64,000 nt of DNA from Sulfurospirillum sp. SCADC (GTDB taxonomy: Bacteria; Campylobacterota; Campylobacteria; Campylobacterales; Sulfurospirillaceae), in contig NZ_JQGK01000006.1 of NCBI RefSeq assembly GCF_000743525.1, positions 62,001-126,000 on the forward strand, written 5' to 3'. The translations under genes were made by a program, and so were the position numbers. The notes beneath the pieces were generated by a model that made no database searches, was not told the DNA's origin, and saw only the letters and a list, made by a program, of their open reading frames with translations. This document shows, one piece after another, positions 1 through 64,000 of this stretch; position 1 is the stretch's first letter; every line of letters begins with the position of its first letter.

Positions 1-764
1 AACAGTTGCTCAAAACCGACCAAGACAATGCGCTCATCATCGATGATGCCATGGATGCAAGCCTTTATACGCCGTACATGCAACGCTTCACGCAAGCGCT
101 CATCGACTTTGGGTTTCCGCGCTGTGAGGGCAACATCATGGTTTCAAATCCCTATTGGTGCAAGCATAAAAGCGCTTATCATAAAGAGATCGTACGATGG
201 TTTGATGCTCCTAGTATGGAAGATGTGATGAACCTCGCGATCTTTTTTGATGCGATCCCTGTAGCGGGAGATGCGTCGATGTTGCGCAGTCTCAAAGCAG
301 AGGTCTTTGAGCATGTGGAAGAACAGAGTCCTTTTTTATCAAACTTTGCCAAAGCTGCAATAGCGTTTGAAACGCCCATCGGTATGTTTACCAATCTCAT
401 TGCGCAAAACAATAAAATCGATGTCAAAAAAGGGGGAATTTTTCCCATCGTTCAAGGCATTCGAGCCCTTGCCTTGGAGCATAAAATTGAGCCAACCGAC
501 ACAGTAACGCGCATCAAAAAGCTTGCCAAATTCGACATCATCGACGCAGATTTTGCAGGTGCTCTCATCGAAGCACTCGACACACTTCTTAATTTACGCC
601 TCAAAGAGCGCTTGGCACGTGGCGAAGAAAAAGGACTCGATAACTTTGTTAGCATCGAAAACCTGAACCAGTTGGAGCTAGAACTGCTCAAAGACAGCTT
701 CAAAATCGTCAATAAATTTAAGAAGTTTTTGATGCACCATTTTAAACTTTCCATGGTCAGCTAG
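1..764 (+). CDS. DUF294-type putative nucleotidyltransferase, C-terminal part (5' end outside window)
   Basis: The frame is open to the left edge, so the gene is truncated by the window; an in-frame TTG at position 6 is not the real start. The visible part opens with the LKTDQDNAL motif of GlnD-like nucleotidyltransferases (the conserved TDQDNA following the usual GSxGRxEQ motif, which would lie upstream). The region from about residue 100 on is the helical DUF294 C-terminal substrate-binding domain. Family members usually carry N-terminal cyclic-nucleotide and CBS domains, not visible here. It ends one base before the next gene, a DEDDh exonuclease; this pairing is common beside acetate/solute symporter genes, so a symporter upstream is likely (inference). 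Substrate unknown. Confidence 0.85.
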   Translation, partial: QLLKTDQDNALIIDDAMDASLYTPYMQRFTQALIDFGFPRCEGNIMVSNPYWCKHKSAYHKEIVRWFDAPSMEDVMNLAIFFDAIPVAGDASMLRSLKAEVFEHVEEQSPFLSNFAKAAIAFETPIGMFTNLIAQNNKIDVKKGGIFPIVQGIRALALEHKIEPTDTVTRIKKLAKFDIIDADFAGALIEALDTLLNLRLKERLARGEEKGLDNFVSIENLNQLELELLKDSFKIVNKFKKFLMHHFKLSMVS

Positions 765-765
765 C

Positions 766-1377
766 ATGTTCGCCTCTTTTTTTGCCAAACGCAATGCTAA
801 AAAACTCAAAGATGAGCAGTACCGTTTTTTATTTGAGGAAGCCCCCGTTGGTGAAGTCGTGGTGTTCGACACCGAAACCACAGGGCTGAACCCCAAAAAA
901 GATGAGATTCTCTCCATCGGCGCCGTGAAAATCAAAGGCAATAAAATCCTGATGTCCGAAAAATTTGAGCTCTTCATCAAACCCAGCCGCGAGATCAACG
1001 AAAAAAGCATTAAGATTCATCAAATCCGCAATGTCGATTTAGAACACGGCATCGCCCCACACGAAGCGATTGTCCAGTTTTTGCACTTCATCGGTTCACG
1101 CCCACTGGTCGGCTACTACCTTGAATTTGACATCAAGATGATGAACACCTACGTCAAACCATGGCTTGGCATCAACCTACCCAACCCCCAAATTGAAGTC
1201 TCAGGACTCTACCACGATAAAAAGATCAAATTCATCCCCGATGGCGTCATCGACCTGCGCTTTGATGTGATGATGAACGATCTTGGATTGCCCATCTTTG
1301 GAAAGCATGACGCACTTAATGATGCCGTGATGACGGCGATGATGTATATTAAATTGCAGAATATTGGGAAGGTGTAG
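766..1377 (+). CDS. DnaQ-like DEDDh 3'-5' exonuclease
   Basis: A 203-residue exonuclease of the DNA polymerase III epsilon type. The ExoI motif VFDTETTGL is at about residues 28-36, with the following SIGAVKI strand; the ExoIII-like HDALNDAVMT segment near residue 185 supplies the histidine and aspartate of a DEDDh active site. It lacks a polymerase-binding tail, so it is more likely an accessory repair or signal-degrading exonuclease paired with the upstream DUF294 protein than the replicative proofreader. The ATG follows the upstream stop by one base, indicating co-transcription. A TTACATGTAA palindrome begins 14 nt after the stop. Confidence 0.88.
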   Translation: MFASFFAKRNAKKLKDEQYRFLFEEAPVGEVVVFDTETTGLNPKKDEILSIGAVKIKGNKILMSEKFELFIKPSREINEKSIKIHQIRNVDLEHGIAPHEAIVQFLHFIGSRPLVGYYLEFDIKMMNTYVKPWLGINLPNPQIEVSGLYHDKKIKFIPDGVIDLRFDVMMNDLGLPIFGKHDALNDAVMTAMMYIKLQNIGKV

Positions 1378-1432
1378 GGAGTTTTTTGCTTTACATGTAA
1401 AGGTTATTTACGATTCTACCGCTAATTTTCTA

Positions 1433-1699
1433 TTATGTTAAATTTGAAAGCCAACTAGCTGTTCTTTGCATTAAATTCTTACATTCACCAGCGTATCCAA
1501 AGATCAGTGTTTTCAAAAACTGATAGATGAAATAACAAATATAAAGAGCAAGCGCTAAAAGACTTCCTTCTGAGACCCAAATAAAATATGATGGAAAAGT
1601 CAGTAATTTTGCTAAACCATAAACAAAGCTATTAAGGATTATTAAACCAATGAGTAGCAAACATACGAATCGTAATTCACATTTTAAAAATGACCACAT
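1433..1699 (-). CDS. Small hypothetical membrane protein
   Basis: An 88-residue protein of unknown function. Two hydrophobic stretches are visible, about residues 10-30 (FVCLLLIGLIIL) and 45-70, so it is probably a two-helix inner-membrane protein. The start is supported by a strong GGAGG Shine-Dalgarno sequence about 6 nt upstream of the ATG. It stands alone on the minus strand between the exonuclease and the RHH/MazF pair, is A/T-rich like the rest of this accessory stretch, and has no recognisable family signature. Confidence 0.6.
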   Translation of the reverse strand: MWSFLKCELRFVCLLLIGLIILNSFVYGLAKLLTFPSYFIWVSEGSLLALALYICYFIYQFLKTLIFGYAGECKNLMQRTASWLSNLT

Positions 1700-1782
1700 T
1701 TAAATCCTCCATTTTAAGGCTTTTATTTGGCTTTACATGTATATTTGAATTGTAGTTAGTCAAGACTTAAAAGATGATAGAC

Positions 1783-1809
1783 CACGAGAGGCAAACTTTT
1801 TCTCTCGTG
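1783..1809. terminator. Hairpin CACGAGAG...CTCTCGTG
   Basis: Perfect 8-bp inverted repeat (1783-1790 and 1802-1809) with an 11-nt loop ending in a T run. It lies between the divergent small membrane gene and the antitoxin. Its left arm and preceding bases closely match the hairpin at 3777-3798 downstream of metE, so the two hairpins bracket the RHH/MazF-ATPase module. There is no T tract after the stem, so its terminator role is uncertain. Confidence 0.5.
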
Positions 1810-1821
1810 ATGAACGCCTAA

Positions 1822-1857
1822 TATGCTATCTCTTTTTTCAAAACAGTATGCTATACT
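1822..1857 (+). promoter_or_regulatory. Putative operator/promoter of the RHH-MazF pair
   Basis: TATGCTAT occurs at 1822-1829 and again at 1847-1854, 25 bp apart. The second copy sits within the inverted repeat AGTAT-GCT-ATACT (1845-1857), whose right arm overlaps a plausible -10 box (TATACT, 1852-1857) 28 bp before the antitoxin ATG. RHH antitoxins typically bind such short repeats at their own promoters, so autoregulation is expected (inference). Confidence 0.5.
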
Positions 1858-1885
1858 ACTGTATTACAAACTACAAGGAGACAAT

Positions 1886-2113
1886 ATGACAGCAACCGTA
1901 CGGCTTGATGAAGCACTAGAACTAAAGCTTGAGCGCATGGCAAAGACGTTGCACAAGAAAAAAAGCGATGTCATTCGTGATGCGATAGATTTTTATGCCA
2001 GTAGTGTTGAATCGGAAAAAAAATCACGTATACTTTTAGCCGTAGAAAAAACAAAAGAGGCAGACAAAGCTCTTTATACGAGTGTTGAAGGAACGTTGAA
2101 TGACGGTCTGTAA
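1886..2113 (+). CDS. Ribbon-helix-helix (CopG/RHH-type) antitoxin
   Basis: A 75-residue protein. The N-terminus TATVRLDEALELKLERMAK is the beta strand and first helix of an RHH DNA-binding fold, followed by KKKSDVIRDAIDFY as the second helix; the C-terminal 35 residues are the likely toxin-neutralising tail. The ATG at 1886 is chosen over an in-frame upstream codon at 1823 because AAGGAG lies 7 nt before it and the upstream part overlaps the promoter repeats. It overlaps the MazF-type gene by 14 nt, the usual translationally coupled antitoxin-first arrangement. Confidence 0.85.
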   Translation: MTATVRLDEALELKLERMAKTLHKKKSDVIRDAIDFYASSVESEKKSRILLAVEKTKEADKALYTSVEGTLNDGL

Positions 2114-2441
2114 GGGCGAGATTTGGCTTTTGAACCTCAATCCTAGCAAGAAAAATAATGAAATGGGCAAAACAAGACCTGCGGTTGTGTTTCAAAACGA
2201 TGAGCTCAATCAAAGCGAGTATCCTACCACCATCATTTTTCCGCTGAGTACGTCACTGATTGATGATGCAGAGCCGATTCGTATGCGTGTTTCAAAAAGA
2301 GACCAGTTAGAGCAAGACTCCGACATTGTTGTAACGCAAATACGTGCCATTGACAATGAGCGTTTCATCCAAAAACTGGCTGTCTTAACACCCCAAGAGC
2401 TTCAAAAACTAAGAGAACTCTTTGAGGAAGTCACACTCTAA
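2100..2441 (+). CDS. MazF/PemK-family endoribonuclease toxin
   Basis: A 113-residue toxin of the PemK/MazF fold. The start CKGEIWLLNLNPSKKNNEMGKTRPAVV matches the family pattern (G-[ED]-[IV]-W then a K-x-RPAVV strand); the loop and the RPAVV arginine are typical of the active-site face, and QIRAIDNERF corresponds to the conserved second motif. The expected activity is sequence-specific mRNA cleavage, blocked by the antitoxin encoded just upstream. Family length is about 110 residues, so it appears intact. A TTACATGTAA palindrome begins 7 nt after the stop. Confidence 0.88.
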   Translation: MTVCKGEIWLLNLNPSKKNNEMGKTRPAVVFQNDELNQSEYPTTIIFPLSTSLIDDAEPIRMRVSKRDQLEQDSDIVVTQIRAIDNERFIQKLAVLTPQELQKLRELFEEVTL

Positions 2442-2482
2442 ATAGCGTTACATGTAAAACGAAGATGGAGCAAAAACACGCC

Positions 2483-3685
2483 TTAATAAAAAAAGCTAAA
2501 CGGCAGTGCCACGCATCGCTCATTCATCCACAATACATTTTCTCCCATATAAAAAACGACCCCAAAAACATCGAGTGAACCGCTTTTTTGAAAATCGATG
2601 ATGTGTTTAAAATCACTGGTATCGACCTTGGAAGAGGATTTGACTTCGATGGCAATGATGCGACTATTTTGTTTGATGATAAAATCAATCTCCCTTTTAT
2701 CATTGGTTCGATAATGAAATAAATTGGTCGGTTGAGAGGCGAAAGAGATATGTTTTAAAAGTTCATTGCACACAAAGGTTTCAATCAATGCACCCTTGTA
2801 ATGGGAAGCTTCTAAGCTCTCTTGTGAGTTAATGCCTAAAAAATACGAAGCAATGCCCGTATCATTGAGATAAAGTTTGGGGCTTTTGACAAATTGTTTT
2901 CCAATGTTTTCAAAATAGGGGCGAACCAGTTTGATTTGAAAGGTTTGCTCTAAGATAGAGAGGTAATTTTCAATGGTTTCAACTCTCACGCCGACCTCTT
3001 TTGCAAGGTCTGATTTGTTAAGCATAGTGGTACTTCGAGGTGCTAGGACATGTAAAAATCTAAAAAAGCTATCGATGTCACGAAGTTCTGCTAAATCCCT
3101 CGCATCTCTTTCAATATACGTACTCACATACGAAGCAAACCAAAGTTTTTTCTCCAAAGGCGTTTCCAGTTTTAAGCTCTCAGGGTAACCTCCTGTGATC
3201 ACATCATCCATTATCTCTTTATGGGGTTTAGGTGTCACATCAAACGCTTGTGCAAAGAGTTTATCGATGATATTTTCTTCTGGCTTACCTTCACGCTCTT
3301 TAGCACTCAAGGGAAACAGATCGACTTCGATAATACGACCAGCCAACGTGTCTTTGGTTTGCTTCATATCTAAGATGTTGGCACTGCCAGTAATGAGAAA
3401 ATCTCCATTATGACGTGATGTGTCGATGTAGAGTTTCAGCGATTCTAAAAGTTCGGGTGCTTTTTGAATCTCATCGATGCAGACGGGCTTTTTAAGATTT
3501 TGAATAAAAAGATTGGGGTCAGCTTTGGCACTCACTCTCGTGGAAACATCATCCAAAACGGTATAGTTTTCACATAGATTTAAAGCGAGTGTGGATTTGC
3601 CTACTTGCCTTGCACCTTTGAGTAAAACAATAGGTGAGATTTTAAGGGCTGTTTTCAAAATGGGCTCTAAACTTCGTTTTAACAT
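2483..3685 (-). CDS. AAA-type ATPase with DUF4143 domain
   Basis: A 400-residue ATP-binding protein. The Walker A motif GARQVGKST lies at about residues 24-32, Walker B VCIDEIQ at about 69-75, and the sensor-like LITGSANIL near 97. The C-terminal half is a DUF4143 region ending in a restriction-endonuclease-like core (DFIIKQNSRIIAIEVKSSSK, with D, E and K spaced as in PD-(D/E)xK folds). Family members are widespread in accessory DNA, with no settled function. It is convergent to the MazF gene and shares its hairpin-bracketed module. No partner gene is visible. Confidence 0.85.
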   Translation of the reverse strand: MLKRSLEPILKTALKISPIVLLKGARQVGKSTLALNLCENYTVLDDVSTRVSAKADPNLFIQNLKKPVCIDEIQKAPELLESLKLYIDTSRHNGDFLITGSANILDMKQTKDTLAGRIIEVDLFPLSAKEREGKPEENIIDKLFAQAFDVTPKPHKEIMDDVITGGYPESLKLETPLEKKLWFASYVSTYIERDARDLAELRDIDSFFRFLHVLAPRSTTMLNKSDLAKEVGVRVETIENYLSILEQTFQIKLVRPYFENIGKQFVKSPKLYLNDTGIASYFLGINSQESLEASHYKGALIETFVCNELLKHISFASQPTNLFHYRTNDKREIDFIIKQNSRIIAIEVKSSSKVDTSDFKHIIDFQKSGSLDVFGVVFYMGENVLWMNERCVALPFSFFY

Positions 3686-3730
3686 GGCAAACTCTTTAAA
3701 ATAATTTCGTATATAATAGCATAAATAACA

Positions 3731-3742
3731 CTATTATAATAG
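3731..3742. promoter_or_regulatory. 12-bp palindrome in the ATPase promoter region
   Basis: CTATTATAATAG is a perfect palindrome about 46 bp upstream of the DUF4143 ATPase start on the minus strand. It includes TATAAT on the minus strand, so it could be a -10 box, an operator, or both. Confidence 0.35.
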
Positions 3743-3776
3743 GATAAATTATAAAAAAGAGTCTGTTTGATATGCC

Positions 3777-3798
3777 ACGAGAGGAAAATTCCCCTCGT
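3777..3798. terminator. metE downstream hairpin
   Basis: ACGAGAGG (3777-3784) pairs with CCCTCGT, with one imperfection, around a short A/T loop, 9-30 bp beyond the metE stop. On the minus strand it is followed further on by a run of T. It is nearly identical at its left arm to the hairpin at 1783. Confidence 0.5.
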
Positions 3799-3806
3799 AG
3801 TTATTT

Positions 3807-6002
3807 TTAGCGCGCTAAATGCACCGCTTTAATCATATTGGCAAGTGCCGCTTTGGTTTCACTCCATCCTCTGGTTTTAAGCCCGCAATCGGGGTTGATC
3901 CAGAGTTGTTCTTTGGGGAGCACGTGCAAGAAGGCTTTGATCTGCTCGCTCATCTCCTCCACACTGGGTACTCGAGGCGAATGGATGTCGTAGACACCGG
4001 GTCCAATTTGCGCTTTGTAACCCACTTTTTGGAAGACTTTGAGCAGTTTATTGCCACTGCGTGAAGTCTCGATGGTGATGACATCGGCGTCCATGCGCTC
4101 TATCGTGTCGATGATGTCGTTGAAGTTACTGTAACACATATGGGTGTGAATTTGGGTTTGATCCCATGCGGTTCCCACGGAGGCTTTAAAGCTCTCGACG
4201 GCCCATTTTTCATAGGCTTTGATCTTTTCATCGCGTAAAGGATACCCCTCTTTGAACGCCGCTTCATCGACTTGAATGATCTTGATATCGTGACGTTGAA
4301 GCTCATCGACTTCTTCGGCGATAGCGGTGGCAACTTCGTAGGTGACCTCACTTTTAGGGATGTCATCGCGCACAAACGACCAGTTTAGAATCGTCACGGG
4401 TCCTGTGAGCATGCCTTTCATCGGCTTGTCGGTTAAGCTTTGTGCGTAAACCGTCCAGTCAACGCTGAGCGGCTGTTTGCGACTCACTTTGCCGTATAAA
4501 AGCGGTGGCTTAACACATCGGCTTCCGTAGCTTTGCACCCAACCGTTTTGACTAAAGGCAAAGCCTTCTAAGAGTTCGCCAAAGTACTCGACCATGTCGT
4601 TGCGCTCAAACTCACCATGTACTAAAACATCCAGTCCAAGTTCTTCTTGAAACGCCACGCATGCTTTGATGGACTCTTTTAAGGAGCTTTCGTACTGCTC
4701 GCGTGAAATTTCCCCTTTTTTATAGGCATTGCGCACCGCTCGGGTCTCTTTAGTTTGAGGGAATGAGCCGATGGTGGTGGTAGGAAAAAGCGGCAAGTTC
4801 AGCGCTTTTTGTTGTAAGGCAAAACGGGTAGCGTAAGGTGATCTGGTGTAGGCAATGCCACTAGTTTGAAGTGGTGGTACTTTTTGGGTGCATGCACTTA
4901 TTGTTGGTTTTTCTTTCTTCTTCCAAAGTGTATTGATCTGCTCCAATTCTACTAGTTTTTCAAGGGCAAAGCTGAGACGACTTTTGACTTCAGGAGCTAA
5001 TTTTTCTTCAAACTGCGTTGAAAAAGGTACATGTAAAAGCGAGCATGAGGTGGAAAGGATGATATGGTTGTCATCGATTTTTTCGCTGATTTTTTCTAAC
5101 AATTCATACGTTTTTGAAATATCGTTTTTCCAAACATTGCGCCCATCAATCACGCCAGCAATCAGCACTTTATTGTTTACATGTAAAAGGGCATCTAGGT
5201 TTTCTTCCCCATACACAAAATCAAGTCCTATCGCCCAAATAGGGCAATTTCCTAAGATTTCCACCGCTTCATTGGCACGATCAAAATAGGTGACAACGGC
5301 GATTTTAAGTGTAGTGCTTACCGTGCCTAAACGCTCATACGCGATTTTGAGTAGGCTTGAAAATTTTGGCTCTAAGGTTTTGGCAAAGAGTGGCTCATCA
5401 AACTGCACGACGATGTTTTCGCCTAGACTCTCAATGGCTTGAAGGACTTTGACATACGCTTCAAGAAGATCATCGAAAAGTGAGAAAACATCGCTTCCAT
5501 CTATCATATTGCAAAGTGCTAGAAAGGTTAAAGGTCCAATTAGATTTATCTTTGGATTCAAGCCTAGCGCTTTGGCTTCGATGTACTCATCGGCAATTTT
5601 GGAAATATCAACGTTAAACGCCATATGCGCGTGAATCTCAGGAACGATGTAGTGGTAATTGGTGTTAAACCACTTGGTCATCTCCATCGCAGCGCGATGC
5701 TCGTCCCCTCGTGCCATCGCAAAATAGCGCGCCGTTTTATCTTCGATGCCTTGGAAACGTGGTGGAATGGCTCCTAGCATAACGGTGGTGTCAAGCATAA
5801 TGTCGTACAGACTAAAGTCATTGCACGAAATAAAATCAATATGACGCTCTTTTTGGTAGTTCCAATGGCGCTCACGTAAGGTTTTGGCAACGGTTTTGAC
5901 CTCTTCAAACGAGGAGTTTCCCACCCAATAAGCCTCTAATGCAAATTTGAGTTCACGTTTTTCCCCAATGCGAGGAAACCCTGTAACGTAGGTTTTTGAC
6001 AT
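3807..6002 (-). CDS. metE: Cobalamin-independent methionine synthase
   Basis: A 731-residue 5-methyltetrahydropteroyltriglutamate-homocysteine methyltransferase, which makes methionine without B12. The N-terminal domain begins with TGFPRIGEKRELKFALEAYW. The C-terminal catalytic barrel carries the zinc ligands: H and C in THMCYS (about residue 620), E in ITIETSRSG, and C in NPDCGLKTRGW. The length is close to the E. coli enzyme. AAGGGA lies about 7 nt upstream of the ATG. It is preceded by an unusually long leader with two short ORFs and a U-rich hairpin. One TTACATGTAA copy lies inside the gene (5177) and a variant at 5027. Confidence 0.96.
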   Translation of the reverse strand: MSKTYVTGFPRIGEKRELKFALEAYWVGNSSFEEVKTVAKTLRERHWNYQKERHIDFISCNDFSLYDIMLDTTVMLGAIPPRFQGIEDKTARYFAMARGDEHRAAMEMTKWFNTNYHYIVPEIHAHMAFNVDISKIADEYIEAKALGLNPKINLIGPLTFLALCNMIDGSDVFSLFDDLLEAYVKVLQAIESLGENIVVQFDEPLFAKTLEPKFSSLLKIAYERLGTVSTTLKIAVVTYFDRANEAVEILGNCPIWAIGLDFVYGEENLDALLHVNNKVLIAGVIDGRNVWKNDISKTYELLEKISEKIDDNHIILSTSCSLLHVPFSTQFEEKLAPEVKSRLSFALEKLVELEQINTLWKKKEKPTISACTQKVPPLQTSGIAYTRSPYATRFALQQKALNLPLFPTTTIGSFPQTKETRAVRNAYKKGEISREQYESSLKESIKACVAFQEELGLDVLVHGEFERNDMVEYFGELLEGFAFSQNGWVQSYGSRCVKPPLLYGKVSRKQPLSVDWTVYAQSLTDKPMKGMLTGPVTILNWSFVRDDIPKSEVTYEVATAIAEEVDELQRHDIKIIQVDEAAFKEGYPLRDEKIKAYEKWAVESFKASVGTAWDQTQIHTHMCYSNFNDIIDTIERMDADVITIETSRSGNKLLKVFQKVGYKAQIGPGVYDIHSPRVPSVEEMSEQIKAFLHVLPKEQLWINPDCGLKTRGWSETKAALANMIKAVHLAR

Positions 6003-6019
6003 ACTTTTCCCTTATAGGT

Positions 6020-6103
6020 TTACACATCAAAAAAGCATTGCTTTTTTGAGAAAATTAAGCCAGCTTCAATGCGTGGCAAAGCGCGTTGGTGAATGGTGGT
6101 CAT
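6020..6103 (-). CDS. Possible 27-residue leader ORF upstream of metE
   Basis: An ATG-initiated 27-codon frame ends 17 nt before the metE start. Its ATG overlaps the stop of the upstream 118-codon frame as ATGA, the junction used for coupled translation throughout this window. Its last codons run through the U-rich hairpin at 6027-6049, an arrangement compatible with leader-peptide control. There is no known family, only one methionine (the start), and no independent evidence of translation. Confidence 0.3.
   Translation of the reverse strand: MTTIHQRALPRIEAGLIFSKKQCFFDV
6027..6049 (-). terminator. U-rich hairpin in the metE leader
   Basis: A perfect 10-bp inverted repeat with a 3-nt loop: the minus-strand RNA folds as UCAAAAAAGC-AAU-GCUUUUUUGA. 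It lies 25 nt before the metE ATG. The 3' arm itself is a run of U, so it could act as an attenuator or hide the ribosome-binding region. Its role is inferred. Confidence 0.4.
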
Positions 6104-6456
6104 GATAAAGGAAAAAATGGAGGGTGGATGCCTGATCGGCGGAAGCTAAAATAGCGGCAGTTACAGTTGTTTTTACGTCTTATTTTGGCACGTTTGATGG
6201 CGGAATGGGCGCGCTTTGCGAAGAGCCTGCTGCATTTACACAGTCTGGAGCGATAATGGAAAAGGGAGGCGAAAAGGGTTGAAAGAGCAGGTGGTGGGTC
6301 ATCTTCCACCTCTTGGGGTTCACAGGTATAGGCAAAAAGTCGGGCGGTGTGCTGTAGGCGTGCATGTTGGCGTTTAGTTTTGTATTCGATGGTCGAAGCT
6401 TGAATCGAAGCGAGCTTAAAGTAGCCCTTTTTGCCAAAGCCCAGAGGCAGTCTCAC
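6100..6456 (-). CDS. Possible hypothetical ORF in the metE leader (118 aa)
   Basis: An open frame of 118 codons from a GTG with AAGGA 10 nt upstream, itself about 30 nt downstream of a strong promoter-like TGTGCTATAAT. It is rich in Arg, Lys, Cys and His in its C-terminal half and resembles no family I know. The codons look like those of neighbouring genes, and the stop overlaps the next small ORF as ATGA, both of which favour a real gene. Equally, the stretch may be a non-coding structured leader; it contains several inverted repeats around 6385-6420. This is the only stretch over 300 bases without an assured gene. Confidence 0.35.
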   Translation of the reverse strand: MRLPLGFGKKGYFKLASIQASTIEYKTKRQHARLQHTARLFAYTCEPQEVEDDPPPALSTLFASLFHYRSRLCKCSRLFAKRAHSAIKRAKIRRKNNCNCRYFSFRRSGIHPPFFPLS

Positions 6457-6486
6457 CGGGAGCACGTCCTTAATTTTGATGACGGC

Positions 6487-6496
6487 ATTATAGCAC
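6487..6496 (-). promoter_or_regulatory. Promoter of the metE leader transcript (extended -10)
   Basis: On the minus strand TGTGCTATAATG gives a perfect TATAAT (6487-6492) with an extended -10. It lies about 30 nt upstream of the GTG of the 118-codon ORF and about 485 nt upstream of metE. The TTACATGTAA copy at 6503 lies just upstream. The same TGTGCTATAAT string occurs before rpiB and sdaA. Confidence 0.55.
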
Positions 6497-6522
6497 AATG
6501 GTTTACATGTAAGAATTTTTGA

Positions 6523-7197
6523 TTATTTGTATGCTCTCAAAAATTCTATTAATTCGTGAAAATAAGTAATGGGGTTTTGATGTTCATCAGATTTGTTAGC
6601 TACAACTTCTTTTGCATGTTTAATAGCCGTATCTATTTTATCTTTAGTGAGTGCATAAATACTTTTACTCCCTTTCTCATAATGAGTCAGTTCCTTTTTA
6701 AGCTCACATAAGCATTCTTTGCATGGTGATATTTTTTGCCCATTGCCAGCAAATACTTTGGTTGTTTTTTTTAAGTGTAGCAAAAGCCAATACTCAAAGC
6801 ATGGGATGCTAATAATGGCTTTTTTCGTTTTTGCTTTAAATGTTGATTTACCGTTTGTGTTTTTCCATTTGTATGCTTGTATTTTCTCTAGTGCAATGCC
6901 AAACGTTGGGTGCTTGTCTCTATCAATGATACAAAAAATATGGTCATAATTCTTTGCTTCAAAGCGTTCGATTGCTTTTTCAACAACGGATTGTGGAGCA
7001 CTTCCACAGTCTCCAGTCATTTCTATAATAGCTCGGGTATTACTAATGTTTAAATCTTTTAAAAGCTCTTCAATGTAATGGGGTTCAGTTTTTTCACCTT
7101 CGCAAACAATTAAAATCAAGTCGCCACTTCGCTGTGCTTTTTTACGACCCAACTCTTTGGTTGATTTTGCTCTTTGGTGTAAATTATCTGTTCCCAT
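6523..7197 (-). CDS. RloB-family protein (AbiLii-like), defence-associated
   Basis: A 224-residue protein of the RloB family. ILIVCEGEKTEPHYIEELLK near residues 27-46 is the signature N-terminal strand with a conserved glutamate, resembling the TOPRIM-like start of AbiLii/RloB proteins; IFCIIDRDKHPTF near residue 88 gives the D-x-D motif and SIPCFEYWLLLHL the conserved FE-W-LLH motif. RloB proteins are encoded with an AAA ATPase in phage-defence loci (AbiL type). Here its ATG overlaps the ATPase stop by one base (TAATG), so they are translated together. The pair is visibly more A/T-rich than its neighbours, suggesting acquisition. Confidence 0.82.
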   Translation of the reverse strand: MGTDNLHQRAKSTKELGRKKAQRSGDLILIVCEGEKTEPHYIEELLKDLNISNTRAIIEMTGDCGSAPQSVVEKAIERFEAKNYDHIFCIIDRDKHPTFGIALEKIQAYKWKNTNGKSTFKAKTKKAIISIPCFEYWLLLHLKKTTKVFAGNGQKISPCKECLCELKKELTHYEKGSKSIYALTKDKIDTAIKHAKEVVANKSDEHQNPITYFHELIEFLRAYK

Positions 7198-8498
7198 TAC
7201 AGACTCATAAGATTTTGAATTTTTTCTTTTGTCACTAATTCGATGGCGGGAATACCACCATAACGCCCACTCAAATAGCCTTTAGATAAATTTTCAACAT
7301 TTTTCCTTGGTTGGTAATCCGTCAGTGGTACGAGTGCTGAACCAAATCTTCGATCTTTTTCGCAAAACCAAATTTGATCTCTTCTGAAAATTTCTTGATT
7401 AAGAATTTCTGTTTCATGCGTCGTAAAAACCAACTGAGCGTTGCTTTTATTAATTGCATTATTATGAAATAAGGAGACTAAGTAGCGTAATAGTAAAGGG
7501 TGCAAGCTATTGTGTAATTCATCAATGACAATAATATAACCTTTTTCAAGTGCCACTAAAAATGGACCTAAGAGAGAAAAAAGCTTTTGCGTTCCATCAG
7601 ATTCTTCGTCTAAATCTAATGAGATAGTTTTATCTTGATCTACTTTTCTAACAAGTTGTGTTTTTGTTTTTAAATCACTAATGATTTTTTGTTTGAGCTC
7701 ATTAGGCATTTCTTCTGGTAATTTTAACATTGAAAGGTCAATATCTTTTTCGCCAACATTAATATCATCAATTCCAATATCCATATTATGAAATAAGCGA
7801 ATAATTAAATCCTTTTTATTGTGGTCTGAAATAAGCTTTAATGTGACTTTTTCACCATTGCTCCATCCCTCAATTCCTGCACATCGTAGTGTTTTATCAA
7901 ACCAATCGAAAATTGGAGCTACTTCTTTATTATTAAGTTGAACAATTTTAGATAAAAATAGTTCATTATCACGCGTAGTTTCTTTATATAGTGTCATTTT
8001 ATCTTTGTTGGCGTTTAAGTATTTCCCTTCATTATCAACCCAAATATATTGTTGTGATTTTTCATCCCATGAGCGAACAAACCATGTACGCTTAGGGGCT
8101 TTTGGAAATGAATAAAGCCATTCTTCTGTAATTTTAGTTTTTGTTGCACTAAAACCATATTGGTAGCGAATGTTATCGACAATAAAAATAACTTCAAAAA
8201 GTGTAGGATTATTTCGACTCTCTTCATCAAAAAGAAATGGCTCAATGAATTTAATTTGATCACCTCTTTGTTCTTTTGCAGAAGATAAAACAATTTCTTT
8301 CATTGCTTGAAAAGCTTTAATTAGATTGGATTTTCCAGCGCCATTGGCACCATAAATAGCAGCACTTTGTAAAAGCATGAGCTGACTTTGCTCTAAAATA
8401 ATACTATTGTCAAGGTTTTTTTTATCTGACACTACCATACTGAGTTGTGTTTCATCTCGAAATGATCGAAAGTTTTTTACAGTAAATTCTACTAGCAT
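7197..8498 (-). CDS. RloA-like AAA ATPase (AbiLi-type, ABC/SMC-like fold)
   Basis: A 433-residue ATPase. It starts MLVEFTVKNFRSF, typical of OLD/RecF-like ATPases, with Walker A AIYGANGAGKSNLIKAF near residues 44-60. Late motifs include a signature-like SDGTQKLFSLLGPFL (about 300), Walker B IIVIDELHNSLHP (about 328) and an H-loop-like VFTTHETEIL. The start at 8498 is chosen because GGAG lies 8 nt before it; an upstream in-frame codon at 8537 has none and overlaps the promoter. It probably senses infection and activates or carries the RloB effector, by analogy with AbiL and PARIS-type systems (inference). Confidence 0.85.
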   Translation of the reverse strand: MLVEFTVKNFRSFRDETQLSMVVSDKKNLDNSIILEQSQLMLLQSAAIYGANGAGKSNLIKAFQAMKEIVLSSAKEQRGDQIKFIEPFLFDEESRNNPTLFEVIFIVDNIRYQYGFSATKTKITEEWLYSFPKAPKRTWFVRSWDEKSQQYIWVDNEGKYLNANKDKMTLYKETTRDNELFLSKIVQLNNKEVAPIFDWFDKTLRCAGIEGWSNGEKVTLKLISDHNKKDLIIRLFHNMDIGIDDINVGEKDIDLSMLKLPEEMPNELKQKIISDLKTKTQLVRKVDQDKTISLDLDEESDGTQKLFSLLGPFLVALEKGYIIVIDELHNSLHPLLLRYLVSLFHNNAINKSNAQLVFTTHETEILNQEIFRRDQIWFCEKDRRFGSALVPLTDYQPRKNVENLSKGYLSGRYGGIPAIELVTKEKIQNLMSL

Positions 8499-8521
8499 AA
8501 TATGCTCCAAAGTATATTTAG

Positions 8522-8581
8522 ATTGCAAATTTTGCAATATTTTGTCAAAAAAATCATTTTGATTATGAAGTATAGCACATT
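8522..8581 (-). promoter_or_regulatory. Promoter/operator region of the RloA-RloB pair
   Basis: ATTGCAAA (8522-8529) and TTTGCAAT (8531-8538) form a perfect inverted repeat with a 1-nt centre, 24 bp upstream of the ATPase start. Just upstream on the minus strand is TTGACA (8543-8548), a consensus -35. A TGTGCTATACT extended -10 lies further up at about 8570-8581. The inverted repeat is placed where a repressor could act. No regulator gene is visible in the module. Confidence 0.4.
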
Positions 8582-8682
8582 TATATGTTAATTTTAGTAT
8601 AAAATATTTTTAGGTTTACATGTAAAAACTATTTACCAAAGTGTGATAAAATAGAGCTAACAATTTTTGAAGGAGAAGATCC

Positions 8683-9534
8683 ATGGAAGTGGTAAAAACC
8701 GTTGTATTATTGACCTTGATGACACTTTTGTTTGTCTGGGTTGGTGGCATGATGGGAGGAACGCAGGGGATGATGATGGCACTTGTCTTAGCAGGTGTGA
8801 TGAACTTTGTGAGCTATTTTTACTCCGATACCTTGGTACTTCGTCATTACAATGCCGTTGAGGTTTCGCGTGCGCAGGCGAGCGGACTCTATGCTATTGT
8901 GGAGCGTTTATGTTCAAAAGCCGAACTTGCGATGCCAAAAGTTTACATCATTCCCGAATCGGTTCCCAACGCCTTTGCAACAGGACGCAATCCTTCTCAT
9001 GCCGCAGTCGCCGTAACAGAGGGGCTTTTACAGCTTTTGGACGATGAAGAGGTGGAAGCCGTTTTGGCGCATGAGTTAAGTCACGTGAGACATTACGACA
9101 TTTTGGTGGGAACGATTGCGGCAACCATTGCAGGAGCGATTGGCGTGATTGCCAATATGATGCAATTTGGTGCGATGTTTGGAGGAAGCAGGGAAAACAG
9201 ACCCAATCCCATCGTGATGATTGCCCTTGCTATCATCTTACCGCTTGCCGCGGCGGTCATTCAGATGGCGATTAGCCGTAACCGCGAATACATGGCAGAC
9301 GAAGGAGCGGCTCGTTTAACGCGTCATCCTGAGTGGTTACAAAGCGCATTGGCAAAGCTTTCAAGCTACAACGCGCAAGGTATGGTACACGCGGCGACTC
9401 CTGAGAGTGCGCATATGTTTATTATTAACCCATTTTCAGGCAAAGATATTTCGTTTGCCTCCCTTTTTTCGACACATCCTTCTACGGAAGATCGCATTGC
9501 AAGGTTAGAAGAGCTCAAATTTGAGCTAAAATAA
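8683..9534 (+). CDS. htpX: HtpX-like M48 membrane zinc metalloprotease
   Basis: A 283-residue membrane protease for quality control of inner-membrane proteins. Two N-terminal helices (about residues 4-20 and 27-45) precede the catalytic motif AHELSHVRHYD near residue 130, with the third zinc ligand in NREYMADEGAA near residue 208. Two further hydrophobic stretches flank residue 150 and residue 190. GGAGAAG lies upstream of the ATG. Length matches the family (about 285-295). A TTACATGTAA copy lies 58 nt upstream and a possible -10 (GATAAAAT) follows it. Confidence 0.94.
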   Translation: MEVVKTVVLLTLMTLLFVWVGGMMGGTQGMMMALVLAGVMNFVSYFYSDTLVLRHYNAVEVSRAQASGLYAIVERLCSKAELAMPKVYIIPESVPNAFATGRNPSHAAVAVTEGLLQLLDDEEVEAVLAHELSHVRHYDILVGTIAATIAGAIGVIANMMQFGAMFGGSRENRPNPIVMIALAIILPLAAAVIQMAISRNREYMADEGAARLTRHPEWLQSALAKLSSYNAQGMVHAATPESAHMFIINPFSGKDISFASLFSTHPSTEDRIARLEELKFELK

Positions 9535-9564
9535 CGTTTATTATTTTACATGTAAAGGTTGAAA

Positions 9565-9942
9565 ATGAAAAAATCACTGAGTGAAATTCCAAGTACACCG
9601 CTTCAAGCAGGCGAAGGTGCGAGTATGCAGATGCTTATCTCTTCTGAGGTTGCCCCTCATTTTGCGATGCGCAAATTTGTCATTAAAAAAGAGGGTTTTA
9701 TGCCTTTTCACACCAATACGGTCGAGCATGAGCAGTATATTTTAAAAGGTAAAGCACGCGTTCAATTGGGTGAAGAGAGTTTTATCGCGGTGAAAGATGA
9801 CATCATCTTTGTGCCGGCAGGCGTGCCACACTCGTACCATGTGATCGGTGATGAAGATTATGAATTTTTATGTTTGGTTCCCAACAGCACTGACACAATT
9901 GAGATGGTGAAAGCCACACCACGTTTAGAGTGTGGTTGTTAA
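9565..9942 (+). CDS. Cupin-domain protein
   Basis: A 125-residue single-domain cupin. The conserved metal-binding pattern is visible as HTNTVEHEQYILKG (His, His and Glu, about residues 48-61) and VPAGVPHSYHV (His, about 88-98). Such proteins are often dioxygenases, isomerases or sensors; the substrate cannot be read from sequence. The C-terminus ends in Cys-Gly-Cys, possibly an extra metal site. The ATG at 9565 has AAAGG 7 nt upstream, directly abutting a TTACATGTAA copy that fills the gap after htpX. Confidence 0.8.
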   Translation: MKKSLSEIPSTPLQAGEGASMQMLISSEVAPHFAMRKFVIKKEGFMPFHTNTVEHEQYILKGKARVQLGEESFIAVKDDIIFVPAGVPHSYHVIGDEDYEFLCLVPNSTDTIEMVKATPRLECGC

Positions 9943-9944
9943 TG

Positions 9945-9967
9945 AAGAAGCCTTTTCAAGGCTTCTT
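9945..9967. terminator. Bidirectional hairpin between cupin and RBBP9-like genes
   Basis: AAGAAGCCTT (9945-9954), loop TTC, AAGGCTTCTT (9958-9967): perfect 10-bp arms between two convergent genes. It begins 3 nt after the cupin stop and overlaps the stop of the opposite gene. Confidence 0.8.
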
Positions 9968-10502
9968 AAGCGCGACGCAGTTGCCCTAAATACGCATACC
10001 CTTCTTCCCATGACCCAATGTCACTAAAGCTGTTGATATGCCCTTTATCGCCGACATTGACCAATGCGCTTCCCCACGCTTTGGCTAAGCCTTGCGCGTA
10101 ACTAAGACTCGCGTAAGGATCGTTGGTGCTGGCAATGATGATGCTTGGAAAATCAAACAAGCCCATCGGTGTGGTTTCAAACCCTTCGACATTGCTTGGA
10201 AAAACGTCTGAGTTTGGATCGGGTGGGGCGACAAGAAGCGCTCCTTTGATGGACGAGTGCATTTTTTGCGCGTCCCAATGGGCGATCACTAAACATGCAA
10301 GGCTGTGCGCAACAAGGACAACCTCTTCACCTGCTTGGGCGACCTCTTCTTCAAGTTTTTCGATCCACTCCTTGCAAATGGGATGATCCCAATCCCTTTG
10401 AATCACACGTTTAAAATCAGGATTTTCTCTCTCCCAAAACGTTTGCCAATGCTCGTCTCCTGAGCCTTGATACCCTGGTAATATAAGCACAGATGTTGCC
10501 AT
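9966..10502 (-). CDS. RBBP9/YdeN-family alpha/beta hydrolase
   Basis: A 178-residue serine hydrolase. SVLILPGYQGSGDEHWQ at the N-terminus is the family signature; the nucleophile elbow is VAHSLAC (Ser near residue 66), with the acid in STNDPYA (near residue 125) and His in DKGHIN (near residue 153), completing the triad. Substrates for this family are poorly known. It stands alone on the minus strand, convergent with the cupin gene and divergent from the isochorismatase gene. Confidence 0.88.
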   Translation of the reverse strand: MATSVLILPGYQGSGDEHWQTFWERENPDFKRVIQRDWDHPICKEWIEKLEEEVAQAGEEVVLVAHSLACLVIAHWDAQKMHSSIKGALLVAPPDPNSDVFPSNVEGFETTPMGLFDFPSIIIASTNDPYASLSYAQGLAKAWGSALVNVGDKGHINSFSDIGSWEEGYAYLGQLRRA

Positions 10503-10600
10503 AAATCCCTCATTTAATCAAATTAAAGAACTATTGTAGTCTAGCCTCACTTAATTAAGAGCGAGTAGGCTATGATAATGGCAAAAAATAAGGAGTTTTC

Positions 10601-11149
10601 ATGCGCCTTTTTCAGCAACAAACGGCGATGCTACTCGTGGATGTTCAAGAGCGTCTTTTTGGGCATATTGAAGGACACGCTTCCATTGAAAAGCATCTTT
10701 TGGTACTGCTTCAAGGGCTTCAAAGCTTAGACATTCCCATTGTCTGCAATCAGCAATACACCAAAGGATTGGGTGAGACGATAGAGAGTATTCGCACCCT
10801 TTTGGGCGAAGTTGAGATTTATGAAAAACGCACCTTCAGCTGTTGCCAAAATCCAGATGTGATGGAAGCGCTCAAAGCTTTACATGTAAAGCGTGTCATC
10901 GTCGCTGGTGTGGAGAGTCATGTGTGTGTCTTACAAAGCGTGCTTGATCTTGTAGACGCAGGATTTGAAGTGATTGTCTGCGCCGATGCGATGGGTTCTC
11001 GCAAAGCCAAAGACCATGACCTTGCGCTCTTGCGTATGAGCCAAGAAGGAGCGCGTATGGGTTCGGTGGAATCCTTGTTGTTTGAGCTTTTGCGCAGTGC
11101 CGATCATGCGCAGTTTAAGACGATCAGTAACTTAGTTAAAGCGCTTTAG
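10601..11149 (+). CDS. Isochorismatase-family cysteine hydrolase (YcaC-like)
   Basis: A 182-residue hydrolase. The D-K-C triad is visible: Asp in LLVDVQERLF (about residue 13), Lys in YEKRTFSCC, and Cys in GVESHVCVLQ (about residue 107) after the cis-peptide-like VAGVE loop. Family members hydrolyse amides or enol ethers; the YcaC-like subgroup has no confirmed substrate. AAGGAG precedes the ATG, and a TATGATAAT -10 region lies upstream. A palindrome copy inside encodes LHVK, and another follows the stop by 4 nt. Confidence 0.88.
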   Translation: MRLFQQQTAMLLVDVQERLFGHIEGHASIEKHLLVLLQGLQSLDIPIVCNQQYTKGLGETIESIRTLLGEVEIYEKRTFSCCQNPDVMEALKALHVKRVIVAGVESHVCVLQSVLDLVDAGFEVIVCADAMGSRKAKDHDLALLRMSQEGARMGSVESLLFELLRSADHAQFKTISNLVKAL

Positions 11150-11169
11150 CCGTTTACATGTAAAGAAGT

Positions 11170-12012
11170 TTAGGATTTCTTTACATAGTATGAGAGGCGA
11201 TGGTCAGTGTGTTTGGTAAAATGGTTATTCTCAGGAATGATGTCCGCATGCCCTAAAAAGAGTTTTCCCTCAGGTTTGAGAAGCGTGGCAAAACGCTCGA
11301 TGGTTTTCAGGCGAAAATCGTCATCAAAATAGATCAGCATATTGCGCGAGAAGATGATGTCAAATTTGCCTAAAGAGAGAAATTCATGCTCAAAAATATT
11401 GACTTTGGTGAATGAAACAGAGCTGAAATACTCTTTTTTAACACGAAAATAGCGCTCTTCGTGTGTGAAAAATTTCTCTTTTAATCGCGCTTCTAATTTA
11501 TGCAAAGAGCGCTCGGAGAAGAGCCCTTTTTGCGCTTTATCAATTGCTTCAGAGTTGATGTCAATGCCCGTGATGCTAAATTCCCTAGGTTCTCTCTTTC
11601 GTTCTTGCAGCATCATCGAGAGTGAGTAAACCTCTTCTCCCGAAGCGCAAGGAGCACAGAGAATCTTGACATTGGGAATGGCAAGGGCAAAATTAACTGC
11701 CATGTCGAGTTGTGCCTCTTCACGGTAGAAGTAGGTTTCATTGACCGTCACAAGATCAATCAGATCTTGCCTAAGGCCTTTATCGCTTTGCAACGCTTCA
11801 AAGAGTTTACGAAAACTGTAAATCTCTTTACGTTCGCAAAAGAGGCGCAGTTTCGTTTCGATGACGCTGTTTTTTGCAAACAGATCCACACCAATCTCAC
11901 GTTTGATGTAATGCAGTAGATCGTGAAGTCCAAAGGTATTGAACTCTTTTGGGGCTGAAACTTCGTGTTGCAGTGCAATTTCAGGCTCTTTTTTCTTGTT
12001 AAAAAACCACAT
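11170..12012 (-). CDS. cheR: CheR chemotaxis protein methyltransferase
   Basis: A 280-residue SAM-dependent glutamate methyltransferase acting on chemoreceptors. The helical N-terminal domain covers about residues 20-95; TVNETYFYREEAQ is the conserved CheR motif and ILCAPCASGEEVYSLSM the SAM-binding loop (about 135-150), followed by ITGIDINSEAI and FDIIFSRNMLIYF (about 230). The ATG at 12012 shares a TGATG junction with the stop of cheB, so both are translated together. An in-frame TTG one codon earlier is less likely. Confidence 0.94.
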   Translation of the reverse strand: MWFFNKKKEPEIALQHEVSAPKEFNTFGLHDLLHYIKREIGVDLFAKNSVIETKLRLFCERKEIYSFRKLFEALQSDKGLRQDLIDLVTVNETYFYREEAQLDMAVNFALAIPNVKILCAPCASGEEVYSLSMMLQERKREPREFSITGIDINSEAIDKAQKGLFSERSLHKLEARLKEKFFTHEERYFRVKKEYFSSVSFTKVNIFEHEFLSLGKFDIIFSRNMLIYFDDDFRLKTIERFATLLKPEGKLFLGHADIIPENNHFTKHTDHRLSYYVKKS

Positions 12013-12578
12013 CAAGACGCTCCAAAGGTTTTAATAATGTGTACGATTTCATCCAAGGCAAACGAAGTGATATTGGGATTGATCTCCACCGCGCGCTTTG
12101 GCATGCCATAAACTATAGCACTTTTTTCACTCTCTGCGATACATTGTGCGCCATGTTTTTGCAATTCGCTAAGCCCATTGGCACCATCGTGCCCAATTCC
12201 TGTGAGCAGCACCGCTAAAATCTCAGCGTGCCCAATACACTCAACTGCCGAAGAGAAGAGCGAATCAATGCTTGGATTGTACGGGGTCTCACCCTCATCC
12301 ATGGGCTCAATACGCGTGCAATCGGCTTGCTTTAGACGGCAATTTTGAGGACAGATATAGACATGCGACGCGTGCAAGTTCATTCGCGCATCCACAGCGT
12401 GGACTGGCAGGTGTAACTCATTTTGAAATTGACTGATGAAACTAGGAATAAACGTCGCATTCATGTGTTGCGCAATAATAATGGATCCATTGTACGTTGC
12501 AGGAATCACCGATAAAATCTTTTTTAAATGACCAGGGCCTCCAGTGGAGGCTCCGATCAACACAATTTTAGGTTTCAT
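12012..12578 (-). CDS. cheB: CheB-type protein-glutamate methylesterase, no receiver domain
   Basis: A 188-residue stand-alone methylesterase domain. GASTGGPGHLKKIL holds the catalytic Ser (about residue 11), IIAQHMNATF the His (about 38), and LTGIGHDGANGL the Asp (about 133). The phosphorylation-receiver domain that regulates E. coli CheB is absent; this is the known state in Campylobacter, so activity must be controlled otherwise. It overlaps pepA by 4 nt (ATGA) and cheR by 1 nt, placing chemotaxis adaptation genes at the end of a housekeeping operon. Confidence 0.92.
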   Translation of the reverse strand: MKPKIVLIGASTGGPGHLKKILSVIPATYNGSIIIAQHMNATFIPSFISQFQNELHLPVHAVDARMNLHASHVYICPQNCRLKQADCTRIEPMDEGETPYNPSIDSLFSSAVECIGHAEILAVLLTGIGHDGANGLSELQKHGAQCIAESEKSAIVYGMPKRAVEINPNITSFALDEIVHIIKTFGAS

Positions 12579-14035
12579 TGATCTCCACGTTTGGTGTCGT
12601 CAATCATCCAGTAAAGGTTCATACGAACCCCTGCGCCACTGGCACCAAACTGGTTGTATCCCCACGCTTTCTCGATGTAAGCAGGCCCTGCGATGTCAAG
12701 ATGAAGCCATTTGTCTTTATGTGCTTCTTCGATGAAATTATCTAAAAACAGACCCGCGGTAATAGCGCCACCGTAACGACTGGTGCTGATATTGGACATA
12801 TCAGCAACCGAGCTTTTGAGAAGCTTTTTAAGGTATTTGTTAAACGGAAGGGAACCACTGAGTTCACCACTGGCTGTGGATGCTTTAAGCATCGAGTGTT
12901 TGAGCTCACTGCTGTGTCCCATAATGCCTGTGGTAAACTCACCCAATGCTACCACGCACGCACCTGTGAGCGTTGCCATATCGACCAAAAGATCGGGGCC
13001 CAGCTCTTGGGCATAACATAAACAATCCGCGAGTACCAAACGTCCCTCAGCATCGGTGTTGCGCACTTCGATGGTTTTACCGTTTTTTGCAACCAAAACA
13101 TCATCGGGCTTATACGCATCACCTCCGATCATATTTTCCGTTGCACCAATGATCGCATGAATTTCATACGGAAGCGCTAAGGTTGCAGCACCTTTTAAGA
13201 TCGCCATAACCGCAGCCGCACCGCTTTTATCGGCTTTCATCGTGACCATATGCTCACTCGGCTTTAGGCTCAGTCCACCGCTATCGTATGTTAATCCTTT
13301 GCCAACATAGACCAGACGTTTTTTTGCATTTTCAGGTTTGTAGGTCAGATGAATTAAGCGAGGTGGATGTACGCTTGCACGGTTAACGGCAAGGAAAGCA
13401 TTCATGCCTTGCTCTTTTAAAAAGGTCTCATCCATCACGTTACATGTAACGTTAGGAATCGAGGTTAATGTCTGGGCCACATCGGCAAGAGCGATGGGTG
13501 TCATGTCTTCAGGCGTTGCGTTGACGATGGCTTTGGCAAAGTTGGTCGCTTCTGCAATCGCTGTGCCGACACGAAGCGCCTCGGTTGCCGTTTGCATGGA
13601 AACATCCACACGACTGTAATCGTCCAAGCAGATCGTAATTTTCTCGATTGAAGAGGGCTCTTTTTTGCTTTTGTAGGTATCAAAGGTGTAGCTACCAAGG
13701 ATAAACCCTTCCACCAACGCTTTGATATTTAAGCCTGGGCAATCGTTTGAATAGGTTCCAATGCAGAGGCTTTTCAGTTTCGTTTTTTTGAGCGCGTCCA
13801 ACGCTTTCGCCGCGGCGAGACGAATTTCATCGGCATCGAGTGAGTCGCATCCGACGTAGAGTGTTTTACTCTCTGCCACAAAAAGGCTCTCTTCACTCTC
13901 CCCTTTAAATCCTAAAAGCGTTAAAGTCTCTTTATCGCTGATCGACGCGTGGTCTAAATTTTTATCGATAACAAGGACGATTTTGGCGTCGGCTTGTGTT
14001 TCATTGATTTTTTGGTTATTGAGGTGTATTTGCAT
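12575..14035 (-). CDS. pepA: Leucyl (cytosol) aminopeptidase
   Basis: A 486-residue M17 aminopeptidase that removes N-terminal residues from peptides, using two metal ions. The catalytic region has VGKGLTYDSGGLSLKP, MKADKSGAAAV and the signature NTDAEGRLVLADCL near residue 330. The start at 14035 is chosen over an upstream in-frame codon at 14095 because AAGGA precedes it and the N-terminus then fits the family; this gives a 20-nt overlap with dedA. One TTACATGTAA copy (13440) encodes VTCN. Confidence 0.95.
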   Translation of the reverse strand: MQIHLNNQKINETQADAKIVLVIDKNLDHASISDKETLTLLGFKGESEESLFVAESKTLYVGCDSLDADEIRLAAAKALDALKKTKLKSLCIGTYSNDCPGLNIKALVEGFILGSYTFDTYKSKKEPSSIEKITICLDDYSRVDVSMQTATEALRVGTAIAEATNFAKAIVNATPEDMTPIALADVAQTLTSIPNVTCNVMDETFLKEQGMNAFLAVNRASVHPPRLIHLTYKPENAKKRLVYVGKGLTYDSGGLSLKPSEHMVTMKADKSGAAAVMAILKGAATLALPYEIHAIIGATENMIGGDAYKPDDVLVAKNGKTIEVRNTDAEGRLVLADCLCYAQELGPDLLVDMATLTGACVVALGEFTTGIMGHSSELKHSMLKASTASGELSGSLPFNKYLKKLLKSSVADMSNISTSRYGGAITAGLFLDNFIEEAHKDKWLHLDIAGPAYIEKAWGYNQFGASGAGVRMNLYWMIDDTKRGDQ

Positions 14036-14714
14036 GTTTTTCCTTAAATGTCTTGTCGGTAACTTTGTGAAAATAGTACGAGATTCCTCCACCAATAATA
14101 GCTGCTAGCGGAAGAGCAAAATACCAATGTTGTTTCGCCCAGTGAATGACGATGAGAATTTCCTGACCAAAATACCATGTCGGAACAATGGTGAGGGCTG
14201 CCCAAAACCACGCTGAGATGAGATTGATACAGGCGAACATCTTTCCGCTGTAGCGTGTAAGCCCTATGGAGATAGGAATAACGGTGCGAAGACCGTAAAG
14301 ATAGCGTTGGATGAAGATAATCGGCCAGCCGTATCGTTTGAGCAAAAGATGCGCAAGTGCGAGTTTACGGCGTTGTCCTCGAAGCTTTTTATAGACAAAT
14401 TTTTTATTGAAACGACCGATGTAAAAATAGACTTGATCGCCTGCAAAACCACCCAGTCCTGCGACGAAAATCGCAAGAAAAAGATTCATATCGCCTGTGT
14501 GGGTGAGAAGCCCTGCCATCACCAGACCCATTTCGCCTTCTAGCATCCCCCAAAAGAAGAGAATGATATAGCCGTACTCTTTCATCAAATAGAGAAATTT
14601 ATTCTCCAACCCTTCCACGGGTGCCATGTACAAAACGTAGCCAAGAACAGAGAGAATAACGATCATAACAAGAGCGAAAAGTTTACCTGAGTGTTTGTTC
14701 ATAAAGTCGCTCAT
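14016..14714 (-). CDS. DedA-family membrane protein
   Basis: A 232-residue polytopic inner-membrane protein with about five hydrophobic segments. The DedA signatures are visible: ILFFWGMLEGEMGLVMAG (re-entrant segment, about residues 50-68), GGFAGDQVYFYIGR (about 88-101), and IIFIQRYLYGLRTVIPISIG (about 132-151). DedA proteins support membrane homeostasis and lipid-carrier recycling; the substrate here is unknown. It follows trpB by 4 nt and overlaps pepA, as in Campylobacter. A second family member is at 62399. Confidence 0.92.
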   Translation of the reverse strand: MSDFMNKHSGKLFALVMIVILSVLGYVLYMAPVEGLENKFLYLMKEYGYIILFFWGMLEGEMGLVMAGLLTHTGDMNLFLAIFVAGLGGFAGDQVYFYIGRFNKKFVYKKLRGQRRKLALAHLLLKRYGWPIIFIQRYLYGLRTVIPISIGLTRYSGKMFACINLISAWFWAALTIVPTWYFGQEILIVIHWAKQHWYFALPLAAIIGGGISYYFHKVTDKTFKEKHANTPQ

Positions 14715-14718
14715 GACC

Positions 14719-15924
14719 TTATCCTATGTTCAAAATAGATTTTGCTTGCACCATATCTTTATCCCCACGACCAGAGAGATTCACGATAATCACCTTGTTT
14801 TTAATCTCATCTTTAGGGATTTTTTTCAGATACGCAATCGCATGCGCACTCTCAAATGCAGGGATAATGCCTTCTTTGCGACTCAACCACACAAACGCAT
14901 CCAAGGCTTCTTGATCGGTGATGTTATCGTAGTGTACAACACCTTGCTCTTTAAGATACGCGTGTTCGGGTCCAATGCCAGGGTAATCCAGACCTGCGGA
15001 GATGGAGTGCGCTTCGAGGATTTGCCCATCGTCATCTTGAAGCAGGTAACTCATCTGACCGTGAAGCACACCCGGACTTCCTTTAGCAAGCGAACAGCCG
15101 TGTTTGTCGGTATCGATACCATGACCTCCTGCTTCGATGCCCACGCACTGAACACCTTCATCGCCTAGGAAATGGCTAAAAATTCCCATCGCATTGCTAC
15201 CGCCACCGATACACGCCACGACCATATCGGGAAGGCGTTTCTCTTTAACGAGAATTTGCGCTTTGGCTTCGTAGCCGATGATCGCTTGAAAATCACGCAC
15301 CATCATAGGATAGGGATGTGGTCCTGCAACGGTTCCGATGATGTAAAAGGTATCGCGTGCATGCGTTACCCAGTAGCGAATCGCTTCATTCATCGCGTCT
15401 TTGAGGGTTTTACTACCGCTTTTAACGGCGTGCACTTTAGCCCCCAAAAGCTTCATACGAAAGACGTTCAACTCTTGTCTCTCCACATCTTTTTCACCCA
15501 TAAAGACTTCGCATTCAAGACCTAAAAGTGCCGCCACGGTTGCCGTAGCAACACCGTGCTGTCCTGCTCCTGTTTCGGCGATGACGCGTTTTTTACCCAT
15601 TTTTTTAGCGATTAAGCCTTGCACAATCGTGTTGTTGATCTTGTGTGCGCCCGTGTGGTTCAGGTCTTCACGCTTGAGGTAGACTTTGGCACCCAACTCT
15701 TGAGAGATGTTTTTAGCATAGTAAAGTGCTGAAGGACGTCCAACATAATCTTTGAGGTAGTGTTCGACTTCGCTCCAGAAATTTTCATTGAAACGAAGGG
15801 TTTGGTACTCTTTTTCAAGCTCTATCAGAATGGGCATCAAGGTTTCAGGAACAAAGCGTCCTCCAAAAATACCAAAGTGTCCGTTGTGGTCAGGGTCAAA
15901 TTTAGAGGCTCTTGGAATGTACAT
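14719..15924 (-). CDS. trpB: Tryptophan synthase beta chain, outside a trp operon
   Basis: A 401-residue PLP enzyme condensing indole with serine. [17 protein letters not shown] is the N-terminal signature; the PLP lysine is in [11 protein letters not shown] (about residue 88), [13 protein letters not shown] carries the catalytic Glu (about 110), and [10 protein letters not shown] binds phosphate. It is a full-length ordinary TrpB, but no trpA or other trp gene adjoins it. It sits between apt (1-nt overlap) and dedA (4-nt gap) where Campylobacter has apt directly followed by dedA, so it looks inserted into that operon. Confidence 0.94.
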
Positions 15925-16481
15925 TAGAACACCTCTAAAACAGAGTAAACAGAGGTTGTTTTTTTGATGTCAAGATCGCCTTGTAAAAACGTAAGATTGA
16001 TCACAAAGCAGGCTTCAATGCACTCAGCTCCTGCTTTGTTGATCAGGTTGACCGCAGCCGTAGCTGTGCCACCCGTGGCGATGAGATCATCGATCAAAAG
16101 CACTTTGGGTTTTGGTTTTCCCGCTCCCGTAAACGCATCAATGTGGATGGAAACCGCATCGACGCCGTATTCGAGTGAGTATTTTTCGCTGATAGTGGTG
16201 TAGGGAAGTTTACCAGGTTTTCGAATCGGCACAAAACGGGTTCTAAGACGCGCGGCAAGCGCAGAGCCAAAGATAAATCCACGGCTTTCGATACCTGCAA
16301 TGTAGTCAATTTCTCTGTTTTCATAACGCTCAACCAAATGATCCATCAAAAGATGAAATGCTTTTGCATCGCCTAAAAGTGTGGTAATGTCTTTAAACTT
16401 AATGCCAGGTTTTGGAAAATCTTCGATCTCACGAATGGAGTTTAAAAGATACGTTTTATCCGCTTCACTTAATTGACTCAT
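15924..16481 (-). CDS. apt: Adenine phosphoribosyltransferase
   Basis: A 185-residue purine salvage enzyme making AMP from adenine and [19 protein letters not shown] is the N-terminal signature (about residues 22-36), ESRGFIFG the adenine-side motif (about 65), and [16 protein letters not shown] the PRPP-binding loop (about 127-142). It heads the apt-trpB-dedA-pepA-cheB-cheR run, whose tight junctions imply one operon. Upstream lies a copy of the dispersed hairpin repeat and a TTACATGTAA copy. Confidence 0.95.
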
Positions 16482-16518
16482 AGAAACCCTTTTTTCATTT
16501 TGATTATATACGCTTTGT

Positions 16519-16552
16519 AGGCAAAGCCTAAAAAACTTGCCTTATTGAGGCA
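16519..16552. repeat. Dispersed hairpin repeat, shortened copy 1
   Basis: AGGC-AAA-GCCT (16519-16529) followed by TGCCT-TATTG-AGGCA (16538-16552). It shares both terminal hairpins with the longer copies at 38182 and 57628 but lacks the middle segment. It lies between the coiled-coil membrane gene and apt. Confidence 0.7.
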
Positions 16553-16601
16553 GAAATAATGTTTACATGTAAACGGAAAAAGCAACTCAATCCTACATTC
16601 A

Positions 16602-16934
16602 TTATAAAAGTGCCTCGATCTTTCCTTCGAGCTCTTTAATGTGTTGACGGAGTTTATCGCCTTCCATTCGGTATTGGCTGTTACGGGTACGAAGGGATTT
16701 GAGGTCGTTTTTGACCTTTTTGAGCTCATCGCTTAAAATATCAATATTGCCCAAAGAGCGTTGCAGCTGGACTTGATATTTGCGGATGACCACTTCGGCA
16801 TCGTTGAGGGTTTGTTTGACGACAACATTACTGCGCTTCTCTTTGCGAAGCAGCGTTTTGAAGTAAAACACCATAATCAACAAATAGACACACGCGGAAA
16901 ACAGTACCGTTGCGATAACCCAATCGAGTGCCAT
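16602..16934 (-). CDS. Membrane-anchored coiled-coil protein
   Basis: A 110-residue protein with one N-terminal transmembrane helix (about residues 5-26) followed by a charged, heptad-patterned coiled coil to the C-terminus (for example NIDILSDELKKVKNDLKSL). This is the architecture of small scaffold proteins, but no function is known. It lies between rpiB (2 nt downstream of its stop) and apt, the position occupied by a similar unnamed membrane protein in Campylobacter. Confidence 0.8.
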   Translation of the reverse strand: MALDWVIATVLFSACVYLLIMVFYFKTLLRKEKRSNVVVKQTLNDAEVVIRKYQVQLQRSLGNIDILSDELKKVKNDLKSLRTRNSQYRMEGDKLRQHIKELEGKIEALL

Positions 16935-16936
16935 GG

Positions 16937-17365
16937 CTACAGCTCTATTTTTTCAACACGCATCGCATGTCTTCCGCCCTCAAATGAGGTAGCACACCAT
17001 GTATTGAGCATCGACTCAATCACACCGAGCCCCACAACACGCTGTCCAAAACAGAGCACGTTGGCATCGTTGTGCGCGCGTGCCATCTCCGCCGTGTACG
17101 CATCATGACACAAGGCGGCTCGAATACCCACATGTTTGTTAGCCGCTAAACTCATGCCAATGCCTGAACCACAGATCAAAATACCCTGTGTTCCACTATT
17201 TTTGAGCACTTCAAGGCTAAGGGCATGCGCGAAATCAGGGTAATCGACACGTTCTGTGTTAAAAGGTCCAAGATCAATGACTTCGTGCCCCATGCGTTGG
17301 AGCATCTCAATGACATCGGGTTTGATGGCAATGCCTGCATGATCGGTTGCAATAAAAAACTTCAA
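16937..17365 (-). CDS. rpiB: Ribose-5-phosphate isomerase B
   Basis: A 142-residue RpiB that interconverts ribose-5-phosphate and ribulose-5-phosphate. FIATDHAGIAIK is the N-terminal signature (about residues 3-14), VDYPDFAHAL follows near 41, ICGSGIGMSLAANK carries the catalytic Cys (about 66), and HNDANVLCFGQRVV the C-terminal motif. The start is a TTG with AGGAC upstream; no better in-frame ATG fits. A strong promoter-like element lies 32-44 nt upstream, so this gene probably begins a transcription unit. Confidence 0.94.
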   Translation of the reverse strand: MKFFIATDHAGIAIKPDVIEMLQRMGHEVIDLGPFNTERVDYPDFAHALSLEVLKNSGTQGILICGSGIGMSLAANKHVGIRAALCHDAYTAEMARAHNDANVLCFGQRVVGLGVIESMLNTWCATSFEGGRHAMRVEKIEL

Positions 17366-17396
17366 GAAAGTGTCCTTCTGTAAGGGAATAAGGACG

Positions 17397-17406
17397 ATTA
17401 TAGCAC
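17397..17406 (-). promoter_or_regulatory. rpiB promoter (extended -10)
   Basis: The minus strand reads TGTGCTATAATCG, with TATAAT at 17397-17402, about 32 nt before the TTG start of rpiB. There is no obvious -35 box, as usual in Campylobacterota. Confidence 0.6.
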
Positions 17407-17428
17407 AAGCATTATTATAAATTCCAAA

Positions 17429-17454
17429 AACAGGTCTCTTAGAAAAGACCTGTT
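17429..17454 (-). terminator. Rho-independent terminator of the folD-lepB-M50 run
   Basis: AACAGGTCT (17429-17437) and AGACCTGTT (17446-17454) form a perfect 9-bp stem with an 8-nt loop at the stop of the M50 gene. On the minus strand the stem is followed by a T run. Confidence 0.8.
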
Positions 17455-18106
17455 AATACAACCATCCAATAACGTAGCGAATAGGCAGAAAAAAGTAGTG
17501 AGAAAGCGGTGTGGCAATGAAGAGGATCAAGATCACCATACCATAGCGCTCCATGGATTCATACAAGCGAACCAATGCGCTCCATCCCATAATCAGACCC
17601 AAATAGGTAAGGGCATGAGAACCATCGAGAGGTGGAATCGGGTAGAGGTTGAAAATACCCAAAACGACATTGTACACAAGCGATTGAATCAGAAAAAAGA
17701 TGAGAAAGACTTCGATGAAACTATTGGCTTCTCTAAGATCCGGTAAAAAGCTTAAAATGGCTGCGCACACAAGGGCAAGGGTGAAGTTGTAGGCAATGCC
17801 TGCGAGTGAGACATAAATCGCCGCTTTGTACCCACCATTGCGAACAACCGTAGGAATAAAAATCGGCACCGGCTTAGCCCAGCCAAACATAAACGGAGCG
17901 CCACTGAAAAAAAGTACCGCAGGCACGATGATGGTTCCCACAAGATCGACGTGGACGATGGGATTAATACTCAAACGTCCTTGGTATTTAGCGGTCGTAT
18001 CACCATACCGATACGCCACATACCCGTGCATAATTTCATGCCCAATGATCGCGATCATCAGGGCGAGAATCGTTGCTGTAATCTCAATCAGTTTAAGTTC
18101 ATCCAT
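17453..18106 (-). CDS. Site-2-protease-like M50 membrane metalloprotease
   Basis: A 217-residue polytopic membrane protein. The catalytic motif GHEIMHGYVAYRYGD (HExxH at about residues 22-26) lies in the first hydrophobic segment, followed by the family pattern GRLSINPIVHVDLVGTI, and the third metal ligand is in NLYPIPPLDGSHAL near residue 165 (the NPxPPxDG motif). It lacks a PDZ domain, so it belongs to the small Rip/YwhC-like group; the substrate is unknown. Its start overlaps the lepB stop by one base. Confidence 0.9.
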   Translation of the reverse strand: MDELKLIEITATILALMIAIIGHEIMHGYVAYRYGDTTAKYQGRLSINPIVHVDLVGTIIVPAVLFFSGAPFMFGWAKPVPIFIPTVVRNGGYKAAIYVSLAGIAYNFTLALVCAAILSFLPDLREANSFIEVFLIFFLIQSLVYNVVLGIFNLYPIPPLDGSHALTYLGLIMGWSALVRLYESMERYGMVILILFIATPLSHYFFLPIRYVIGWLY

Positions 18107-18933
18107 TAGAAAAAGCTCTCATCGTATTGCATCGTCTCAATAAAACGACCGATGCGGTTCCATCTTATTTTATACTCATCATCCCATGAAAAATAGATAA
18201 ACCAAGGCTTCCCAACGATGAGTTTGTACGGCACACTGCCCCAAAAACGACTGTCATTGGAGTGGTCGCGATTGTCGCCCATCATAAAGTAGTTGTCTTT
18301 TTCCACTTTGGTGTAAAAAGCGTTAAAGCCATACCCTGAGATGCTTGGAAGTTCTTGAACTTGGGCAGGTTTCATCGCCAACTGATTGGCGCTTAAATGC
18401 AAGGTCATCTGTTGAAAAAGATTGATGGCATCATCATAGTGAATGCCATGAAATTTTTCACTGTAAGGATTGTTGACCCACAATTTGCCTGCAATCGTTT
18501 TGATCTTTTCAACAGGATAGTTGGCTTTGATGTACGCATCGCCTTCACTAAAATGGATGTAGAGATTTTTTTCTTGGAAAAGAATTTCATCGCCTTCTGT
18601 GGCAACACATCGCTTGACATAATGCACTTTTTCATCTTTGGGGTAGCGAAACACAACGATGTCACCACGCTGTGGTCGATCACCTTCGATGATGTGTCCA
18701 TTGCCTTTGAGATCAGGGAAAACAGGGATTTCAAGCCACGGAAGATGTGGGGTTGCGACGCCATAGGAGAATTTTTTGACAAAAAGATGATCGCCTATGA
18801 GCAATGTTTTGATCATCGAACCACTGGGAATCACAAAGGCTTGTGCAACAAAAAAGATGACAAAAAGGACAATAACAATCGTACCCGTCCAGCTGTTGGA
18901 GAAGGTGTAAAAACGGTTGAGAAATTTTTTCAT
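18106..18933 (-). CDS. lepB: Signal peptidase I
   Basis: A 275-residue signal peptidase that cleaves Sec and Tat signal peptides in the periplasm. One N-terminal membrane helix (about residues 12-32) leads into VIPSGSMIKTLLIGD with the catalytic Ser (about 37); RGDIVVFRYPKDEKVHYVKR carries the catalytic Lys (about 95-100) and MMGDNRDHSNDSR the C-terminal conserved box. The start at 18933 is preferred because TAGGAAA precedes it; an upstream in-frame codon would overlap folD. The gene follows folD by 13 nt, as in Campylobacter. Confidence 0.94.
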   Translation of the reverse strand: MKKFLNRFYTFSNSWTGTIVIVLFVIFFVAQAFVIPSGSMIKTLLIGDHLFVKKFSYGVATPHLPWLEIPVFPDLKGNGHIIEGDRPQRGDIVVFRYPKDEKVHYVKRCVATEGDEILFQEKNLYIHFSEGDAYIKANYPVEKIKTIAGKLWVNNPYSEKFHGIHYDDAINLFQQMTLHLSANQLAMKPAQVQELPSISGYGFNAFYTKVEKDNYFMMGDNRDHSNDSRFWGSVPYKLIVGKPWFIYFSWDDEYKIRWNRIGRFIETMQYDESFF

Positions 18934-18946
18934 GAGTTTCCTAAAA

Positions 18947-19789
18947 TTATAAACGCTGAGTAGCAGCTTTAATGGTATTTTCGAGTAGCATCGCAATGGT
19001 CATAGGTCCAACACCGCCTGGAACGGGCGTAATGTAAGAGCATTTTGGTGCGACATTTTTATAATCCACATCGCCAACAAGGCGCCCTTCTGCAGTTTTA
19101 TTGATCCCGATGTCAATGACAATCGCACCCTCTTTGACCATATCTGCGGTAATGAGATTTTGCTTGCCCACACCCACGATCACAAGGTCTGCTTTTTGGG
19201 TGTGTGCTTTGAGATCTTTAGTGAAAATATGGCAGATGTCAACGGTAGCGCCTGCGTTTAACAAAAGGTTCATCATCGGTTTTCCGACGATGTTACTAGC
19301 ACCAACGACACAGGCATCTAACCCTTTGGGATCGATGTTGTAGTGTGCCAAAAGACGCATAACACCCAGTGGCGTGCAAGGCACAAAACTATCCAGTCCT
19401 GCAACCAAACGACCGACATTGAAAGGGTGAAAGCCATCAACATCTTTTTGAGGGTCAATCGCCTCGATGATTTTGGTTGTATCCACATGTTTTGGAAGCG
19501 GAAGTTGCACCAAAACGCCATCGATGTTCGGATTGTTGTTAATCATTGTAATCGTCTCTAAAATCTTCTCTTGCGAAATGGTGGTTGGCATTTTGTGAAT
19601 GATGGAGTAAATGCCTGCACTATCACACGCTTTTTCTTTCATCTTAACATAGGTTTGGCTCGCCGCATCATCGCCGACTAAAATAACGGCAAGTCCGGGC
19701 GTAATGCCTTTGAGATTTAGTTTATCGCTCTTTGTTTTGAGTTCAATTTTGATTTGATCTGACAGTGCTTTTCCATCGAGGATTTGCAT
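18947..19789 (-). CDS. folD: Bifunctional methylene-THF dehydrogenase / methenyl-THF cyclohydrolase
   Basis: A 280-residue FolD for one-carbon folate interconversion. VGDDAASQTYVKMKEKACDS carries the catalytic Lys (about residues 36-55), VQLPLPKH and DPQKDVDGFHPFN the second conserved block, and VVGASNIVGKP the NADP-binding loop near residue 163. PVPGGVGPMTIAMLL closes the protein. AAAGGATG lies upstream of the ATG at 19789; the TTG one codon earlier is less likely. Confidence 0.95.
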   Translation of the reverse strand: MQILDGKALSDQIKIELKTKSDKLNLKGITPGLAVILVGDDAASQTYVKMKEKACDSAGIYSIIHKMPTTISQEKILETITMINNNPNIDGVLVQLPLPKHVDTTKIIEAIDPQKDVDGFHPFNVGRLVAGLDSFVPCTPLGVMRLLAHYNIDPKGLDACVVGASNIVGKPMMNLLLNAGATVDICHIFTKDLKAHTQKADLVIVGVGKQNLITADMVKEGAIVIDIGINKTAEGRLVGDVDYKNVAPKCSYITPVPGGVGPMTIAMLLENTIKAATQRL

Positions 19790-19856
19790 CAAAACATCCT
19801 TTTAGTTCATTTTTGGTACTATACCCAATTACGAATAAAGAGAGGATAAAGCAGTT

Positions 19857-20204
19857 TTGACGCGATTTTGGCTTACATGTAACGTGGTACTACTCCTTGC
19901 AATCACACCACTGTTTAGCGAAGATTTTATCACCAAAATGGAGTATGCGAAGATGCTTTATTCCAACCCAAGAGGCATTGGCTGTAACAAGTGCCATGGC
20001 GAAAAAGGTGAGGGTTCTGTGATCGCGCAATACCAAAACAAAGGCAAAACCGTTGTCCTCGAAGCTCCCAATCTTATGAGCATTTCCAAAGAGCGTTTTT
20101 TCCAAGCGCTCACCAGTCAGCATAAAGTGATGCCAACCTACTTTTTAACATGGCAAGAGATCGACAGTTTGTACTACTACGTCTCAAGCGAAGTGAAAAA
20201 GTAG
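19857..20204 (+). CDS. Small monohaem c-type cytochrome, exported
   Basis: A 115-residue protein with an N-terminal signal peptide (hydrophobic to about residue 20, cleavage near LFSED) and one haem-binding CNKCH motif at about residues 43-47. The distal Met may be in KVMPTYFL near residue 91. It fits a class I cytochrome c fold and would act in periplasmic electron transfer; its partner is unknown. The start is TTG with GAGGA upstream. A TTACATGTAA copy lies in the signal-peptide coding region. It precedes hemL, the last part of a haem-related pathway. Confidence 0.82.
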   Translation: MTRFWLTCNVVLLLAITPLFSEDFITKMEYAKMLYSNPRGIGCNKCHGEKGEGSVIAQYQNKGKTVVLEAPNLMSISKERFFQALTSQHKVMPTYFLTWQEIDSLYYYVSSEVKK

Positions 20205-20258
20205 TTTGTTTAGAAACTTTGAGTAAAATAATCAAAAATGAATAAAGGATGTGTGACG

Positions 20259-21545
20259 ATGCACTATGATAAAAGCATTAAAGCGTATGAAAAAGCTCAA
20301 AATGTGATTCCTGGTGGTGTTGATTCGCCTGTGCGTGCGTTTAAAAGTGTGGGTGGAACACCGTTGTTTATCAAAAAAGGCGAGGGTGCGTACCTGATCG
20401 ATGTGGACAATAATCGCTATGTCGATTACGTTCAAAGTTGGGGACCGCTTATTTTTGGGCATGCCAATAAAACGATTGAAAAAGCGGTTATTAAAGCGGT
20501 GAAAAAAGGGCTCAGTTTTGGTGCTCCCACGAAGGCTGAAACCAAGCTAGCAAGCCTGATCTGTTCGCTCTTTCCTGCGATAGACAAAGTGCGTTTTGTG
20601 AGCAGCGGAACCGAAGCGGTCATGAGTGCGATTCGTTTAGCACGTGGCTTTACATGTAAAGATGACATCATCAAGTTTGAAGGCTGTTACCACGGACACA
20701 GCGACTCACTTTTAGTTCAAGCAGGAAGCGGTGCCGTAACCTTTGGAACGCCGAGTTCTCCAGGTGTGCCAAGTGAGCTTACCAAACACACGCTTTTAGC
20801 CAAATACAACGACATCAAAAGTGTCAAAGAGTGTTTCAAAAACTCTAAAAATATCGCGTGTATCATCATCGAGCCGATTGCGGGCAATATGGGTTTTGTC
20901 CCTGCCGATCCAAAATTTTTGCAAGAACTCAGAACACTGTGCGACAAACACGGAACCTTGCTTATTTTCGATGAGGTGATGAGCGGTTTTCGTGCAAACC
21001 TCAAAGGGGCGCAAGGCATTTATGAAACCGTGCCAGATTTGGTCACGTTTGGAAAAGTTATTGGTGGCGGTATGCCTGTAGGTGCCTTTGGTGGGCGTGC
21101 TGAAATCATGGATAAACTCTCTCCCGATGGTCCTGTCTACCAAGCAGGTACGCTCAGTGGCAATCCTGTCGCAATGGCCGCAGGTCTGGCTTCTTTGGAG
21201 CAAATATTCAAAGATGAAACCTTACATGTAAAATTGGAAAAGAGAGCAAAAAGACTCATTGAAGGGCTCAAAGATGCGGCAGAGGCATCGGGGATTGCAC
21301 TTCAAGTGAATGCCATTGGTTCGATGTTTGGCTTCTTTTTTAACGATAAACCTGTGAAAAATTTTGACGATGCGCTGAAAAGTAATACGCAGTGTTATGC
21401 CGCCTTTCATCAAGGCATGCTTCGTGAAGGCTTTTACTTTGCCTGCTCGCAGTTTGAAACAGGCTTTATTTCCGATGCGATAAGCGATGCGATGATCGAA
21501 GAGACTATTGAAGCAGCGATTAAAGTTTTTGAAGAGATTGCATGA
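20259..21545 (+). CDS. hemL: Glutamate-1-semialdehyde 2,1-aminomutase
   Basis: A 428-residue PLP enzyme that makes 5-aminolevulinate for tetrapyrrole synthesis. [19 protein letters not shown] is the N-terminal signature, [15 protein letters not shown] binds the cofactor phosphate (about residue 120), and [18 protein letters not shown] carries the PLP lysine (about 265). The ATG at 20259 is preferred over one at 20238 since AAGGATG lies before the former. Two TTACATGTAA copies inside encode FTCK and LHVK. Confidence 0.95.
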
Positions 21546-21838
21546 GCGAAGCGCCAAAACCAAAATACGGCAAACTGATCGAAGGAGCAGAGCAGCTCTC
21601 TTTGGGCATTTCCATTGTTGTAGCCGTGCTCATCGGTATTGGTGTGGGCATGCTCATGAGCAATTGGTTCAATACGCCGTGGCTTTTGTGGGTCGGCGTT
21701 TCGTGGGGTATTGGTGGAGCGATCCTCAATGTTTACAAAGCGTATAAAAAAAATGTGGCGTCACTGGATGAACTCAAAGACGATGTAAGATACAAAAAAT
21801 ACCAACAACCTAAAGATGATGATGAAGACGACAAGTAG
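21542..21838 (+). CDS. AtpZ/AtpI-family membrane protein
   Basis: A 98-residue protein with two transmembrane helices (about residues 20-42 and 49-67) and the family pattern [21 protein letters not shown]. AtpZ/AtpI proteins accompany ATP synthase and help assembly or Mg2+/Ca2+ transport; here the gene is away from atp genes and lies behind hemL with a 4-nt overlap, as in Campylobacter. The tail is highly acidic. Confidence 0.82.
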
Positions 21839-22313
21839 GCTTTTGCGCTTTTACCTTTTAGGCGATGTTGTGGTTATTCTTCTCTCCTTATTTCAAGGAG
21901 GCGATTGGCTTTTGAACACGCAAATGGCGTTTGCTTGCTCTTTGCTGATCACGTTGGCATCGTTTCGCTCGTACCGTACGTTTGTAGAGCGTCGTGTTGA
22001 TGCAGGGTTGATTCCAGATGATAAATTCGATCAATATTATGAAGACGATCAAGAAAACGATGATGATGAGACAAAGAGCGCTCTTCCAAGCATCGCTAAA
22101 GTAGGCTTTAAACAGAGTTTTCAAAATCTTGCTTTAAGCTATAAAAGTGCACTTTCACTGTACCGTATCCTCTCGTATGGCGTACTGTTTGTAGCAGTAC
22201 TGTTTTTAATTCGCCACGATACGTTGGATGCGATTGCGTTTTTTGTGGGCTTAAGTGTGGTTCCACTCTCAAGTTTTTTATCGGTTTTGTTTGTCAAAAA
22301 GGGTTTTGAATGA
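21816..22313 (+). CDS. Hypothetical membrane protein
   Basis: A 165-residue protein of unknown function. Four hydrophobic segments appear (about residues 12-27, 35-50, 115-130, 137-155), separated by an acidic loop rich in Asp and Glu (QYYEDDQENDDDE). Three consecutive ATG codons make the start uncertain by two residues; translation begins inside the acidic tail of the preceding gene. It overlaps mqnC by 4 nt (ATGA). The position between atpZ and mqnC suggests co-expression only, not function. Confidence 0.7.
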   Translation: MMMKTTSRLLRFYLLGDVVVILLSLFQGGDWLLNTQMAFACSLLITLASFRSYRTFVERRVDAGLIPDDKFDQYYEDDQENDDDETKSALPSIAKVGFKQSFQNLALSYKSALSLYRILSYGVLFVAVLFLIRHDTLDAIAFFVGLSVVPLSSFLSVLFVKKGFE

Positions 22314-23359
22314 AACGAATGAGTAATGAAGAGGCGTTACGCCTGATCCGTGAGGTTGATCTTAATACATTAGGAGAGATGGCGTTGAAGCGCAAGATGG
22401 AGCTTCACCCTGAAAATCTCACCACCTTTGTGGTGGATCGCAACATCAACTACACGAATGTTTGCTGGGTGGATTGTAAATTTTGTGCCTTTTACCGCCA
22501 TCATAAAGAAGATGAGGCGTATGTGCTCTCCTACGAAGAGATTGGGCAAAAGATCGAAGAGTTGATCGAGATCGGTGGAACGCAGATCCTTTTCCAAGGC
22601 GGTGTGCATCCGAAGCTTCAAATCGAATGGTACGAAGAGTTGGTTGAGTGGATCAGTACCAATTATCCAAGCATTACGATTCATGGATTTTCGGCGATTG
22701 AAATTGATTATATTGCTAAAATCTCAAAGATTAGTTACCAAGAGGTGTTGTTACGTCTTCAGAAAAAAGGACTTTACAGCATCCCCGGTGCTGGCGCTGA
22801 GATTTTAAGCGACCGCGTTCGTGACATCATTGCTCCTAAAAAACTAGGCACTGAGGAGTGGCTAAATGTGCACAGAGCGGCGCATCAAATCGGTATGCGC
22901 TCCACTGCGACTATGATGTTTGGAACTTTAGAAACAGACGAAGAGATCATAGAGCATTGGGAAAAGATCAGAGCGCTTCAGGATGAAACGGGAGGCTTTA
23001 GAGCGTTTATTATGTGGAGTTTTCAAAGCGATCATACGAAGCTTAAAGAAGAACATCCTGAGATTAAAAAACAGTCCTCAAACCGGTATCTCAGGCTTTT
23101 AGCGGTGAGTCGTTTGTATCTTGATAATTTTAAAAATATCCAAAGTTCGTGGGTGACGCAAGGCAGTTACATCGGTCAACTCGCCCTGATGTTTGGAGCC
23201 AACGATCTAGGCAGTACGATGATGGAAGAAAATGTGGTTAAAGCCGCAGGAGCTGCGAACCGCATGAATCAAACGGAGATGATCAAACTCATCAAAGACA
23301 TCGGCTCTATTCCTGCCAAACGCGATACATCGTATACGATTTTGGAGCAGTTTGCATGA
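22310..23359 (+). CDS. mqnC: Cyclic dehypoxanthine futalosine synthase (radical SAM)
   Basis: A 349-residue radical SAM enzyme of the futalosine route to menaquinone, the route used by Campylobacterota. The cluster ligands are in NVCWVDCKFCAFYRH (CxxxCxxC, about residues 51-58), followed by GGTQILFQGGVHP and SIPGAGAEILSDRVR, which are MqnC-type motifs. MqnE and HemN-like proteins are excluded by the latter motif and by length. Adjacent mqn genes are not present, so the pathway is scattered. Confidence 0.92.
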   Translation: MKRMSNEEALRLIREVDLNTLGEMALKRKMELHPENLTTFVVDRNINYTNVCWVDCKFCAFYRHHKEDEAYVLSYEEIGQKIEELIEIGGTQILFQGGVHPKLQIEWYEELVEWISTNYPSITIHGFSAIEIDYIAKISKISYQEVLLRLQKKGLYSIPGAGAEILSDRVRDIIAPKKLGTEEWLNVHRAAHQIGMRSTATMMFGTLETDEEIIEHWEKIRALQDETGGFRAFIMWSFQSDHTKLKEEHPEIKKQSSNRYLRLLAVSRLYLDNFKNIQSSWVTQGSYIGQLALMFGANDLGSTMMEENVVKAAGAANRMNQTEMIKLIKDIGSIPAKRDTSYTILEQFA

Positions 23360-24657
23360 AAAAAATGTTTTTAGTTACGATAATGATTTTGTTACAAGGA
23401 GTATTAGTGGCGCAAGAAGTGAGTCAAATCAATGTAAATGGTGTAGAAATCCCAGTGGTCTTTGAAAAAGATACCTCACTGCCTATCGCTTCGGTACAGC
23501 TTGTGGTTAAAAATGCTGGCAGTATGGAAGATGGTGCGCATGAAGGCATCGCGAAGTTTTTAGCAGCGATGTTAGGCGAGGGAACCAAAGAGATGGGAGC
23601 AACCGCATTTGCAGAAGAGCTTGAATTTCGAGCGATCTCTTTAGGGGCTCACACAGGCATTGAAACCCTTGTGTTTGAACTCTCAGCGCTGAAAGAGCAG
23701 TTTCCCTACGCGCTTGGGATGCTCCAAAAACTCCTTCAAAGTCCCAATTTCAGCAAAGAGAGCTTCGATAAAATCAAGCTTTTAACGCTTGGAATGCTCT
23801 CCAACAAAGAGAGCGATTTTGACTACATCGCCAACCTTAATCTTCAAAAACTCATTTTTGAAAACACACCGTTTGCGCATGCCTACAGTGGCGATGTAAA
23901 AAGCATCAAAGCGCTGAAACTCAAAGAGGTTGAGAATTTTTACAAAGAGCGTATTAATTTAGAGAGTCTCATTATCGTCGCAGGTGGTGACATCGAACTA
24001 GACGAACTTAAAAAACTGCTCTTACCTGTCCTTGCAGAGATCAAACATGGAAAACGCCGTGATATGGCGTATTTTGATGCCAATAAAAACGCGAAAGAGT
24101 TCGTCGTTCACAAAGAGAGTGAGCAGGCGTACATCTATTTTGGTGCACCTTTTTACATGAAAAGTGACGATCCGGAAGCATACAAAGCCAAAGTAGCGAG
24201 CTTCATTTTGGGTGAGAGTGGTTTTGGAAGCCGCTTGATGGAAGAGGTACGTGTGAAGCGAGGTTTGGCGTATTCGAGTTACAGTAGAAGCAGCATCGGC
24301 AAATCCAGCAGTAGCTTTACAGGGCATCTTCAAACGAAAAATGAGAACTTGGAAGAGGCTAAAAAAGTCGTTGCTGCTGAGATCAAACGCTTTGTGGACG
24401 AAGGTGTCACGGAAGATGAACTCGCGCAAGCCAAACGCTTTTTACTAGGCTCTGAACCGCTTCGCAATGAGACCCTTTCGCAACGTCTTTCTCGTGCTTT
24501 TTTTGAGTACTACAGTGGATTTGAGTTGGGACACTCTAAAAAACAGTTAGAGAAGATTGAGGCATTGAGCCTTGAAGATTTGAATAGCTTCATTAAAAAA
24601 CACGATGAGATCACAGCCCTTAGCTTTTCGGTAGTCACGAAACGTGAAAAACCTTGA
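23356..24657 (+). CDS. M16-family peptidase-like protein, catalytic motif lost
   Basis: A 433-residue exported protein (signal peptide to about residue 19). The fold is M16B-like, but at the place where active members have HxxEH (canonical AHFLEHM) this protein reads AKFLAAML (about residues 65-72), so both histidines and the glutamate are missing. The C-terminal substrate-binding motif VRVKRGLAYSSYS (the R/Y motif) is kept. It thus resembles the non-catalytic subunit of two-subunit M16B proteases and may pair with an active M16 protein encoded elsewhere, or be a chaperone-like relic. It overlaps mqnC by 4 nt and recG by 14 nt. Confidence 0.85.
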   Translation: MKKMFLVTIMILLQGVLVAQEVSQINVNGVEIPVVFEKDTSLPIASVQLVVKNAGSMEDGAHEGIAKFLAAMLGEGTKEMGATAFAEELEFRAISLGAHTGIETLVFELSALKEQFPYALGMLQKLLQSPNFSKESFDKIKLLTLGMLSNKESDFDYIANLNLQKLIFENTPFAHAYSGDVKSIKALKLKEVENFYKERINLESLIIVAGGDIELDELKKLLLPVLAEIKHGKRRDMAYFDANKNAKEFVVHKESEQAYIYFGAPFYMKSDDPEAYKAKVASFILGESGFGSRLMEEVRVKRGLAYSSYSRSSIGKSSSSFTGHLQTKNENLEEAKKVVAAEIKRFVDEGVTEDELAQAKRFLLGSEPLRNETLSQRLSRAFFEYYSGFELGHSKKQLEKIEALSLEDLNSFIKKHDEITALSFSVVTKREKP

Positions 24658-26491
24658 TCTTGACCCGATAGACAAAGAACGCTTTAAAAAAATAGGGGTA
24701 GGAACGCTTTTAGACTTAGCGCTCCTTCTGCCGCATTCGTATGAAAACACCACTCTCACGCCTGCGCCTCTTTTGGAGCAGATCAATACTTTACATGTAA
24801 AGGTCATTTCGCTTAAGCAAAGCCCCAAAGTCTTTCAGATCGTCTTTGATGTGGAAGCATGGAATGCGCATCTTGATGGCGTCATTTTTGCCGCAAAACC
24901 GTACCATAAAGCACTGTTTAAAGTGGGAAATGAGTTGTATATTCACGGAAAAGTGAGTTACAACAACGGGCGCTTGCAGATGGTGCAACCCAAAATCGTC
25001 ACAGCGATCAACACGCTCATTCCCAAATACAAAACACCGCTTCAAAACAAAACCGTCATAGAGTTGATGACACGCTTTTTGAACCTTGAATCACTCTTAA
25101 ACGAAGGTTTACATGTAAACGAAGCTGAGATTCTTTTAAGCTTGCATCGACCCAGTGCTAAAGAGGCAAGTGCATTTAGCAGTTTTGGCTACTCGGAATC
25201 CATCTTGAATGTGCTTAAATATGTCGAGATTCATAACTATCTGAAAAAACTCTCGGGCAAAAAAGTGACGTTTCCCTCGTGTGCCAAACTGGACGGCGAT
25301 GAAACGCCTTTTATCGCTTCACTTCCGTTTACGTTGACCACCGATCAGCAAAAAGTCATCGCTGAAATCAAGCGCGATTTTTTAAGTGACAATGCGGCAA
25401 AGCGCGTCATCATGGGCGATGTTGGGTGTGGTAAAACGATGGTCATCTTAGCTTCGGTGATGATGAGTTACCCCCAAAAAGCCATTTTGATGGCGCCTAC
25501 AACCGTCCTTGCCAACCAACTGTTTGAAGAGGCGGTGAAGTTTTTACCGTTACATGTAAAGACACTTTTGGTCACGCAAGAGGCGGACAGTAAGGAAAAT
25601 TTGGCTGATTTTGACTTCATCATCGGAACGCATGCTCTGCTGTACCGTGACCTTCCAACGTGTGCGCTTGTGATGGTTGACGAACAGCACCGCTTTGGTA
25701 CCAAACAGCGCGCACTGCTCTCCGCACTCGTTTCAAAACAGGCGTGGCATCCGCACTATTTGCAGTTTTCCGCCACACCGATTCCCAGAACTTTGAGCAT
25801 GATTCAGTCTTCGTTGGTTGATTTTTCGTTCATCAAGATGCTTCCTTTTCCTAAAGACATCACGACGAAAGTGATCGCCAAAAAAGATTTTAAAGCGCTG
25901 CTTGAGCATCTGCGTTCTGAAATTGCCCAAAAGCATCAGTGCATCATCGTTTATCCATTGGTTGAAGAGAGTGAGATGGTCAATTACCAATCCATCGATG
26001 AAGGACGTGGCTTTTGGGAGAAAAATTTTGAGGGCGTTTTTGTCACGTATGGCAAAGATAAAAACAAAGAAGAGATATTAAAAACCTTCAAAGAAGAGGG
26101 CAATCTGCTTATCTCAACTACGGTTGTCGAAGTGGGCATCTCCCTTCCCAATCTCTCGATCATCGTCATCGTAGGCGCAGAGCGCCTCGGACTTGCGAGC
26201 TTGCATCAGCTTCGCGGGCGCGTGAGTCGTAATGGTCTCAAAGGCTACTGTTTTCTCTATACGAATCTTGCCAAAAGTGAAAGACTGGAGAAGTTTTCTC
26301 AAACACTCGATGGCTTTGAGATCGCAGAACTGGACTTGGCGTATCGTCAAGGGGGTGATGTCGTGGAGGGAAGCATTCAAAGTGGGAAGAAATTGGTTTG
26401 GTTTGATATGGTTGGAGATGAAGAGATTTTAAAAGAGGCGAAAAGTAGACTGGAAGCGTCGCCAAGAGAGCAACGCTCTCTTGGTGTGTAA
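24644..26491 (+). CDS. recG: ATP-dependent DNA helicase RecG
   Basis: A 615-residue branch-migration helicase that rescues stalled forks. The wedge/OB domain occupies roughly residues 50-150, Walker A is MGDVGCGKTMVIL (about 257), the DExH box reads MVDEQHRFG (about 345), and motif VI is QLRGRVSRNG (about 525). It is shorter than E. coli RecG (693 residues), mostly in the N-terminal part, which is usual in this phylum. GTG start with weak ribosome-binding sequence, inside the M16 gene end. Three TTACATGTAA copies in its first half encode LHVK, LHVN and LHVK. Confidence 0.93.
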   Translation: MKNLDLDPIDKERFKKIGVGTLLDLALLLPHSYENTTLTPAPLLEQINTLHVKVISLKQSPKVFQIVFDVEAWNAHLDGVIFAAKPYHKALFKVGNELYIHGKVSYNNGRLQMVQPKIVTAINTLIPKYKTPLQNKTVIELMTRFLNLESLLNEGLHVNEAEILLSLHRPSAKEASAFSSFGYSESILNVLKYVEIHNYLKKLSGKKVTFPSCAKLDGDETPFIASLPFTLTTDQQKVIAEIKRDFLSDNAAKRVIMGDVGCGKTMVILASVMMSYPQKAILMAPTTVLANQLFEEAVKFLPLHVKTLLVTQEADSKENLADFDFIIGTHALLYRDLPTCALVMVDEQHRFGTKQRALLSALVSKQAWHPHYLQFSATPIPRTLSMIQSSLVDFSFIKMLPFPKDITTKVIAKKDFKALLEHLRSEIAQKHQCIIVYPLVEESEMVNYQSIDEGRGFWEKNFEGVFVTYGKDKNKEEILKTFKEEGNLLISTTVVEVGISLPNLSIIVIVGAERLGLASLHQLRGRVSRNGLKGYCFLYTNLAKSERLEKFSQTLDGFEIAELDLAYRQGGDVVEGSIQSGKKLVWFDMVGDEEILKEAKSRLEASPREQRSLGV

Positions 26492-26494
26492 CCC

Positions 26495-27007
26495 TTAATA
26501 CAATCCGAATCTTCCATCGGTTTTTTTATACATCACGCGGAATTTATCTTCCATGTCGTGGAAAACGATAAACTGTTTGTCACTTGCTTTAAGCTCATTC
26601 ATCGCATCTTCGACTTCGACAGGTTTGTAGCTGTCAAGGCGAATTGGCACGATCTCATCGTCGCTTCCTTCACTATTTTCTTCGACAACGACGGGCTCTT
26701 CTGCTTTATAATTGGTAATTTTATCATGGTGGCGACGTAAGACTTTTTTAGCTCTTTCGATGGCGAGATCAACCGCGGCATAGACATCTTTGTCTTTTTG
26801 TTGAATGACAACCGTGTTTTTATGTGCCATGTTAATCGCAAACTCAACATTGAAGCCTTTTTTGCCATTTTTTTCATCGGCAGCAATCACAGTACGCACA
26901 GAGATAATGTCCAAATTGTATTTGCCAAGAGCATCAACCGCTCCATCAACATAAGCCTTGATCGGCTCCGTCAAATCAAATTGTTTACCTACGATACTGG
27001 TGTTCAT
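26495..27007 (-). CDS. hpf: Long-form ribosome hibernation promoting factor
   Basis: A 170-residue protein. Residues 1-100 form the S30AE/RaiA domain that blocks the decoding centre (NTSIVGKQFDLTEPIKAYV start, DVYAAVDLAIERAKKVLRRH). A linker rich in Glu leads to the C-terminal dimerisation domain ending MYKKTDGRFGLY, the long-HPF signature needed to form 100S dimers. Its stop is only 3 nt from the convergent recG stop. Upstream are a TTATACT -10 (about 27050) and a small CCCTT/AAGGG leader hairpin. Confidence 0.92.
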   Translation of the reverse strand: MNTSIVGKQFDLTEPIKAYVDGAVDALGKYNLDIISVRTVIAADEKNGKKGFNVEFAINMAHKNTVVIQQKDKDVYAAVDLAIERAKKVLRRHHDKITNYKAEEPVVVEENSEGSDDEIVPIRLDSYKPVEVEDAMNELKASDKQFIVFHDMEDKFRVMYKKTDGRFGLY

Positions 27008-27097
27008 CTTGTCTCCTTTTCCTTCCCTTTTTCAAGGGTTTGTAGAGTCAGTATAACAAATAAAACCTTAAATGAAAAGGAGAATTTGAGGCTTGTT

Positions 27098-27550
27098 TTA
27101 CGGCTTTTGGATGGTACGACGATGCAAGCGAATAGGCTCTGTGGAGATGTTGTGATCGGTGTTGGTTGAAACAACTGTATCGATGATGACGGTGACATTA
27201 GAGTCATTGGTATCTACTGTATTGCTGAGTATATTGCACCCTGCTGCAGGAAGACCACTCCCCATATAATTAATGGTGATATTAATATCAAAGATTGCAT
27301 TGGCATTTGTTTGTGGGTACTGCGCATTAATTGTATTGATGCAGTTATTGGTAGCGGCAATATCATGCCCACTAATAGCAAGAAGGGCAAACTCCGTACC
27401 GCTTAGAAGCAAAAGCTCTGCTTGTTCTCTTAAAAAGAGATCGGTAGTTTGTTTGGTTGAAAATGTTGAAAATGAGAGTGAAAGTGCCGCAATAGAAGCA
27501 ATGAGCACCATAAACACAATCGCCGTAATCAGTGAAAATCCTTTACGCAT
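27098..27550 (-). CDS. Pilin-like protein, GspK/PilX type without Glu5
   Basis: A 150-residue protein starting MRKGFSLITAIVFMVLIASIAALSLS, a prepilin leader (cleavage after Gly) and hydrophobic N-terminal helix. The mature position 5 is Thr, not the Glu found in most pilins; this is the hallmark of tip subunits such as GspK or PilX. The C-terminal part is a small globular domain with two Cys. It is last in a four-gene run of pilin-like and surface-protein genes and overlaps the preceding gene by one base. The ATG at 27550 is chosen because it begins the leader. Confidence 0.75.
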   Translation of the reverse strand: MRKGFSLITAIVFMVLIASIAALSLSFSTFSTKQTTDLFLREQAELLLLSGTEFALLAISGHDIAATNNCINTINAQYPQTNANAIFDINITINYMGSGLPAAGCNILSNTVDTNDSNVTVIIDTVVSTNTDHNISTEPIRLHRRTIQKP

Positions 27551-28464
27551 TAGTATATCACCTTCTCTTTGCAAGCACTAAAGTCGAAGTTGCCACTTTG
27601 ATTATTGTCATGGATGCAAAGCTTGATTTTAATTGCCCCACTTTCCTCTTGAATAATACGAAAGGTGCTTACATGTTCTGCAAGAATAGCAGGTGTTCCA
27701 TCATTTGAATATGTTTCTACTTCCCAAGGTTGGTAATTGTAGTAAAGTGTTAGATTATAATCATCGTTAGGACCACTTAACTCTAAAGTATAAGCAGTAT
27801 GAGAAAGGTAGTATTGTTCAGAAATATTTGCAGGCTCCTTTCCTGCAGGAATTATAAATGTTGTATTGTTATTTTGGCTAACAGGGGTTGTATAGGAGGT
27901 GTCTTGGTTATAATACCCATTAACATCGTATAAATATTTTGGATTTTTAAAAATTAATGCAGGTCGTTTTGCTGTTGTTCCATCTAATGAAGTCGTATCA
28001 TTAGTAAGTGCTTTGATAATGTTATTGGCATAATTAAGACTACTTCCTGGTGTTGAAAGTGTACGTGCGTTTTTATTAGTTTTGGCTGTGTCGTCCATAT
28101 CAATCAACCCACTCCACCCAGGAACAACAGTTGTGCCGTTATATTCACCTAAAAAGCTTTCATTACTAATACCAATCCATTCATTCGTGCGGTAACCTTT
28201 ATCAGCATTTTGACTTGCTAACGATACCCACGCACCAGCAGCATTTTGACGAGTTCTAACACTATCTTTGATGCGATATTGTAATCGCATTGCAATCTGC
28301 TCTAATGTAATTTCTGTTTGACTTTGGAGTTGATTGATAGCGCGTGTTCGTAAATAATTTTCATAAAGTTTCGTAACAATCTCAGCGCCAATGCTTGCAA
28401 TAATGCCCAATACCACAATGACCATCACCAATTCTATCATTGTAAAAGCAGCGTGTTTTTTCAT
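27550..28464 (-). CDS. Large pseudopilin/minor pilin
   Basis: A 304-residue protein with a type IV prepilin N-terminus: MKKHAAFTMIELVMVIVVLGIIASIG, cleavage after Ala and Glu at mature position 5. The remaining 260 residues are Asn/Thr/Tyr-rich and presumably extracellular-facing, longer than most minor pilins, in the size range of PilW/GspJ proteins. Two Cys near the C-terminus may form a disulfide. It sits between two other pilin-like genes with 1- and 4-nt overlaps, so they should be made together. Confidence 0.8.
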   Translation of the reverse strand: MKKHAAFTMIELVMVIVVLGIIASIGAEIVTKLYENYLRTRAINQLQSQTEITLEQIAMRLQYRIKDSVRTRQNAAGAWVSLASQNADKGYRTNEWIGISNESFLGEYNGTTVVPGWSGLIDMDDTAKTNKNARTLSTPGSSLNYANNIIKALTNDTTSLDGTTAKRPALIFKNPKYLYDVNGYYNQDTSYTTPVSQNNNTTFIIPAGKEPANISEQYYLSHTAYTLELSGPNDDYNLTLYYNYQPWEVETYSNDGTPAILAEHVSTFRIIQEESGAIKIKLCIHDNNQSGNFDFSACKEKVIY

Positions 28465-29138
28465 TGATATGGCCTAGTTGTAAGCAGTATGTTATCTCCA
28501 GTTTGAGATCTAAAAGCATGAAAAGTAATCATTGTTTTATTATTATCACTTTTATCTCTAACCGTTACTGTAATGGTTTTAATATTAGTGGTTGCCCCAT
28601 GCACTTGAGGATTAAACGTGAAATTATTCAATATTTTTTGTGAATAGTCAGCTTGATCATTTGCATATGATATGTTTGATTTAACATCAAAATCTAAAAC
28701 ATAGTCAAGCGTTTTTGCATTTTCTTCAAGAATTATTTTAGTAATATCCCCATCAAAACTATTAATATCGTTAAATCCATTTTCTGTAATATTAGAAGCA
28801 GAGGTATTGCTATCATAAAATTTACGTCTATTATTAGTCTTAACGTGACCTATGCGCATATTAGTATTTGGAAATCGGTCAAGTGCTGGATCGCCATTAC
28901 TAACATCAAGAACATAAGGGCTACTTACATTAGTATCTGAATTAGGATAACTTTTAATATCCCATGCTGATGTTAAAATAGCACTTATCGTCTTTTTACC
29001 TGCAAGAATAGCTTCTTGTTGCATTGCGAAAGCATTGTTGTTTTGTACTTGTGTTAAGATAAGTGGCAAACTCATCACAGCAATTCCCATAATGACTATA
29101 GCGAAAACAAGTTCAATTAATGACATTGCTACTCTCAT
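28461..29138 (-). CDS. Minor pilin/pseudopilin
   Basis: A 225-residue protein whose start MRVAMSLIELVFAIVIMGIAV fits a prepilin leader (cleavage after Ala) with Glu at mature position 5 and a hydrophobic helix. The ATG at 29138 is preferred over an upstream in-frame codon at 29147, because it leaves the normal short leader. Its stop overlaps the next gene by 4 nt (ATGA) and its start follows the giant surface-protein gene by 2 nt. Confidence 0.78.
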   Translation of the reverse strand: MRVAMSLIELVFAIVIMGIAVMSLPLILTQVQNNNAFAMQQEAILAGKKTISAILTSAWDIKSYPNSDTNVSSPYVLDVSNGDPALDRFPNTNMRIGHVKTNNRRKFYDSNTSASNITENGFNDINSFDGDITKIILEENAKTLDYVLDFDVKSNISYANDQADYSQKILNNFTFNPQVHGATTNIKTITVTVRDKSDNNKTMITFHAFRSQTGDNILLTTRPYQ

Positions 29139-29140
29139 GT

Positions 29141-32100
29141 TCACCACTCAATACTTCTGATGCCATGAGATGAAGTGTTGATGTCGACGATTTTACCAAG
29201 TTTCCCATCTCCTGCCCATTTCCCTGAGCGAATAAACTCTGCAGTAAAATCATTAGTAGTAGCTGTGGCATTGTACAGATTATAAAGAAGCCATGACGAA
29301 GGCGTCATTTTTATACGGTCAATATAAGGAGCGTTGTTATTAGTAAGTTGATGGGCATGTGTTTCAAAACCATTTGTAATAGTATCGGTTGCACTTGGAT
29401 TGACAGTTGTTGTCCCTTGTGGTGTGTATGTGGTAACATTGCCATCTGATATTACATGTAAAGGATTTTGATACCAATTGAGCGATAATGGACTTTGTGT
29501 TCCAATTGCATTAAACATTGAAGTATTGCAGTCTTTACAATAAACTTCATAGCGAATCGTTGTATCGATTGGACTTATTCCTCGGTAATCCGTTGAATAA
29601 ACGCGACCATAATAAAATGTTGTATTGTGGTCATTTGTACGATTAAAGTCAGTTCCTGTTGTTCCATTACTATCAACAACATTGGTAATATTAAAATCGT
29701 TTCTTGCAATTTTAAATGGTTCGTCAGCTTTTGTGCTATCGCGCGTGAAGTTAAATAGCATTTTTAAATTAGATAAACCATTGGTAAAATTGCCTTCAGA
29801 TGAGCTAAAAGTTGCTTGACTTAATGTTGTATTATTCTCCAAATTGGATGTTGTCCCATCTTCAAAATAGCGAATACGATTTTGGGTAGTCGAATTTGAT
29901 AAGTTTTTATTATTGATAAGTTTGATTGTATAATCAATATCTCGTGCATAGCACTTTGCCGTATAGTTTTTTGCTGTTGTTGTCGCATCGTTTAAAACAG
30001 CCGTTGTTGTTAAAAGCGCTTCAGCACTCATTGTATTGTCATTTGATATATAGGTAAAATTGCCATCGTTAAAGTTTTGAAGTGTCAATTCATTATTGAA
30101 TTGTTTTGGACTAAAAGTAAATTGTTTTGTTTTTTGTATGAGGCAACCGACTTTACCATTCGCATCAGGAGTTGATGTGGTACTTCCCGCTAAACAATCA
30201 CTATTTGAATTTTGATCTATTGCTGTCCAATTATTATCAGCAACGGTAACATTCACATCTCCTATTTCATTATAAGTAAAGCTGGTATTTGTTGCTACAC
30301 CACTGGAAAAAGAAAGTGCCATATTGGTACTATTCTTATCAAGAGTACATCCTGTTGGAATAATAAGATCAATTGTTGCATTTTTATCTGTTGATGAGGT
30401 TGTAATGCTTTGATTATATCCTGTTGCAACAGCAGAAGTATTGGTCAATGCATTCGCGGTTAGGGTATAAGTTTCCCCCCCAATAAGGTTTGTGGAGCTT
30501 GCCACCAATGAATAGGTTGCTGGACGAATAGCAAAGCTATCTCGTGAACAGACATACTTACGTGTACCATTATCACTATACGCTATTTTGAAAGCAACAT
30601 CTTGATAGGCAATTGTGTAATTATTAAGCGTTAGAGTTTTCGAGCTTTCGTTATTAAAAATTATATTTTGAGCGGTGTTCAAGGATGTTGCCGCATTACA
30701 CTTAGCTTGTTTTTGATCATCTGTCTCAGATGCTAAATAATTTGGTGTCGTAATTAAACTAAGATTAACATCTCCAGTATAGCTTTTAAGTGTAATATAA
30801 TCTGAGTCGAGCGCTAAAACTTTGACATTAAAAGCTTTGCCTGCAATTTGTGTATACAAAGCATTTAGGCTATTAGTAGTATCTTTTGGGTCAGTTGTGC
30901 CTGTGAAATTTTGATTAACAACATTAAAAACACCTAATGGGGCACTTACAGCAATAGAACTGTTGAAATCTTTACATACTCCAATATTTACAGGAGATTC
31001 ATCTCCTATACGAAGTCCCATGCTAGAGTTTTCATAAGAGACTTTGTAAATATTTGCAATAGTAATATCGCCGGATGTTTGTAGCTTTTCTTTAAAGGAA
31101 ATATAGGCTTTATTTGCAGCATCATTGGTAACATTGGGTGTTAGATCACCACCATTTGTAGCATTTGCACCTGTACCAATGTGCCATACGGATGTGTTTG
31201 TATCAGAGGTGAATGTCGCTATATCACTATCGCTTGCATCTGTTTTACTGCTATAGGCACTTTCCCCAACATTTTGTATTTTTGTGCTTTCATTTTGGTA
31301 TGCAAGGTTTGTATCATCATGTTCCATCGTGATTTCAACTTTTTCTGCTGTTTCTAAGTTGCCATCACTGGCATCTTTTTTCATATTGGCGATCCATGTT
31401 TTAATGGTAATAATATCACCGACGTTTGCACTTGTAAGTGTTGTATTTCCATCTGCATTATAGTAGGCTTCAACATAGCAAACACGTGGTTCATAGAGTT
31501 CTGTTGTAAAAGCAACCATACTTGGGTAATAATAATCTCCTGTTGAAACAAGTTTTATAGTAGCACTTTGCTCAGAATTACCAATGATTTGTAAATGCGA
31601 TGTGCTTCCATCCACCCCTACATCATAGTTATGAATATCAATGCCTTGATAATTTATAGGATTTGGATTTGTTAAAAAACCATTAATCGTAGAATTAAAA
31701 GCGTTATTATTTATTGTATCTGGAATCTGAATATTATTTAAAGATATTGTGTCGCCATCAATATTCTTATCGCCTTCCCCAACAAATACAGAAACTGTAG
31801 ATTTAACATCACCGCTTGTAGGGGTTAAAAAACCACTTACAGAAATTGTTTCTGTTGAATCTCCTACTTGTTTGTAACCATCAAAAACGGAAATATTTTT
31901 AAGTGATTCTGTGGAATCTTCATAGATGATGACTAATGACCATGCGCCAAAATAACCCAAAGCGCTAGAATCATCACCTTCTCTTGCTTTGATGTTTGCT
32001 CCAGTAAAATAACCATTAACTTGACTACCTGTTAATCCAACAAGTGATGGGACTGCACTAAAAGTGGAATATGTGTATTGCGATGAAGTATATGGATATA

Positions 32101-33280
32101 CATCAATGACATCAGGGCTAACCGCAATAGTAGTACCTTGTGGTGTAATAAGATACGCAGGGGTACTTGTTAGTGCGGAAGTAGTATCACTATAATTCTT
32201 TGCTAAATACCCTTGTGTATAAAACCCTGCCCAAACAACTTTAGCTGTTGCTGGAACTCCTGCTATTTGTGCTTGCGAAGAGTTTTTATAAGGGTATGTG
32301 ACGTTGTTTGTATTAATAAAGTTAAGAGAAACTTGATTATTTGCTAAATCTGTATCTATGCATTGCCCATTTTTGTTTTTATAACATAAAACAGTATTTC
32401 CTATAACTTTGATGTTTCCTTTTATATTTTGCGTACTGATTGGATTTCGAATCAAAAAATCACGACCACCTGAATGAATAGCACCTCCATCATCATTGAG
32501 GAGAGTAATTGTGGCACTGCTGTCTTTAATCGTTGCTCCCCCTGTAGCATTCGATAGTGTGATATAAAAATATTCATCACTTTCATTTGTTGTATCACCA
32601 TTGATTTTTACAGGAATATTTTGCGTGGTTGTACTTCCTGAAAACGTTAGTGTTCCTGAAGTTGCATTGTAATCACTTCCATCTGTTGCTGTTCCATTAG
32701 ATGTGGTGGCATACTTAACTGTAAAGGGACTACCGTTCGCAGCAGCAAGAGTAACAGGTATATTTTTTGTGTAAACACCCGAACTACCTTCATTCATTGT
32801 AACGTCTGCAATAGAAAACGAAGGTGTAATAATGTCAGGGGTAAATGTAACAGAAAGGGTGTAACCAGGAGAAGAACCTAAATTTGAAAATACTCCTATA
32901 TTAAAATTAGTAGTTGCACTGTCTAAGTGAATTGTATAGGTTGTTTGTGATGTACTATTTCTCGTTGGGCACGCATTGTTTGCTACGGTAAAAAAAGTAT
33001 TAGAACCATTAATAGTAATAGTTAATGTTCCTGCTTGTTGAGTAGTAACTAAAAAGTAATCATTATCTTCAGTATATCCCCACCACCAAGACCCTGAATA
33101 AGTAACATTCCCTTGTTTTGAAAGAGTTGAGGTAGCTGTTGTAAAATTAAAAGTACTTGCAGTTGTTGGATTATTACAACTCCCTGGATAATCAGGTGAT
33201 TCTGCCAATAATAAAGAATGTGTACAAATAAAAAATAAAATAGCTTTCATTACATTGAAAATAAGACTATTTTTTTTCAT
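29141..33280 (-). CDS. Giant exported surface protein with Calx-beta domain (PilY1/MshQ-like position)
   Basis: A 1379-residue protein, by far the largest in the window. A signal peptide ends near residue 27 (LLLAES). A Calx-beta domain spans about residues 155-263 (DVTMNEGSSGVYTKNIPV, GSDYNATSGTLTFS, ESDEYFYITLSNA). Later regions are Ig-like, Thr/Asn/Ser-rich and contain scattered Cys (CNAATSL, CYARDIDY, YCKDCNTSMF), fitting a secreted adhesin. No membrane anchor is visible at the C-terminus (ends GIRSIEW). Its placement directly ahead of three pilin-like genes resembles PilY1 or MshQ modules, in which a large tip adhesin is carried by minor pilins. A/T-rich compared with neighbours. Confidence 0.8.
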   Translation of the reverse strand: MKKNSLIFNVMKAILFFICTHSLLLAESPDYPGSCNNPTTASTFNFTTATSTLSKQGNVTYSGSWWWGYTEDNDYFLVTTQQAGTLTITINGSNTFFTVANNACPTRNSTSQTTYTIHLDSATTNFNIGVFSNLGSSPGYTLSVTFTPDIITPSFSIADVTMNEGSSGVYTKNIPVTLAAANGSPFTVKYATTSNGTATDGSDYNATSGTLTFSGSTTTQNIPVKINGDTTNESDEYFYITLSNATGGATIKDSSATITLLNDDGGAIHSGGRDFLIRNPISTQNIKGNIKVIGNTVLCYKNKNGQCIDTDLANNQVSLNFINTNNVTYPYKNSSQAQIAGVPATAKVVWAGFYTQGYLAKNYSDTTSALTSTPAYLITPQGTTIAVSPDVIDVYPYTSSQYTYSTFSAVPSLVGLTGSQVNGYFTGANIKAREGDDSSALGYFGAWSLVIIYEDSTESLKNISVFDGYKQVGDSTETISVSGFLTPTSGDVKSTVSVFVGEGDKNIDGDTISLNNIQIPDTINNNAFNSTINGFLTNPNPINYQGIDIHNYDVGVDGSTSHLQIIGNSEQSATIKLVSTGDYYYPSMVAFTTELYEPRVCYVEAYYNADGNTTLTSANVGDIITIKTWIANMKKDASDGNLETAEKVEITMEHDDTNLAYQNESTKIQNVGESAYSSKTDASDSDIATFTSDTNTSVWHIGTGANATNGGDLTPNVTNDAANKAYISFKEKLQTSGDITIANIYKVSYENSSMGLRIGDESPVNIGVCKDFNSSIAVSAPLGVFNVVNQNFTGTTDPKDTTNSLNALYTQIAGKAFNVKVLALDSDYITLKSYTGDVNLSLITTPNYLASETDDQKQAKCNAATSLNTAQNIIFNNESSKTLTLNNYTIAYQDVAFKIAYSDNGTRKYVCSRDSFAIRPATYSLVASSTNLIGGETYTLTANALTNTSAVATGYNQSITTSSTDKNATIDLIIPTGCTLDKNSTNMALSFSSGVATNTSFTYNEIGDVNVTVADNNWTAIDQNSNSDCLAGSTTSTPDANGKVGCLIQKTKQFTFSPKQFNNELTLQNFNDGNFTYISNDNTMSAEALLTTTAVLNDATTTAKNYTAKCYARDIDYTIKLINNKNLSNSTTQNRIRYFEDGTTSNLENNTTLSQATFSSSEGNFTNGLSNLKMLFNFTRDSTKADEPFKIARNDFNITNVVDSNGTTGTDFNRTNDHNTTFYYGRVYSTDYRGISPIDTTIRYEVYCKDCNTSMFNAIGTQSPLSLNWYQNPLHVISDGNVTTYTPQGTTTVNPSATDTITNGFETHAHQLTNNNAPYIDRIKMTPSSWLLYNLYNATATTNDFTAEFIRSGKWAGDGKLGKIVDINTSSHGIRSIEW

Positions 33281-33341
33281 ATATCACCTCAGAAATATCT
33301 TTACATGTAAAAGCCAAAAACGTATAAAACGTTTCACAATT

Positions 33342-33386
33342 TTACTCAGCTTTTTCTTTATTCAAAAACTTCGAAATACTTCTTGA
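33342..33386 (-). pseudogene. Displaced 3' end of fliW
   Basis: On the minus strand 33342-33381 reads in frame S-I-S-K-F-L-N-K-E-K-A-E-stop, matching the fliW C-terminus S-I-S-G-F-L-N-K at 34108-34132. Over 25 bases (33357-33381 against 34108-34132) the DNA is identical at 23. It lies just beyond the hepT stop, as if the MntA/HepT module had been inserted near the end of fliW and supplied a replacement end. Confidence 0.6.
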
Positions 33387-33406
33387 CTTTAGTTATTCTA
33401 CCCGTT

Positions 33407-33754
33407 TTAATCTTTGCGTAAAATTTGTTCAATTTCAAATTTGAGTGCAGGTAAAACATCTCTAATTGTTATTTCAATAATCGTAAGATTTACACCATCA
33501 TAGTCATGTGCAATAAAATTTCGAATACTCATAGACCCTTTTATAGCATCGCAAAAGTGTTGTGTAAATTCTTCGTGTTTTAGTTTTGAAAATTGTTCAG
33601 CAATCGCTGTTAAGTGCATCAAAATAGCAGGTTTTGCAATTTCTTTATCTTCTAAAGCAGGCATTATGCCTCTGTTTTTTTGAACAATATTTTCAATAAA
33701 AATTATTTTTTCATGGATGGTTTCTAGTCTTTGTTTGTCTCTGGTTTTAAACAT
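33407..33754 (-). CDS. hepT: HepT-like HEPN ribonuclease toxin (DUF86)
   Basis: A 115-residue all-helical HEPN protein. The catalytic motif is RNFIAHDY near residues 80-87 (Rx4HxY), cutting RNA when free. It overlaps the nucleotidyltransferase gene by 8 nt, giving the standard MntA-HepT toxin-antitoxin order. In studied systems MntA modifies the Tyr of this motif with AMP to neutralise the toxin; the Tyr is present here. Confidence 0.9.
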   Translation of the reverse strand: MFKTRDKQRLETIHEKIIFIENIVQKNRGIMPALEDKEIAKPAILMHLTAIAEQFSKLKHEEFTQHFCDAIKGSMSIRNFIAHDYDGVNLTIIEITIRDVLPALKFEIEQILRKD

Positions 33755-34061
33755 AAAGTGCTTCTCTTTGAATCAATGGTTTGAGGGGTGCATCACTGTT
33801 TAGGTCGAAAAGGTCAACTTTTTTATCAAACTTTTGGGACAATTTGTTTCTGAGATTTTCATCAAGGTAGACAAAAGCATTCCACCCTTTATAGCTTTGA
33901 ATGAAGCGTTCTGAAGTTTCATAGCAAACATCAATGTCGCTCTGTTCATCGGCACTGTCTTTTGCGTAACTTCCAAAAATACCAAGCTTTGAGATACCGT
34001 TTATTTCTAAACTTGGCTTTAATGTTTTGAGGTAATCTAAAATCTCATTTTTGTTCAGCAT
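33747..34061 (-). CDS. mntA: MntA-like minimal nucleotidyltransferase antitoxin
   Basis: A 104-residue minimal nucleotidyltransferase. GIFGSYAKDSADEQSDIDV (about residues 27-45) is the GSx10DxD active-site motif, with the third carboxylate likely in KKVDLFDLN. The predicted role is AMPylation of HepT. AAGGATT lies upstream of the ATG; the gene starts 31 nt after fliW and may be co-transcribed with it. Confidence 0.9.
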   Translation of the reverse strand: MLNKNEILDYLKTLKPSLEINGISKLGIFGSYAKDSADEQSDIDVCYETSERFIQSYKGWNAFVYLDENLRNKLSQKFDKKVDLFDLNSDAPLKPLIQREALYV

Positions 34062-34092
34062 TGTAAAATCCTTGCAAAAGAGGCACTTTGGG

Positions 34093-34488
34093 TTACTCTT
34101 GACTTGTTTTATTCAAAAACCCCGAAATACTTTCCATCAAACCAAAATCAGGATGTTGATTGGCGTCTAGTACGACTTGGGCGAGGCTTTGGTTGTCGAC
34201 ATTGAAGACGAGTGGGGCGATAAAATTAATGGTTGAGGTTTCAATCGGTGTGGCGATAATCATAATGTTTAAAATAAGAATGTTCGATTTTTCGTTGATG
34301 TCGAGCAGGGTTCTAAAGTATTCGGGGATTTCAAATGCGTAAGGGCGGAGCATAAAAGGGTTAATAAGTGTAAAGGTAGTCGGATCGGATTTCGAGATAA
34401 ATTTGACGAAAAACTCATCAATTTTTTCCAGTTCTACCTCTTTGATGGTTTCAAATCCAGGGATCGGCGCTTTCACAGAGAAGATCAT
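34093..34488 (-). CDS. fliW: Flagellar assembly factor FliW
   Basis: A 131-residue FliW, which binds flagellin and antagonises CsrA to control flagellin synthesis. Family features include the PIPGFETIKEVEL start, FVKFISKSDPTTFTLINPF and the LNIMIIATPIETSTINFIAPLVFN core. The C-terminus (SGFLNKTSQE) is the end supplied next to the MntA/HepT module; a related end lies at 33342. It is transcribed divergently from bamD. Confidence 0.92.
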   Translation of the reverse strand: MIFSVKAPIPGFETIKEVELEKIDEFFVKFISKSDPTTFTLINPFMLRPYAFEIPEYFRTLLDINEKSNILILNIMIIATPIETSTINFIAPLVFNVDNQSLAQVVLDANQHPDFGLMESISGFLNKTSQE

Positions 34489-34519
34489 ACTATTCCTTTT
34501 TAAAAAACAAATATTTTAT

Positions 34520-34628
34520 CTATTGTATCATTTTGTATGTTAAATAAGGCAAGCGACGCAAAAGAAATCGACTTCAAAGCGAAAAAAACGCGTTTTATTT
34601 TAAGATAACAAAAAAGAAGATACAATAG
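34520..34628. promoter_or_regulatory. Divergent fliW/bamD promoter region with matched -10 sequences
   Basis: CTATTGTATC (34520-34529) and GATACAATAG (34619-34628) are exact inverted copies. Each places a TACAAT-type -10 box facing its own gene, about 30 bp from the respective start, so the two genes appear to have mirror-image promoters. Confidence 0.45.
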
Positions 34629-34655
34629 GTTTTTTTAACACAAAGGATAGCGTGA

Positions 34656-35303
34656 ATGAAGATAGCAAATGTTCTTATTGTGGCGTCATTGGTGGCTTTT
34701 ATAAGCGGTTGTGCCTCTAAAGATAAAGAGGTTTTCAATATGCCAGCAACCTATTGGTATGAAGAGATCGCCAAAGAGATCAAGAACCAAGATTTGGAAA
34801 AAGCAGACTCGCTTTACACCTCATTAGCCAGTGAGCATATCGAATCCCCACTTTTACCTGAAGCGATGACGATGCTAGCCAACGCACACATCCAAGATGA
34901 AGAGTATGTTTTGGCAAACTTTTACCTGGATGAGTACCTCAAACGTTATGGTAGCAAAGCCAATGCAGACCATGTACGTTACATGAAAATCAAAGCAAAT
35001 TACGAAGCGTTCCCCAATCCAAATCGTAATCAACAGTTGCTTATGGACACCATTACGCAAACCAAAGATTTTCTTGCACGTTACCCCAATTCAAAATTTC
35101 GCCCTCTAGCGGAGACGGTTTTAGTGCGTTTGGAGCTGGGTGAGTATCTTTTAGATACGAACATCAAAGATCTTTACGAGAGAGTGGACAAGCCAGAAGC
35201 TGCCAAAGCGTATGAAGAAAAACTGAACAAATCTTCACTAGGTAGCGCAAAAAGTATAGAACCTGCGATACCATGGTACCGTTCTTGGTTTGAAAAACAG
35301 TAG
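34656..35303 (+). CDS. bamD: Outer-membrane assembly lipoprotein BamD
   Basis: A 215-residue lipoprotein. The signal peptide ends in the lipobox FISGCAS (Cys at about residue 19). TPR-like helices follow, with the BamD pattern YEEIAKEIKNQDLEKADSLY and the conserved LPEAMTMLANAHIQDEEYVLANFYLDEYL. It is part of the BAM machinery inserting beta-barrel proteins. Position next to lon matches Campylobacter. It is shorter than the E. coli protein (245 residues), mostly in the last repeat. Confidence 0.9.
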   Translation: MKIANVLIVASLVAFISGCASKDKEVFNMPATYWYEEIAKEIKNQDLEKADSLYTSLASEHIESPLLPEAMTMLANAHIQDEEYVLANFYLDEYLKRYGSKANADHVRYMKIKANYEAFPNPNRNQQLLMDTITQTKDFLARYPNSKFRPLAETVLVRLELGEYLLDTNIKDLYERVDKPEAAKAYEEKLNKSSLGSAKSIEPAIPWYRSWFEKQ

Positions 35304-35417
35304 TTACTAAACTTTTTATTTACTTCTTTACTATACAATCTAATTATCGCATAAGGGCTTAGCTCTTATGCCCTTACATGTAAACTATTATAAAACACAT
35401 ATAACGGAGATTGAGCG

Positions 35418-37841
35418 ATGAAACTCAGCGACTACACCGCATTTCCAGCGGACATACCCATTGTCGTAGAAGACAATCTATTTTTATACCCTTTTATGAT
35501 TTCCCCTCTTTTTTTAACGGATGAAGAGAACATTCGTGCGGCAAACGATGCCCTAGATCACAACTCCTTAGTCATGGTGTGTACGGCAAAAGTAGGCAGT
35601 GAGTATGGACGCGATTTTAATGCCATTTACCCAGCAGGCGTTATCGGTTCTATCATGCGCAAAGTGGATCTTCCTGATGGACGCGTTAAGATTCTTTTTC
35701 AAGGAATGCAAAAAGGAAGAATTTTAAAAGAGCTCACGAGCACACCTCTTCGTGCAACGATAGAGTTGATTCCAACGCATCGTTCAGAGGCGATGAAAGT
35801 CGATGCAACCTTGGCAGTTTTGCGCGAAAAAGTAGCGCTTCTTGGATCACTCGGCGGTCAATTCCCCCCTGATCTTATTAAAACCATTGAAGACAACAGC
35901 GACATTCACCGCATCACCGATCTTGTTGCAAGCAGCATGAAACTCAAAAAAGATCAAGCGTATAAACTGTTTGTTGAGAGCGATGATGAGACAAGACTTC
36001 TGCAACTCATTGATTATGTGATCGAAGAGATCGAGTCGAGTCGTCTTAAAAAAGAGATCAAAACCAAAGTGCATTCGCAGATTGAGAAAGTGAATAAAGA
36101 GTATTTTTTAAAAGAGCAACTTAAACAGATTCAAAAAGAGCTAGGAACGGACAACCAACGCGAAGAAGAGATCGAAGAGTACCGCAAAAAGCTGGAAGCG
36201 AAAAAAGAGTATATGGAAGAGGATGTGTACAAAGAGATCAAAAAACAGATCGATAAGCTTTCGCGCATGCACCCTGATTCTGCGGATGCCAACCTTATTC
36301 AAAGCTATCTGGACTGGGTCATTGAGATCCCATTTGGTAAAGCGGCTAAGAAAAATCTTGATGTCTTAGAGGTCAAATCACAGCTCGATAAAGATCATTA
36401 TTCGCTTGAAAAACCCAAAGAGCGCATCGAAGAGTTTTTTGCGGTGCGTGAACTCCTTGCCAAACGTGGCATTGCTGAGAAATCAGCCAATGGAGCGATA
36501 CTCTGTTTTGCAGGCCCTCCAGGTGTGGGTAAAACATCTTTGGCAAACTCGATAGCCAAGGCTTTGAAGCGCAAATTGGTACGAATCGCTTTGGGTGGGC
36601 TTGAAGATGTCAACGAACTTCGCGGTCACAGACGAACCTACATCGGTGCGATGCCTGGGCGTATTGTGCAAGGTATCATCGAAGCCGAAGAGATGAACCC
36701 TGTGGTAGTTTTAGACGAGATCGACAAGGTCGCACGAAGCTTCAGAGGCGACCCAACAGCGGTGCTTTTAGAAGTGCTTGATCCTGAGCAAAATAACAAG
36801 TTTAGAGATTATTATCTAAACTTTAACATTGATCTTAGCAAAGTAATTTTTATCGCAACGGCGAATGAAGTGGGCTCGATCCCAGCACCACTGCGTGATC
36901 GTATGGAGTTTATTTTTGTCAATTCGTATACGCCTCAAGAGAAGTATGAGATCGCTAAAAAATACCTCATTCCTCAAGAGCTTAAAAAACATGGTTTGAA
37001 AAACAATGAGATCAACATCTCTAAGCCAACATTGCAGCTCATTATCGCGAATTATACCCGTGAATCAGGGGTGAGAAATCTACGTCGTAGGATTGCCGAT
37101 ATTTTGAGAAAAGTAGCCAAACAGCTTTTGACAAATCCTGCGATTGATAAAGTGAGCATTACGAACAGCAATTTAAAAGATTACCTGCCAAAAACTGTTT
37201 TTGAAATCGATGAAGTCGACAAAGAGAACAGTGTGGGCATCGTTAATGGACTGGCGTGGACCAGTGTGGGTGGTGATGTGCTTAAAGTTGAGGCGATTCG
37301 TATTCAGGGCAAAGGTGGTATTCAGATCACCGGTTCCCTTGGTGATGTCATGAAAGAGTCTGCCAAAATTGCGCTCAGTGTTGTAAAAGTCTTGATCGAT
37401 AATGGCAAGATCGATGTGCCTCTTTCTATCATTCCAACCACGGGGTTGGAGAAAGAAGAAAATGCCAAACAGGTTGAGCCAAGCGATGTTTACAGACGAT
37501 ATGATCTTCACATTCACGTACCAGAAGGGGCTACACCCAAAGATGGTCCAAGTGCTGGTATCACGATGGCAACGGCGATTGCTTCGATTTTGTGCGATAA
37601 AAAAGTAAAAAGCGATATTGCGATGACGGGCGAGTTGACCTTAACGGGTAAAGTATTGCCAATTGGTGGACTCAAAGAAAAATTGATCGCAGCGTATAAA
37701 GCGAAGATTAAAACAGCGTTGATTCCTAAGAAAAACTATGAAAAAGATCTCGATGAGATTCCTGATGAAGTCAAAGAAAAGATGAAAATCATCCCTGTAT
37801 CTCGTGTCGAAGAGGTGTTGGAGTATGCGTTAGTGAAGTAG
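35418..37841 (+). CDS. lon: ATP-dependent protease Lon
   Basis: An 807-residue cytoplasmic AAA+ protease. The N-domain covers about residues 1-200, a coiled coil about 200-260, Walker A is [13 protein letters not shown] (about 368), Walker [11 protein letters not shown] (about 434), and the Ser-Lys dyad is in [13 protein letters not shown] (about 705) with Lys in the following [10 protein letters not shown]. Full length for the family. A TTACATGTAA copy lies about 35 nt upstream of the ATG and a terminator follows the stop. Confidence 0.97.
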
Positions 37842-37846
37842 AAAAG

Positions 37847-37872
37847 AAGCTAGATGGGAGACCATCTAGCTT
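37847..37872. terminator. lon terminator, bidirectional
   Basis: AAGCTAGATGG (37847-37857), loop GAGA, CCATCTAGCTT (37862-37872): perfect 11-bp stem starting 6 nt after the lon stop. It runs straight into the TTACATGTAA copy at 37872 and faces the rpsR end. Confidence 0.8.
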
Positions 37873-37884
37873 TACATGTAAGAT

Positions 37885-38151
37885 TTATTGTTGAAGTTGT
37901 TCGAAAGGAACTGCAACAACTTTTTGAGTGTCGATGATGTAAGGGATGACTGCTGTAGCACGAGCGCGTTTGATCGCTAGTTCTACCATCTCTTGATGTC
38001 TTTTGCAGTTACCTGTTAAACGACGTGGCATAATTTTGTATCTCTCGGAGAGAGAGTGTCTCAAAATTTTTGCGTCTTTATAGTCAATGTATTCTACTTT
38101 TGCTTCACAGTATTTGCAGTATTTACGTGCAAATTTTCTTTTCTCTGCCAT
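37885..38151 (-). CDS. rpsR: Ribosomal protein S18
   Basis: An 88-residue 30S protein. The N-terminal Cys pair ([17 protein letters not shown]) is a zinc-binding-type variant common in this phylum; the core [28 protein letters not shown] is the conserved S18 motif. It is third in rpsF-ssb-rpsR and separated from ssb by 124 nt holding a hairpin repeat. Confidence 0.96.
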
Positions 38152-38181
38152 TTTTTATCCTTTACTTATGTTATAACGACT

Positions 38182-38246
38182 CTTAGGCAAAGCCTAGAAG
38201 TCTACGCTGGCCGTTAAGGCGCTAAAGCTTGCCTCTTTTGAGGCAG
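38182..38246. repeat. Dispersed hairpin repeat, copy 2
   Basis: Contains TAGGC-AAA-GCCTA (38184-38196), a GCC-NNNNN-GGC middle element, and TGCCTC-TTTT-GAGGCA (38230-38245). Same family as copies at 16519 and 57628. It sits between ssb and rpsR, within a ribosomal-protein operon, so it is transcribed. Confidence 0.75.
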
Positions 38247-38250
38247 ATCT

Positions 38251-38270
38251 TTTTTGCATGGATGCAAAAA
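38251..38270. repeat. Hairpin TTTTTGCAT-GG-ATGCAAAAA after ssb
   Basis: Perfect 9-bp arms with a 2-nt loop, 5 nt beyond the ssb stop and next to hairpin repeat copy 2. On the minus strand it could act as a weak terminator or processing site between ssb and rpsR. Confidence 0.5.
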
Positions 38271-38275
38271 AAGTG

Positions 38276-38785
38276 CTAAAACGGTATTTCGTCATCGTTA
38301 ATATCGATGTCCGGAATGTCATGACCACTGTATTCAGGAGTCGTCTGTTGTGGATAGGCTGCAGGTTTTTGTGCGTTGGCATTGTTATAACCAACATTAG
38401 GCATGCCAGTTGGCTCACCATAACTTCCACCTTCAACGCCACCACTTTCTTGTCCACCGCGTGAGTCAATCATCTGAAGTGTTTCAACGGTAATAGAGTG
38501 CTTTGAGCGCTTTACCCCTTGTTGATCGGTCCACTGATCGAGCTTTAAACGACCCTCTACCAATACTTTTTTGCCACGGCTAAGGTATTGGTTCGCGATC
38601 TCTGCAGTACGTCCAAAAAAAGTGATGTCGATAAAGCAAACCTCTTCGCCTTGGCTCCCATCTTGCTTTTTGAAGCGACGATTGGTCGCAAGTCCAGTGG
38701 TACAAACCGCACCGCCACTAGGGAGGTAACGAAGTTCGCAATCACGTGTGAGGTTTCCAAGCATAACGACTCTATTGAACATCAT
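38276..38785 (-). CDS. ssb: Single-stranded DNA-binding protein
   Basis: A 169-residue SSB. The OB fold starts FNRVVMLGNLTRDCELRYL and continues through EEVCFIDITFFGRTAEIANQYL to about residue 105. A low-complexity Gly/Asn/Pro-rich linker leads to the acidic C-terminal tip DINDDEIPF, which docks repair proteins such as RecG (present in this window). It lies 10 nt after rpsF. Confidence 0.96.
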   Translation of the reverse strand: MMFNRVVMLGNLTRDCELRYLPSGGAVCTTGLATNRRFKKQDGSQGEEVCFIDITFFGRTAEIANQYLSRGKKVLVEGRLKLDQWTDQQGVKRSKHSITVETLQMIDSRGGQESGGVEGGSYGEPTGMPNVGYNNANAQKPAAYPQQTTPEYSGHDIPDIDINDDEIPF

Positions 38786-38795
38786 GGCTCCTTAA

Positions 38796-39203
38796 TTAAG
38801 CTTCAGTTGGAACAGTTTCTTCTACGATCTCTTTAGATTCGACAACCGCAGGAGCTGGTGCATCACTTTTTTTAGTGATTTTTTCCACTTGTTTGTTCCA
38901 AAATCTAAGTTCTTTTTGATTTTCAAATTTCACCGTCATAAAGCGGATAAACTCTTCAGTAATTCTGATAAGTCTCTCAACTTCAGCAATAGCAGGGGTT
39001 GGGGCAGTAAAGTAGAATACTACGTAAGAACCACGCTCAAATTTATCGATTTGATACGCAAGTTTGCGTGTACCCATCTCAAGTGTTGCAGCGATCACTG
39101 CACCGTTTTTCTCTAAAATTTCTTTTAGATAGTTTAGTTTTGCTTGTAGTTCTTCTACGGTTAAAGTAGGTTTTACTACAACAAGCAACTCATAATGTCG
39201 CAT
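38796..39203 (-). CDS. rpsF: Ribosomal protein S6
   Basis: A 135-residue 30S protein starting [18 protein letters not shown], with the conserved [22 protein letters not shown] block (about 60-80). A C-terminal tail of about 25 residues rich in Ala, Glu and Val extends beyond the core. First in rpsF-ssb-rpsR, the standard arrangement. Confidence 0.96.
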
Positions 39204-39223
39204 CGTTTCTCCTTCTGGATTTC

Positions 39224-39275
39224 ACCCAAATAGTCTCTATTTGAGTAAGGATTTTTAGAATAGGCGTGGATTATA
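39224..39275 (-). promoter_or_regulatory. rpsF promoter and leader hairpin, possible S6:S18 autoregulatory site
   Basis: A TATAAT -10 lies at 39270-39275 on the minus strand, at the edge of the holA stop. Downstream the leader RNA can form ACUCAAAUAG-AGA-CUAUUUGGGU (39224-39246; ten pairs, one G-U). Leaders of S6 operons in many bacteria bind the S6:S18 complex; this hairpin is in the right place but I cannot match it to the published motif. Confidence 0.45.
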
Positions 39276-40262
39276 CTACAAATAACTTTGAAGTTTTATT
39301 AAGCTTGAAAGCAGGTAACTGCTCTTTTCAATGTTTCCCACTCTTTTCAAGCGGTACTCTGCATCAATCAGTTGAGATGAGAGCTTCTGATAGGTAGGAA
39401 GATCAATTTTGATAGAGTGCTGGGAACGCTGAGCGGCAAGTTGAGGAGGAAGAGAGTAACCCAAAATCGCCTTGGCATCGAACGCACCATGCAGTTTAAT
39501 GTAGGCATGAAATAAAAAGAGCTGAGAAACGTGCGCTTGTATGGCGTTAATAATGCGAATCTCCTCAACACCATCGCCTTCAACGAGCCGTTCAAACTCC
39601 TCTTTAATATCTTTTTTCTCCAACAGTTTTGTGATGAAATGATCCATAGAAACAGAACCGAGTCCATACACAAGGGTATTAATATCGTTCATTCCAATCT
39701 CACGACCGAGCACCAACAGTTTTTCACATTCATTGACACATAAGGAGAGATCTTCGGAGTGGATCATGTAGAGATGTTGCAACGCGTAGCGATCAATGGA
39801 GAGCCCCACGGCATTAGCATGGTTTTGAAGTAACTGCATCGCTTCGTTAAAATCAGCTTTAAAGAGGCGCACGAACGCACCACTATGTTGCTTTTCAAAA
39901 AATTTTGTCAGAGGTGTTGCTTTTTTATCTTCGCCAAAATACTGGTAGATAAAATAACTTGAATCATTCTTGGCGCAAAGTCCCACAAGGGTTTCAACTT
40001 CTTTGGAGGGAATCGTTTTATCGGTTTTAACGATCAAGATATTGCGATCACCAAAGAGCGAAGATTGGGAGAGAAAATTCTTCGCAGAGGTAAAGTTGTA
40101 CTCATCAAAATACATCATCACTTTTTCTTCACTATTTGCTTGTAATAATGTTAAAAGTTGGTGTGCAAGGGCGTTGTTTTGGTACGCGCAGGCACCGTAT
40201 AAAAGCGTTGATTTGGGGGCTTTATTGGCTTTTAAAAGTCCTTCAAATTCTCTTTTATACAT
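39276..40262 (-). CDS. holA: DNA polymerase III subunit delta
   Basis: A 328-residue clamp-loader subunit that opens the sliding clamp. Recognisable features are YGACAYQNNALAHQLLTLL near the start (the degenerate P-loop region), EVETLVGLCAKNDSSYFIYQY, and the C-terminal LIDAEYRLKRVGNIEKSSYLLSSLIKLQ. GGAG lies before the ATG at 40262; the gene overlaps the RNase R stop by 8 nt. Confidence 0.85.
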   Translation of the reverse strand: MYKREFEGLLKANKAPKSTLLYGACAYQNNALAHQLLTLLQANSEEKVMMYFDEYNFTSAKNFLSQSSLFGDRNILIVKTDKTIPSKEVETLVGLCAKNDSSYFIYQYFGEDKKATPLTKFFEKQHSGAFVRLFKADFNEAMQLLQNHANAVGLSIDRYALQHLYMIHSEDLSLCVNECEKLLVLGREIGMNDINTLVYGLGSVSMDHFITKLLEKKDIKEEFERLVEGDGVEEIRIINAIQAHVSQLFLFHAYIKLHGAFDAKAILGYSLPPQLAAQRSQHSIKIDLPTYQKLSSQLIDAEYRLKRVGNIEKSSYLLSSLIKLQSYL

Positions 40263-42201
40263 CAAAACTCCTGGTCACTCTGGCGTAAATCCGAGCGGTT
40301 GCGATATTGCTCTCGACGATTTTAACTTCAATACGTTGCAGTAAATGTACATCGTTGTCAAGCAAAAAGATGCGCGCACCTTTGAGTTCATCATCCAGTT
40401 TTGCAATGGGATTTTGTTCGGTTTCGACGACAATCGCTTTGAAATTATCGCCTACATGTAACGCCATATAGCGCGCAAATTTACGGTCCATATAGTCCCA
40501 CGCTACTTTGTCACTTTCGCGCTCAAGTGCACTGATTTGTTCACACAGTGGCGCGATGTCTTTGAGTAAAAACGTCAGTTTTTTCTCATCCTTTGCCATC
40601 TTCGCTTTTAACAGACGGTGTAGTGTAAGGTCGCTGTAACGGCGAATGGGAGAGGTAAAATGGGTGTAGATGTCAAAACCGAGTCCAAAATGCCCTTTGT
40701 TTTCAGGCTCATAAATTGCCTTTTTTTGGCTTTTGATGATGAGCTTATCGACCTCTTCACGCAGTCCTAACGCATCGGCTTTGGCTTGAATGCCTTGGAT
40801 CATTTTGGGAATATCAGCGCTTAGTTTAGCATTGATGCCAATGAGTGCGAGATCGCTTAAAAGCATCTCCATGCGCTCATACGAAGGACTTTCATGGGTT
40901 CGAAAGATGCCAAAACCCAGTTTTTTCGCTGCGGCTTTATTGGCAAGTAACATACAATCTTCAATCAAACCATGCGATGGCGTCTCCTCTTCTACGGTCG
41001 TAGAGAGTAAGTTTTGGTCTGCATCAAGTCGCATTCTTACTTCAGAAGAGTGAAACGAAAAGGCATTTTCGAGTCGGATGTCACGCAGTTTTTGCGTCAG
41101 TGAGTGCAAGTTCAAGAGGTACGCTAAGATCGTTTGATCGGCAGCGTCCGCATCGTCGGTTTTACCTTGTAAAAAAAGATCAATTTGCTCGTACGTGTAG
41201 CGCTTTGTGGAGTGAATGATGCTTTCAAAAAGCTCCTCTTTGATTGGTTTACATGTAAGCGGATCGAGGGTGATTTTAAAGGTGTAGGCAAGGCGGTCAA
41301 CATTGGGTTTGAGGGAGCAGATATTTTCGCTTAAGGAGCGTGGAAGCATCGGAATGGACTTATGAGGAAAATAGATCGAAAAGCCGCGCTCAATCGCCTC
41401 TTTATCAATGGCACCCATCGCGTAAACGTACTCACTCACATCGGCAATTGCGACGTAAAGAATGTAGTTTTTGACATCAAAATAGATCGCATCATCAAAG
41501 TCTTTTGCATCCACAGGATCAATCGTACAAAAGGGTAAATGGGTAAGGTCAACACGGTGCGGATAGTACGCTTTGTCCACAAAATCGCCATGACTTTTAG
41601 CCTCGGTTTCGGCTTCTTTACTGAAAAATTCTTTTTTATCAAACAGCGCCAAAGAGATTTTCTCATCGACCAAGGGATCATCCAGCACTCCTAAAACCTC
41701 TTCGATGGCATTGGTGATATTATCGATCTTTAAAACACTTCCCAATGGAAGTTGCTTGAGCGATTTTTGACTCGCGGTGATCTCAAACATCGATTCATTT
41801 TTGACATTTACACCAACGACTTTGCCTTTGCTCATTTTGGTGTAGACGATGCTTTTGGCAAAAGCGCGCTGGGCGATGTAGACAACGACAGCCTTGGCGC
41901 GTCCGCCTCGTTTATTGGTGACACGTTTGGCAACCACCAAATCGCCTCGCATCGCGCCGTGTAATCCTGAAGCTTCGACAATGAGGTCTTTGGAGCGTGA
42001 TGGCTCCAAGGAGCTCAAGTAGCCTGTTCCGCTAAACGAAACATCCATTTTACCCACAACATGCGAAGGTTCAAGCACAAACAGACCATCCTCAGAGGTA
42101 AGGGCTCGAAGTTGAATCAGTGTTTGAAAATGGGGGAGGAAAGGGGCTGGCACATCAGCTTGTGCTACCCCTTCTTTAAGGCTAAGCAGAAAGTTTTTCA
42201 C
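40255..42201 (-). CDS. rnr: RNase R/II-family 3'-5' exoribonuclease
   Basis: A 648-residue exoribonuclease. The RNB catalytic domain begins HRVDLTHLPFCTIDPVDAKDFDDAIYF (about residues 213-240; the Asp cluster binds metal) and contains SIYFPHKSIPMLPRSLSENICSL and YTHFTSPIRRYSDLTLHR. The N-terminal OB region is short; a C-terminal S1 domain is reduced. It is smaller than E. coli RNase R. The start is GTG overlapping the HDOD stop (GTGA). Confidence 0.93.
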   Translation of the reverse strand: MKNFLLSLKEGVAQADVPAPFLPHFQTLIQLRALTSEDGLFVLEPSHVVGKMDVSFSGTGYLSSLEPSRSKDLIVEASGLHGAMRGDLVVAKRVTNKRGGRAKAVVVYIAQRAFAKSIVYTKMSKGKVVGVNVKNESMFEITASQKSLKQLPLGSVLKIDNITNAIEEVLGVLDDPLVDEKISLALFDKKEFFSKEAETEAKSHGDFVDKAYYPHRVDLTHLPFCTIDPVDAKDFDDAIYFDVKNYILYVAIADVSEYVYAMGAIDKEAIERGFSIYFPHKSIPMLPRSLSENICSLKPNVDRLAYTFKITLDPLTCKPIKEELFESIIHSTKRYTYEQIDLFLQGKTDDADAADQTILAYLLNLHSLTQKLRDIRLENAFSFHSSEVRMRLDADQNLLSTTVEEETPSHGLIEDCMLLANKAAAKKLGFGIFRTHESPSYERMEMLLSDLALIGINAKLSADIPKMIQGIQAKADALGLREEVDKLIIKSQKKAIYEPENKGHFGLGFDIYTHFTSPIRRYSDLTLHRLLKAKMAKDEKKLTFLLKDIAPLCEQISALERESDKVAWDYMDRKFARYMALHVGDNFKAIVVETEQNPIAKLDDELKGARIFLLDNDVHLLQRIEVKIVESNIATARIYARVTRSFDV

Positions 42202-43010
42202 TGTTTAAAATGCTCTACGGTTTGTAAAAATGGTTCCATTTCGAGTCCGTATGATTCTACAAGTGTGAGTGCGTGTTGGATGGAAGGTTCCGTGAGTTGT
42301 CCGAAGATATTGATGCTGTTTCTAACAACATTGAGGGCTTCAGAAAAAGCGCGGATGTGCTCTTGAGCCTCAAGTGGGTCATTGCAAAATTTGATTGATT
42401 CGACCAGTTCACTCTCTAAATTCCACTGCTCAAAAATCTTTGCAGTGATCTCTTCGTTGGAAAAACCCACGTACTCTTTTTCGAGAAGAGAGAGCTCTTG
42501 GGGTGTTTTCATCGAATTAAGCGCCGTTTTAAAGGCACTCTCTTTGTGTTGCTCAAGGAGTTCGTGCGCGATGATGATTTTGCCGACTTCCATCATAAAA
42601 GCAGCAGGTTGAAGCACATCAAGCATTGCTTTGTTGACTTTGGAATACCATTTGAACATAAAGGTGCTTTGAAGCGTGCTGATCTCTAAAAACGTTGTGT
42701 TAGAGAGATGATAAGGGGAGAGATCGATTTTGATATTTTGTTTAATAGCACTTGAAAGCGCAAAACCACGCACGGTTGCCATGCCAAAAAGCGATACCGC
42801 ATGAGCGATATTTTTGATCTCTCTGCTAAAGCCGTACAGGGGTGAATTGGAAGATTTTAAGATATTGGCTGTGAGCATCGGATCGCTCTCAACGACTTTG
42901 ACAAGATCGGCTAGGGAGCTATTTTTATCGACGCAAATACGCTGAATCTTCAAAACCGTATCATCAAGAGGCGGAAGTGCTTTGATTTTTTTTAAAATAT
43001 TTTCGTCCAT
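42198..43010 (-). CDS. HDOD-domain signalling protein
   Basis: A 270-residue protein whose HDOD domain covers about residues 5-205: LPPLDDTVLKIQRICVDKNSSLADLVKVVESDPMLTANILKSSNSPLY, then AHAVSLFGMATVRGFAL. HD residues for phosphohydrolase action are not conserved, so a binding or regulatory role is expected. No output domain is visible. The first gene of the HDOD-rnr-holA run. Confidence 0.88.
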   Translation of the reverse strand: MDENILKKIKALPPLDDTVLKIQRICVDKNSSLADLVKVVESDPMLTANILKSSNSPLYGFSREIKNIAHAVSLFGMATVRGFALSSAIKQNIKIDLSPYHLSNTTFLEISTLQSTFMFKWYSKVNKAMLDVLQPAAFMMEVGKIIIAHELLEQHKESAFKTALNSMKTPQELSLLEKEYVGFSNEEITAKIFEQWNLESELVESIKFCNDPLEAQEHIRAFSEALNVVRNSINIFGQLTEPSIQHALTLVESYGLEMEPFLQTVEHFKQ

Positions 43011-43085
43011 AAAGGGTTCCTATTCCGAGTGATTTGTTAATAGCCAAATTCTATCTCTTGTTGGTTTATAGTTTCCTTTGCCCAT

Positions 43086-43147
43086 TTACATGTAACGTTT
43101 TTAAGTAACGTTGCTGTAAAATACCGACATTTAATATTTACATGTAA
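43086..43147. promoter_or_regulatory. ilvC promoter region with paired palindromes
   Basis: Two TTACATGTAA copies (43086-43095 and 43138-43147) flank a TAAAAT -10 candidate at about 43118 and a duplicated AACGTT (43094-43099, 43108-43113 by eye). The second palindrome ends in the AAGGA that precedes the ilvC ATG by 8 nt. Confidence 0.5.
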
Positions 43148-43154
43148 GGATTGA

Positions 43155-44179
<1,025 letters not shown>

Positions 44180-44180
<1 letters not shown>

Positions 44181-44989
44181 TGGGTATAGTTATTACCGTA
44201 ACGTCCGGTAAAGGTGGGGTGGGTAAATCCACCACCACTGCTAATCTCGCCGTAGGACTTGCAAATTTAGGCAAAAAAGTGGTTGCGATTGACTTTGACA
44301 TAGGGCTTAGAAATCTCGACATGATTTTGGGACTTGAAAATCGCATCGTGTATGATGTGGTCGATGTTATGGAAGGTCGTTGTAACCTTGCACAAGCGCT
44401 GATCAACGATAAAAAATCCAAATCACTTTACTTCTTACCTGCGAGTCAAACCAAAGATAAAGATATTTTGAATAAAGATAAAGTCAAAGCGTTGATCGAA
44501 AACCTCAAAGAGAGTTTTGATTTCGTGATGATCGACTCTCCTGCGGGTATTGAGAGTGGGTTTGAGCACTCCATTTTCCTAGCCGATCGTGCGTTGATCG
44601 TTTCGACTCCCGATGTGAGCTCTGTTCGCGATGCAGATCGTGTTATTGGCATTATTGATGCTAAAAGTGAACGTGCCAAAAATGGTTTGGAAGTCGAAAA
44701 ACACATCATCATCAACCGAATCAAACCCGAGATGGTCGAAGCTGGCAATATGCTCAGTGTCGATGATGTTTTAAGCATTCTTGCCCTTCCACTCATTGGT
44801 ATTGTTCCTGATGATGAAGATATTATCACTTCCACTAACACAGGCTCACCGATTGTCAACAAAGACAAATCACTTTCAGCCGAAGCATACCGCAATATTG
44901 CGCGTCGTATTTTAGGCGAAGAGGTCGAATTTTTAGATATTCGTGCGAAGAAAGGACTGATGGCAACCTTGAAAGGAATGTTCAAATGA
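44180..44989 (+). CDS. minD: Septum-site-determining ATPase MinD
   Basis: A 269-residue ParA-like ATPase placing the division site. The deviant Walker A is [15 protein letters not shown] (about residues 7-21), the switch region is [14 protein letters not shown] (about 120), and the C-terminal amphipathic membrane-targeting helix is [11 protein letters not shown]. It overlaps ilvC by one base and minE by 4 nt. Confidence 0.97.
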
Positions 44990-45225
44990 GTTTCTTTGAC
45001 ACTCTTTTTGGTCGTTCTAAACCTACCGCAGATGTGGCAAAAAATCGTCTGAAAATCATGCTTGCCCATGAGAGAGCCAGTTGCAAATTGCCTTATATGG
45101 ATGATTTGCGCAATGATCTTATTGCCGTCATTCGCAAGTATACCAAAGTTGAAGATGTAAAAATCACTTCTCAAACGAATCAAAATATTGAGTTATTAGA
45201 AGTCGAAGTCATTCTTGGAAAGTAA
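44986..45225 (+). CDS. minE: Cell division topological specificity factor MinE
   Basis: A 79-residue MinE. The N-terminal part [30 protein letters not shown] holds the membrane- and MinD-binding segment, and the [17 protein letters not shown] region the dimer domain. ATGA overlap with minD. Confidence 0.95.
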
Positions 45226-45233
45226 GTGTATTG

Positions 45234-46379
45234 ATGGTAAAAAAGATTAAAGAAAAACGCCCCAAAAAAGAGACGCCTTCGTTGAATGAGATCAAATCAG
45301 CTAAGCTTAAAAAGTACAGCCTGATCTTAATGCTCATTTTAACCCTCAGCATGATTGCTTTTGGAACCTATTTGTATATGACAACCTCGTATCAGCATTA
45401 CAAAATAGTTCAAAAAGATCAAAAAGCGTCTAGCGATGCACTTATGCAAAAGATGAAGCAGATGCTTGAAGAGGAAAAAGCGCGTCAAGCGACACTGCCA
45501 CTTCCCCCTTCTCCTGTGGCTGAAACCAATGTCTCAACCGTTGTTGAAAACAATCAAAGCAGTGAAAAACCTCTTGAAAACAATGAAACGCAAGCTGTTG
45601 CTGTGGTTCAACAGACCCCTGAAGAGGAGAGCAAAGCGCAGGAACGCTCCGAAGTCCATGACTATGAGCGCAGTCTCAAAGAGAGTGGAAAACCTGCTCG
45701 TTCTCATGACATTGTGCGTAAAAAATATCCCGAAGGTACAACGCCTAGGCTTGCCATTATCATCGATGATGTCTCGTTTCCTTGGCAAACACGTTCGATA
45801 AAAGAGATTCCTTACAAAGTGACGCCTTCGTTTTTTCCACCCACCAAAGGGCATCCTGAAACGATACGCATGTCGCAAGAGTTTCCATTTGCGATGATCC
45901 ATCTTCCGATGGAGTCTAAAAATTATTCATCCCCTGAACCTGAAACGCTCAATATTGTCGATTCGAGCGAGGTGATCGAAAAGCGCATTAAACGCATCAA
46001 AGAGTGGTTTCCTCACATCGTCTATTACAACAACCATACGGGCGGATCGTTCACCGCGGATTATCATGCGATGGATCGGTTGGTCAAAGTGCTTAAAGAA
46101 AATGGGCTCATTTTTGTCGATAGTCGTACTGTTGGCAATTCAAAAGCGCCTGAAATTACGAAAAAGTACGGGATGTTTCTCTACTCGCGTGATGTCTTTT
46201 TAGACAATTCACTCGATAAAAATTTGATTCGCATTCAGCTTAAAGAGGCTGTGACGAAGGCTAAAAAACTGGGTTATGCCATTGCTATCGGGCATCCACA
46301 CAAAAATACCTTAGAGGTTCTTAGGGATTCCCAAGATCTTTTAAACGGTGTGGAAATGGTTTATTTGAAAGATTTATAA
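45234..46379 (+). CDS. Divergent polysaccharide deacetylase (YibQ/DUF610-like)
   Basis: A 381-residue membrane-anchored protein. A single transmembrane helix lies at about residues 25-47, followed by a Lys/Glu/Pro-rich linker (to about 155), then the divergent deacetylase domain: LAIIIDDVSFPW (DD metal pair near 183), HLPMESKNY, NNHTGGSFT and IAIGHPHKNTLEVL. It likely acts on periplasmic glycans, with substrate unknown. It lies between minE and dprA with one-base coupling to the latter. GGAAAG lies about 11 nt upstream of the ATG. Confidence 0.87.
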   Translation: MVKKIKEKRPKKETPSLNEIKSAKLKKYSLILMLILTLSMIAFGTYLYMTTSYQHYKIVQKDQKASSDALMQKMKQMLEEEKARQATLPLPPSPVAETNVSTVVENNQSSEKPLENNETQAVAVVQQTPEEESKAQERSEVHDYERSLKESGKPARSHDIVRKKYPEGTTPRLAIIIDDVSFPWQTRSIKEIPYKVTPSFFPPTKGHPETIRMSQEFPFAMIHLPMESKNYSSPEPETLNIVDSSEVIEKRIKRIKEWFPHIVYYNNHTGGSFTADYHAMDRLVKVLKENGLIFVDSRTVGNSKAPEITKKYGMFLYSRDVFLDNSLDKNLIRIQLKEAVTKAKKLGYAIAIGHPHKNTLEVLRDSQDLLNGVEMVYLKDL

Positions 46380-47149
46380 TGATTCAAACGATAGACTTTC
46401 ACGTCCCTGAATTGGAAATGATGAAAGTCTATCCCACTCCTCTTTTTGCTCTTGGCAATCTTGAACTTCTTAAACGCCCTAAAATCTCCATCGTTGGCAC
46501 GCGTCATCCCATTACGTACACAAAACTGTACACCCAAGAATTGGCTCACAAACTCTCCACTGTAGGTGTCTGCATCGTAAGCGGAGGTGCGCAAGGGGTT
46601 GATGGCATCGCACACCAAGCAGCAGGCATTTCTAATACGATTATGGTCGCAGGAACGGGTCTGGATATACGCTATCCTGCTTTACATGTAAAGCTGATTG
46701 AAGGCATTGAAAAAGAGGGGTTGGTGCTGAGTCAATTTGAAGCAGGGCAACCCTCGATGAAGTGGAATTTTCCGCTGCGCAACGAACTGGTTGTGGCGCT
46801 TGGTGATGTTCTTATTGTCACCCAAGCCGATTTGAAAAGTGGTACAATGCACAGCATCGAATTTGCGCTGAAAATGCAAAAGCCTATTTATGTCCTTCCG
46901 CACCGTTTGGGTGAGAGCGAAGGAACCAACTGGCTTTTGAGGCAAAACTTAGCGACGCCACTGCAAGACATTGACGCATTTGTCGCACAGTTTGGGCAGA
47001 TAGATCTTACATGTAACGATGATTTTTTAACGTATTGTGACACACACCCGTTGTATCATGAAGCGGTGGCAAAGTTTGCAGAAAAAGTATTTGAATACGA
47101 ATGTTTAGGTAAAATAAGCGTTGAAAATGGGCGCATCAAGCGTAGCTAA
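46379..47149 (+). CDS. dprA: DNA-processing protein DprA (competence)
   Basis: A 256-residue Rossmann-fold protein that loads RecA on incoming single-stranded DNA. ISIVGTRHPITYTK, CIVSGGAQGVDGIAHQAA (about residues 60-77), GTGLDIRYP (about 96) and SGTMHSIEFALKMQKP are DprA motifs. It lacks the C-terminal winged-helix domain of longer DprA proteins. It overlaps the deacetylase stop. Two TTACATGTAA copies inside (46682, 47007) encode LHVK and LTCN. Confidence 0.92.
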   Translation: MIQTIDFHVPELEMMKVYPTPLFALGNLELLKRPKISIVGTRHPITYTKLYTQELAHKLSTVGVCIVSGGAQGVDGIAHQAAGISNTIMVAGTGLDIRYPALHVKLIEGIEKEGLVLSQFEAGQPSMKWNFPLRNELVVALGDVLIVTQADLKSGTMHSIEFALKMQKPIYVLPHRLGESEGTNWLLRQNLATPLQDIDAFVAQFGQIDLTCNDDFLTYCDTHPLYHEAVAKFAEKVFEYECLGKISVENGRIKRS

Positions 47150-47158
47150 AGGAAGAAA

Positions 47159-47962
47159 ATGGGTTTTGAATGGATTATCGCATTTTTGGTGTTGGGCTTA
47201 GTGGTTGGGTTTATGGCAGGGCTTTTGGGCATTGGCGGAGGCGGCATTATGGTGCCTGTTCTGACGTCGATTTTCCTCGCACAAGGCGTTCCTGTGGATC
47301 AAGTCGTGCATATGGCATTGGGAACCTCGATGGCTTCCATCATCTTCACCTCCTTTGCGAGCATGCGCGCCCACCACAAAAAAGGTGCGGTGATGTGGAA
47401 TGTGGTCAAATACATGGCAGGAGGTGTTGTCATCGGAACCTTTGCCGCAACGTTCTTAGCGACCTACATGAAATCCGTGCAATTGGCGATCTTCTTTGCC
47501 GTTTTTATGGCGTATGTTTCCATCCAAATGGCAATCGATAAAAAACCCAAACCGAGTCGCGAACTCTCCACCCCTCCATCGCTTTTTGGCGTGGGTTCGT
47601 TGATCGGGATTGTCTCTGCGCTGGTCTCCATCGGTGGAGGCTCGTTGACCGTGCCCTATCTTGTCTGGCAAAATGTGGATCTCAAACGTGCGATTGCGAC
47701 TTCTGCGGCGATTGGATTTCCCCTCTCCATCGCAGGAACAGTGGGTTACATCGTTAATGGCATGATGCACGCGGAAGCAGGTGCGGATATGATGCTAGGC
47801 TTTGTCTATCTCCCTGCGGTGGTGCTGATCTCTGTTGTGAGTTATTTTACCGCTCCTTTGGGTGCTAAGATGGCACATACGCTTCCTGTTGGCAAACTCA
47901 AAAAGATTTTTGCACTGCTTTTGATGATCCTTAGTATTAAGATGCTAACATCGGTTATCTAG
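47159..47962 (+). CDS. TauE/SafE-family sulfite/anion exporter
   Basis: A 267-residue membrane protein with about eight hydrophobic segments. The repeated family signature is visible twice: GLLGIGGGGIMVPVL (about residues 20-34) and ALVSIGGGSLTVPYL (about 157-171). The family exports sulfite, sulfonates or other anions; the substrate here is unknown. AAGGAAG precedes the ATG. It starts 9 nt after dprA. Confidence 0.9.
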   Translation: MGFEWIIAFLVLGLVVGFMAGLLGIGGGGIMVPVLTSIFLAQGVPVDQVVHMALGTSMASIIFTSFASMRAHHKKGAVMWNVVKYMAGGVVIGTFAATFLATYMKSVQLAIFFAVFMAYVSIQMAIDKKPKPSRELSTPPSLFGVGSLIGIVSALVSIGGGSLTVPYLVWQNVDLKRAIATSAAIGFPLSIAGTVGYIVNGMMHAEAGADMMLGFVYLPAVVLISVVSYFTAPLGAKMAHTLPVGKLKKIFALLLMILSIKMLTSVI

Positions 47963-47984
47963 TTTTACATGTAAAAGGATTAAG

Positions 47985-48458
47985 ATGGCATTGGAAAAAG
48001 TCAAAGCTTATTTTAGAACTCAGGGGATGGAAGAGCGCGTCATGGAGTTTCAAGAGTCCAGTGCAACGGTCGAGCTTGCCGCTATGGCACTGTGTTGCGC
48101 GCCTGAGCGTATTGCTAAAAGTCTCTCCTTTTATGCGGATGAAGGTGTTCTCCTCATTGTAGTAGCAGGGGATGCTAAGGTGGATAATCAAAAATTTAAA
48201 GAGCAGTTTAACCTCAAAGCCAAGATGCTTAAAGCAGAAGATGTTGAATCCCTCATTGGGCATGGCATCGGAGGCGTGTGTCCTTTTGGGGTCAATGAAA
48301 AGGTACATGTTTATCTTGATATTTCGCTCAAGCGCTTTGATGTGGTCTATCCCGCCGCAGGAAGCGCTAACAGTGCGATTGCTTTAGATTTAGAGGCTTT
48401 AGAAGTACATTCCAAAGCTTTGAGTTGGGTGGATGTCTGTAAAAACTGGCAGAATTAG
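47985..48458 (+). CDS. YbaK/EbsC-type Cys/Pro-tRNA deacylase
   Basis: A 157-residue trans-editing protein. IAKSLSFYADEGVLLIVVAGDAKVD and GHGIGGVCPFGVN are YbaK motifs; the catalytic-type Lys is in the RIAKSL segment. It probably deacylates mischarged tRNA. A TTACATGTAA copy fills the gap after the TauE gene and adjoins the AAAGGA ribosome-binding site. Confidence 0.9.
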   Translation: MALEKVKAYFRTQGMEERVMEFQESSATVELAAMALCCAPERIAKSLSFYADEGVLLIVVAGDAKVDNQKFKEQFNLKAKMLKAEDVESLIGHGIGGVCPFGVNEKVHVYLDISLKRFDVVYPAAGSANSAIALDLEALEVHSKALSWVDVCKNWQN

Positions 48459-48487
48459 CCTTGCTTACATGTAACAAAGGAAATAGA

Positions 48488-49021
48488 ATGCAAAAAGGTT
48501 GTTTATGGGCTCTTATCGTGCCATCATTGCTTTTATGTGCTACGACACGCGATCTTTTTGAAGAGAGTCAAACACCCGTTATCATGGTGAGTACCTGTAT
48601 GGAACGTGCTGAGATCACTAATGCTCACACGCCTGTTGATCTGTTTAAATCCAGTGCACTCTGTGTCGAAGAGAAAAAATACGCCCAAGCGGTCGATCTG
48701 TATTTGGTCGCCACGGCATATGGCTATTTTGACAGCGCTCGCGTGATCGATAAAAGTACCAGGCAAACATTGGAATCGCTTAAAACAGAGAACTTTAGTC
48801 CTCTTGACGCAACGAAACGCAACCAATTTGCCGAAGCTTTGCGCGCAAGATTGGACGATATGAAATCCAGTTGTCGCTTCTTAGAAAAGCTAGGTGCCCC
48901 TTCTTATTACCCAAAATATATGGTTCAAAACGGCGTCACACGCGGTGATGGACTAATCTTAAATTACGATGCCAAAGCACTGTGGGATGAGACGCGGATC
49001 GAGTATTTACGCTGTCCGTAG
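48488..49021 (+). CDS. Hypothetical exported protein
   Basis: A 177-residue protein with a signal peptide (hydrophobic segment about residues 6-18, then Thr-Thr-Arg). It has several Cys spaced as STCMERAE, SALCVEEKKYAQAVDLYLVATAYG (a SEL1/TPR-like helix pair), SSCRF and a terminal RCP. No family recognised. The ATG at 48488 is preferred over one at 48461, as AAAGGAAA precedes it and the upstream portion is a palindrome copy. Confidence 0.7.
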   Translation: MQKGCLWALIVPSLLLCATTRDLFEESQTPVIMVSTCMERAEITNAHTPVDLFKSSALCVEEKKYAQAVDLYLVATAYGYFDSARVIDKSTRQTLESLKTENFSPLDATKRNQFAEALRARLDDMKSSCRFLEKLGAPSYYPKYMVQNGVTRGDGLILNYDAKALWDETRIEYLRCP

Positions 49022-49038
49022 GCTTTATATGTAAAACT

Positions 49039-50229
49039 CTACAGATAACGTTTCGCTAGACCTCCGAGTGAGGTCTCTTTGTACTTCGTGTTCATATCTT
49101 TGCCCGTTTCGACCATCGTTTGGATGATCTCATCGAAGCTTACTTTATGCGCTCCATCGGTGTAGGAAGTGTATTCTGCTGCGTCAATGGCGCGGATCGC
49201 TGCCACAGCGTTGCGCTCGATGCAGGGTACTTGCACGTAGCCCGCAATAGGATCGCACGTCATGCCAAGGTGGTGCTCGAGTCCCATCTCCGCGGCGTAA
49301 TCAATCTGTTGTAAATTGCCGCCAAAGAGGTACGATGCCATGCCAGCTGCCATCGAACAGGCAACACCCACTTCCCCCTGACAGCCCACTTCTGCGCCTG
49401 AAATGGAGCCATTGAACTTCACGATATTTCCCAAAAGTCCTGCAACGGCAAGGGCACGTAAGCAATCGATTTGATCTAAGTTGTAAAGCTCTTTGAGGTA
49501 GCGAAGTACGGCAGGTACGACGCCACAGGCTCCACACGTCGGTGCGGTCACGACGATATTGCCTGAAGCATTCTCTTCACTGGTTGCTAGAGCATACGCG
49601 AAGATGATGCCGTGTGCGCGTTTCTCTTCTTTGCGCGCTTTGGCAAAAAACATGGGAGCTTTTCTGGGATATTGCAAGATGCCTGGCAGGACGCCGGTTT
49701 GTTTCAAGCCTCGATCGATCGTGGTTTGCATGCTTTGCCAGACTTCTGCAAGATACTCCCAAATCGCTTCACCTTCGTAGGTTTCGACGTATTGCCATAG
49801 CTCTTTGTGCTCTTTTTCACACCACTGCATAATGGCGTTAAACGTTGTCAGCGGATAGATCGAAGGCTCCGTTAAGGGATTGTCACCTACTTCTTTAAGC
49901 GCACTACCCCCAACGCTGTAGACTTCCCACGAGCCAAGCAGCTCTTTGGTTTCATTAAAAGCTTCAAACACCATACCATTGGAGTGAAAGGGTTTGGTGA
50001 TGTCGGGACGAAAGAGTATCTCAACGCCTGCTGAGGCTAAGGCTTGATGCAAGGCATCGTCGGTTAGGTGACCTTTGCCTGTTGCAGCGAGTGAGCCAAA
50101 AAGGGTGACACGGTAGAGCGAAGCATCTGGAAAGCGTTTTTTAAAAATCGTGCCCGCATTAAAAGGTCCCATTGTGTGGCTTGAAGAGGGTCCATGCCCA
50201 ATACAGTAAAATGTTCTAAGTGATTGCAT
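49039..50229 (-). CDS. sdaA: L-serine ammonia-lyase, iron-sulfur type
   Basis: A 396-residue [4Fe-4S] serine dehydratase yielding pyruvate. GHGPSSSHTMGPFNAG is the start signature; cluster Cys residues are in VTAPTCGACGVVPAVL (about residue 233) and MTCDPIAGYVQVPCIERN (about 330). It is shorter than E. coli SdaA (about 454), mainly in the beta domain. Convergent with the hypothetical exported protein. Confidence 0.95.
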   Translation of the reverse strand: MQSLRTFYCIGHGPSSSHTMGPFNAGTIFKKRFPDASLYRVTLFGSLAATGKGHLTDDALHQALASAGVEILFRPDITKPFHSNGMVFEAFNETKELLGSWEVYSVGGSALKEVGDNPLTEPSIYPLTTFNAIMQWCEKEHKELWQYVETYEGEAIWEYLAEVWQSMQTTIDRGLKQTGVLPGILQYPRKAPMFFAKARKEEKRAHGIIFAYALATSEENASGNIVVTAPTCGACGVVPAVLRYLKELYNLDQIDCLRALAVAGLLGNIVKFNGSISGAEVGCQGEVGVACSMAAGMASYLFGGNLQQIDYAAEMGLEHHLGMTCDPIAGYVQVPCIERNAVAAIRAIDAAEYTSYTDGAHKVSFDEIIQTMVETGKDMNTKYKETSLGGLAKRYL

Positions 50230-50261
50230 GACATACCTTTTGGCACGAAAAATTGTGGTGG

Positions 50262-50272
50262 ATTATAGCACA
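50262..50272 (-). promoter_or_regulatory. sdaA promoter (extended -10)
   Basis: The minus strand reads TGTGCTATAATCC with TATAAT at 50262-50267, about 33 nt before the sdaA start. A TTACATGTAA copy lies at 50282, near where a -35 element would sit. Confidence 0.55.
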
Positions 50273-50356
50273 GAATCGGGCTTACATGTAAAGCGAAAAA
50301 GAGCGCTTTAAATCAATCTTGGATAGAATAAATGAATTCCAACAAATGAGTTTTAT

Positions 50357-50764
50357 GTGAAAAAAATGGCAAGTATTGATATTGGGTTAAAGCGTATTGG
50401 TGTAGCACTCTGTTTGAGTATGGGCATCGTATCTCCACAAGAGGCGATACTGCGTAAAAATCGAGACCAAGCGGCACGCGATGTGGATGCTTTTTTGAAG
50501 GAGTGGAGCATAGAGCTTTTGGTTGTGGGGCTTCCCAAAGGCGGCAGTAGCAGTGACGAGATGGAACGACGCATCAAACACTTTGTGAGTTTGCTCACTT
50601 TTAGTGGCGAAGTGGTGTACCAAGATGAGTATGGCTCAAGCAATGAAGCCAAAGAGATGATGCAAGGTCTTATTCGTCAAAAGCGCGATGGACGTATCGA
50701 CTCCATGGCGGCTAAAGTGATTTTGGAGCGCTACTTGGACACGTTAAAGGCGAGTCATGGTTGA
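50357..50764 (+). CDS. ruvX: YqgF/RuvX-family Holliday-junction resolvase-like nuclease
   Basis: A 135-residue RNase H-fold protein. The metal-binding start is SIDIGLKRIGVAL, with LLVVGLPKGG in the middle and VYQDEYGSSNEAKEMM and DSMAAKVILERYL at the end. GTG start. Family members act in rRNA processing and possibly Holliday junction resolution. Confidence 0.9.
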   Translation: MKKMASIDIGLKRIGVALCLSMGIVSPQEAILRKNRDQAARDVDAFLKEWSIELLVVGLPKGGSSSDEMERRIKHFVSLLTFSGEVVYQDEYGSSNEAKEMMQGLIRQKRDGRIDSMAAKVILERYLDTLKASHG

Positions 50765-51365
50765 GCTTGAAGTCGCCGAAATTATCGGTACCATTGCGTT
50801 TGCCCTGAGTGGTTTTTATGTGGCTATCAAGGAAAAACTTGATCTTTTGGGCATTTTTATCGCTTCATTTTTAACGGCATTGGGCGGTGGATTGGTGCGT
50901 GATATGCTGTGTGATCGTGCTCCGTACACCTTTACGCATCTCATGCCTTCTATTTTGGTGATTGCCGTGATTCTTTTGAGCACGTTTTTCAAACTTCACC
51001 TAAAAGGTGAGATAGAGAAAACGTTTTATTTTATTATCAGCGATACATTGGGGCTGGTTTCGTTTTCGATTTCAGGAGCACTCATTGCGCTGCAAGTAGA
51101 GTTTAACTTTTTTGGAGTTGTGCTAATGGCGCTTGTAACGGCCGTGGGGGGAGGTGTAGTAAGAGACATCTTGCTCAACCGTGTACCACTGCTTTTGATC
51201 AGTGAATTTTACGGTACCGTCTCGCTGTTAGTTGGGGCAATTTTGTTTGGTTTTGCGCAGTTTGACATCAGCGGCTATCTGCCTGTGATGGCTGTTTTTG
51301 CCTTTGGCGTGGCGTTACGGTTGTTGGCGTATTACAAACAGTGGCATTTGCCAAAAATTGGGTAA
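50757..51365 (+). CDS. TRIC-type membrane channel protein (UPF0126/YicG family)
   Basis: A 202-residue protein with about seven hydrophobic segments and the family duplications GTIAFALSGFYVA and GLVSFSISGALIAL plus the repeated loop GGGLVRDML and GGGVVRDILL. These are prokaryotic TRIC-like cation channels or amino-acid permeases. It overlaps ruvX by 8 nt. Confidence 0.88.
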   Translation: MVELEVAEIIGTIAFALSGFYVAIKEKLDLLGIFIASFLTALGGGLVRDMLCDRAPYTFTHLMPSILVIAVILLSTFFKLHLKGEIEKTFYFIISDTLGLVSFSISGALIALQVEFNFFGVVLMALVTAVGGGVVRDILLNRVPLLLISEFYGTVSLLVGAILFGFAQFDISGYLPVMAVFAFGVALRLLAYYKQWHLPKIG

Positions 51366-51377
51366 GGTTTTTTTCGG

Positions 51378-51383
51378 TATAAT
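51378..51383 (+). promoter_or_regulatory. argD promoter -10
   Basis: TATAAT at 51378-51383 in GGTATAATGG, 24 nt before the argD ATG. No clear -35 box. Confidence 0.5.
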
Positions 51384-51406
51384 GGCGTTTTTTTAGAGGA
51401 GTAATC

Positions 51407-52594
51407 ATGGATTTTGAAACAATGGATAAAGAGTATGTGTTGCAGACGTATGCAAGAAACTATGTCAATTTTAAACACGGCATCAACGCAACCCTTTTTG
51501 ATGATAAAGGAAGAGACTATATTGATTTTACAAGCGGTATAGGTGTGGTAAGCGTGGGGCATGGCAACCAAAGACTCGCCGATGCGGTCGCTGATCAAGC
51601 ACGCCATATCATTCATACATCAAACCTTTACATGATCGAGCCCCAAGCAAAATTAGCCAAAAAAATCAATGAACTCACTGGTTTTGATGTAGGAGTCTTT
51701 TTTGGAAACTCAGGTGCTGAGGCGAACGAGGGTGCGATTAAACTCGCACGAAAGTATGGTGAGAAAAAATTTGCCAATAAAAAATACAAAGTCCTAACCC
51801 TAGAGCACTCGTTCCACGGACGTACGATTACAACCGTGAAAGCCACAGGTCAAGAGAGCTTTCATAAAACCGCTTTTGCTCCGTATCCTGAGGGATTTTC
51901 GTACACCAAAGAGATCGCAGATCTTTACAATGCGATTGATGATGAGACGGTTGCTGTTATGATTGAACTCGTGCAAGGTGAGGGTGGCGTTAAGGCGTTT
52001 CCTAAAAAAGAGATTCAAGATTTGGCAAAATTTTTGAAAGAGAAAGAGATTTTGCTTATCATCGATGAAGTCCAAAGCGGTGTGTTTAGAAGTGGTGAAT
52101 TTTTAGCGACAAGTTTGTATGAGATCGAGCCAGACATCATTACGCTTGCCAAAGGGTTGGCTGGTGGCGTGCCTATTGGTGCGGTGATTAGCAAGCACAA
52201 AGATATTTTTGAAGCAGGCGATCACGGCAGTACGTTTGGCGGCAATTTTCTCTCCACACGCGCAGGACTCGAAGCACTTACCATTTTAGAAGAGTACAAA
52301 CAAAGCGGTATGCTGGATGAAGCGTTGATCTATTTTGATGCTAAACTCAAAGTGACATGTAAAGCCTTTCCGACACTTTTTGAGAGTGTTGAAGGGCTTG
52401 GGTTGATGCGTGGCATTAAGTGTCAAAGTGGCGATATTTTGGCAAACGTCATTAAAAAGGCATTTGAGCAGGGCGTTTTGGTGCTTAAAGCGGGCAAAAA
52501 TACGCTTCGTTTCCTTCCACCACTCACGATCTCAAAAGAAGAGATCGATGAGGGCTTTAAACGCCTAGAGAGTGCGTGTCAAGCGCTTTTATAA
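51407..52594 (+). CDS. argD: Acetylornithine/succinyldiaminopimelate aminotransferase
   Basis: A 395-residue PLP aminotransferase of arginine (and possibly lysine) synthesis. NSGAEANEGAIKLARKYG binds the cofactor phosphate (about 102-119), LIIDEVQSGVFRSG follows (about 220), and ITLAKGLAGGVPIGA carries the PLP lysine (about 250). AGAGGAG lies upstream of the ATG. Class matches ArgD rather than GabT by the TLAKGLAGG pattern. Confidence 0.93.
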   Translation: MDFETMDKEYVLQTYARNYVNFKHGINATLFDDKGRDYIDFTSGIGVVSVGHGNQRLADAVADQARHIIHTSNLYMIEPQAKLAKKINELTGFDVGVFFGNSGAEANEGAIKLARKYGEKKFANKKYKVLTLEHSFHGRTITTVKATGQESFHKTAFAPYPEGFSYTKEIADLYNAIDDETVAVMIELVQGEGGVKAFPKKEIQDLAKFLKEKEILLIIDEVQSGVFRSGEFLATSLYEIEPDIITLAKGLAGGVPIGAVISKHKDIFEAGDHGSTFGGNFLSTRAGLEALTILEEYKQSGMLDEALIYFDAKLKVTCKAFPTLFESVEGLGLMRGIKCQSGDILANVIKKAFEQGVLVLKAGKNTLRFLPPLTISKEEIDEGFKRLESACQALL

Positions 52595-52603
52595 AAGAGA
52601 AAC

Positions 52604-53638
52604 ATGAAATTTAGCGCGTATATGCAAGCGTGGCTCTATGGCAATGATGGCTACTACAGCAATGTGCGCACTATCGGAAAAGAGGGTGACTTTTACACCG
52701 CTGTAAGTACGAGCATGTTCTTTGGTGGAACGATTGCCAAGCGGCTGATTTCAACGATAGAGAGCGGGTTTTTAAGCCCTGCTTGCAGTGTCGTTGAGAT
52801 CGGTGCGCACAAAGGCTATTTACTTGCCGATATGATTCAATTTATCTACACTCTCAAACCTGAACTCCTTCAAACCCTTACCTTCATCATCGTTGAGCCT
52901 TTTGCTGCAAATCAAGCGATGCAAAAAGCCTACTTTGAAGAGGCGTTTGGCGATGCGATAAAGCTTTTACATGTAAACTCTTTGGAAGCGTTTACATGTA
53001 AAGAGGCATTCTTCGTGGCGAATGAGATTTTTGACGCGTTTTCGTGTGAGCTCATTAAAGACGATCAGATGCTTTTGGTTGAAAACAACACCGTTTTTTT
53101 TGAGACGATGGATGCTTTTACATGTAAAAAAGCCAAAGAGTACGGCATCACCAAAGGGGAACTCTGTTTGGGATATGAACCTTTTGCAGAGGCAATGGCG
53201 CGATGTTGTGAGCGTTTTGAGTTTGTGACGTTTGATTATGGCGATAAAGAGGCGAGAGGTGATTTTTCACTGCGCGTGTATGCCTCTCATCAGGTTTATC
53301 CTTTTTTTGCACTGAGCGATTTGGTGGAAGAGAAACTGCGTGAAAAAAGCGATTTTAATACCTTTTTTGCACGCTCCGACATCACGTATGATGTCAACTT
53401 TAGCCATCTTTTTTATGCGTTTGAAAAAAGCGGTATTCGTGTGCATGCGTACGCGACACAGATGAAAGCCTTGGTCGATTTTGGCTTAGTGGAACTGTTA
53501 GAACTGTTCGCCAAAAACGTTTCAGAAAAACAGTACGAGCGTGAAATGAATAAAATTAAACCATTGATCGACCCTTCGTTTATGGGGGAGCGGTTTAAAA
53601 TGGCGTGTTTTCGCAAAGGAGAAGTGGGATGCAGTTGA
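52604..53638 (+). CDS. MidA/NDUFAF7-like SAM-dependent methyltransferase
   Basis: A 344-residue methyltransferase. GKEGDFYTAVSTSMFFGGTIAKRL near the start and VVEIGAHKGYLLADM (about residues 65-79) are family features; NEIFDAFSC is the conserved NExxDAxP-like motif. Eukaryotic relatives methylate a complex I subunit; the bacterial substrate is unknown. Three TTACATGTAA copies lie within 161 bp (52967, 52992, 53118), encoding LHVN, FTCK, FTCK. It overlaps the sulfur-carrier gene by 10 nt. Confidence 0.86.
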   Translation: MKFSAYMQAWLYGNDGYYSNVRTIGKEGDFYTAVSTSMFFGGTIAKRLISTIESGFLSPACSVVEIGAHKGYLLADMIQFIYTLKPELLQTLTFIIVEPFAANQAMQKAYFEEAFGDAIKLLHVNSLEAFTCKEAFFVANEIFDAFSCELIKDDQMLLVENNTVFFETMDAFTCKKAKEYGITKGELCLGYEPFAEAMARCCERFEFVTFDYGDKEARGDFSLRVYASHQVYPFFALSDLVEEKLREKSDFNTFFARSDITYDVNFSHLFYAFEKSGIRVHAYATQMKALVDFGLVELLELFAKNVSEKQYEREMNKIKPLIDPSFMGERFKMACFRKGEVGCS

Positions 53639-53829
53639 TTGTGAATGGTGAACACAAAGAGAGTGAAGCAAAGAGCATTCAAGCGCTTTTGGATGAGCTG
53701 GGCATTGAAAGCAAAGTGATGGCAGCCGCGGTCAATATGAACGTTGTCAAAAAAGAGTTGTGGGAAAGTTACGAACTTGTCGAAAATGACAAAGTCGAGT
53801 TTTTACAGTTTGTGGGTGGTGGTGCTTAG
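53629..53829 (+). CDS. ThiS/HcyS-like sulfur carrier protein with C-terminal Ala after Gly-Gly
   Basis: A 66-residue ubiquitin-like sulfur carrier. MQLIVNGEH starts the beta-grasp fold and VEFLQFVGGGA ends it. The functional thiocarboxylate is formed on a terminal Gly-Gly; here an Ala follows, so processing would be needed. In Wolinella succinogenes (same phylum) the methionine-pathway carrier HcyS has a C-terminal Ala removed by a metalloprotease, so this may be HcyS-like rather than ThiS. The start at 53629 gives the usual length. Its stop overlaps that of the convergent acpS. Confidence 0.78.
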   Translation: MQLIVNGEHKESEAKSIQALLDELGIESKVMAAAVNMNVVKKELWESYELVENDKVEFLQFVGGGA

Positions 53830-54200
53830 TGAGAGAGTTTTTTGGAGGTACGTTCGCCTTCAATAACCGCTACGGCGATTGCAAAGCCGTTGTCGTGCGT
53901 GATGGAAAGTGAGAGATCGGTGATGGCATACGCTTCGATGAGATGTGCTGAGAGGGTAAACGAGGGTGCATTTTTGGCATCTTTGGTGAGCTGAATATCC
54001 ATAAAACCGCACTGCGCGCTGATGCCAATTCCTAGCGCTTTAGAAACCGCCTCTTTGGCCGCAAAAAATCCAGCTGCCGTTGCATCGCTTTTCGCTAAAG
54101 CAATTTCCTCAGGAGATAAAAATTTAGCAAGCGCCTTGTCTCCAAAGCGCTTTTTGAGTTTGGTGATTCGCTCAACACTGATGAGGTCTATACCGATCAT
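53826..54200 (-). CDS. acpS: Holo-acyl-carrier-protein synthase
   Basis: A 124-residue phosphopantetheinyl transferase that activates ACP. GIDLISVERI is the N-terminal motif with the metal-binding Asp, and FFAAKEAVSKALGIGI the second (Glu, Lys). It follows fliL with a 4-nt overlap, a pairing known in Campylobacter. Confidence 0.95.
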   Translation of the reverse strand: MIGIDLISVERITKLKKRFGDKALAKFLSPEEIALAKSDATAAGFFAAKEAVSKALGIGISAQCGFMDIQLTKDAKNAPSFTLSAHLIEAYAITDLSLSITHDNGFAIAVAVIEGERTSKKLSH

Positions 54201-54733
54201 TGAACCACGAAGTCTGTAAAGTAGATATTTTTAACTTCTCCATCGGAGAGATTTTCATTGATCTTGTCAAGAACCTCTTCTTTGAGCTTATCTTTGCCCT
54301 TCAAGGTACTGATCTCTTCAAAGGTTTTCGAAGAGAAGGTACGAATGATAATGTCTCTGATTAAAGACTTTTTATGATCCATTTCAGGTTGAAGTTTGAC
54401 GTCACTGAGTTCTAAATCAATGGAAACTTTTAAGAAGCGATTGCCACTTTCGCTGAGTAAGTTCACAACAAATTGTGCCATCGGGTACATGGGACCAATG
54501 GCTAAGTGATCGGTTGATTTTTTACTACTGCTTTTTTTCTTCTCAACTTTGGTATCGTGAGAAGAGGGTGCTACCGCTGCTGCTTCTTCGTCATGGCTTC
54601 CTAAGAGGAAAAATGCCGCAGCACCGCCACCTAGAAGCAGAACAACTAAAAGAACAACGACAATGATCAGTACCATATTGCTTTTAGATTTTTTTTCAAC
54701 TGCTCCATCGCCATCTTCAGGTTTTTTAGCCAT
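54197..54733 (-). CDS. fliL: Flagellar basal-body protein FliL
   Basis: A 178-residue membrane protein: basic cytoplasmic N-terminus, one transmembrane helix (about residues 20-45), a Ser/Lys-rich linker, and a periplasmic domain (ISIDLELSDVK, IRDIIIRTFSSKTFEEI, VKNIYFTDFVVQ end). FliL supports stator-driven torque. A TTACATGTAA copy lies just upstream of the AAAGGAT ribosome-binding site. Confidence 0.93.
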   Translation of the reverse strand: MAKKPEDGDGAVEKKSKSNMVLIIVVVLLVVLLLGGGAAAFFLLGSHDEEAAAVAPSSHDTKVEKKKSSSKKSTDHLAIGPMYPMAQFVVNLLSESGNRFLKVSIDLELSDVKLQPEMDHKKSLIRDIIIRTFSSKTFEEISTLKGKDKLKEEVLDKINENLSDGEVKNIYFTDFVVQ

Positions 54734-54793
54734 TCGTTATCCTTTTACATGTAAATATACTTTGCCTGTATATCGTTTAATTTCGTTAAAAAT

Positions 54794-56149
54794 TTACATC
54801 CATTCGATTAATTTTGAAACTTCATCAATATTATAACACTTGAGTCCCTCAATCTTCTCCAAAGGAAGGGATGGAACGACCGCTTTTTCAAACTGCTGTG
54901 ACTTCGCCTCTTTGAGTCTGAGGTCGAGGTTGAAGATGTCGCGTACATCGCCAATCAACGAGACTTCGCCAATAAAAATCGTATCTTTACTAATCGGTCG
55001 GTTACGATATGAGCTAATAATCGCAGCAATAATAGCAAGATCGGCGGATGTTTCGCTGATCTTGATGCCTCCAGCGATGTTGATGTAGACATCGTACTGG
55101 TTAAACGGTAGGTCAAGTTTGCGCTCCAAAAGTGCTAAAAGCATCGTAAGGCGGTTGAGTTCATAGCCTGTGGCACTGCGTTTGGGGTTCGGGTAGCCAC
55201 TATCGCTGACCAATGCTTGCACTTCCAAGACAATCGGACGGCTTCCTTCCATCAAAACGGTGATAGCAGAACCCGCTTGTGCTTTGCCCCGGGTAAAAAA
55301 CTTTTTGGAGATGTCTTTGGCACTGACCAGTCCAGCTTTGGTCATCTCAAAGATGCCCACTTCGCTGGTCGTTCCAAAACGGTTCTTAAACCCACGAAGC
55401 AGACGAAGTTCACGCGAAGAGTCGCCTTCAAAATAGAGCACCGTATCGACCATGTGTTCCAGTACACGAGGCCCAGCGATGGAGCCCTCTTTGGTGATAT
55501 GTCCGATGATAAAAATAGCGATATTTTTATCTTTCCCGTAACGCATGAGCTCAAACGTAATTTCGCGTACCTGTGAAACACTCCCGGGGGCAGACGCCAC
55601 TTTTTCGCTGTAAATCGTTTGGATGGAGTCGATAATGAGCACTTCAAATGCGTGCGTTTCAAGCTCTTTAAAAATTGTATCGAGTCTGATTTCGGAGAGT
55701 AAATAAAGATTGGGATAATTGCTATCCACGCGGTTCGCACGAAGTTTGATCTGGCTTGAAGACTCTTCCCCACTGACATAGAGAACTTTTTTCCCCTCTT
55801 TGGCAAGATTGCCGGCAATTTTAAGGAGCAGTGTGGATTTGCCAACACCGGGGCTTCCGCCAATCAGTGTCAAACTTCCTTGAACGATGCCACCCCCTAG
55901 GACTAAATCAAGCTCACGATCCCCTGAGCTGTAACGCTCAACCTGCTCAAAGCTGACTTCTGTAATGGGAATGGCACTACTTTGGGTGTGGGTTGTAGGC
56001 TTGGAATTGATCTCTTTAAGAACTTCTATCTGTTTTTCACTGAGTTCAATGTACTCATCCCATGCACCGCAATTTGGGCATTTACCAAGCCATTTGGCAC
56101 TTTGGTGTCCACAGGCTTGGCACTCGAAAAGGATCTGTTTTTTAGCCAT
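54794..56149 (-). CDS. radA: DNA repair protein RadA
   Basis: A 451-residue branch-migration ATPase. Zinc finger CQACG...CPNCG at residues 10-31, Walker [11 protein letters not shown] (about 97), the family motif [12 protein letters not shown] (about 255) and a Lon-like C-terminal domain ([17 protein letters not shown]). It follows ftsY with an 8-nt overlap. Confidence 0.96.
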
Positions 56150-57029
56150 GAGTTTGCGTAAAAATGGAGTCTAAAATCGTATTGATGTAATCATCGGCAT
56201 TAAATGGAATCAGATCGTCTTTGCCTTCACCCACACCTACGTAGATAATAGGAAGTTTCAGCGCGTTGGCGATACCAAATAGTGAACCGCCTTTTGCGGT
56301 ACCATCAAGCTTGGTGATGATGATTGCATCAATGCCGATCATCTCATGAAACGCTTTGGCTTGGTTAATGGCAGAGGTTCCTTGTGTACCATCTAAAATG
56401 AGAATTTTACGATGCGGCGCTCCGCTGAGCGCTTTATCACAGATGCGCACGATTTTTTTCAGTTCATTGGCAAGGTTGACTTGGTTATGCAGACGTCCTG
56501 CGGTATCGATGATGACGTGATCGATCTTTTTAGCCACGGCAGAGCTAATCGTATCGTACGCTACAGCGGAAGGATCGTGCCCTTGTTGCGTGTAGATGAT
56601 GCCGACATCAATCTTCTCTGCCCAGCTTTTGAGCTGTTCAATCGCTGCGGCTCTAAACGTGTCAGCAGCACCCAAAAGCACACTTTGGTTCTCTTTGGTG
56701 TAGTTGTGTGCGAGCTTGGCAATTGTCGTTGTTTTTCCTGCACCATTCACGCCAATAATGAGCTCCACAAAAGGAGTCTCTTGTGTGTGCGCTAAAGCGG
56801 TTGTGTCGTATTTAAAATAGGCTTTGAGAACGCGTTTGACATCGTCGCGCACCACCGTTTGAGAAGGAGGTAGATAGTAGATAATCTCTTCAACGAGCTC
56901 ATAAGGAATGTCAGATTCGATTAAGATCTCTTCTAAAAGCGTTTTGTCGATTTTTTCGACTTTCTCAGGCAGAATCTCTTTGATCGCCCCGAGTGTTTTA
57001 CCAAGTCCTTTTTTAATAAAACTAAACAT
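56142..57029 (-). CDS. ftsY: Signal recognition particle receptor FtsY
   Basis: A 295-residue SRP GTPase docking ribosomes for membrane insertion. [15 protein letters not shown] (about residues 93-107), [25 protein letters not shown] (about 173) and [10 protein letters not shown] (about 240) are the G motifs. It lacks the long acidic N-terminal domain of E. coli FtsY, as in many Campylobacterota. One-base overlap with the thioredoxin gene. Confidence 0.96.
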
Positions 57030-57577
57030 TAGAGCACTTTTTTAATATCAGCGTCAATCATCTCTTCAGGAATTGCCCCTACGTAATGGGTTGAGTATTT
57101 ACCCTCTTTATCGTATAAAAACATCAGAGGAATATTTTTAACGCCACCTGCACTTTGTGCGAGTTTGAAGTTTTCAATACTGTTCGTGATAATGTAATTA
57201 ATATTGTTGTATTTGATAAAGCTATTGACCTCTTCATTGGATTTATTCTCTTCTAAAAGAACGCTAATGATGACAAAATTGTCTTTGTATTTCTCTTGAA
57301 GGTTGTTCAGATGGGGAATTTCAGCCTTACACGGAGGGCACCATGTGGTAAAAAAGTTGACTAAAACGACTTTATTTTCAAATCCAGCAAAACTAAATCC
57401 TTTATCACGTGTGGTTACAACAATCTCTTTGCCAGAAACATCTTGCAGTACAATTTTTTCACTTTTAGCCTCTTCTTTAGCGTTAGAGGAGTTGTCATCC
57501 GCTTTCTTTTTTTCAGAGGAGCACCCGTTAAAAAAGAGCACAGAGCATGCGATACACAGAGCAAACCAAAATTTCAT
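57029..57577 (-). CDS. TlpA/ResA-like thioredoxin lipoprotein
   Basis: A 182-residue lipoprotein. Signal peptide with lipobox FNGC (Cys at about residue 19), a Lys/Glu/Ser linker, then a thioredoxin fold with [16 protein letters not shown] (WCPPC near residue 80) and the cis-Pro in [10 protein letters not shown]. It probably reduces periplasmic disulfides, for example in cytochrome c maturation. First in the run thioredoxin-ftsY-radA. Confidence 0.9.
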
Positions 57578-57627
57578 TAGGATCCTTTTAATTCAGAGTT
57601 TGTATGAAACTCTCTTTGATACGCTTT

Positions 57628-57692
57628 TTAAGCAAAGCTTCAAAAGCTACGTTAGCCACTAGGGCGCTTAAGCTTGCCTCAAATGAGGCAGA
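57628..57692. repeat. Dispersed hairpin repeat, copy 3
   Basis: TTAAGC-AAA-GCTT (57628-57640), a GCC-NNNNN-GGC middle element and TGCCTC-AAAT-GAGGCA (57675-57690). Compared with copy 2, a G-C pair of the first stem is replaced by A-T on both sides. It lies between the divergent thioredoxin and 5-FCL genes. Confidence 0.75.
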
Positions 57693-57721
57693 GACTTCTT
57701 GCAAAACGGCACGAAGTCTAT

Positions 57722-57727
57722 TATAAT
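57722..57727 (+). promoter_or_regulatory. -10 box for the 5-FCL-rny unit
   Basis: TATAAT at 57722-57727, 40 nt before the ATG at 57767. This argues against the in-frame ATG at 57674, which lies upstream of the promoter. Confidence 0.55.
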
Positions 57728-57766
57728 GGCTATGATTGTATTCAAACATGCCTTAAAGTGACAACA

Positions 57767-58426
57767 ATGCAAAAAATTAAGTTCGAGACTAAGTCGGATT
57801 TTCGCTCCTTCGCACGGGCAAAATTAAGCTTCGTTCACAATGGTTACAAGCGCGATAAACTTGTTGAAAAACAGATTTTAGCGATGGTAGATCACCTTAA
57901 AGTACGCTCTATTTTACTCTATGTTTCATTGCCTATAGAAGCCAATACCAGAGGCATTATCGCTACATGTAGACGAAGAAAATGTAACGTTTATGTTCCG
58001 TTTATGGAAGGTATTAGTTTCAAGATGGTAAAATGGAGATTGCCTTCAAGTAAGAAAAAATTTAACATCGAAGAGCCTCGAAACTCGTTTGCTGTTAAAC
58101 CAAAAATTGATTTTGCGATAGTGCCTGTCATAGGGGTTGATGGGGCATTCAAACGAATTGGTTTTGGTAAAGGGATGTACGATCGTTTTTTTGCATCGCT
58201 TGAACCTAAACCTCCAATAGCATTTGTTCAAAGGGAGTTTTGTATGACACAAAGCCTAATATGCGAACCACATGATATTGCAGCAGATATTTATTTAACC
58301 CCCTATAAAACTATTATCAAAAGAGGGACAAATGGTCTTAGAGTCATTAGCGGTCGGCGGAGCTGCACTAGCAAGCGGCGTTGCAGGATTTTTCATCGCC
58401 AAAAAGATGGAAGCTGCCAATTATGA
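57767..58426 (+). CDS. 5-formyltetrahydrofolate cyclo-ligase family protein
   Basis: A 219-residue protein. FRSFARAKLS, KVRSILLYVSLPIEANTRGII, and the family motif GAFKRIGFGKGMYDRFFASL (about residues 123-142) fit 5-FCL, which recycles 5-formyl-THF to methenyl-THF. The last 30 residues run out of frame into rny, overlapping it by 95 nt; the family normally ends near ADIYLTPYKTI. An ATG at 57674 is rejected because it precedes the promoter. Confidence 0.85.
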   Translation: MQKIKFETKSDFRSFARAKLSFVHNGYKRDKLVEKQILAMVDHLKVRSILLYVSLPIEANTRGIIATCRRRKCNVYVPFMEGISFKMVKWRLPSSKKKFNIEEPRNSFAVKPKIDFAIVPVIGVDGAFKRIGFGKGMYDRFFASLEPKPPIAFVQREFCMTQSLICEPHDIAADIYLTPYKTIIKRGTNGLRVISGRRSCTSKRRCRIFHRQKDGSCQL

Positions 58427-59888
58427 AATACATGTTGCCCAAGCAAGGGCCAAAGCCAAAGCCATTGAACACGAAGCGGAACTCATCCTTAGTAGCAGTA
58501 ACATTAAGGTTAAAGAGGCTGAACTAGAGGCGAAACGCAAATACGAAGATCGTACGATCACGCTTAAAAAAGAGCATTCTGAAAAGATGTTAGAGTTGGA
58601 TAAAAAAGAGCGTGGCTACAAAGAAGAGCTTCGAAAAATCACCAAAGATCGCGAAGAGCTTCAACTCTTGCAAAACAGTGCCAATGCACTCTTTGATGAG
58701 GGAGCACAGCTTAAAGAGGAGTACACCACGAAAGTGAGTGAAGCGCTTTTAGTTTTAGAGCGCTCCTCAGGGCTCACTCAAAATGAAGCCAAAGAGATCG
58801 TTTTAGCCAAAGTCGAAGAGCAATCTCGCGCAGAAATCGCCCATACCGTCAGACGCCTTGAAGAAGAGGCAAAACAAGATATTAAACGTCGTGTGAATTA
58901 CATTTTAGCGCAAGCAACGACCCGTTTTGCAGGAGAGTTTGCGGCAGAACGTCTGATTAACGTTGTCAATATTAAAGATGATGAGCTCAAAGGGCGCATC
59001 ATCGGTAAAGAGGGTCGTAATATCAAAACCCTTGAGATGCTTTTAGGCGTTGACATCATCATCGATGACACGCCCAATGCGATTATTTTAAGTAGCTTTA
59101 ACCTCTACCGTCGTGCGATTGCGACCAAAGTCATTGAGCTTTTGGTGCAAGATGGGCGTATTCAGCCTGCACGCATTGAAGGTATTTATGAAAAAGTTAA
59201 AGATGAGTTTGACCAAAGCTTGATGGAAGAGGGCGAAAATATCGTCATTGATCTAGGTCTTACGAAAGTACACCCTGAGCTTGTGAAATTGATCGGTCGT
59301 CTTAAATTTAGAGCGAGTTACGGTCAAAATGCACTCGGACATTCACTGGAAGTCGCACACTTAGCCGGTATCATTGCTGCTGAAACGGGTGGTGATGTTC
59401 TGCTTGCTCGTCGTGCAGGTATATTGCATGACATCGGTAAAGCCTTGACGCATGAAACTGCGGGTAGCCACGTTGATTTGGGTGCTGAGATTTGCCGTCG
59501 TTATAAAGAGCACGATGTGGTCATCAATGCGATCTTTGCGCACCACGGTCATGAAGAGCCCACTTCGGTCGAATCTGCTGCTGTGTGTGCTGCCGATACG
59601 CTTTCCGCGGCGCGCCCAGGAGCCAGACGAGAAGTGCTTGAGAGTTTCTTGAAACGCGTTCAAGACATTGAAGAGATTGCGAAAAGTAAACCGGGTATTA
59701 AACAAGTGTACGCGATCAATGCGGGTCGTGAAATCCGTGTCATTGCCAATGCTAAATTGATCAATGATGATGAAGCCGTGCTTCTTGCCAAAGAGATCGC
59801 GCAAGAGATTGAGAGCAAAGTTCAGTATCCAGGTGAGATTAAAGTCAATGTCATCAGGGAAATTCGCGCCATCGACTTCGCACGCTAG
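58332..59888 (+). CDS. rny: Ribonuclease Y
   Basis: A 518-residue membrane-anchored endoribonuclease starting mRNA decay. N-terminal helix (about residues 5-25), coiled coil to about 200, KH domain with GRIIGKEGRNIKTLE (about 218), HD domain with ILHDIGKAL (about 365) and the metal-binding HHGHEEP. AGAGGGAC lies upstream of the ATG. Confidence 0.96.
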   Translation: MVLESLAVGGAALASGVAGFFIAKKMEAANYEIHVAQARAKAKAIEHEAELILSSSNIKVKEAELEAKRKYEDRTITLKKEHSEKMLELDKKERGYKEELRKITKDREELQLLQNSANALFDEGAQLKEEYTTKVSEALLVLERSSGLTQNEAKEIVLAKVEEQSRAEIAHTVRRLEEEAKQDIKRRVNYILAQATTRFAGEFAAERLINVVNIKDDELKGRIIGKEGRNIKTLEMLLGVDIIIDDTPNAIILSSFNLYRRAIATKVIELLVQDGRIQPARIEGIYEKVKDEFDQSLMEEGENIVIDLGLTKVHPELVKLIGRLKFRASYGQNALGHSLEVAHLAGIIAAETGGDVLLARRAGILHDIGKALTHETAGSHVDLGAEICRRYKEHDVVINAIFAHHGHEEPTSVESAAVCAADTLSAARPGARREVLESFLKRVQDIEEIAKSKPGIKQVYAINAGREIRVIANAKLINDDEAVLLAKEIAQEIESKVQYPGEIKVNVIREIRAIDFAR

Positions 59889-59897
59889 AGCTTTTTA

Positions 59898-59924
59898 CAT
59901 GTAGAGGCTTCTTGCCTCTGCATG
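59898..59924 (+). terminator. rny terminator
   Basis: CATGTAGAGGC (59898-59908), loop TTCTT, GCCTCTGCATG (59914-59924): 11 pairs including one T-G. It starts 10 nt after the rny stop and contains a one-base variant of the TTACATGTAA palindrome in its left flank. Confidence 0.7.
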
Positions 59925-59944
59925 ACTGCTTTTAATGGAACACT

Positions 59945-61750
59945 ATGCAAAAACACTACACATTCAAAACCCTTTTTCACGAAGTTAAACAGTATAAAAA
60001 AGAGCTGATTTTAGCCAATGTGGTTGCCTTTTTAGCGGTGCTAGTGAGCACACCCGTACCGCTTTTAATGCCTATGTTGGTAGATGAGGTGTTGCTTGGT
60101 CAAAAAGGATTTGTGACACACGTTGTCGATAGCTTTTTCGGCTCACCAAATCCTGCTTATTTGTACATTGTGAGTGTCTTAGCTGTTGTTGTGACGCTGC
60201 GACTTCTCTTTTTTCTCTTAAATTATCTGCAAACAAAACTTTTTACGATTGTTTCTAAAAACATTGCTTTTAAAATACGCACCCATGTTTTAGGTCATCT
60301 CAGCCATGTGGCGATGAGCCAATTTGAATTTTTTGGCTCAGGTAAAGCGGCTTCCCTGCTTGTGACCGATGTTGAAACGATCGATAACTTTTTAGGTGTT
60401 TTTGTCAGTCGTCTCATTATTTCCGTGCTTACCATTTTGGGGGTAGGGGCAGTTTTGCTGATGATTCATTGGCAATTGGGGCTTTTTATCTTGGTGCTAA
60501 ACCCTGTCGTGGTTCTGTTTACCACCAAACTCGCCAAAAAAGTGGCAAAGCTCAAAAAAGAGCAAAACAAGGCGTTTGAGCTTTTCCAAGATACACTCTC
60601 AGAGACGCTCGATATGTTTGTGCAAATTCGCGCAACCAACAAAGAGAGACTCTTTTTTTATAAAGTAGAGGCGCATGCTGCGTCGATCAAAGAGAGTTCT
60701 ATTATTTATGGCTATAAAAGTGATGGCGCGAACCGTCTCTCCTTCCTCATTTTTCTCTCTGGCTTTGAGCTTTTTCGAGCGGCGAGTATTTTTGTGGTAG
60801 CGTATTCGGATCTTAGTATTGGTTCTATGCTTGCCATTTTTGGGTATTTATGGGTGATGATGGGACCGATTCAAGACATTTTAAATATCCAATACGCGTA
60901 CCATAATGCCGGCAAATCTTTAACACGGATCAACGAGATTTTAGAGCTCAAAGCAGAAGAGCGAGGTTTACATGTAAAGAATCCTTTTGTGAAAAATAGC
61001 ACCAATGCGATTGAACTCAAAGGGGTCAGTTTTAGCTATGATGGCAGCAAGCAAATTTTAGAAAACATTGATCTTACCATTCCGAAGGGCTCAAAAATCG
61101 CTATAATAGGCGCGAGTGGAAGTGGCAAAACCACACTGGCGCATCTGCTGGTTGGGCTTTATCCTTTGGATGAGGGCGATATTTTCTTTGATGGCGTTTC
61201 GGTTAAAGAGATAGGACTTGATGTGGTGCGGGAACATCTGTTTTTGGTGCTTCAAAATCCACAACTGTTTAATGCCACACTGGCTCAAAACTTGATGATG
61301 GATGAGCAAACCGATAAAGCTCTTGTGCATCAAGCGCTTCAAATTGCGCAGTTGGAAAGTTTTGTGGATGAGTTGCCTGATGGTCTGCAAACCCAAATAG
61401 GCAAGCACGGTATTAAGCTTTCCGGTGGGCAACGCCAGCGTCTGAGCATTGCTCGTATGGTGCTTCAAAATCCCAATGTGGTCATTTTAGATGAATCGAC
61501 ATCGGCACTGGATGTGCATACGGAGATGAAGCTTTTTGACGCGCTGGAAAATTACCTTGTGGGTAAAACGACGATTATCATCGCACACAGGCTCAGTACG
61601 ATTAAAAAAGCTGATTTTATCTATGTGATGGACAAAGGACGCATTGTTGAATCAGGAACGCATGAAGCGTTGATGCGCCAAGAGGGTGCATTTTACGAAT
61701 ACGTTGTACAAAATAGAAGGAGTAAAGATAATGAAAAAAATATGGTTTAG
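59945..61750 (+). CDS. ABC exporter with fused membrane and ATPase domains (MsbA/MdlB-like)
   Basis: A 601-residue half-transporter: six transmembrane helices in about residues 20-315, then a nucleotide-binding domain with GASGSGKTTLAHLL (about 388), VLQNPQLFNATLAQN (Q-loop), LSGGQRQRLSIARM (signature, about 490), VVILDESTSALD and IIIAHRLST. It dimerises to export lipids, peptides or drugs; substrate unclear. One TTACATGTAA copy at 60968 encodes LHVK. It overlaps the SYLF gene by 20 nt. Confidence 0.93.
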   Translation: MQKHYTFKTLFHEVKQYKKELILANVVAFLAVLVSTPVPLLMPMLVDEVLLGQKGFVTHVVDSFFGSPNPAYLYIVSVLAVVVTLRLLFFLLNYLQTKLFTIVSKNIAFKIRTHVLGHLSHVAMSQFEFFGSGKAASLLVTDVETIDNFLGVFVSRLIISVLTILGVGAVLLMIHWQLGLFILVLNPVVVLFTTKLAKKVAKLKKEQNKAFELFQDTLSETLDMFVQIRATNKERLFFYKVEAHAASIKESSIIYGYKSDGANRLSFLIFLSGFELFRAASIFVVAYSDLSIGSMLAIFGYLWVMMGPIQDILNIQYAYHNAGKSLTRINEILELKAEERGLHVKNPFVKNSTNAIELKGVSFSYDGSKQILENIDLTIPKGSKIAIIGASGSGKTTLAHLLVGLYPLDEGDIFFDGVSVKEIGLDVVREHLFLVLQNPQLFNATLAQNLMMDEQTDKALVHQALQIAQLESFVDELPDGLQTQIGKHGIKLSGGQRQRLSIARMVLQNPNVVILDESTSALDVHTEMKLFDALENYLVGKTTIIIAHRLSTIKKADFIYVMDKGRIVESGTHEALMRQEGAFYEYVVQNRRSKDNEKNMV

Positions 61751-62396
61751 TCTCATGATAGGTCTTTTCATGACCACAACACTCTTTGCATCGGCAGAAG
61801 AAAAATTGTTGGATTCATCCAATGCCCTTAAAAATATGATACGTGATTCTAAAATCAAGATTCCCCAAAAGGTACTTGAGCGAGCCCAAGCCATTGCTAT
61901 TTTCCCAGGAACCATTGAGATTAGCATGTTTTTAGGTGGTAAAACAGGTAATGGCGTGATGGTTGTGCGTAGAAGTGATGGTTCGTGGAGCTATCCGTTC
62001 TTTGTCAAACTGGGAGGTGCAGGACTGGGCTTTCAGCTGGGTGTTGAGAAAAAAGACATTTTGATGGTTTTCCAAAGCAAAGACAGTGTCAAAAAACTGA
62101 TGAACAACAAAATCACCCTAGGGGCTGATGCTTCGGTTGCGGCAGGTCCTGCAGGAGAGAGTGCAGGAAAAGGCAGTGAAGTTGACTTTACATCTGAAAT
62201 TTATACTTATACCAAAACAGAAGGCGCTTTTGTAGGTGTCTCCATTGATGGTTCGGTCATGAACCATGACTATGACCAAAATATTGAGCTTTATGGCAAC
62301 AACATCACCCCTGAACAAATTGTAGAGTCCGATGGTTTGGTCTCTTCGTATGCGGTTGAGGATTTCCTCAAAACGATACAAAAGCTTACAAACTAA
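61731..62396 (+). CDS. Exported SYLF-domain (YSC84-like) protein
   Basis: A 221-residue protein with a signal peptide (to about residue 20, FASAEE) and a SYLF domain: KVLERAQAIAIFPGTIEIS, GNGVMVVRRSDGSWSYPFFVKLGGAGLGFQLGVEKKD, ITLGADASVAAGPAG. SYLF domains bind phosphoinositides in eukaryotes; the bacterial role is unknown, probably envelope-related. GAAGGAG precedes the ATG at 61731. Confidence 0.9.
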   Translation: MKKIWFSLMIGLFMTTTLFASAEEKLLDSSNALKNMIRDSKIKIPQKVLERAQAIAIFPGTIEISMFLGGKTGNGVMVVRRSDGSWSYPFFVKLGGAGLGFQLGVEKKDILMVFQSKDSVKKLMNNKITLGADASVAAGPAGESAGKGSEVDFTSEIYTYTKTEGAFVGVSIDGSVMNHDYDQNIELYGNNITPEQIVESDGLVSSYAVEDFLKTIQKLTN

Positions 62397-62398
62397 GG

Positions 62399-62968
62399 AT
62401 GGATGTGGAAGATATTTTAAGTTCCCTCTCGACGTATGGATACATCATCCTTTTTCTCTACTCTTTTGGGGGTGGCATGGTCGCCATCATCGCCGCAGGT
62501 GTGCTCTGCTATGCTGGTAAGATGGATTTGAGCACGTCCATTGCAGTCGCAGCGTTAGCCAATGTCATAGGCAGTTCCTTTTTATTTTACATGGGGCGCT
62601 ACAACAAAAAAGCACTCATGCCCTATTTTAAAGATCACCGGCGAAAATTGGCACTCAGCCATATTTTGATGAAAAAGTATGGCGATAAGATCATTTTTAT
62701 TCAGAAATTCATCTATGGGCTGAAAACCTTGGTACCGATGACCATTGGTTTGACCAAGTATCCCCAAACAAAATTTCACATCCTCAATACCCTATCAGCG
62801 TGCGTTTGGGCGCTGGTTTTAGGTGTGGGGAGTTACATGGCAGGTGAGCTTTTAATGCGCATCGCCGCCTATTTTTCGGACAATGCTTTTTTAGCCCCTT
62901 TGATTTTACTCTCCATCATTGGACTGATCTGGTTTTATTTCCAATCGGCTACAAAAAAGAGGCGTTAA
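62399..62968 (+). CDS. DedA-family membrane protein (second copy)
   Basis: A 189-residue DedA protein. GGGMVAIIAAGVLCYAG (re-entrant region), NVIGSSFLFYMGRYNKKAL and IIFIQKFIYGLKTLVPMTIG show the family motifs. It lacks the long N-terminal segment of the copy at 14016. TAAGG abuts the ATG; GTG at 62405 is an alternative start. It ends the ABC-SYLF-DedA run. Confidence 0.9.
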   Translation: MDVEDILSSLSTYGYIILFLYSFGGGMVAIIAAGVLCYAGKMDLSTSIAVAALANVIGSSFLFYMGRYNKKALMPYFKDHRRKLALSHILMKKYGDKIIFIQKFIYGLKTLVPMTIGLTKYPQTKFHILNTLSACVWALVLGVGSYMAGELLMRIAAYFSDNAFLAPLILLSIIGLIWFYFQSATKKRR

Positions 62969-62984
62969 ATCATATGAGCACATT

Positions 62985-63020
62985 AACGCGTTCCTCTCTA
63001 TGTTTGAGATGGAACGCGTT
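62985..63020. terminator. Long hairpin between DedA gene and the micro-ORF
   Basis: AACGCGTTCC (62985-62994) pairs perfectly with GGAACGCGTT (63011-63020); the 16-nt interior adds an inner TCTC/GAGA stem. Likely a shared terminator for the convergent DedA and micro-ORF transcripts. Confidence 0.65.
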
Positions 63021-63022
63021 TG

Positions 63023-63127
63023 CTAAAATATCTTATTGCTTAAAATAAGCATTTTCTGCTCAAAACGGTTCATAAACTCATTGTAGGCTTTGCGTGAGTG
63101 ACTGATCGTACAGATTAAACTTTTCAT
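63023..63127 (-). CDS. 34-residue micro-ORF divergent from the S24 repressor
   Basis: Thirty-four codons with GAGGAG 8 nt before the ATG (63127). The product is basic (MKSLICTISHSRKAYNEFMNRF...) with a C-terminal amphipathic stretch; no family recognised. Its start lies 92 nt from the repressor ATG with operator-like sequences in between, a layout like phage cI/cro switches. Too short to be sure. Confidence 0.45.
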   Translation of the reverse strand: MKSLICTISHSRKAYNEFMNRFEQKMLILSNKIF

Positions 63128-63149
63128 TGAAGGCTCCTCTGTTATAAAA

Positions 63150-63208
63150 TTTTCACTATTGTATACAAAATGAAAAATATGCTACAATAATATTTCAAAA
63201 TGAAATAT
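63150..63208. promoter_or_regulatory. S24 repressor promoter with two operators
   Basis: Operator 1: TTTTCA (63150-63155) and TGAAAA (63171-63176) around the perfect palindrome TTGTATACAA (63159-63168), which contains the -35-like TTGTAT. Operator 2: ATATTTCA-AAA-TGAAATAT (63190-63208), perfect 8-bp arms, just after the -10 TACAAT (63183-63188; 18-bp spacing). Both share the TTTCA/TGAAA arms, so the repressor probably binds both. Confidence 0.65.
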
Positions 63209-63219
63209 TGGAGGACAAA

Positions 63220-63879
63220 ATGCCAAATATTTTAGCGGTTTTGCATAAAGTGAAGGATATTCTCTCCCAAGAGTTGGGTGAACGTAAAGTATTTGATAAA
63301 GATGTCGCAGAAGCGTTGGGCATTAATCAATTGACCCTTGCGACGATGAAAAATCGTGCCAAAATTCCCTATAAAGAGATTCTTGAATTTTGTGCGAAAC
63401 GTAAAATCTCCATTAACTGGCTTTTGTTTGACCAAGTGGTGGAAAGCTTGCAAGCAGAGACCGATAAATTTGCACGGGTGCATTACTTTAGAGATATTTA
63501 CGCTTCAGCCGGTGGTGGAGCACTGAATGAAGACGAAGAAGGTGAGATGATGTACCTTGATGAGGAGATCGTTGAAAAGCTTGGCGGACTTGGGATGATT
63601 AAGCACATTCAAGCCATCAATGTTTTGGGCGATTCGATGGAGCCAACACTCTTTAGTGGGGATGTGGTGTTCATCAACAAAGAGTACACCAACGCTTTAA
63701 AATCGGGTATTTACGTAGTCTCTACGCCTGTGGGATTGTTTATTAAACGTCTTCAACTGCATGCCAATGGCACCGTAGCTTTGGTCTCCGATAACGAAGC
63801 GTATGCGCCTGAAGTGATCAATGCGGAAGATGTGCAAGTACTTGGCAAAGTGGTCGGTAAGCTCTCTTCTAATATTTAA
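63220..63879 (+). CDS. LexA/CI-like transcriptional repressor (HTH plus S24 peptidase domain)
   Basis: A 219-residue repressor. An N-terminal helix-turn-helix (DKDVAEALGINQLTLATMKNR, about residues 25-46) of the CI-repressor type is followed by an S24 domain with catalytic Ser in LGDSMEPTLFSGD (about 143) and Lys in GLFIKRLQ (about 178). A possible self-cleavage Ala-Gly is in YASAGGGA (about 98-105). GGAGG precedes the ATG at 63220. Campylobacterota lack classical LexA; this family may serve a similar damage-response or phage-like role. Confidence 0.88.
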   Translation: MPNILAVLHKVKDILSQELGERKVFDKDVAEALGINQLTLATMKNRAKIPYKEILEFCAKRKISINWLLFDQVVESLQAETDKFARVHYFRDIYASAGGGALNEDEEGEMMYLDEEIVEKLGGLGMIKHIQAINVLGDSMEPTLFSGDVVFINKEYTNALKSGIYVVSTPVGLFIKRLQLHANGTVALVSDNEAYAPEVINAEDVQVLGKVVGKLSSNI

Positions 63880-63885
63880 CCCTAG

Positions 63886-63911
63886 GAGCGCGTAAAGATG
63901 CTTACACGCTC
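63886..63911. terminator. Terminator between the repressor and the right-edge gene
   Basis: GAGCGCGTAA (63886-63895) and TTACACGCTC (63902-63911) pair with one mismatch, between two convergent stops. Confidence 0.6.
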
Positions 63912-63916
63912 AAACT

Positions 63917-64000
63917 CTATTTTTGTCTTGACCAATACCCTGCAAGTAACGCCCCAGAGATGTTGTGCCAAACACTGAAAATGGCTCCAGGCAGTGCGCT
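63917..64000 (-). CDS. C-terminus of a membrane transporter (BASS-like), cut by window edge
   Basis: The last 27 residues of a minus-strand gene are visible: ALPGAIFSVWHNISGAL followed by a short basic tail and a TAG at 63917-63919. The GAIFSVWHNISG string is typical of the end of bile-acid:sodium symporter-family proteins. The remainder lies outside the window, so the call is tentative. Confidence 0.6.
   Translation of the reverse strand, partial: SALPGAIFSVWHNISGALLAGYWSRQK

Follow-up and report, generated by a model that had tools for sequence, protein, structure and literature searches.

A CI-type S24 repressor as a probable LexA substitute in Sulfurospirillum, and the conserved micro-protein gene that faces it

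Introduction

Control of the DNA damage response does not always lie with LexA. To judge from the excerpts of the literature cited below, S24 repressors other than LexA have taken over this role in Bacteroidetes, Acinetobacter and Francisella. The non-canonical LexA of Bacteroidetes (PMC8565304) resembles the Sulfurospirillum repressor studied here in combining a CI-type HTH with an S24 domain, an Ala-Gly site and a Ser-Lys pair, and it likewise runs an SOS regulon in a phylum that was thought to be without LexA. It differs in that the family is described as restricted to Bacteroidetes and in its operator, one of the two named being CTAA-N5-TTAG; the excerpt mentions no divergent micro-protein, whereas one is encoded beside the Sulfurospirillum repressor. 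In Acinetobacter, a genus without LexA, the UmuDAb-DdrR system (PMC7273328, PMC11332147, both in excerpt) also comprises an S24 repressor, which controls Y-family polymerases, and a divergent small partner gene, the promoters overlapping the operator. DdrR binds UmuDAb and strengthens its binding to DNA. However, DdrR is genus-restricted and has 78-81 aa, whereas the Sulfurospirillum peptide has 34 aa and its relatives mostly 23-44; UmuDAb derives from UmuD, unlike the CI-type repressor considered here; and the box-defined regulon presented below includes recA, a radical-SAM (rSAM) gene and dinD, unlike that of UmuDAb-DdrR as these excerpts describe it.

Two further systems are close. FddR of Francisella (PMC13148647, in excerpt) is again a co-opted, autoregulated phage-type S24 repressor, likewise paired with a divergent gene, either dinB or a gene of unknown function, but its motif, GTG-N11-CAC, is different. 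The small protein gp7 of a Bacillus thuringiensis phage also binds an S24 repressor, LexA, and modulates its DNA binding (PMC11332147); the Sulfurospirillum peptide is likened to it by description only, and gp7 differs in being phage-encoded. For Campylobacterota, Helicobacter pylori and Campylobacter jejuni are described as being without lexA in the part of PMC2912397 that we cite, and in the open-licence PMC literature we found no SOS regulator of this phylum, Sulfurospirillum included, among the matches listed.

Here we analyze a repressor locus in a 64-kb window (the whole stretch of DNA under study, 64,000 nucleotides) taken from the 2.66-Mb genome, on 38 contigs, of Sulfurospirillum sp. 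SCADC. The box-defined regulon, its conservation, the coding nature of a divergent micro-ORF and the absence of the LexA domain were all computed directly. The locus appears to be one more case in which a phage-type repressor has been remade into an SOS switch. It provides free-living Campylobacterota with a concrete, testable SOS regulon and a defined box, and reveals a conserved micro-protein gene that has no Pfam family. Set against the systems above, the micro-protein family and a link to restriction-modification (RM) genes appear to be new.

Results and discussion

A CI-type S24 repressor in a genus without the LexA DNA-binding domain

The proposed LexA substitute is a 219-aa protein encoded at 63220..63879 on the plus strand, with a CI-type HTH and a predicted autocleavable S24 domain. 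Its S24 nature, initially read from the ORF alone, is borne out by Pfam, which matches Peptidase_S24 (PF00717, 1.7e-18) and Phage_CI_repr (PF07022, 3.8e-5). Among 28 aligned orthologs, 66-100% identical, the cleavage site A97-G98 and the dyad S139 and K176 are invariant (28/28). These residues correspond, by sequence, to the scissile Ala-Gly bond and the Ser-Lys dyad of LexA-like S24 SOS regulators, whose roles in cleavage and catalysis are known for the family and restated in the excerpt of PMC8565304. NCBIfam models of LexA and UmuD match the C-terminal half of the protein far under their cut-offs (for TIGR00498, 27.1 bits against 110.95), and the winged HTH of LexA proper (PF01726) is missing, the N-terminus matching Phage_CI_repr instead. 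A PDB sequence-profile search with the repressor returned no chain at E <= 1e-5, and its structure prediction is poor (pLDDT 47.9). The initial annotation had noted that Campylobacterota lack canonical LexA, and our survey agrees: PF01726 is found in none of 17 genomes of the genus, against 10 of 14 control genomes.

The repressor gene is separated by a 92-bp intergenic gap from a divergent ORF of 34 codons (63023-63127, minus strand). A hairpin of no assigned strand, AACGCGTTCC...GGAACGCGTT (62985..63020), lies between the end of this micro-ORF and the upstream gene and is a possible shared terminator; a terminator scan of the locus found none, and several orthologs display, by eye, other hairpin-like sequences at the corresponding place. 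An Rfam search gave a single chance-level match, under the gathering score. The upstream neighbours, named by eye, resemble ordinary chromosomal genes: an ABC transporter, a YSC84-like and a DedA-like gene.

A palindromic box marks SOS-type genes

The gap holds a 21-bp perfect palindrome, AATATTTCA-AAA-TGAAATATT (63189..63209, unstranded), located between the likely -10 and the ribosome-binding site of the repressor gene and just 5' of the likely -35 of the micro-ORF. Judged by its sequence and by the recurrence of the same box at other genes, it is a genuine operator. Its presence at orthologous loci, on which the first reading of the locus had been staked, holds throughout: all 30 orthologous promoters carry the palindrome, with 0-1 mismatches over 14 core positions. 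The initial annotation had further proposed a genome-wide operator search as a route to a regulon, and this search succeeds. Sites matching ATATTTCANNNTGAAATAT number 8 with at most one mismatch and 13 with at most two, compared with 0 and 3 for the reversed pattern in the same genome, so that the palindrome is more than a chance feature; at up to three mismatches there is no excess (34 real sites, 39 in the reversed control). Each of the eight best sites has an ORF start within the next 120 bp, at distances of 11-96 bp to the likely start codon, where for one ORF, encoding a zinc-ribbon-like protein, an internal ATG was taken as the start. Noncoding DNA in such positions makes up about 3.9% of the window, which gives a naive binomial probability of 5e-12 for eight out of eight.

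The genes that follow these eight sites are the repressor gene itself, recA (TIGR02012, 3.5e-169), a Y-family polymerase gene (PF00817), a radical-SAM gene (TIGR03916, 'putative DNA modification/repair radical SAM protein', 2.1e-164), the zinc-ribbon-like ORF, an N6-methyltransferase gene, a gene for an NgoPII restriction endonuclease and a C5-methyltransferase gene. Five additional sites have two mismatches: one is 56 bp before dinD (NF008573, 1.1e-106), a second is in the intergenic DNA ahead of a different ORF, and the remaining three fall within ORFs. The regulon marked by the box includes recA, the Y-family polymerase and dinD.

The two transcription units appear to share their promoter region. 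The likely repressor promoter (63159..63188, plus strand), placed by eye and with the help of orthologs, has a weak -35, TTGTAT (63159-63164), 18 nt and a -10, TGCTACAAT (63180-63188), that reads TATAAT in many relatives; a consensus promoter scan called a slightly shifted site. The ribosome-binding site GGAGG follows at 63210..63214 (plus strand). On the minus strand, the likely micro-ORF promoter (63158..63187, by eye) overlaps the former, with TTGTAG (63187-63182) as -35, 18 nt and TACAAT (63163-63158) as -10, and was not called by the consensus scan. The micro-ORF's ribosome-binding site, GAGGAG (63134..63139, minus strand), stands 6 nt before its ATG. At recA, the polymerase gene, dinD and the NgoPII gene, the box core is followed, by eye, by two bases and a -35-like TTGAAC, TTGAAA, TTGACA or TTGTCA. 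The micro-ORF side, read on the minus strand as box core, 3 nt, TTGTAG, 18 nt and TACAAT, has nearly the layout of recA, the Y-family polymerase and dinD, and the palindrome is thus also placed like an SOS box of the micro-ORF. By its position, the element first assigned to the interval between the repressor's -10 and start would double as the SOS box of the divergent gene.

The initial annotation had described two well-formed inverted repeats in this promoter. The palindrome at 63189-63209 stands, but the repeat over the -35 is only 75% complementary. As a candidate second operator, O1, this repeat was rejected: when 30 loci were aligned to the main operator, offset -41 gave fewer mismatches (mean 5.0) than the offsets taken together (9.0 +/- 1.2), but the drop stems from a TGTAATA half-site, which is at the same time the likely promoter element. 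In the window itself, the repeat departs from the operator by 5-8 mismatches at the three offsets tested.

Conservation of the box within and beyond the genus

The box was then scored before orthologous genes. For recA, 29 of 30 genomes queried gave a match; with partial or broken copies dropped (G018, G023) and the window's own genome added, the set comprised 28 genomes, of which 26 upstream regions were scored, the start not being found in G027 and G052. The box is present with at most one mismatch in 20/26 and at most two in 22/26, mostly at -114, compared with 0/26 at up to two mismatches for the reversed control. The exceptions have three (G025), four (G024) and five mismatches (G031), and G015 has five within 250 bp and a one-mismatch site 265 bp upstream. 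Before the radical-SAM gene, for which 24 loci were taken and the start could not be located in four, the box lies at -56 or -57 in 18/20 scored regions (one mismatch or fewer) or 19/20 (two or fewer), compared with 0/20 for the reversed control. For the Y-family polymerase (26 loci, start not found in six, no separate control), all 12 scored genomes of the genus have a box 58-90 nt before the reference point: four are exact, six have two mismatches and two have three, the last being weak and close to chance level. Outside the genus, the polymerase box has one mismatch in G028 and G042 and three in G031, and is absent from G052 and G054, members of other families (five mismatches); in G027, G030 and G033 it is the box of a promoter shared with the micro-ORF. 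Genome-wide, sites with at most one mismatch outnumber the reversed control in 14 of 16 further genomes of the genus, with no excess in G009 (4 against 6) and G015 (4 against 4).

A relaxed box, TATDDCA-N3-TGHHATA, extends the picture to other genera. Twenty of 21 outside-genus genomes queried gave a recA gene, preceded by an exact relaxed box in 14/20 and by a one-mismatch box in 3/20 (reversed control, 0/20 and 1/20). These boxes occur in Sulfurimonas, Sulfuricurvum and Sulfurovum, in a tubeworm-associated bacterium and in other Campylobacterales. Nitratifractor has a recA box with two mismatches, and none was seen in two S. arcachonense-type genomes, one of them with 104 bp of upstream DNA only. 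The relaxed box also precedes the S24 gene, with at most one mismatch, in 19 of 20 outside-genus genomes. Upstream of recA in Sulfuricurvum (L307, L313, L315, L318, L319), we observed two SOS-type boxes 28 bp apart, where Sulfurospirillum has one.

A LexA-like SOS regulon or a phage switch

The palindromic box at the repressor's own gene, at recA and at translesion polymerase genes is, by sequence, what is expected of a LexA-like S24 regulator. Because this box is conserved at recA, the radical-SAM gene and the Y-family polymerase gene across the genus, and at recA beyond it, we consider it highly likely that the CI-type S24 repressor is a LexA substitute in charge of an SOS regulon, micro-protein gene included. 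The repressor would bind TATTTCA-N3-TGAAATA boxes adjacent to the -35 elements of the genes under its control and silence recA, the Y-family polymerase, the radical-SAM DNA-repair gene, dinD, its own gene and that of the 34-aa micro-protein. Upon DNA damage, RecA filaments would trigger its self-cleavage at Ala97-Gly98 through Ser139/Lys176, leading to induction of all these genes, that of the micro-protein among them. Repressor binding, self-cleavage and damage induction are inferred steps of this scheme. The micro-protein would then be a genuine SOS gene product and may modulate the repressor.

The initial annotation had proposed a switch that was either damage-inducible or cI/cro-like. The boxes at recA, the Y-family polymerase and dinD, an SOS-type regulon, uphold the former and leave cI/cro as the weaker half. 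A domesticated phage immunity switch, for which boxes at recA, the polymerase and RM genes would be coincidental or belong to some other regulator, would agree with the phage CI type of the HTH and with relatives on viral contigs (40% for the best near-full-length one, L322, and 25-44% for the others, among the matches listed). Against it, the boxes occupy fixed positions before recA, the polymerase and the radical-SAM gene genus-wide, with related recA boxes beyond; the genome holds no second match to the repressor (E <= 0.001); and the upstream neighbours appear chromosomal. Nor does the locus encode a second divergent DNA-binding protein in the manner of Cro, as the micro-protein, with 34 aa and a single predicted helix, has no HTH. 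We regard the phage switch as highly improbable.

A divergent micro-protein gene

The 34-residue ORF, MKSLICTISHSRKAYNEFMNRFEQKMLILSNKIF (63023..63127, minus strand), is a real gene. The initial annotation had pointed to this divergent ORF and its strong ribosome-binding site and had named its conservation as a check; both ORF and conservation hold up. It recurs at the corresponding position in every genome of the genus that was sampled, 24 of 24 (the window's own and 23/23 others), always with 34 residues, and is therefore more than a chance ORF; two other genera contribute four more genomes that have it. Read in its own frame, the micro-ORF has a pN/pS of 0.21 within the genus, whereas the five other frames give 1.18, 1.27, 1.51, 0.39 and 1.64, which indicates purifying selection. 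AlphaFold2 predicts one helix over residues 2-33 (mean pLDDT 81), apparently amphipathic by eye, and the protein has no Pfam match.

To follow the peptide further, 80 loci were taken as the best among 525 related ones; 79 of the 80 had sufficient upstream DNA, and divergent ORFs of 20-60 codons with an ATG and a ribosome-binding site were retained. Such a micro-ORF is found in 73 of these 79 loci, compared with 7.2% when the DNA is dinucleotide-shuffled and with 9 of 78 loci on the other strand; the loci are interrelated and the 73 cases thus not independent. Together with the 24/24 score within the genus, this provides the small divergent gene, kept across a lineage, that characterizes systems of the UmuDAb-DdrR type. 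None was found by the above definition in six loci (L185, L200, L204, L214, L219, L222), and the micro-ORF of L210 is probably due to chance. The peptides, mostly of 23-44 aa, were sorted by pattern: 13 belong to class A, 5 to A', 21 to B and 32 to C, and two, one of them that of L210, to none. Class A (Sulfurospirillum) and class B (Sulfurimonas, Sulfuricurvum) are homologous by profile comparison (hhalign probability 95.7%, E 9.5e-9, 0/60 column shuffles as good), while A' is a weaker relative (34.6%, again 0/60). Class C, from Sulfurovum and relatives, was rejected as a homolog of class A and is treated as a different peptide because 21/60 column shuffles score equally. It is well conserved, mostly with 35-44 aa (NKELLSYAIKMGCKTAAEFALFLK...), and is encoded beside the repressor in L164-L195, although not at every locus.

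Possible roles of the peptide

Our leading guess, by analogy with DdrR and gp7, is that the peptide may be a partner or co-regulator of the repressor, although we would not go so far as to call this probable. We favour it because repressor and peptide remain side by side at almost every locus, including those of G004 and G025, two 99% complete drafts in which no PF00817 polymerase match was found. A modulator role is challenged by the S. arcachonense-type loci, where the peptide stop overlaps the start of the Y-family polymerase (TAATG). This overlap (-1 in L155 and L158) would instead befit a peptide that is mainly a polymerase accessory, made together with the enzyme, its position next to the repressor being a relic of an ancestral arrangement in which a repressor faced a peptide-polymerase unit. 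G033 and G030 share the stop/start junction, the polymerase of L171 begins 8 nt downstream of the peptide, and several more distant S24 genes directly face a Y-family polymerase. We nevertheless find an accessory unlikely: the peptide is retained in G004 and G025, the scored Sulfurospirillum genomes have their polymerase elsewhere with a box of its own, and class A C-termini, SN(K/L)(I/L)F, are without the glutamine that the beta-clamp motif contains.

The same retention in genomes where no polymerase was found, and a short, strongly conserved helix under the control of the box, would suit an SOS inhibitor of cell division or the cell cycle, one effector among the many that the repressor would control. 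SulA and SidA offer a functional parallel, as small SOS division inhibitors. SidA, however, has a membrane-spanning stretch, which the peptide lacks by eye; the peptide has no Pfam match, and it adjoins the repressor in 73/79 loci (from the best 80 of 525) rather than lying elsewhere. Such an inhibitor seems to us rather doubtful, and the repressor partner remains our preferred reading. A different candidate, mimicry of the RecA N-terminal segment, was rejected, as profile comparison found nothing, with a probability of 1.5% or less.

Restriction-modification genes and other box-bearing genes

SOS-type boxes also stand before unrelated DNA methyltransferase and restriction genes, in the window's own genome (L088, L091, L092) and, among 20 chosen sites annotated in other genomes, in G013 (L286, L295) and G007 (L291, L297). 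Distances are about 54-65 bp, or 15-60 bp at L286 depending on the start codon, and the gene kinds include N6, C5, Dam-type and NgoPII. The annotated RM sites differ between genomes, which suggests that the box has been recruited repeatedly, and the boxes suggest restriction-modification under damage control. If true, methylation would rise with DNA damage, providing a built-in alleviation of restriction. The recurrence of these boxes thus suggests a directly testable link between DNA damage and restriction.

A broader and more doubtful reading is that much of Campylobacterota might possess an SOS system that has so far gone unrecognised and that lastingly couples a CI-type repressor to a co-regulating helical micro-protein, mostly of fewer than 45 residues, with an unrelated replacement in Sulfurovum and RM genes possibly recruited.

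Other genes bear the box as well. The zinc-ribbon-like protein, so named by eye from its CPYCGG motif, has about 116 aa, is conserved and has no Pfam or NCBIfam match; its box is present in the four Sulfurospirillum genomes examined (L087, 1501-1519; L279, L280, L281), which makes it a candidate new SOS gene. One-mismatch boxes lie about 50-60 bp upstream of RhuM/Fic-domain genes (L290, L298). Finally, second S24 repressors (L074, L084, L072, L076, L078) directly face an apparent Y-family polymerase, with no micro-ORF in between. These pairs may be mobile repressor-polymerase modules, since G016 has two such units, L074 and L084, on a single small contig (C2, 39.9 kb).
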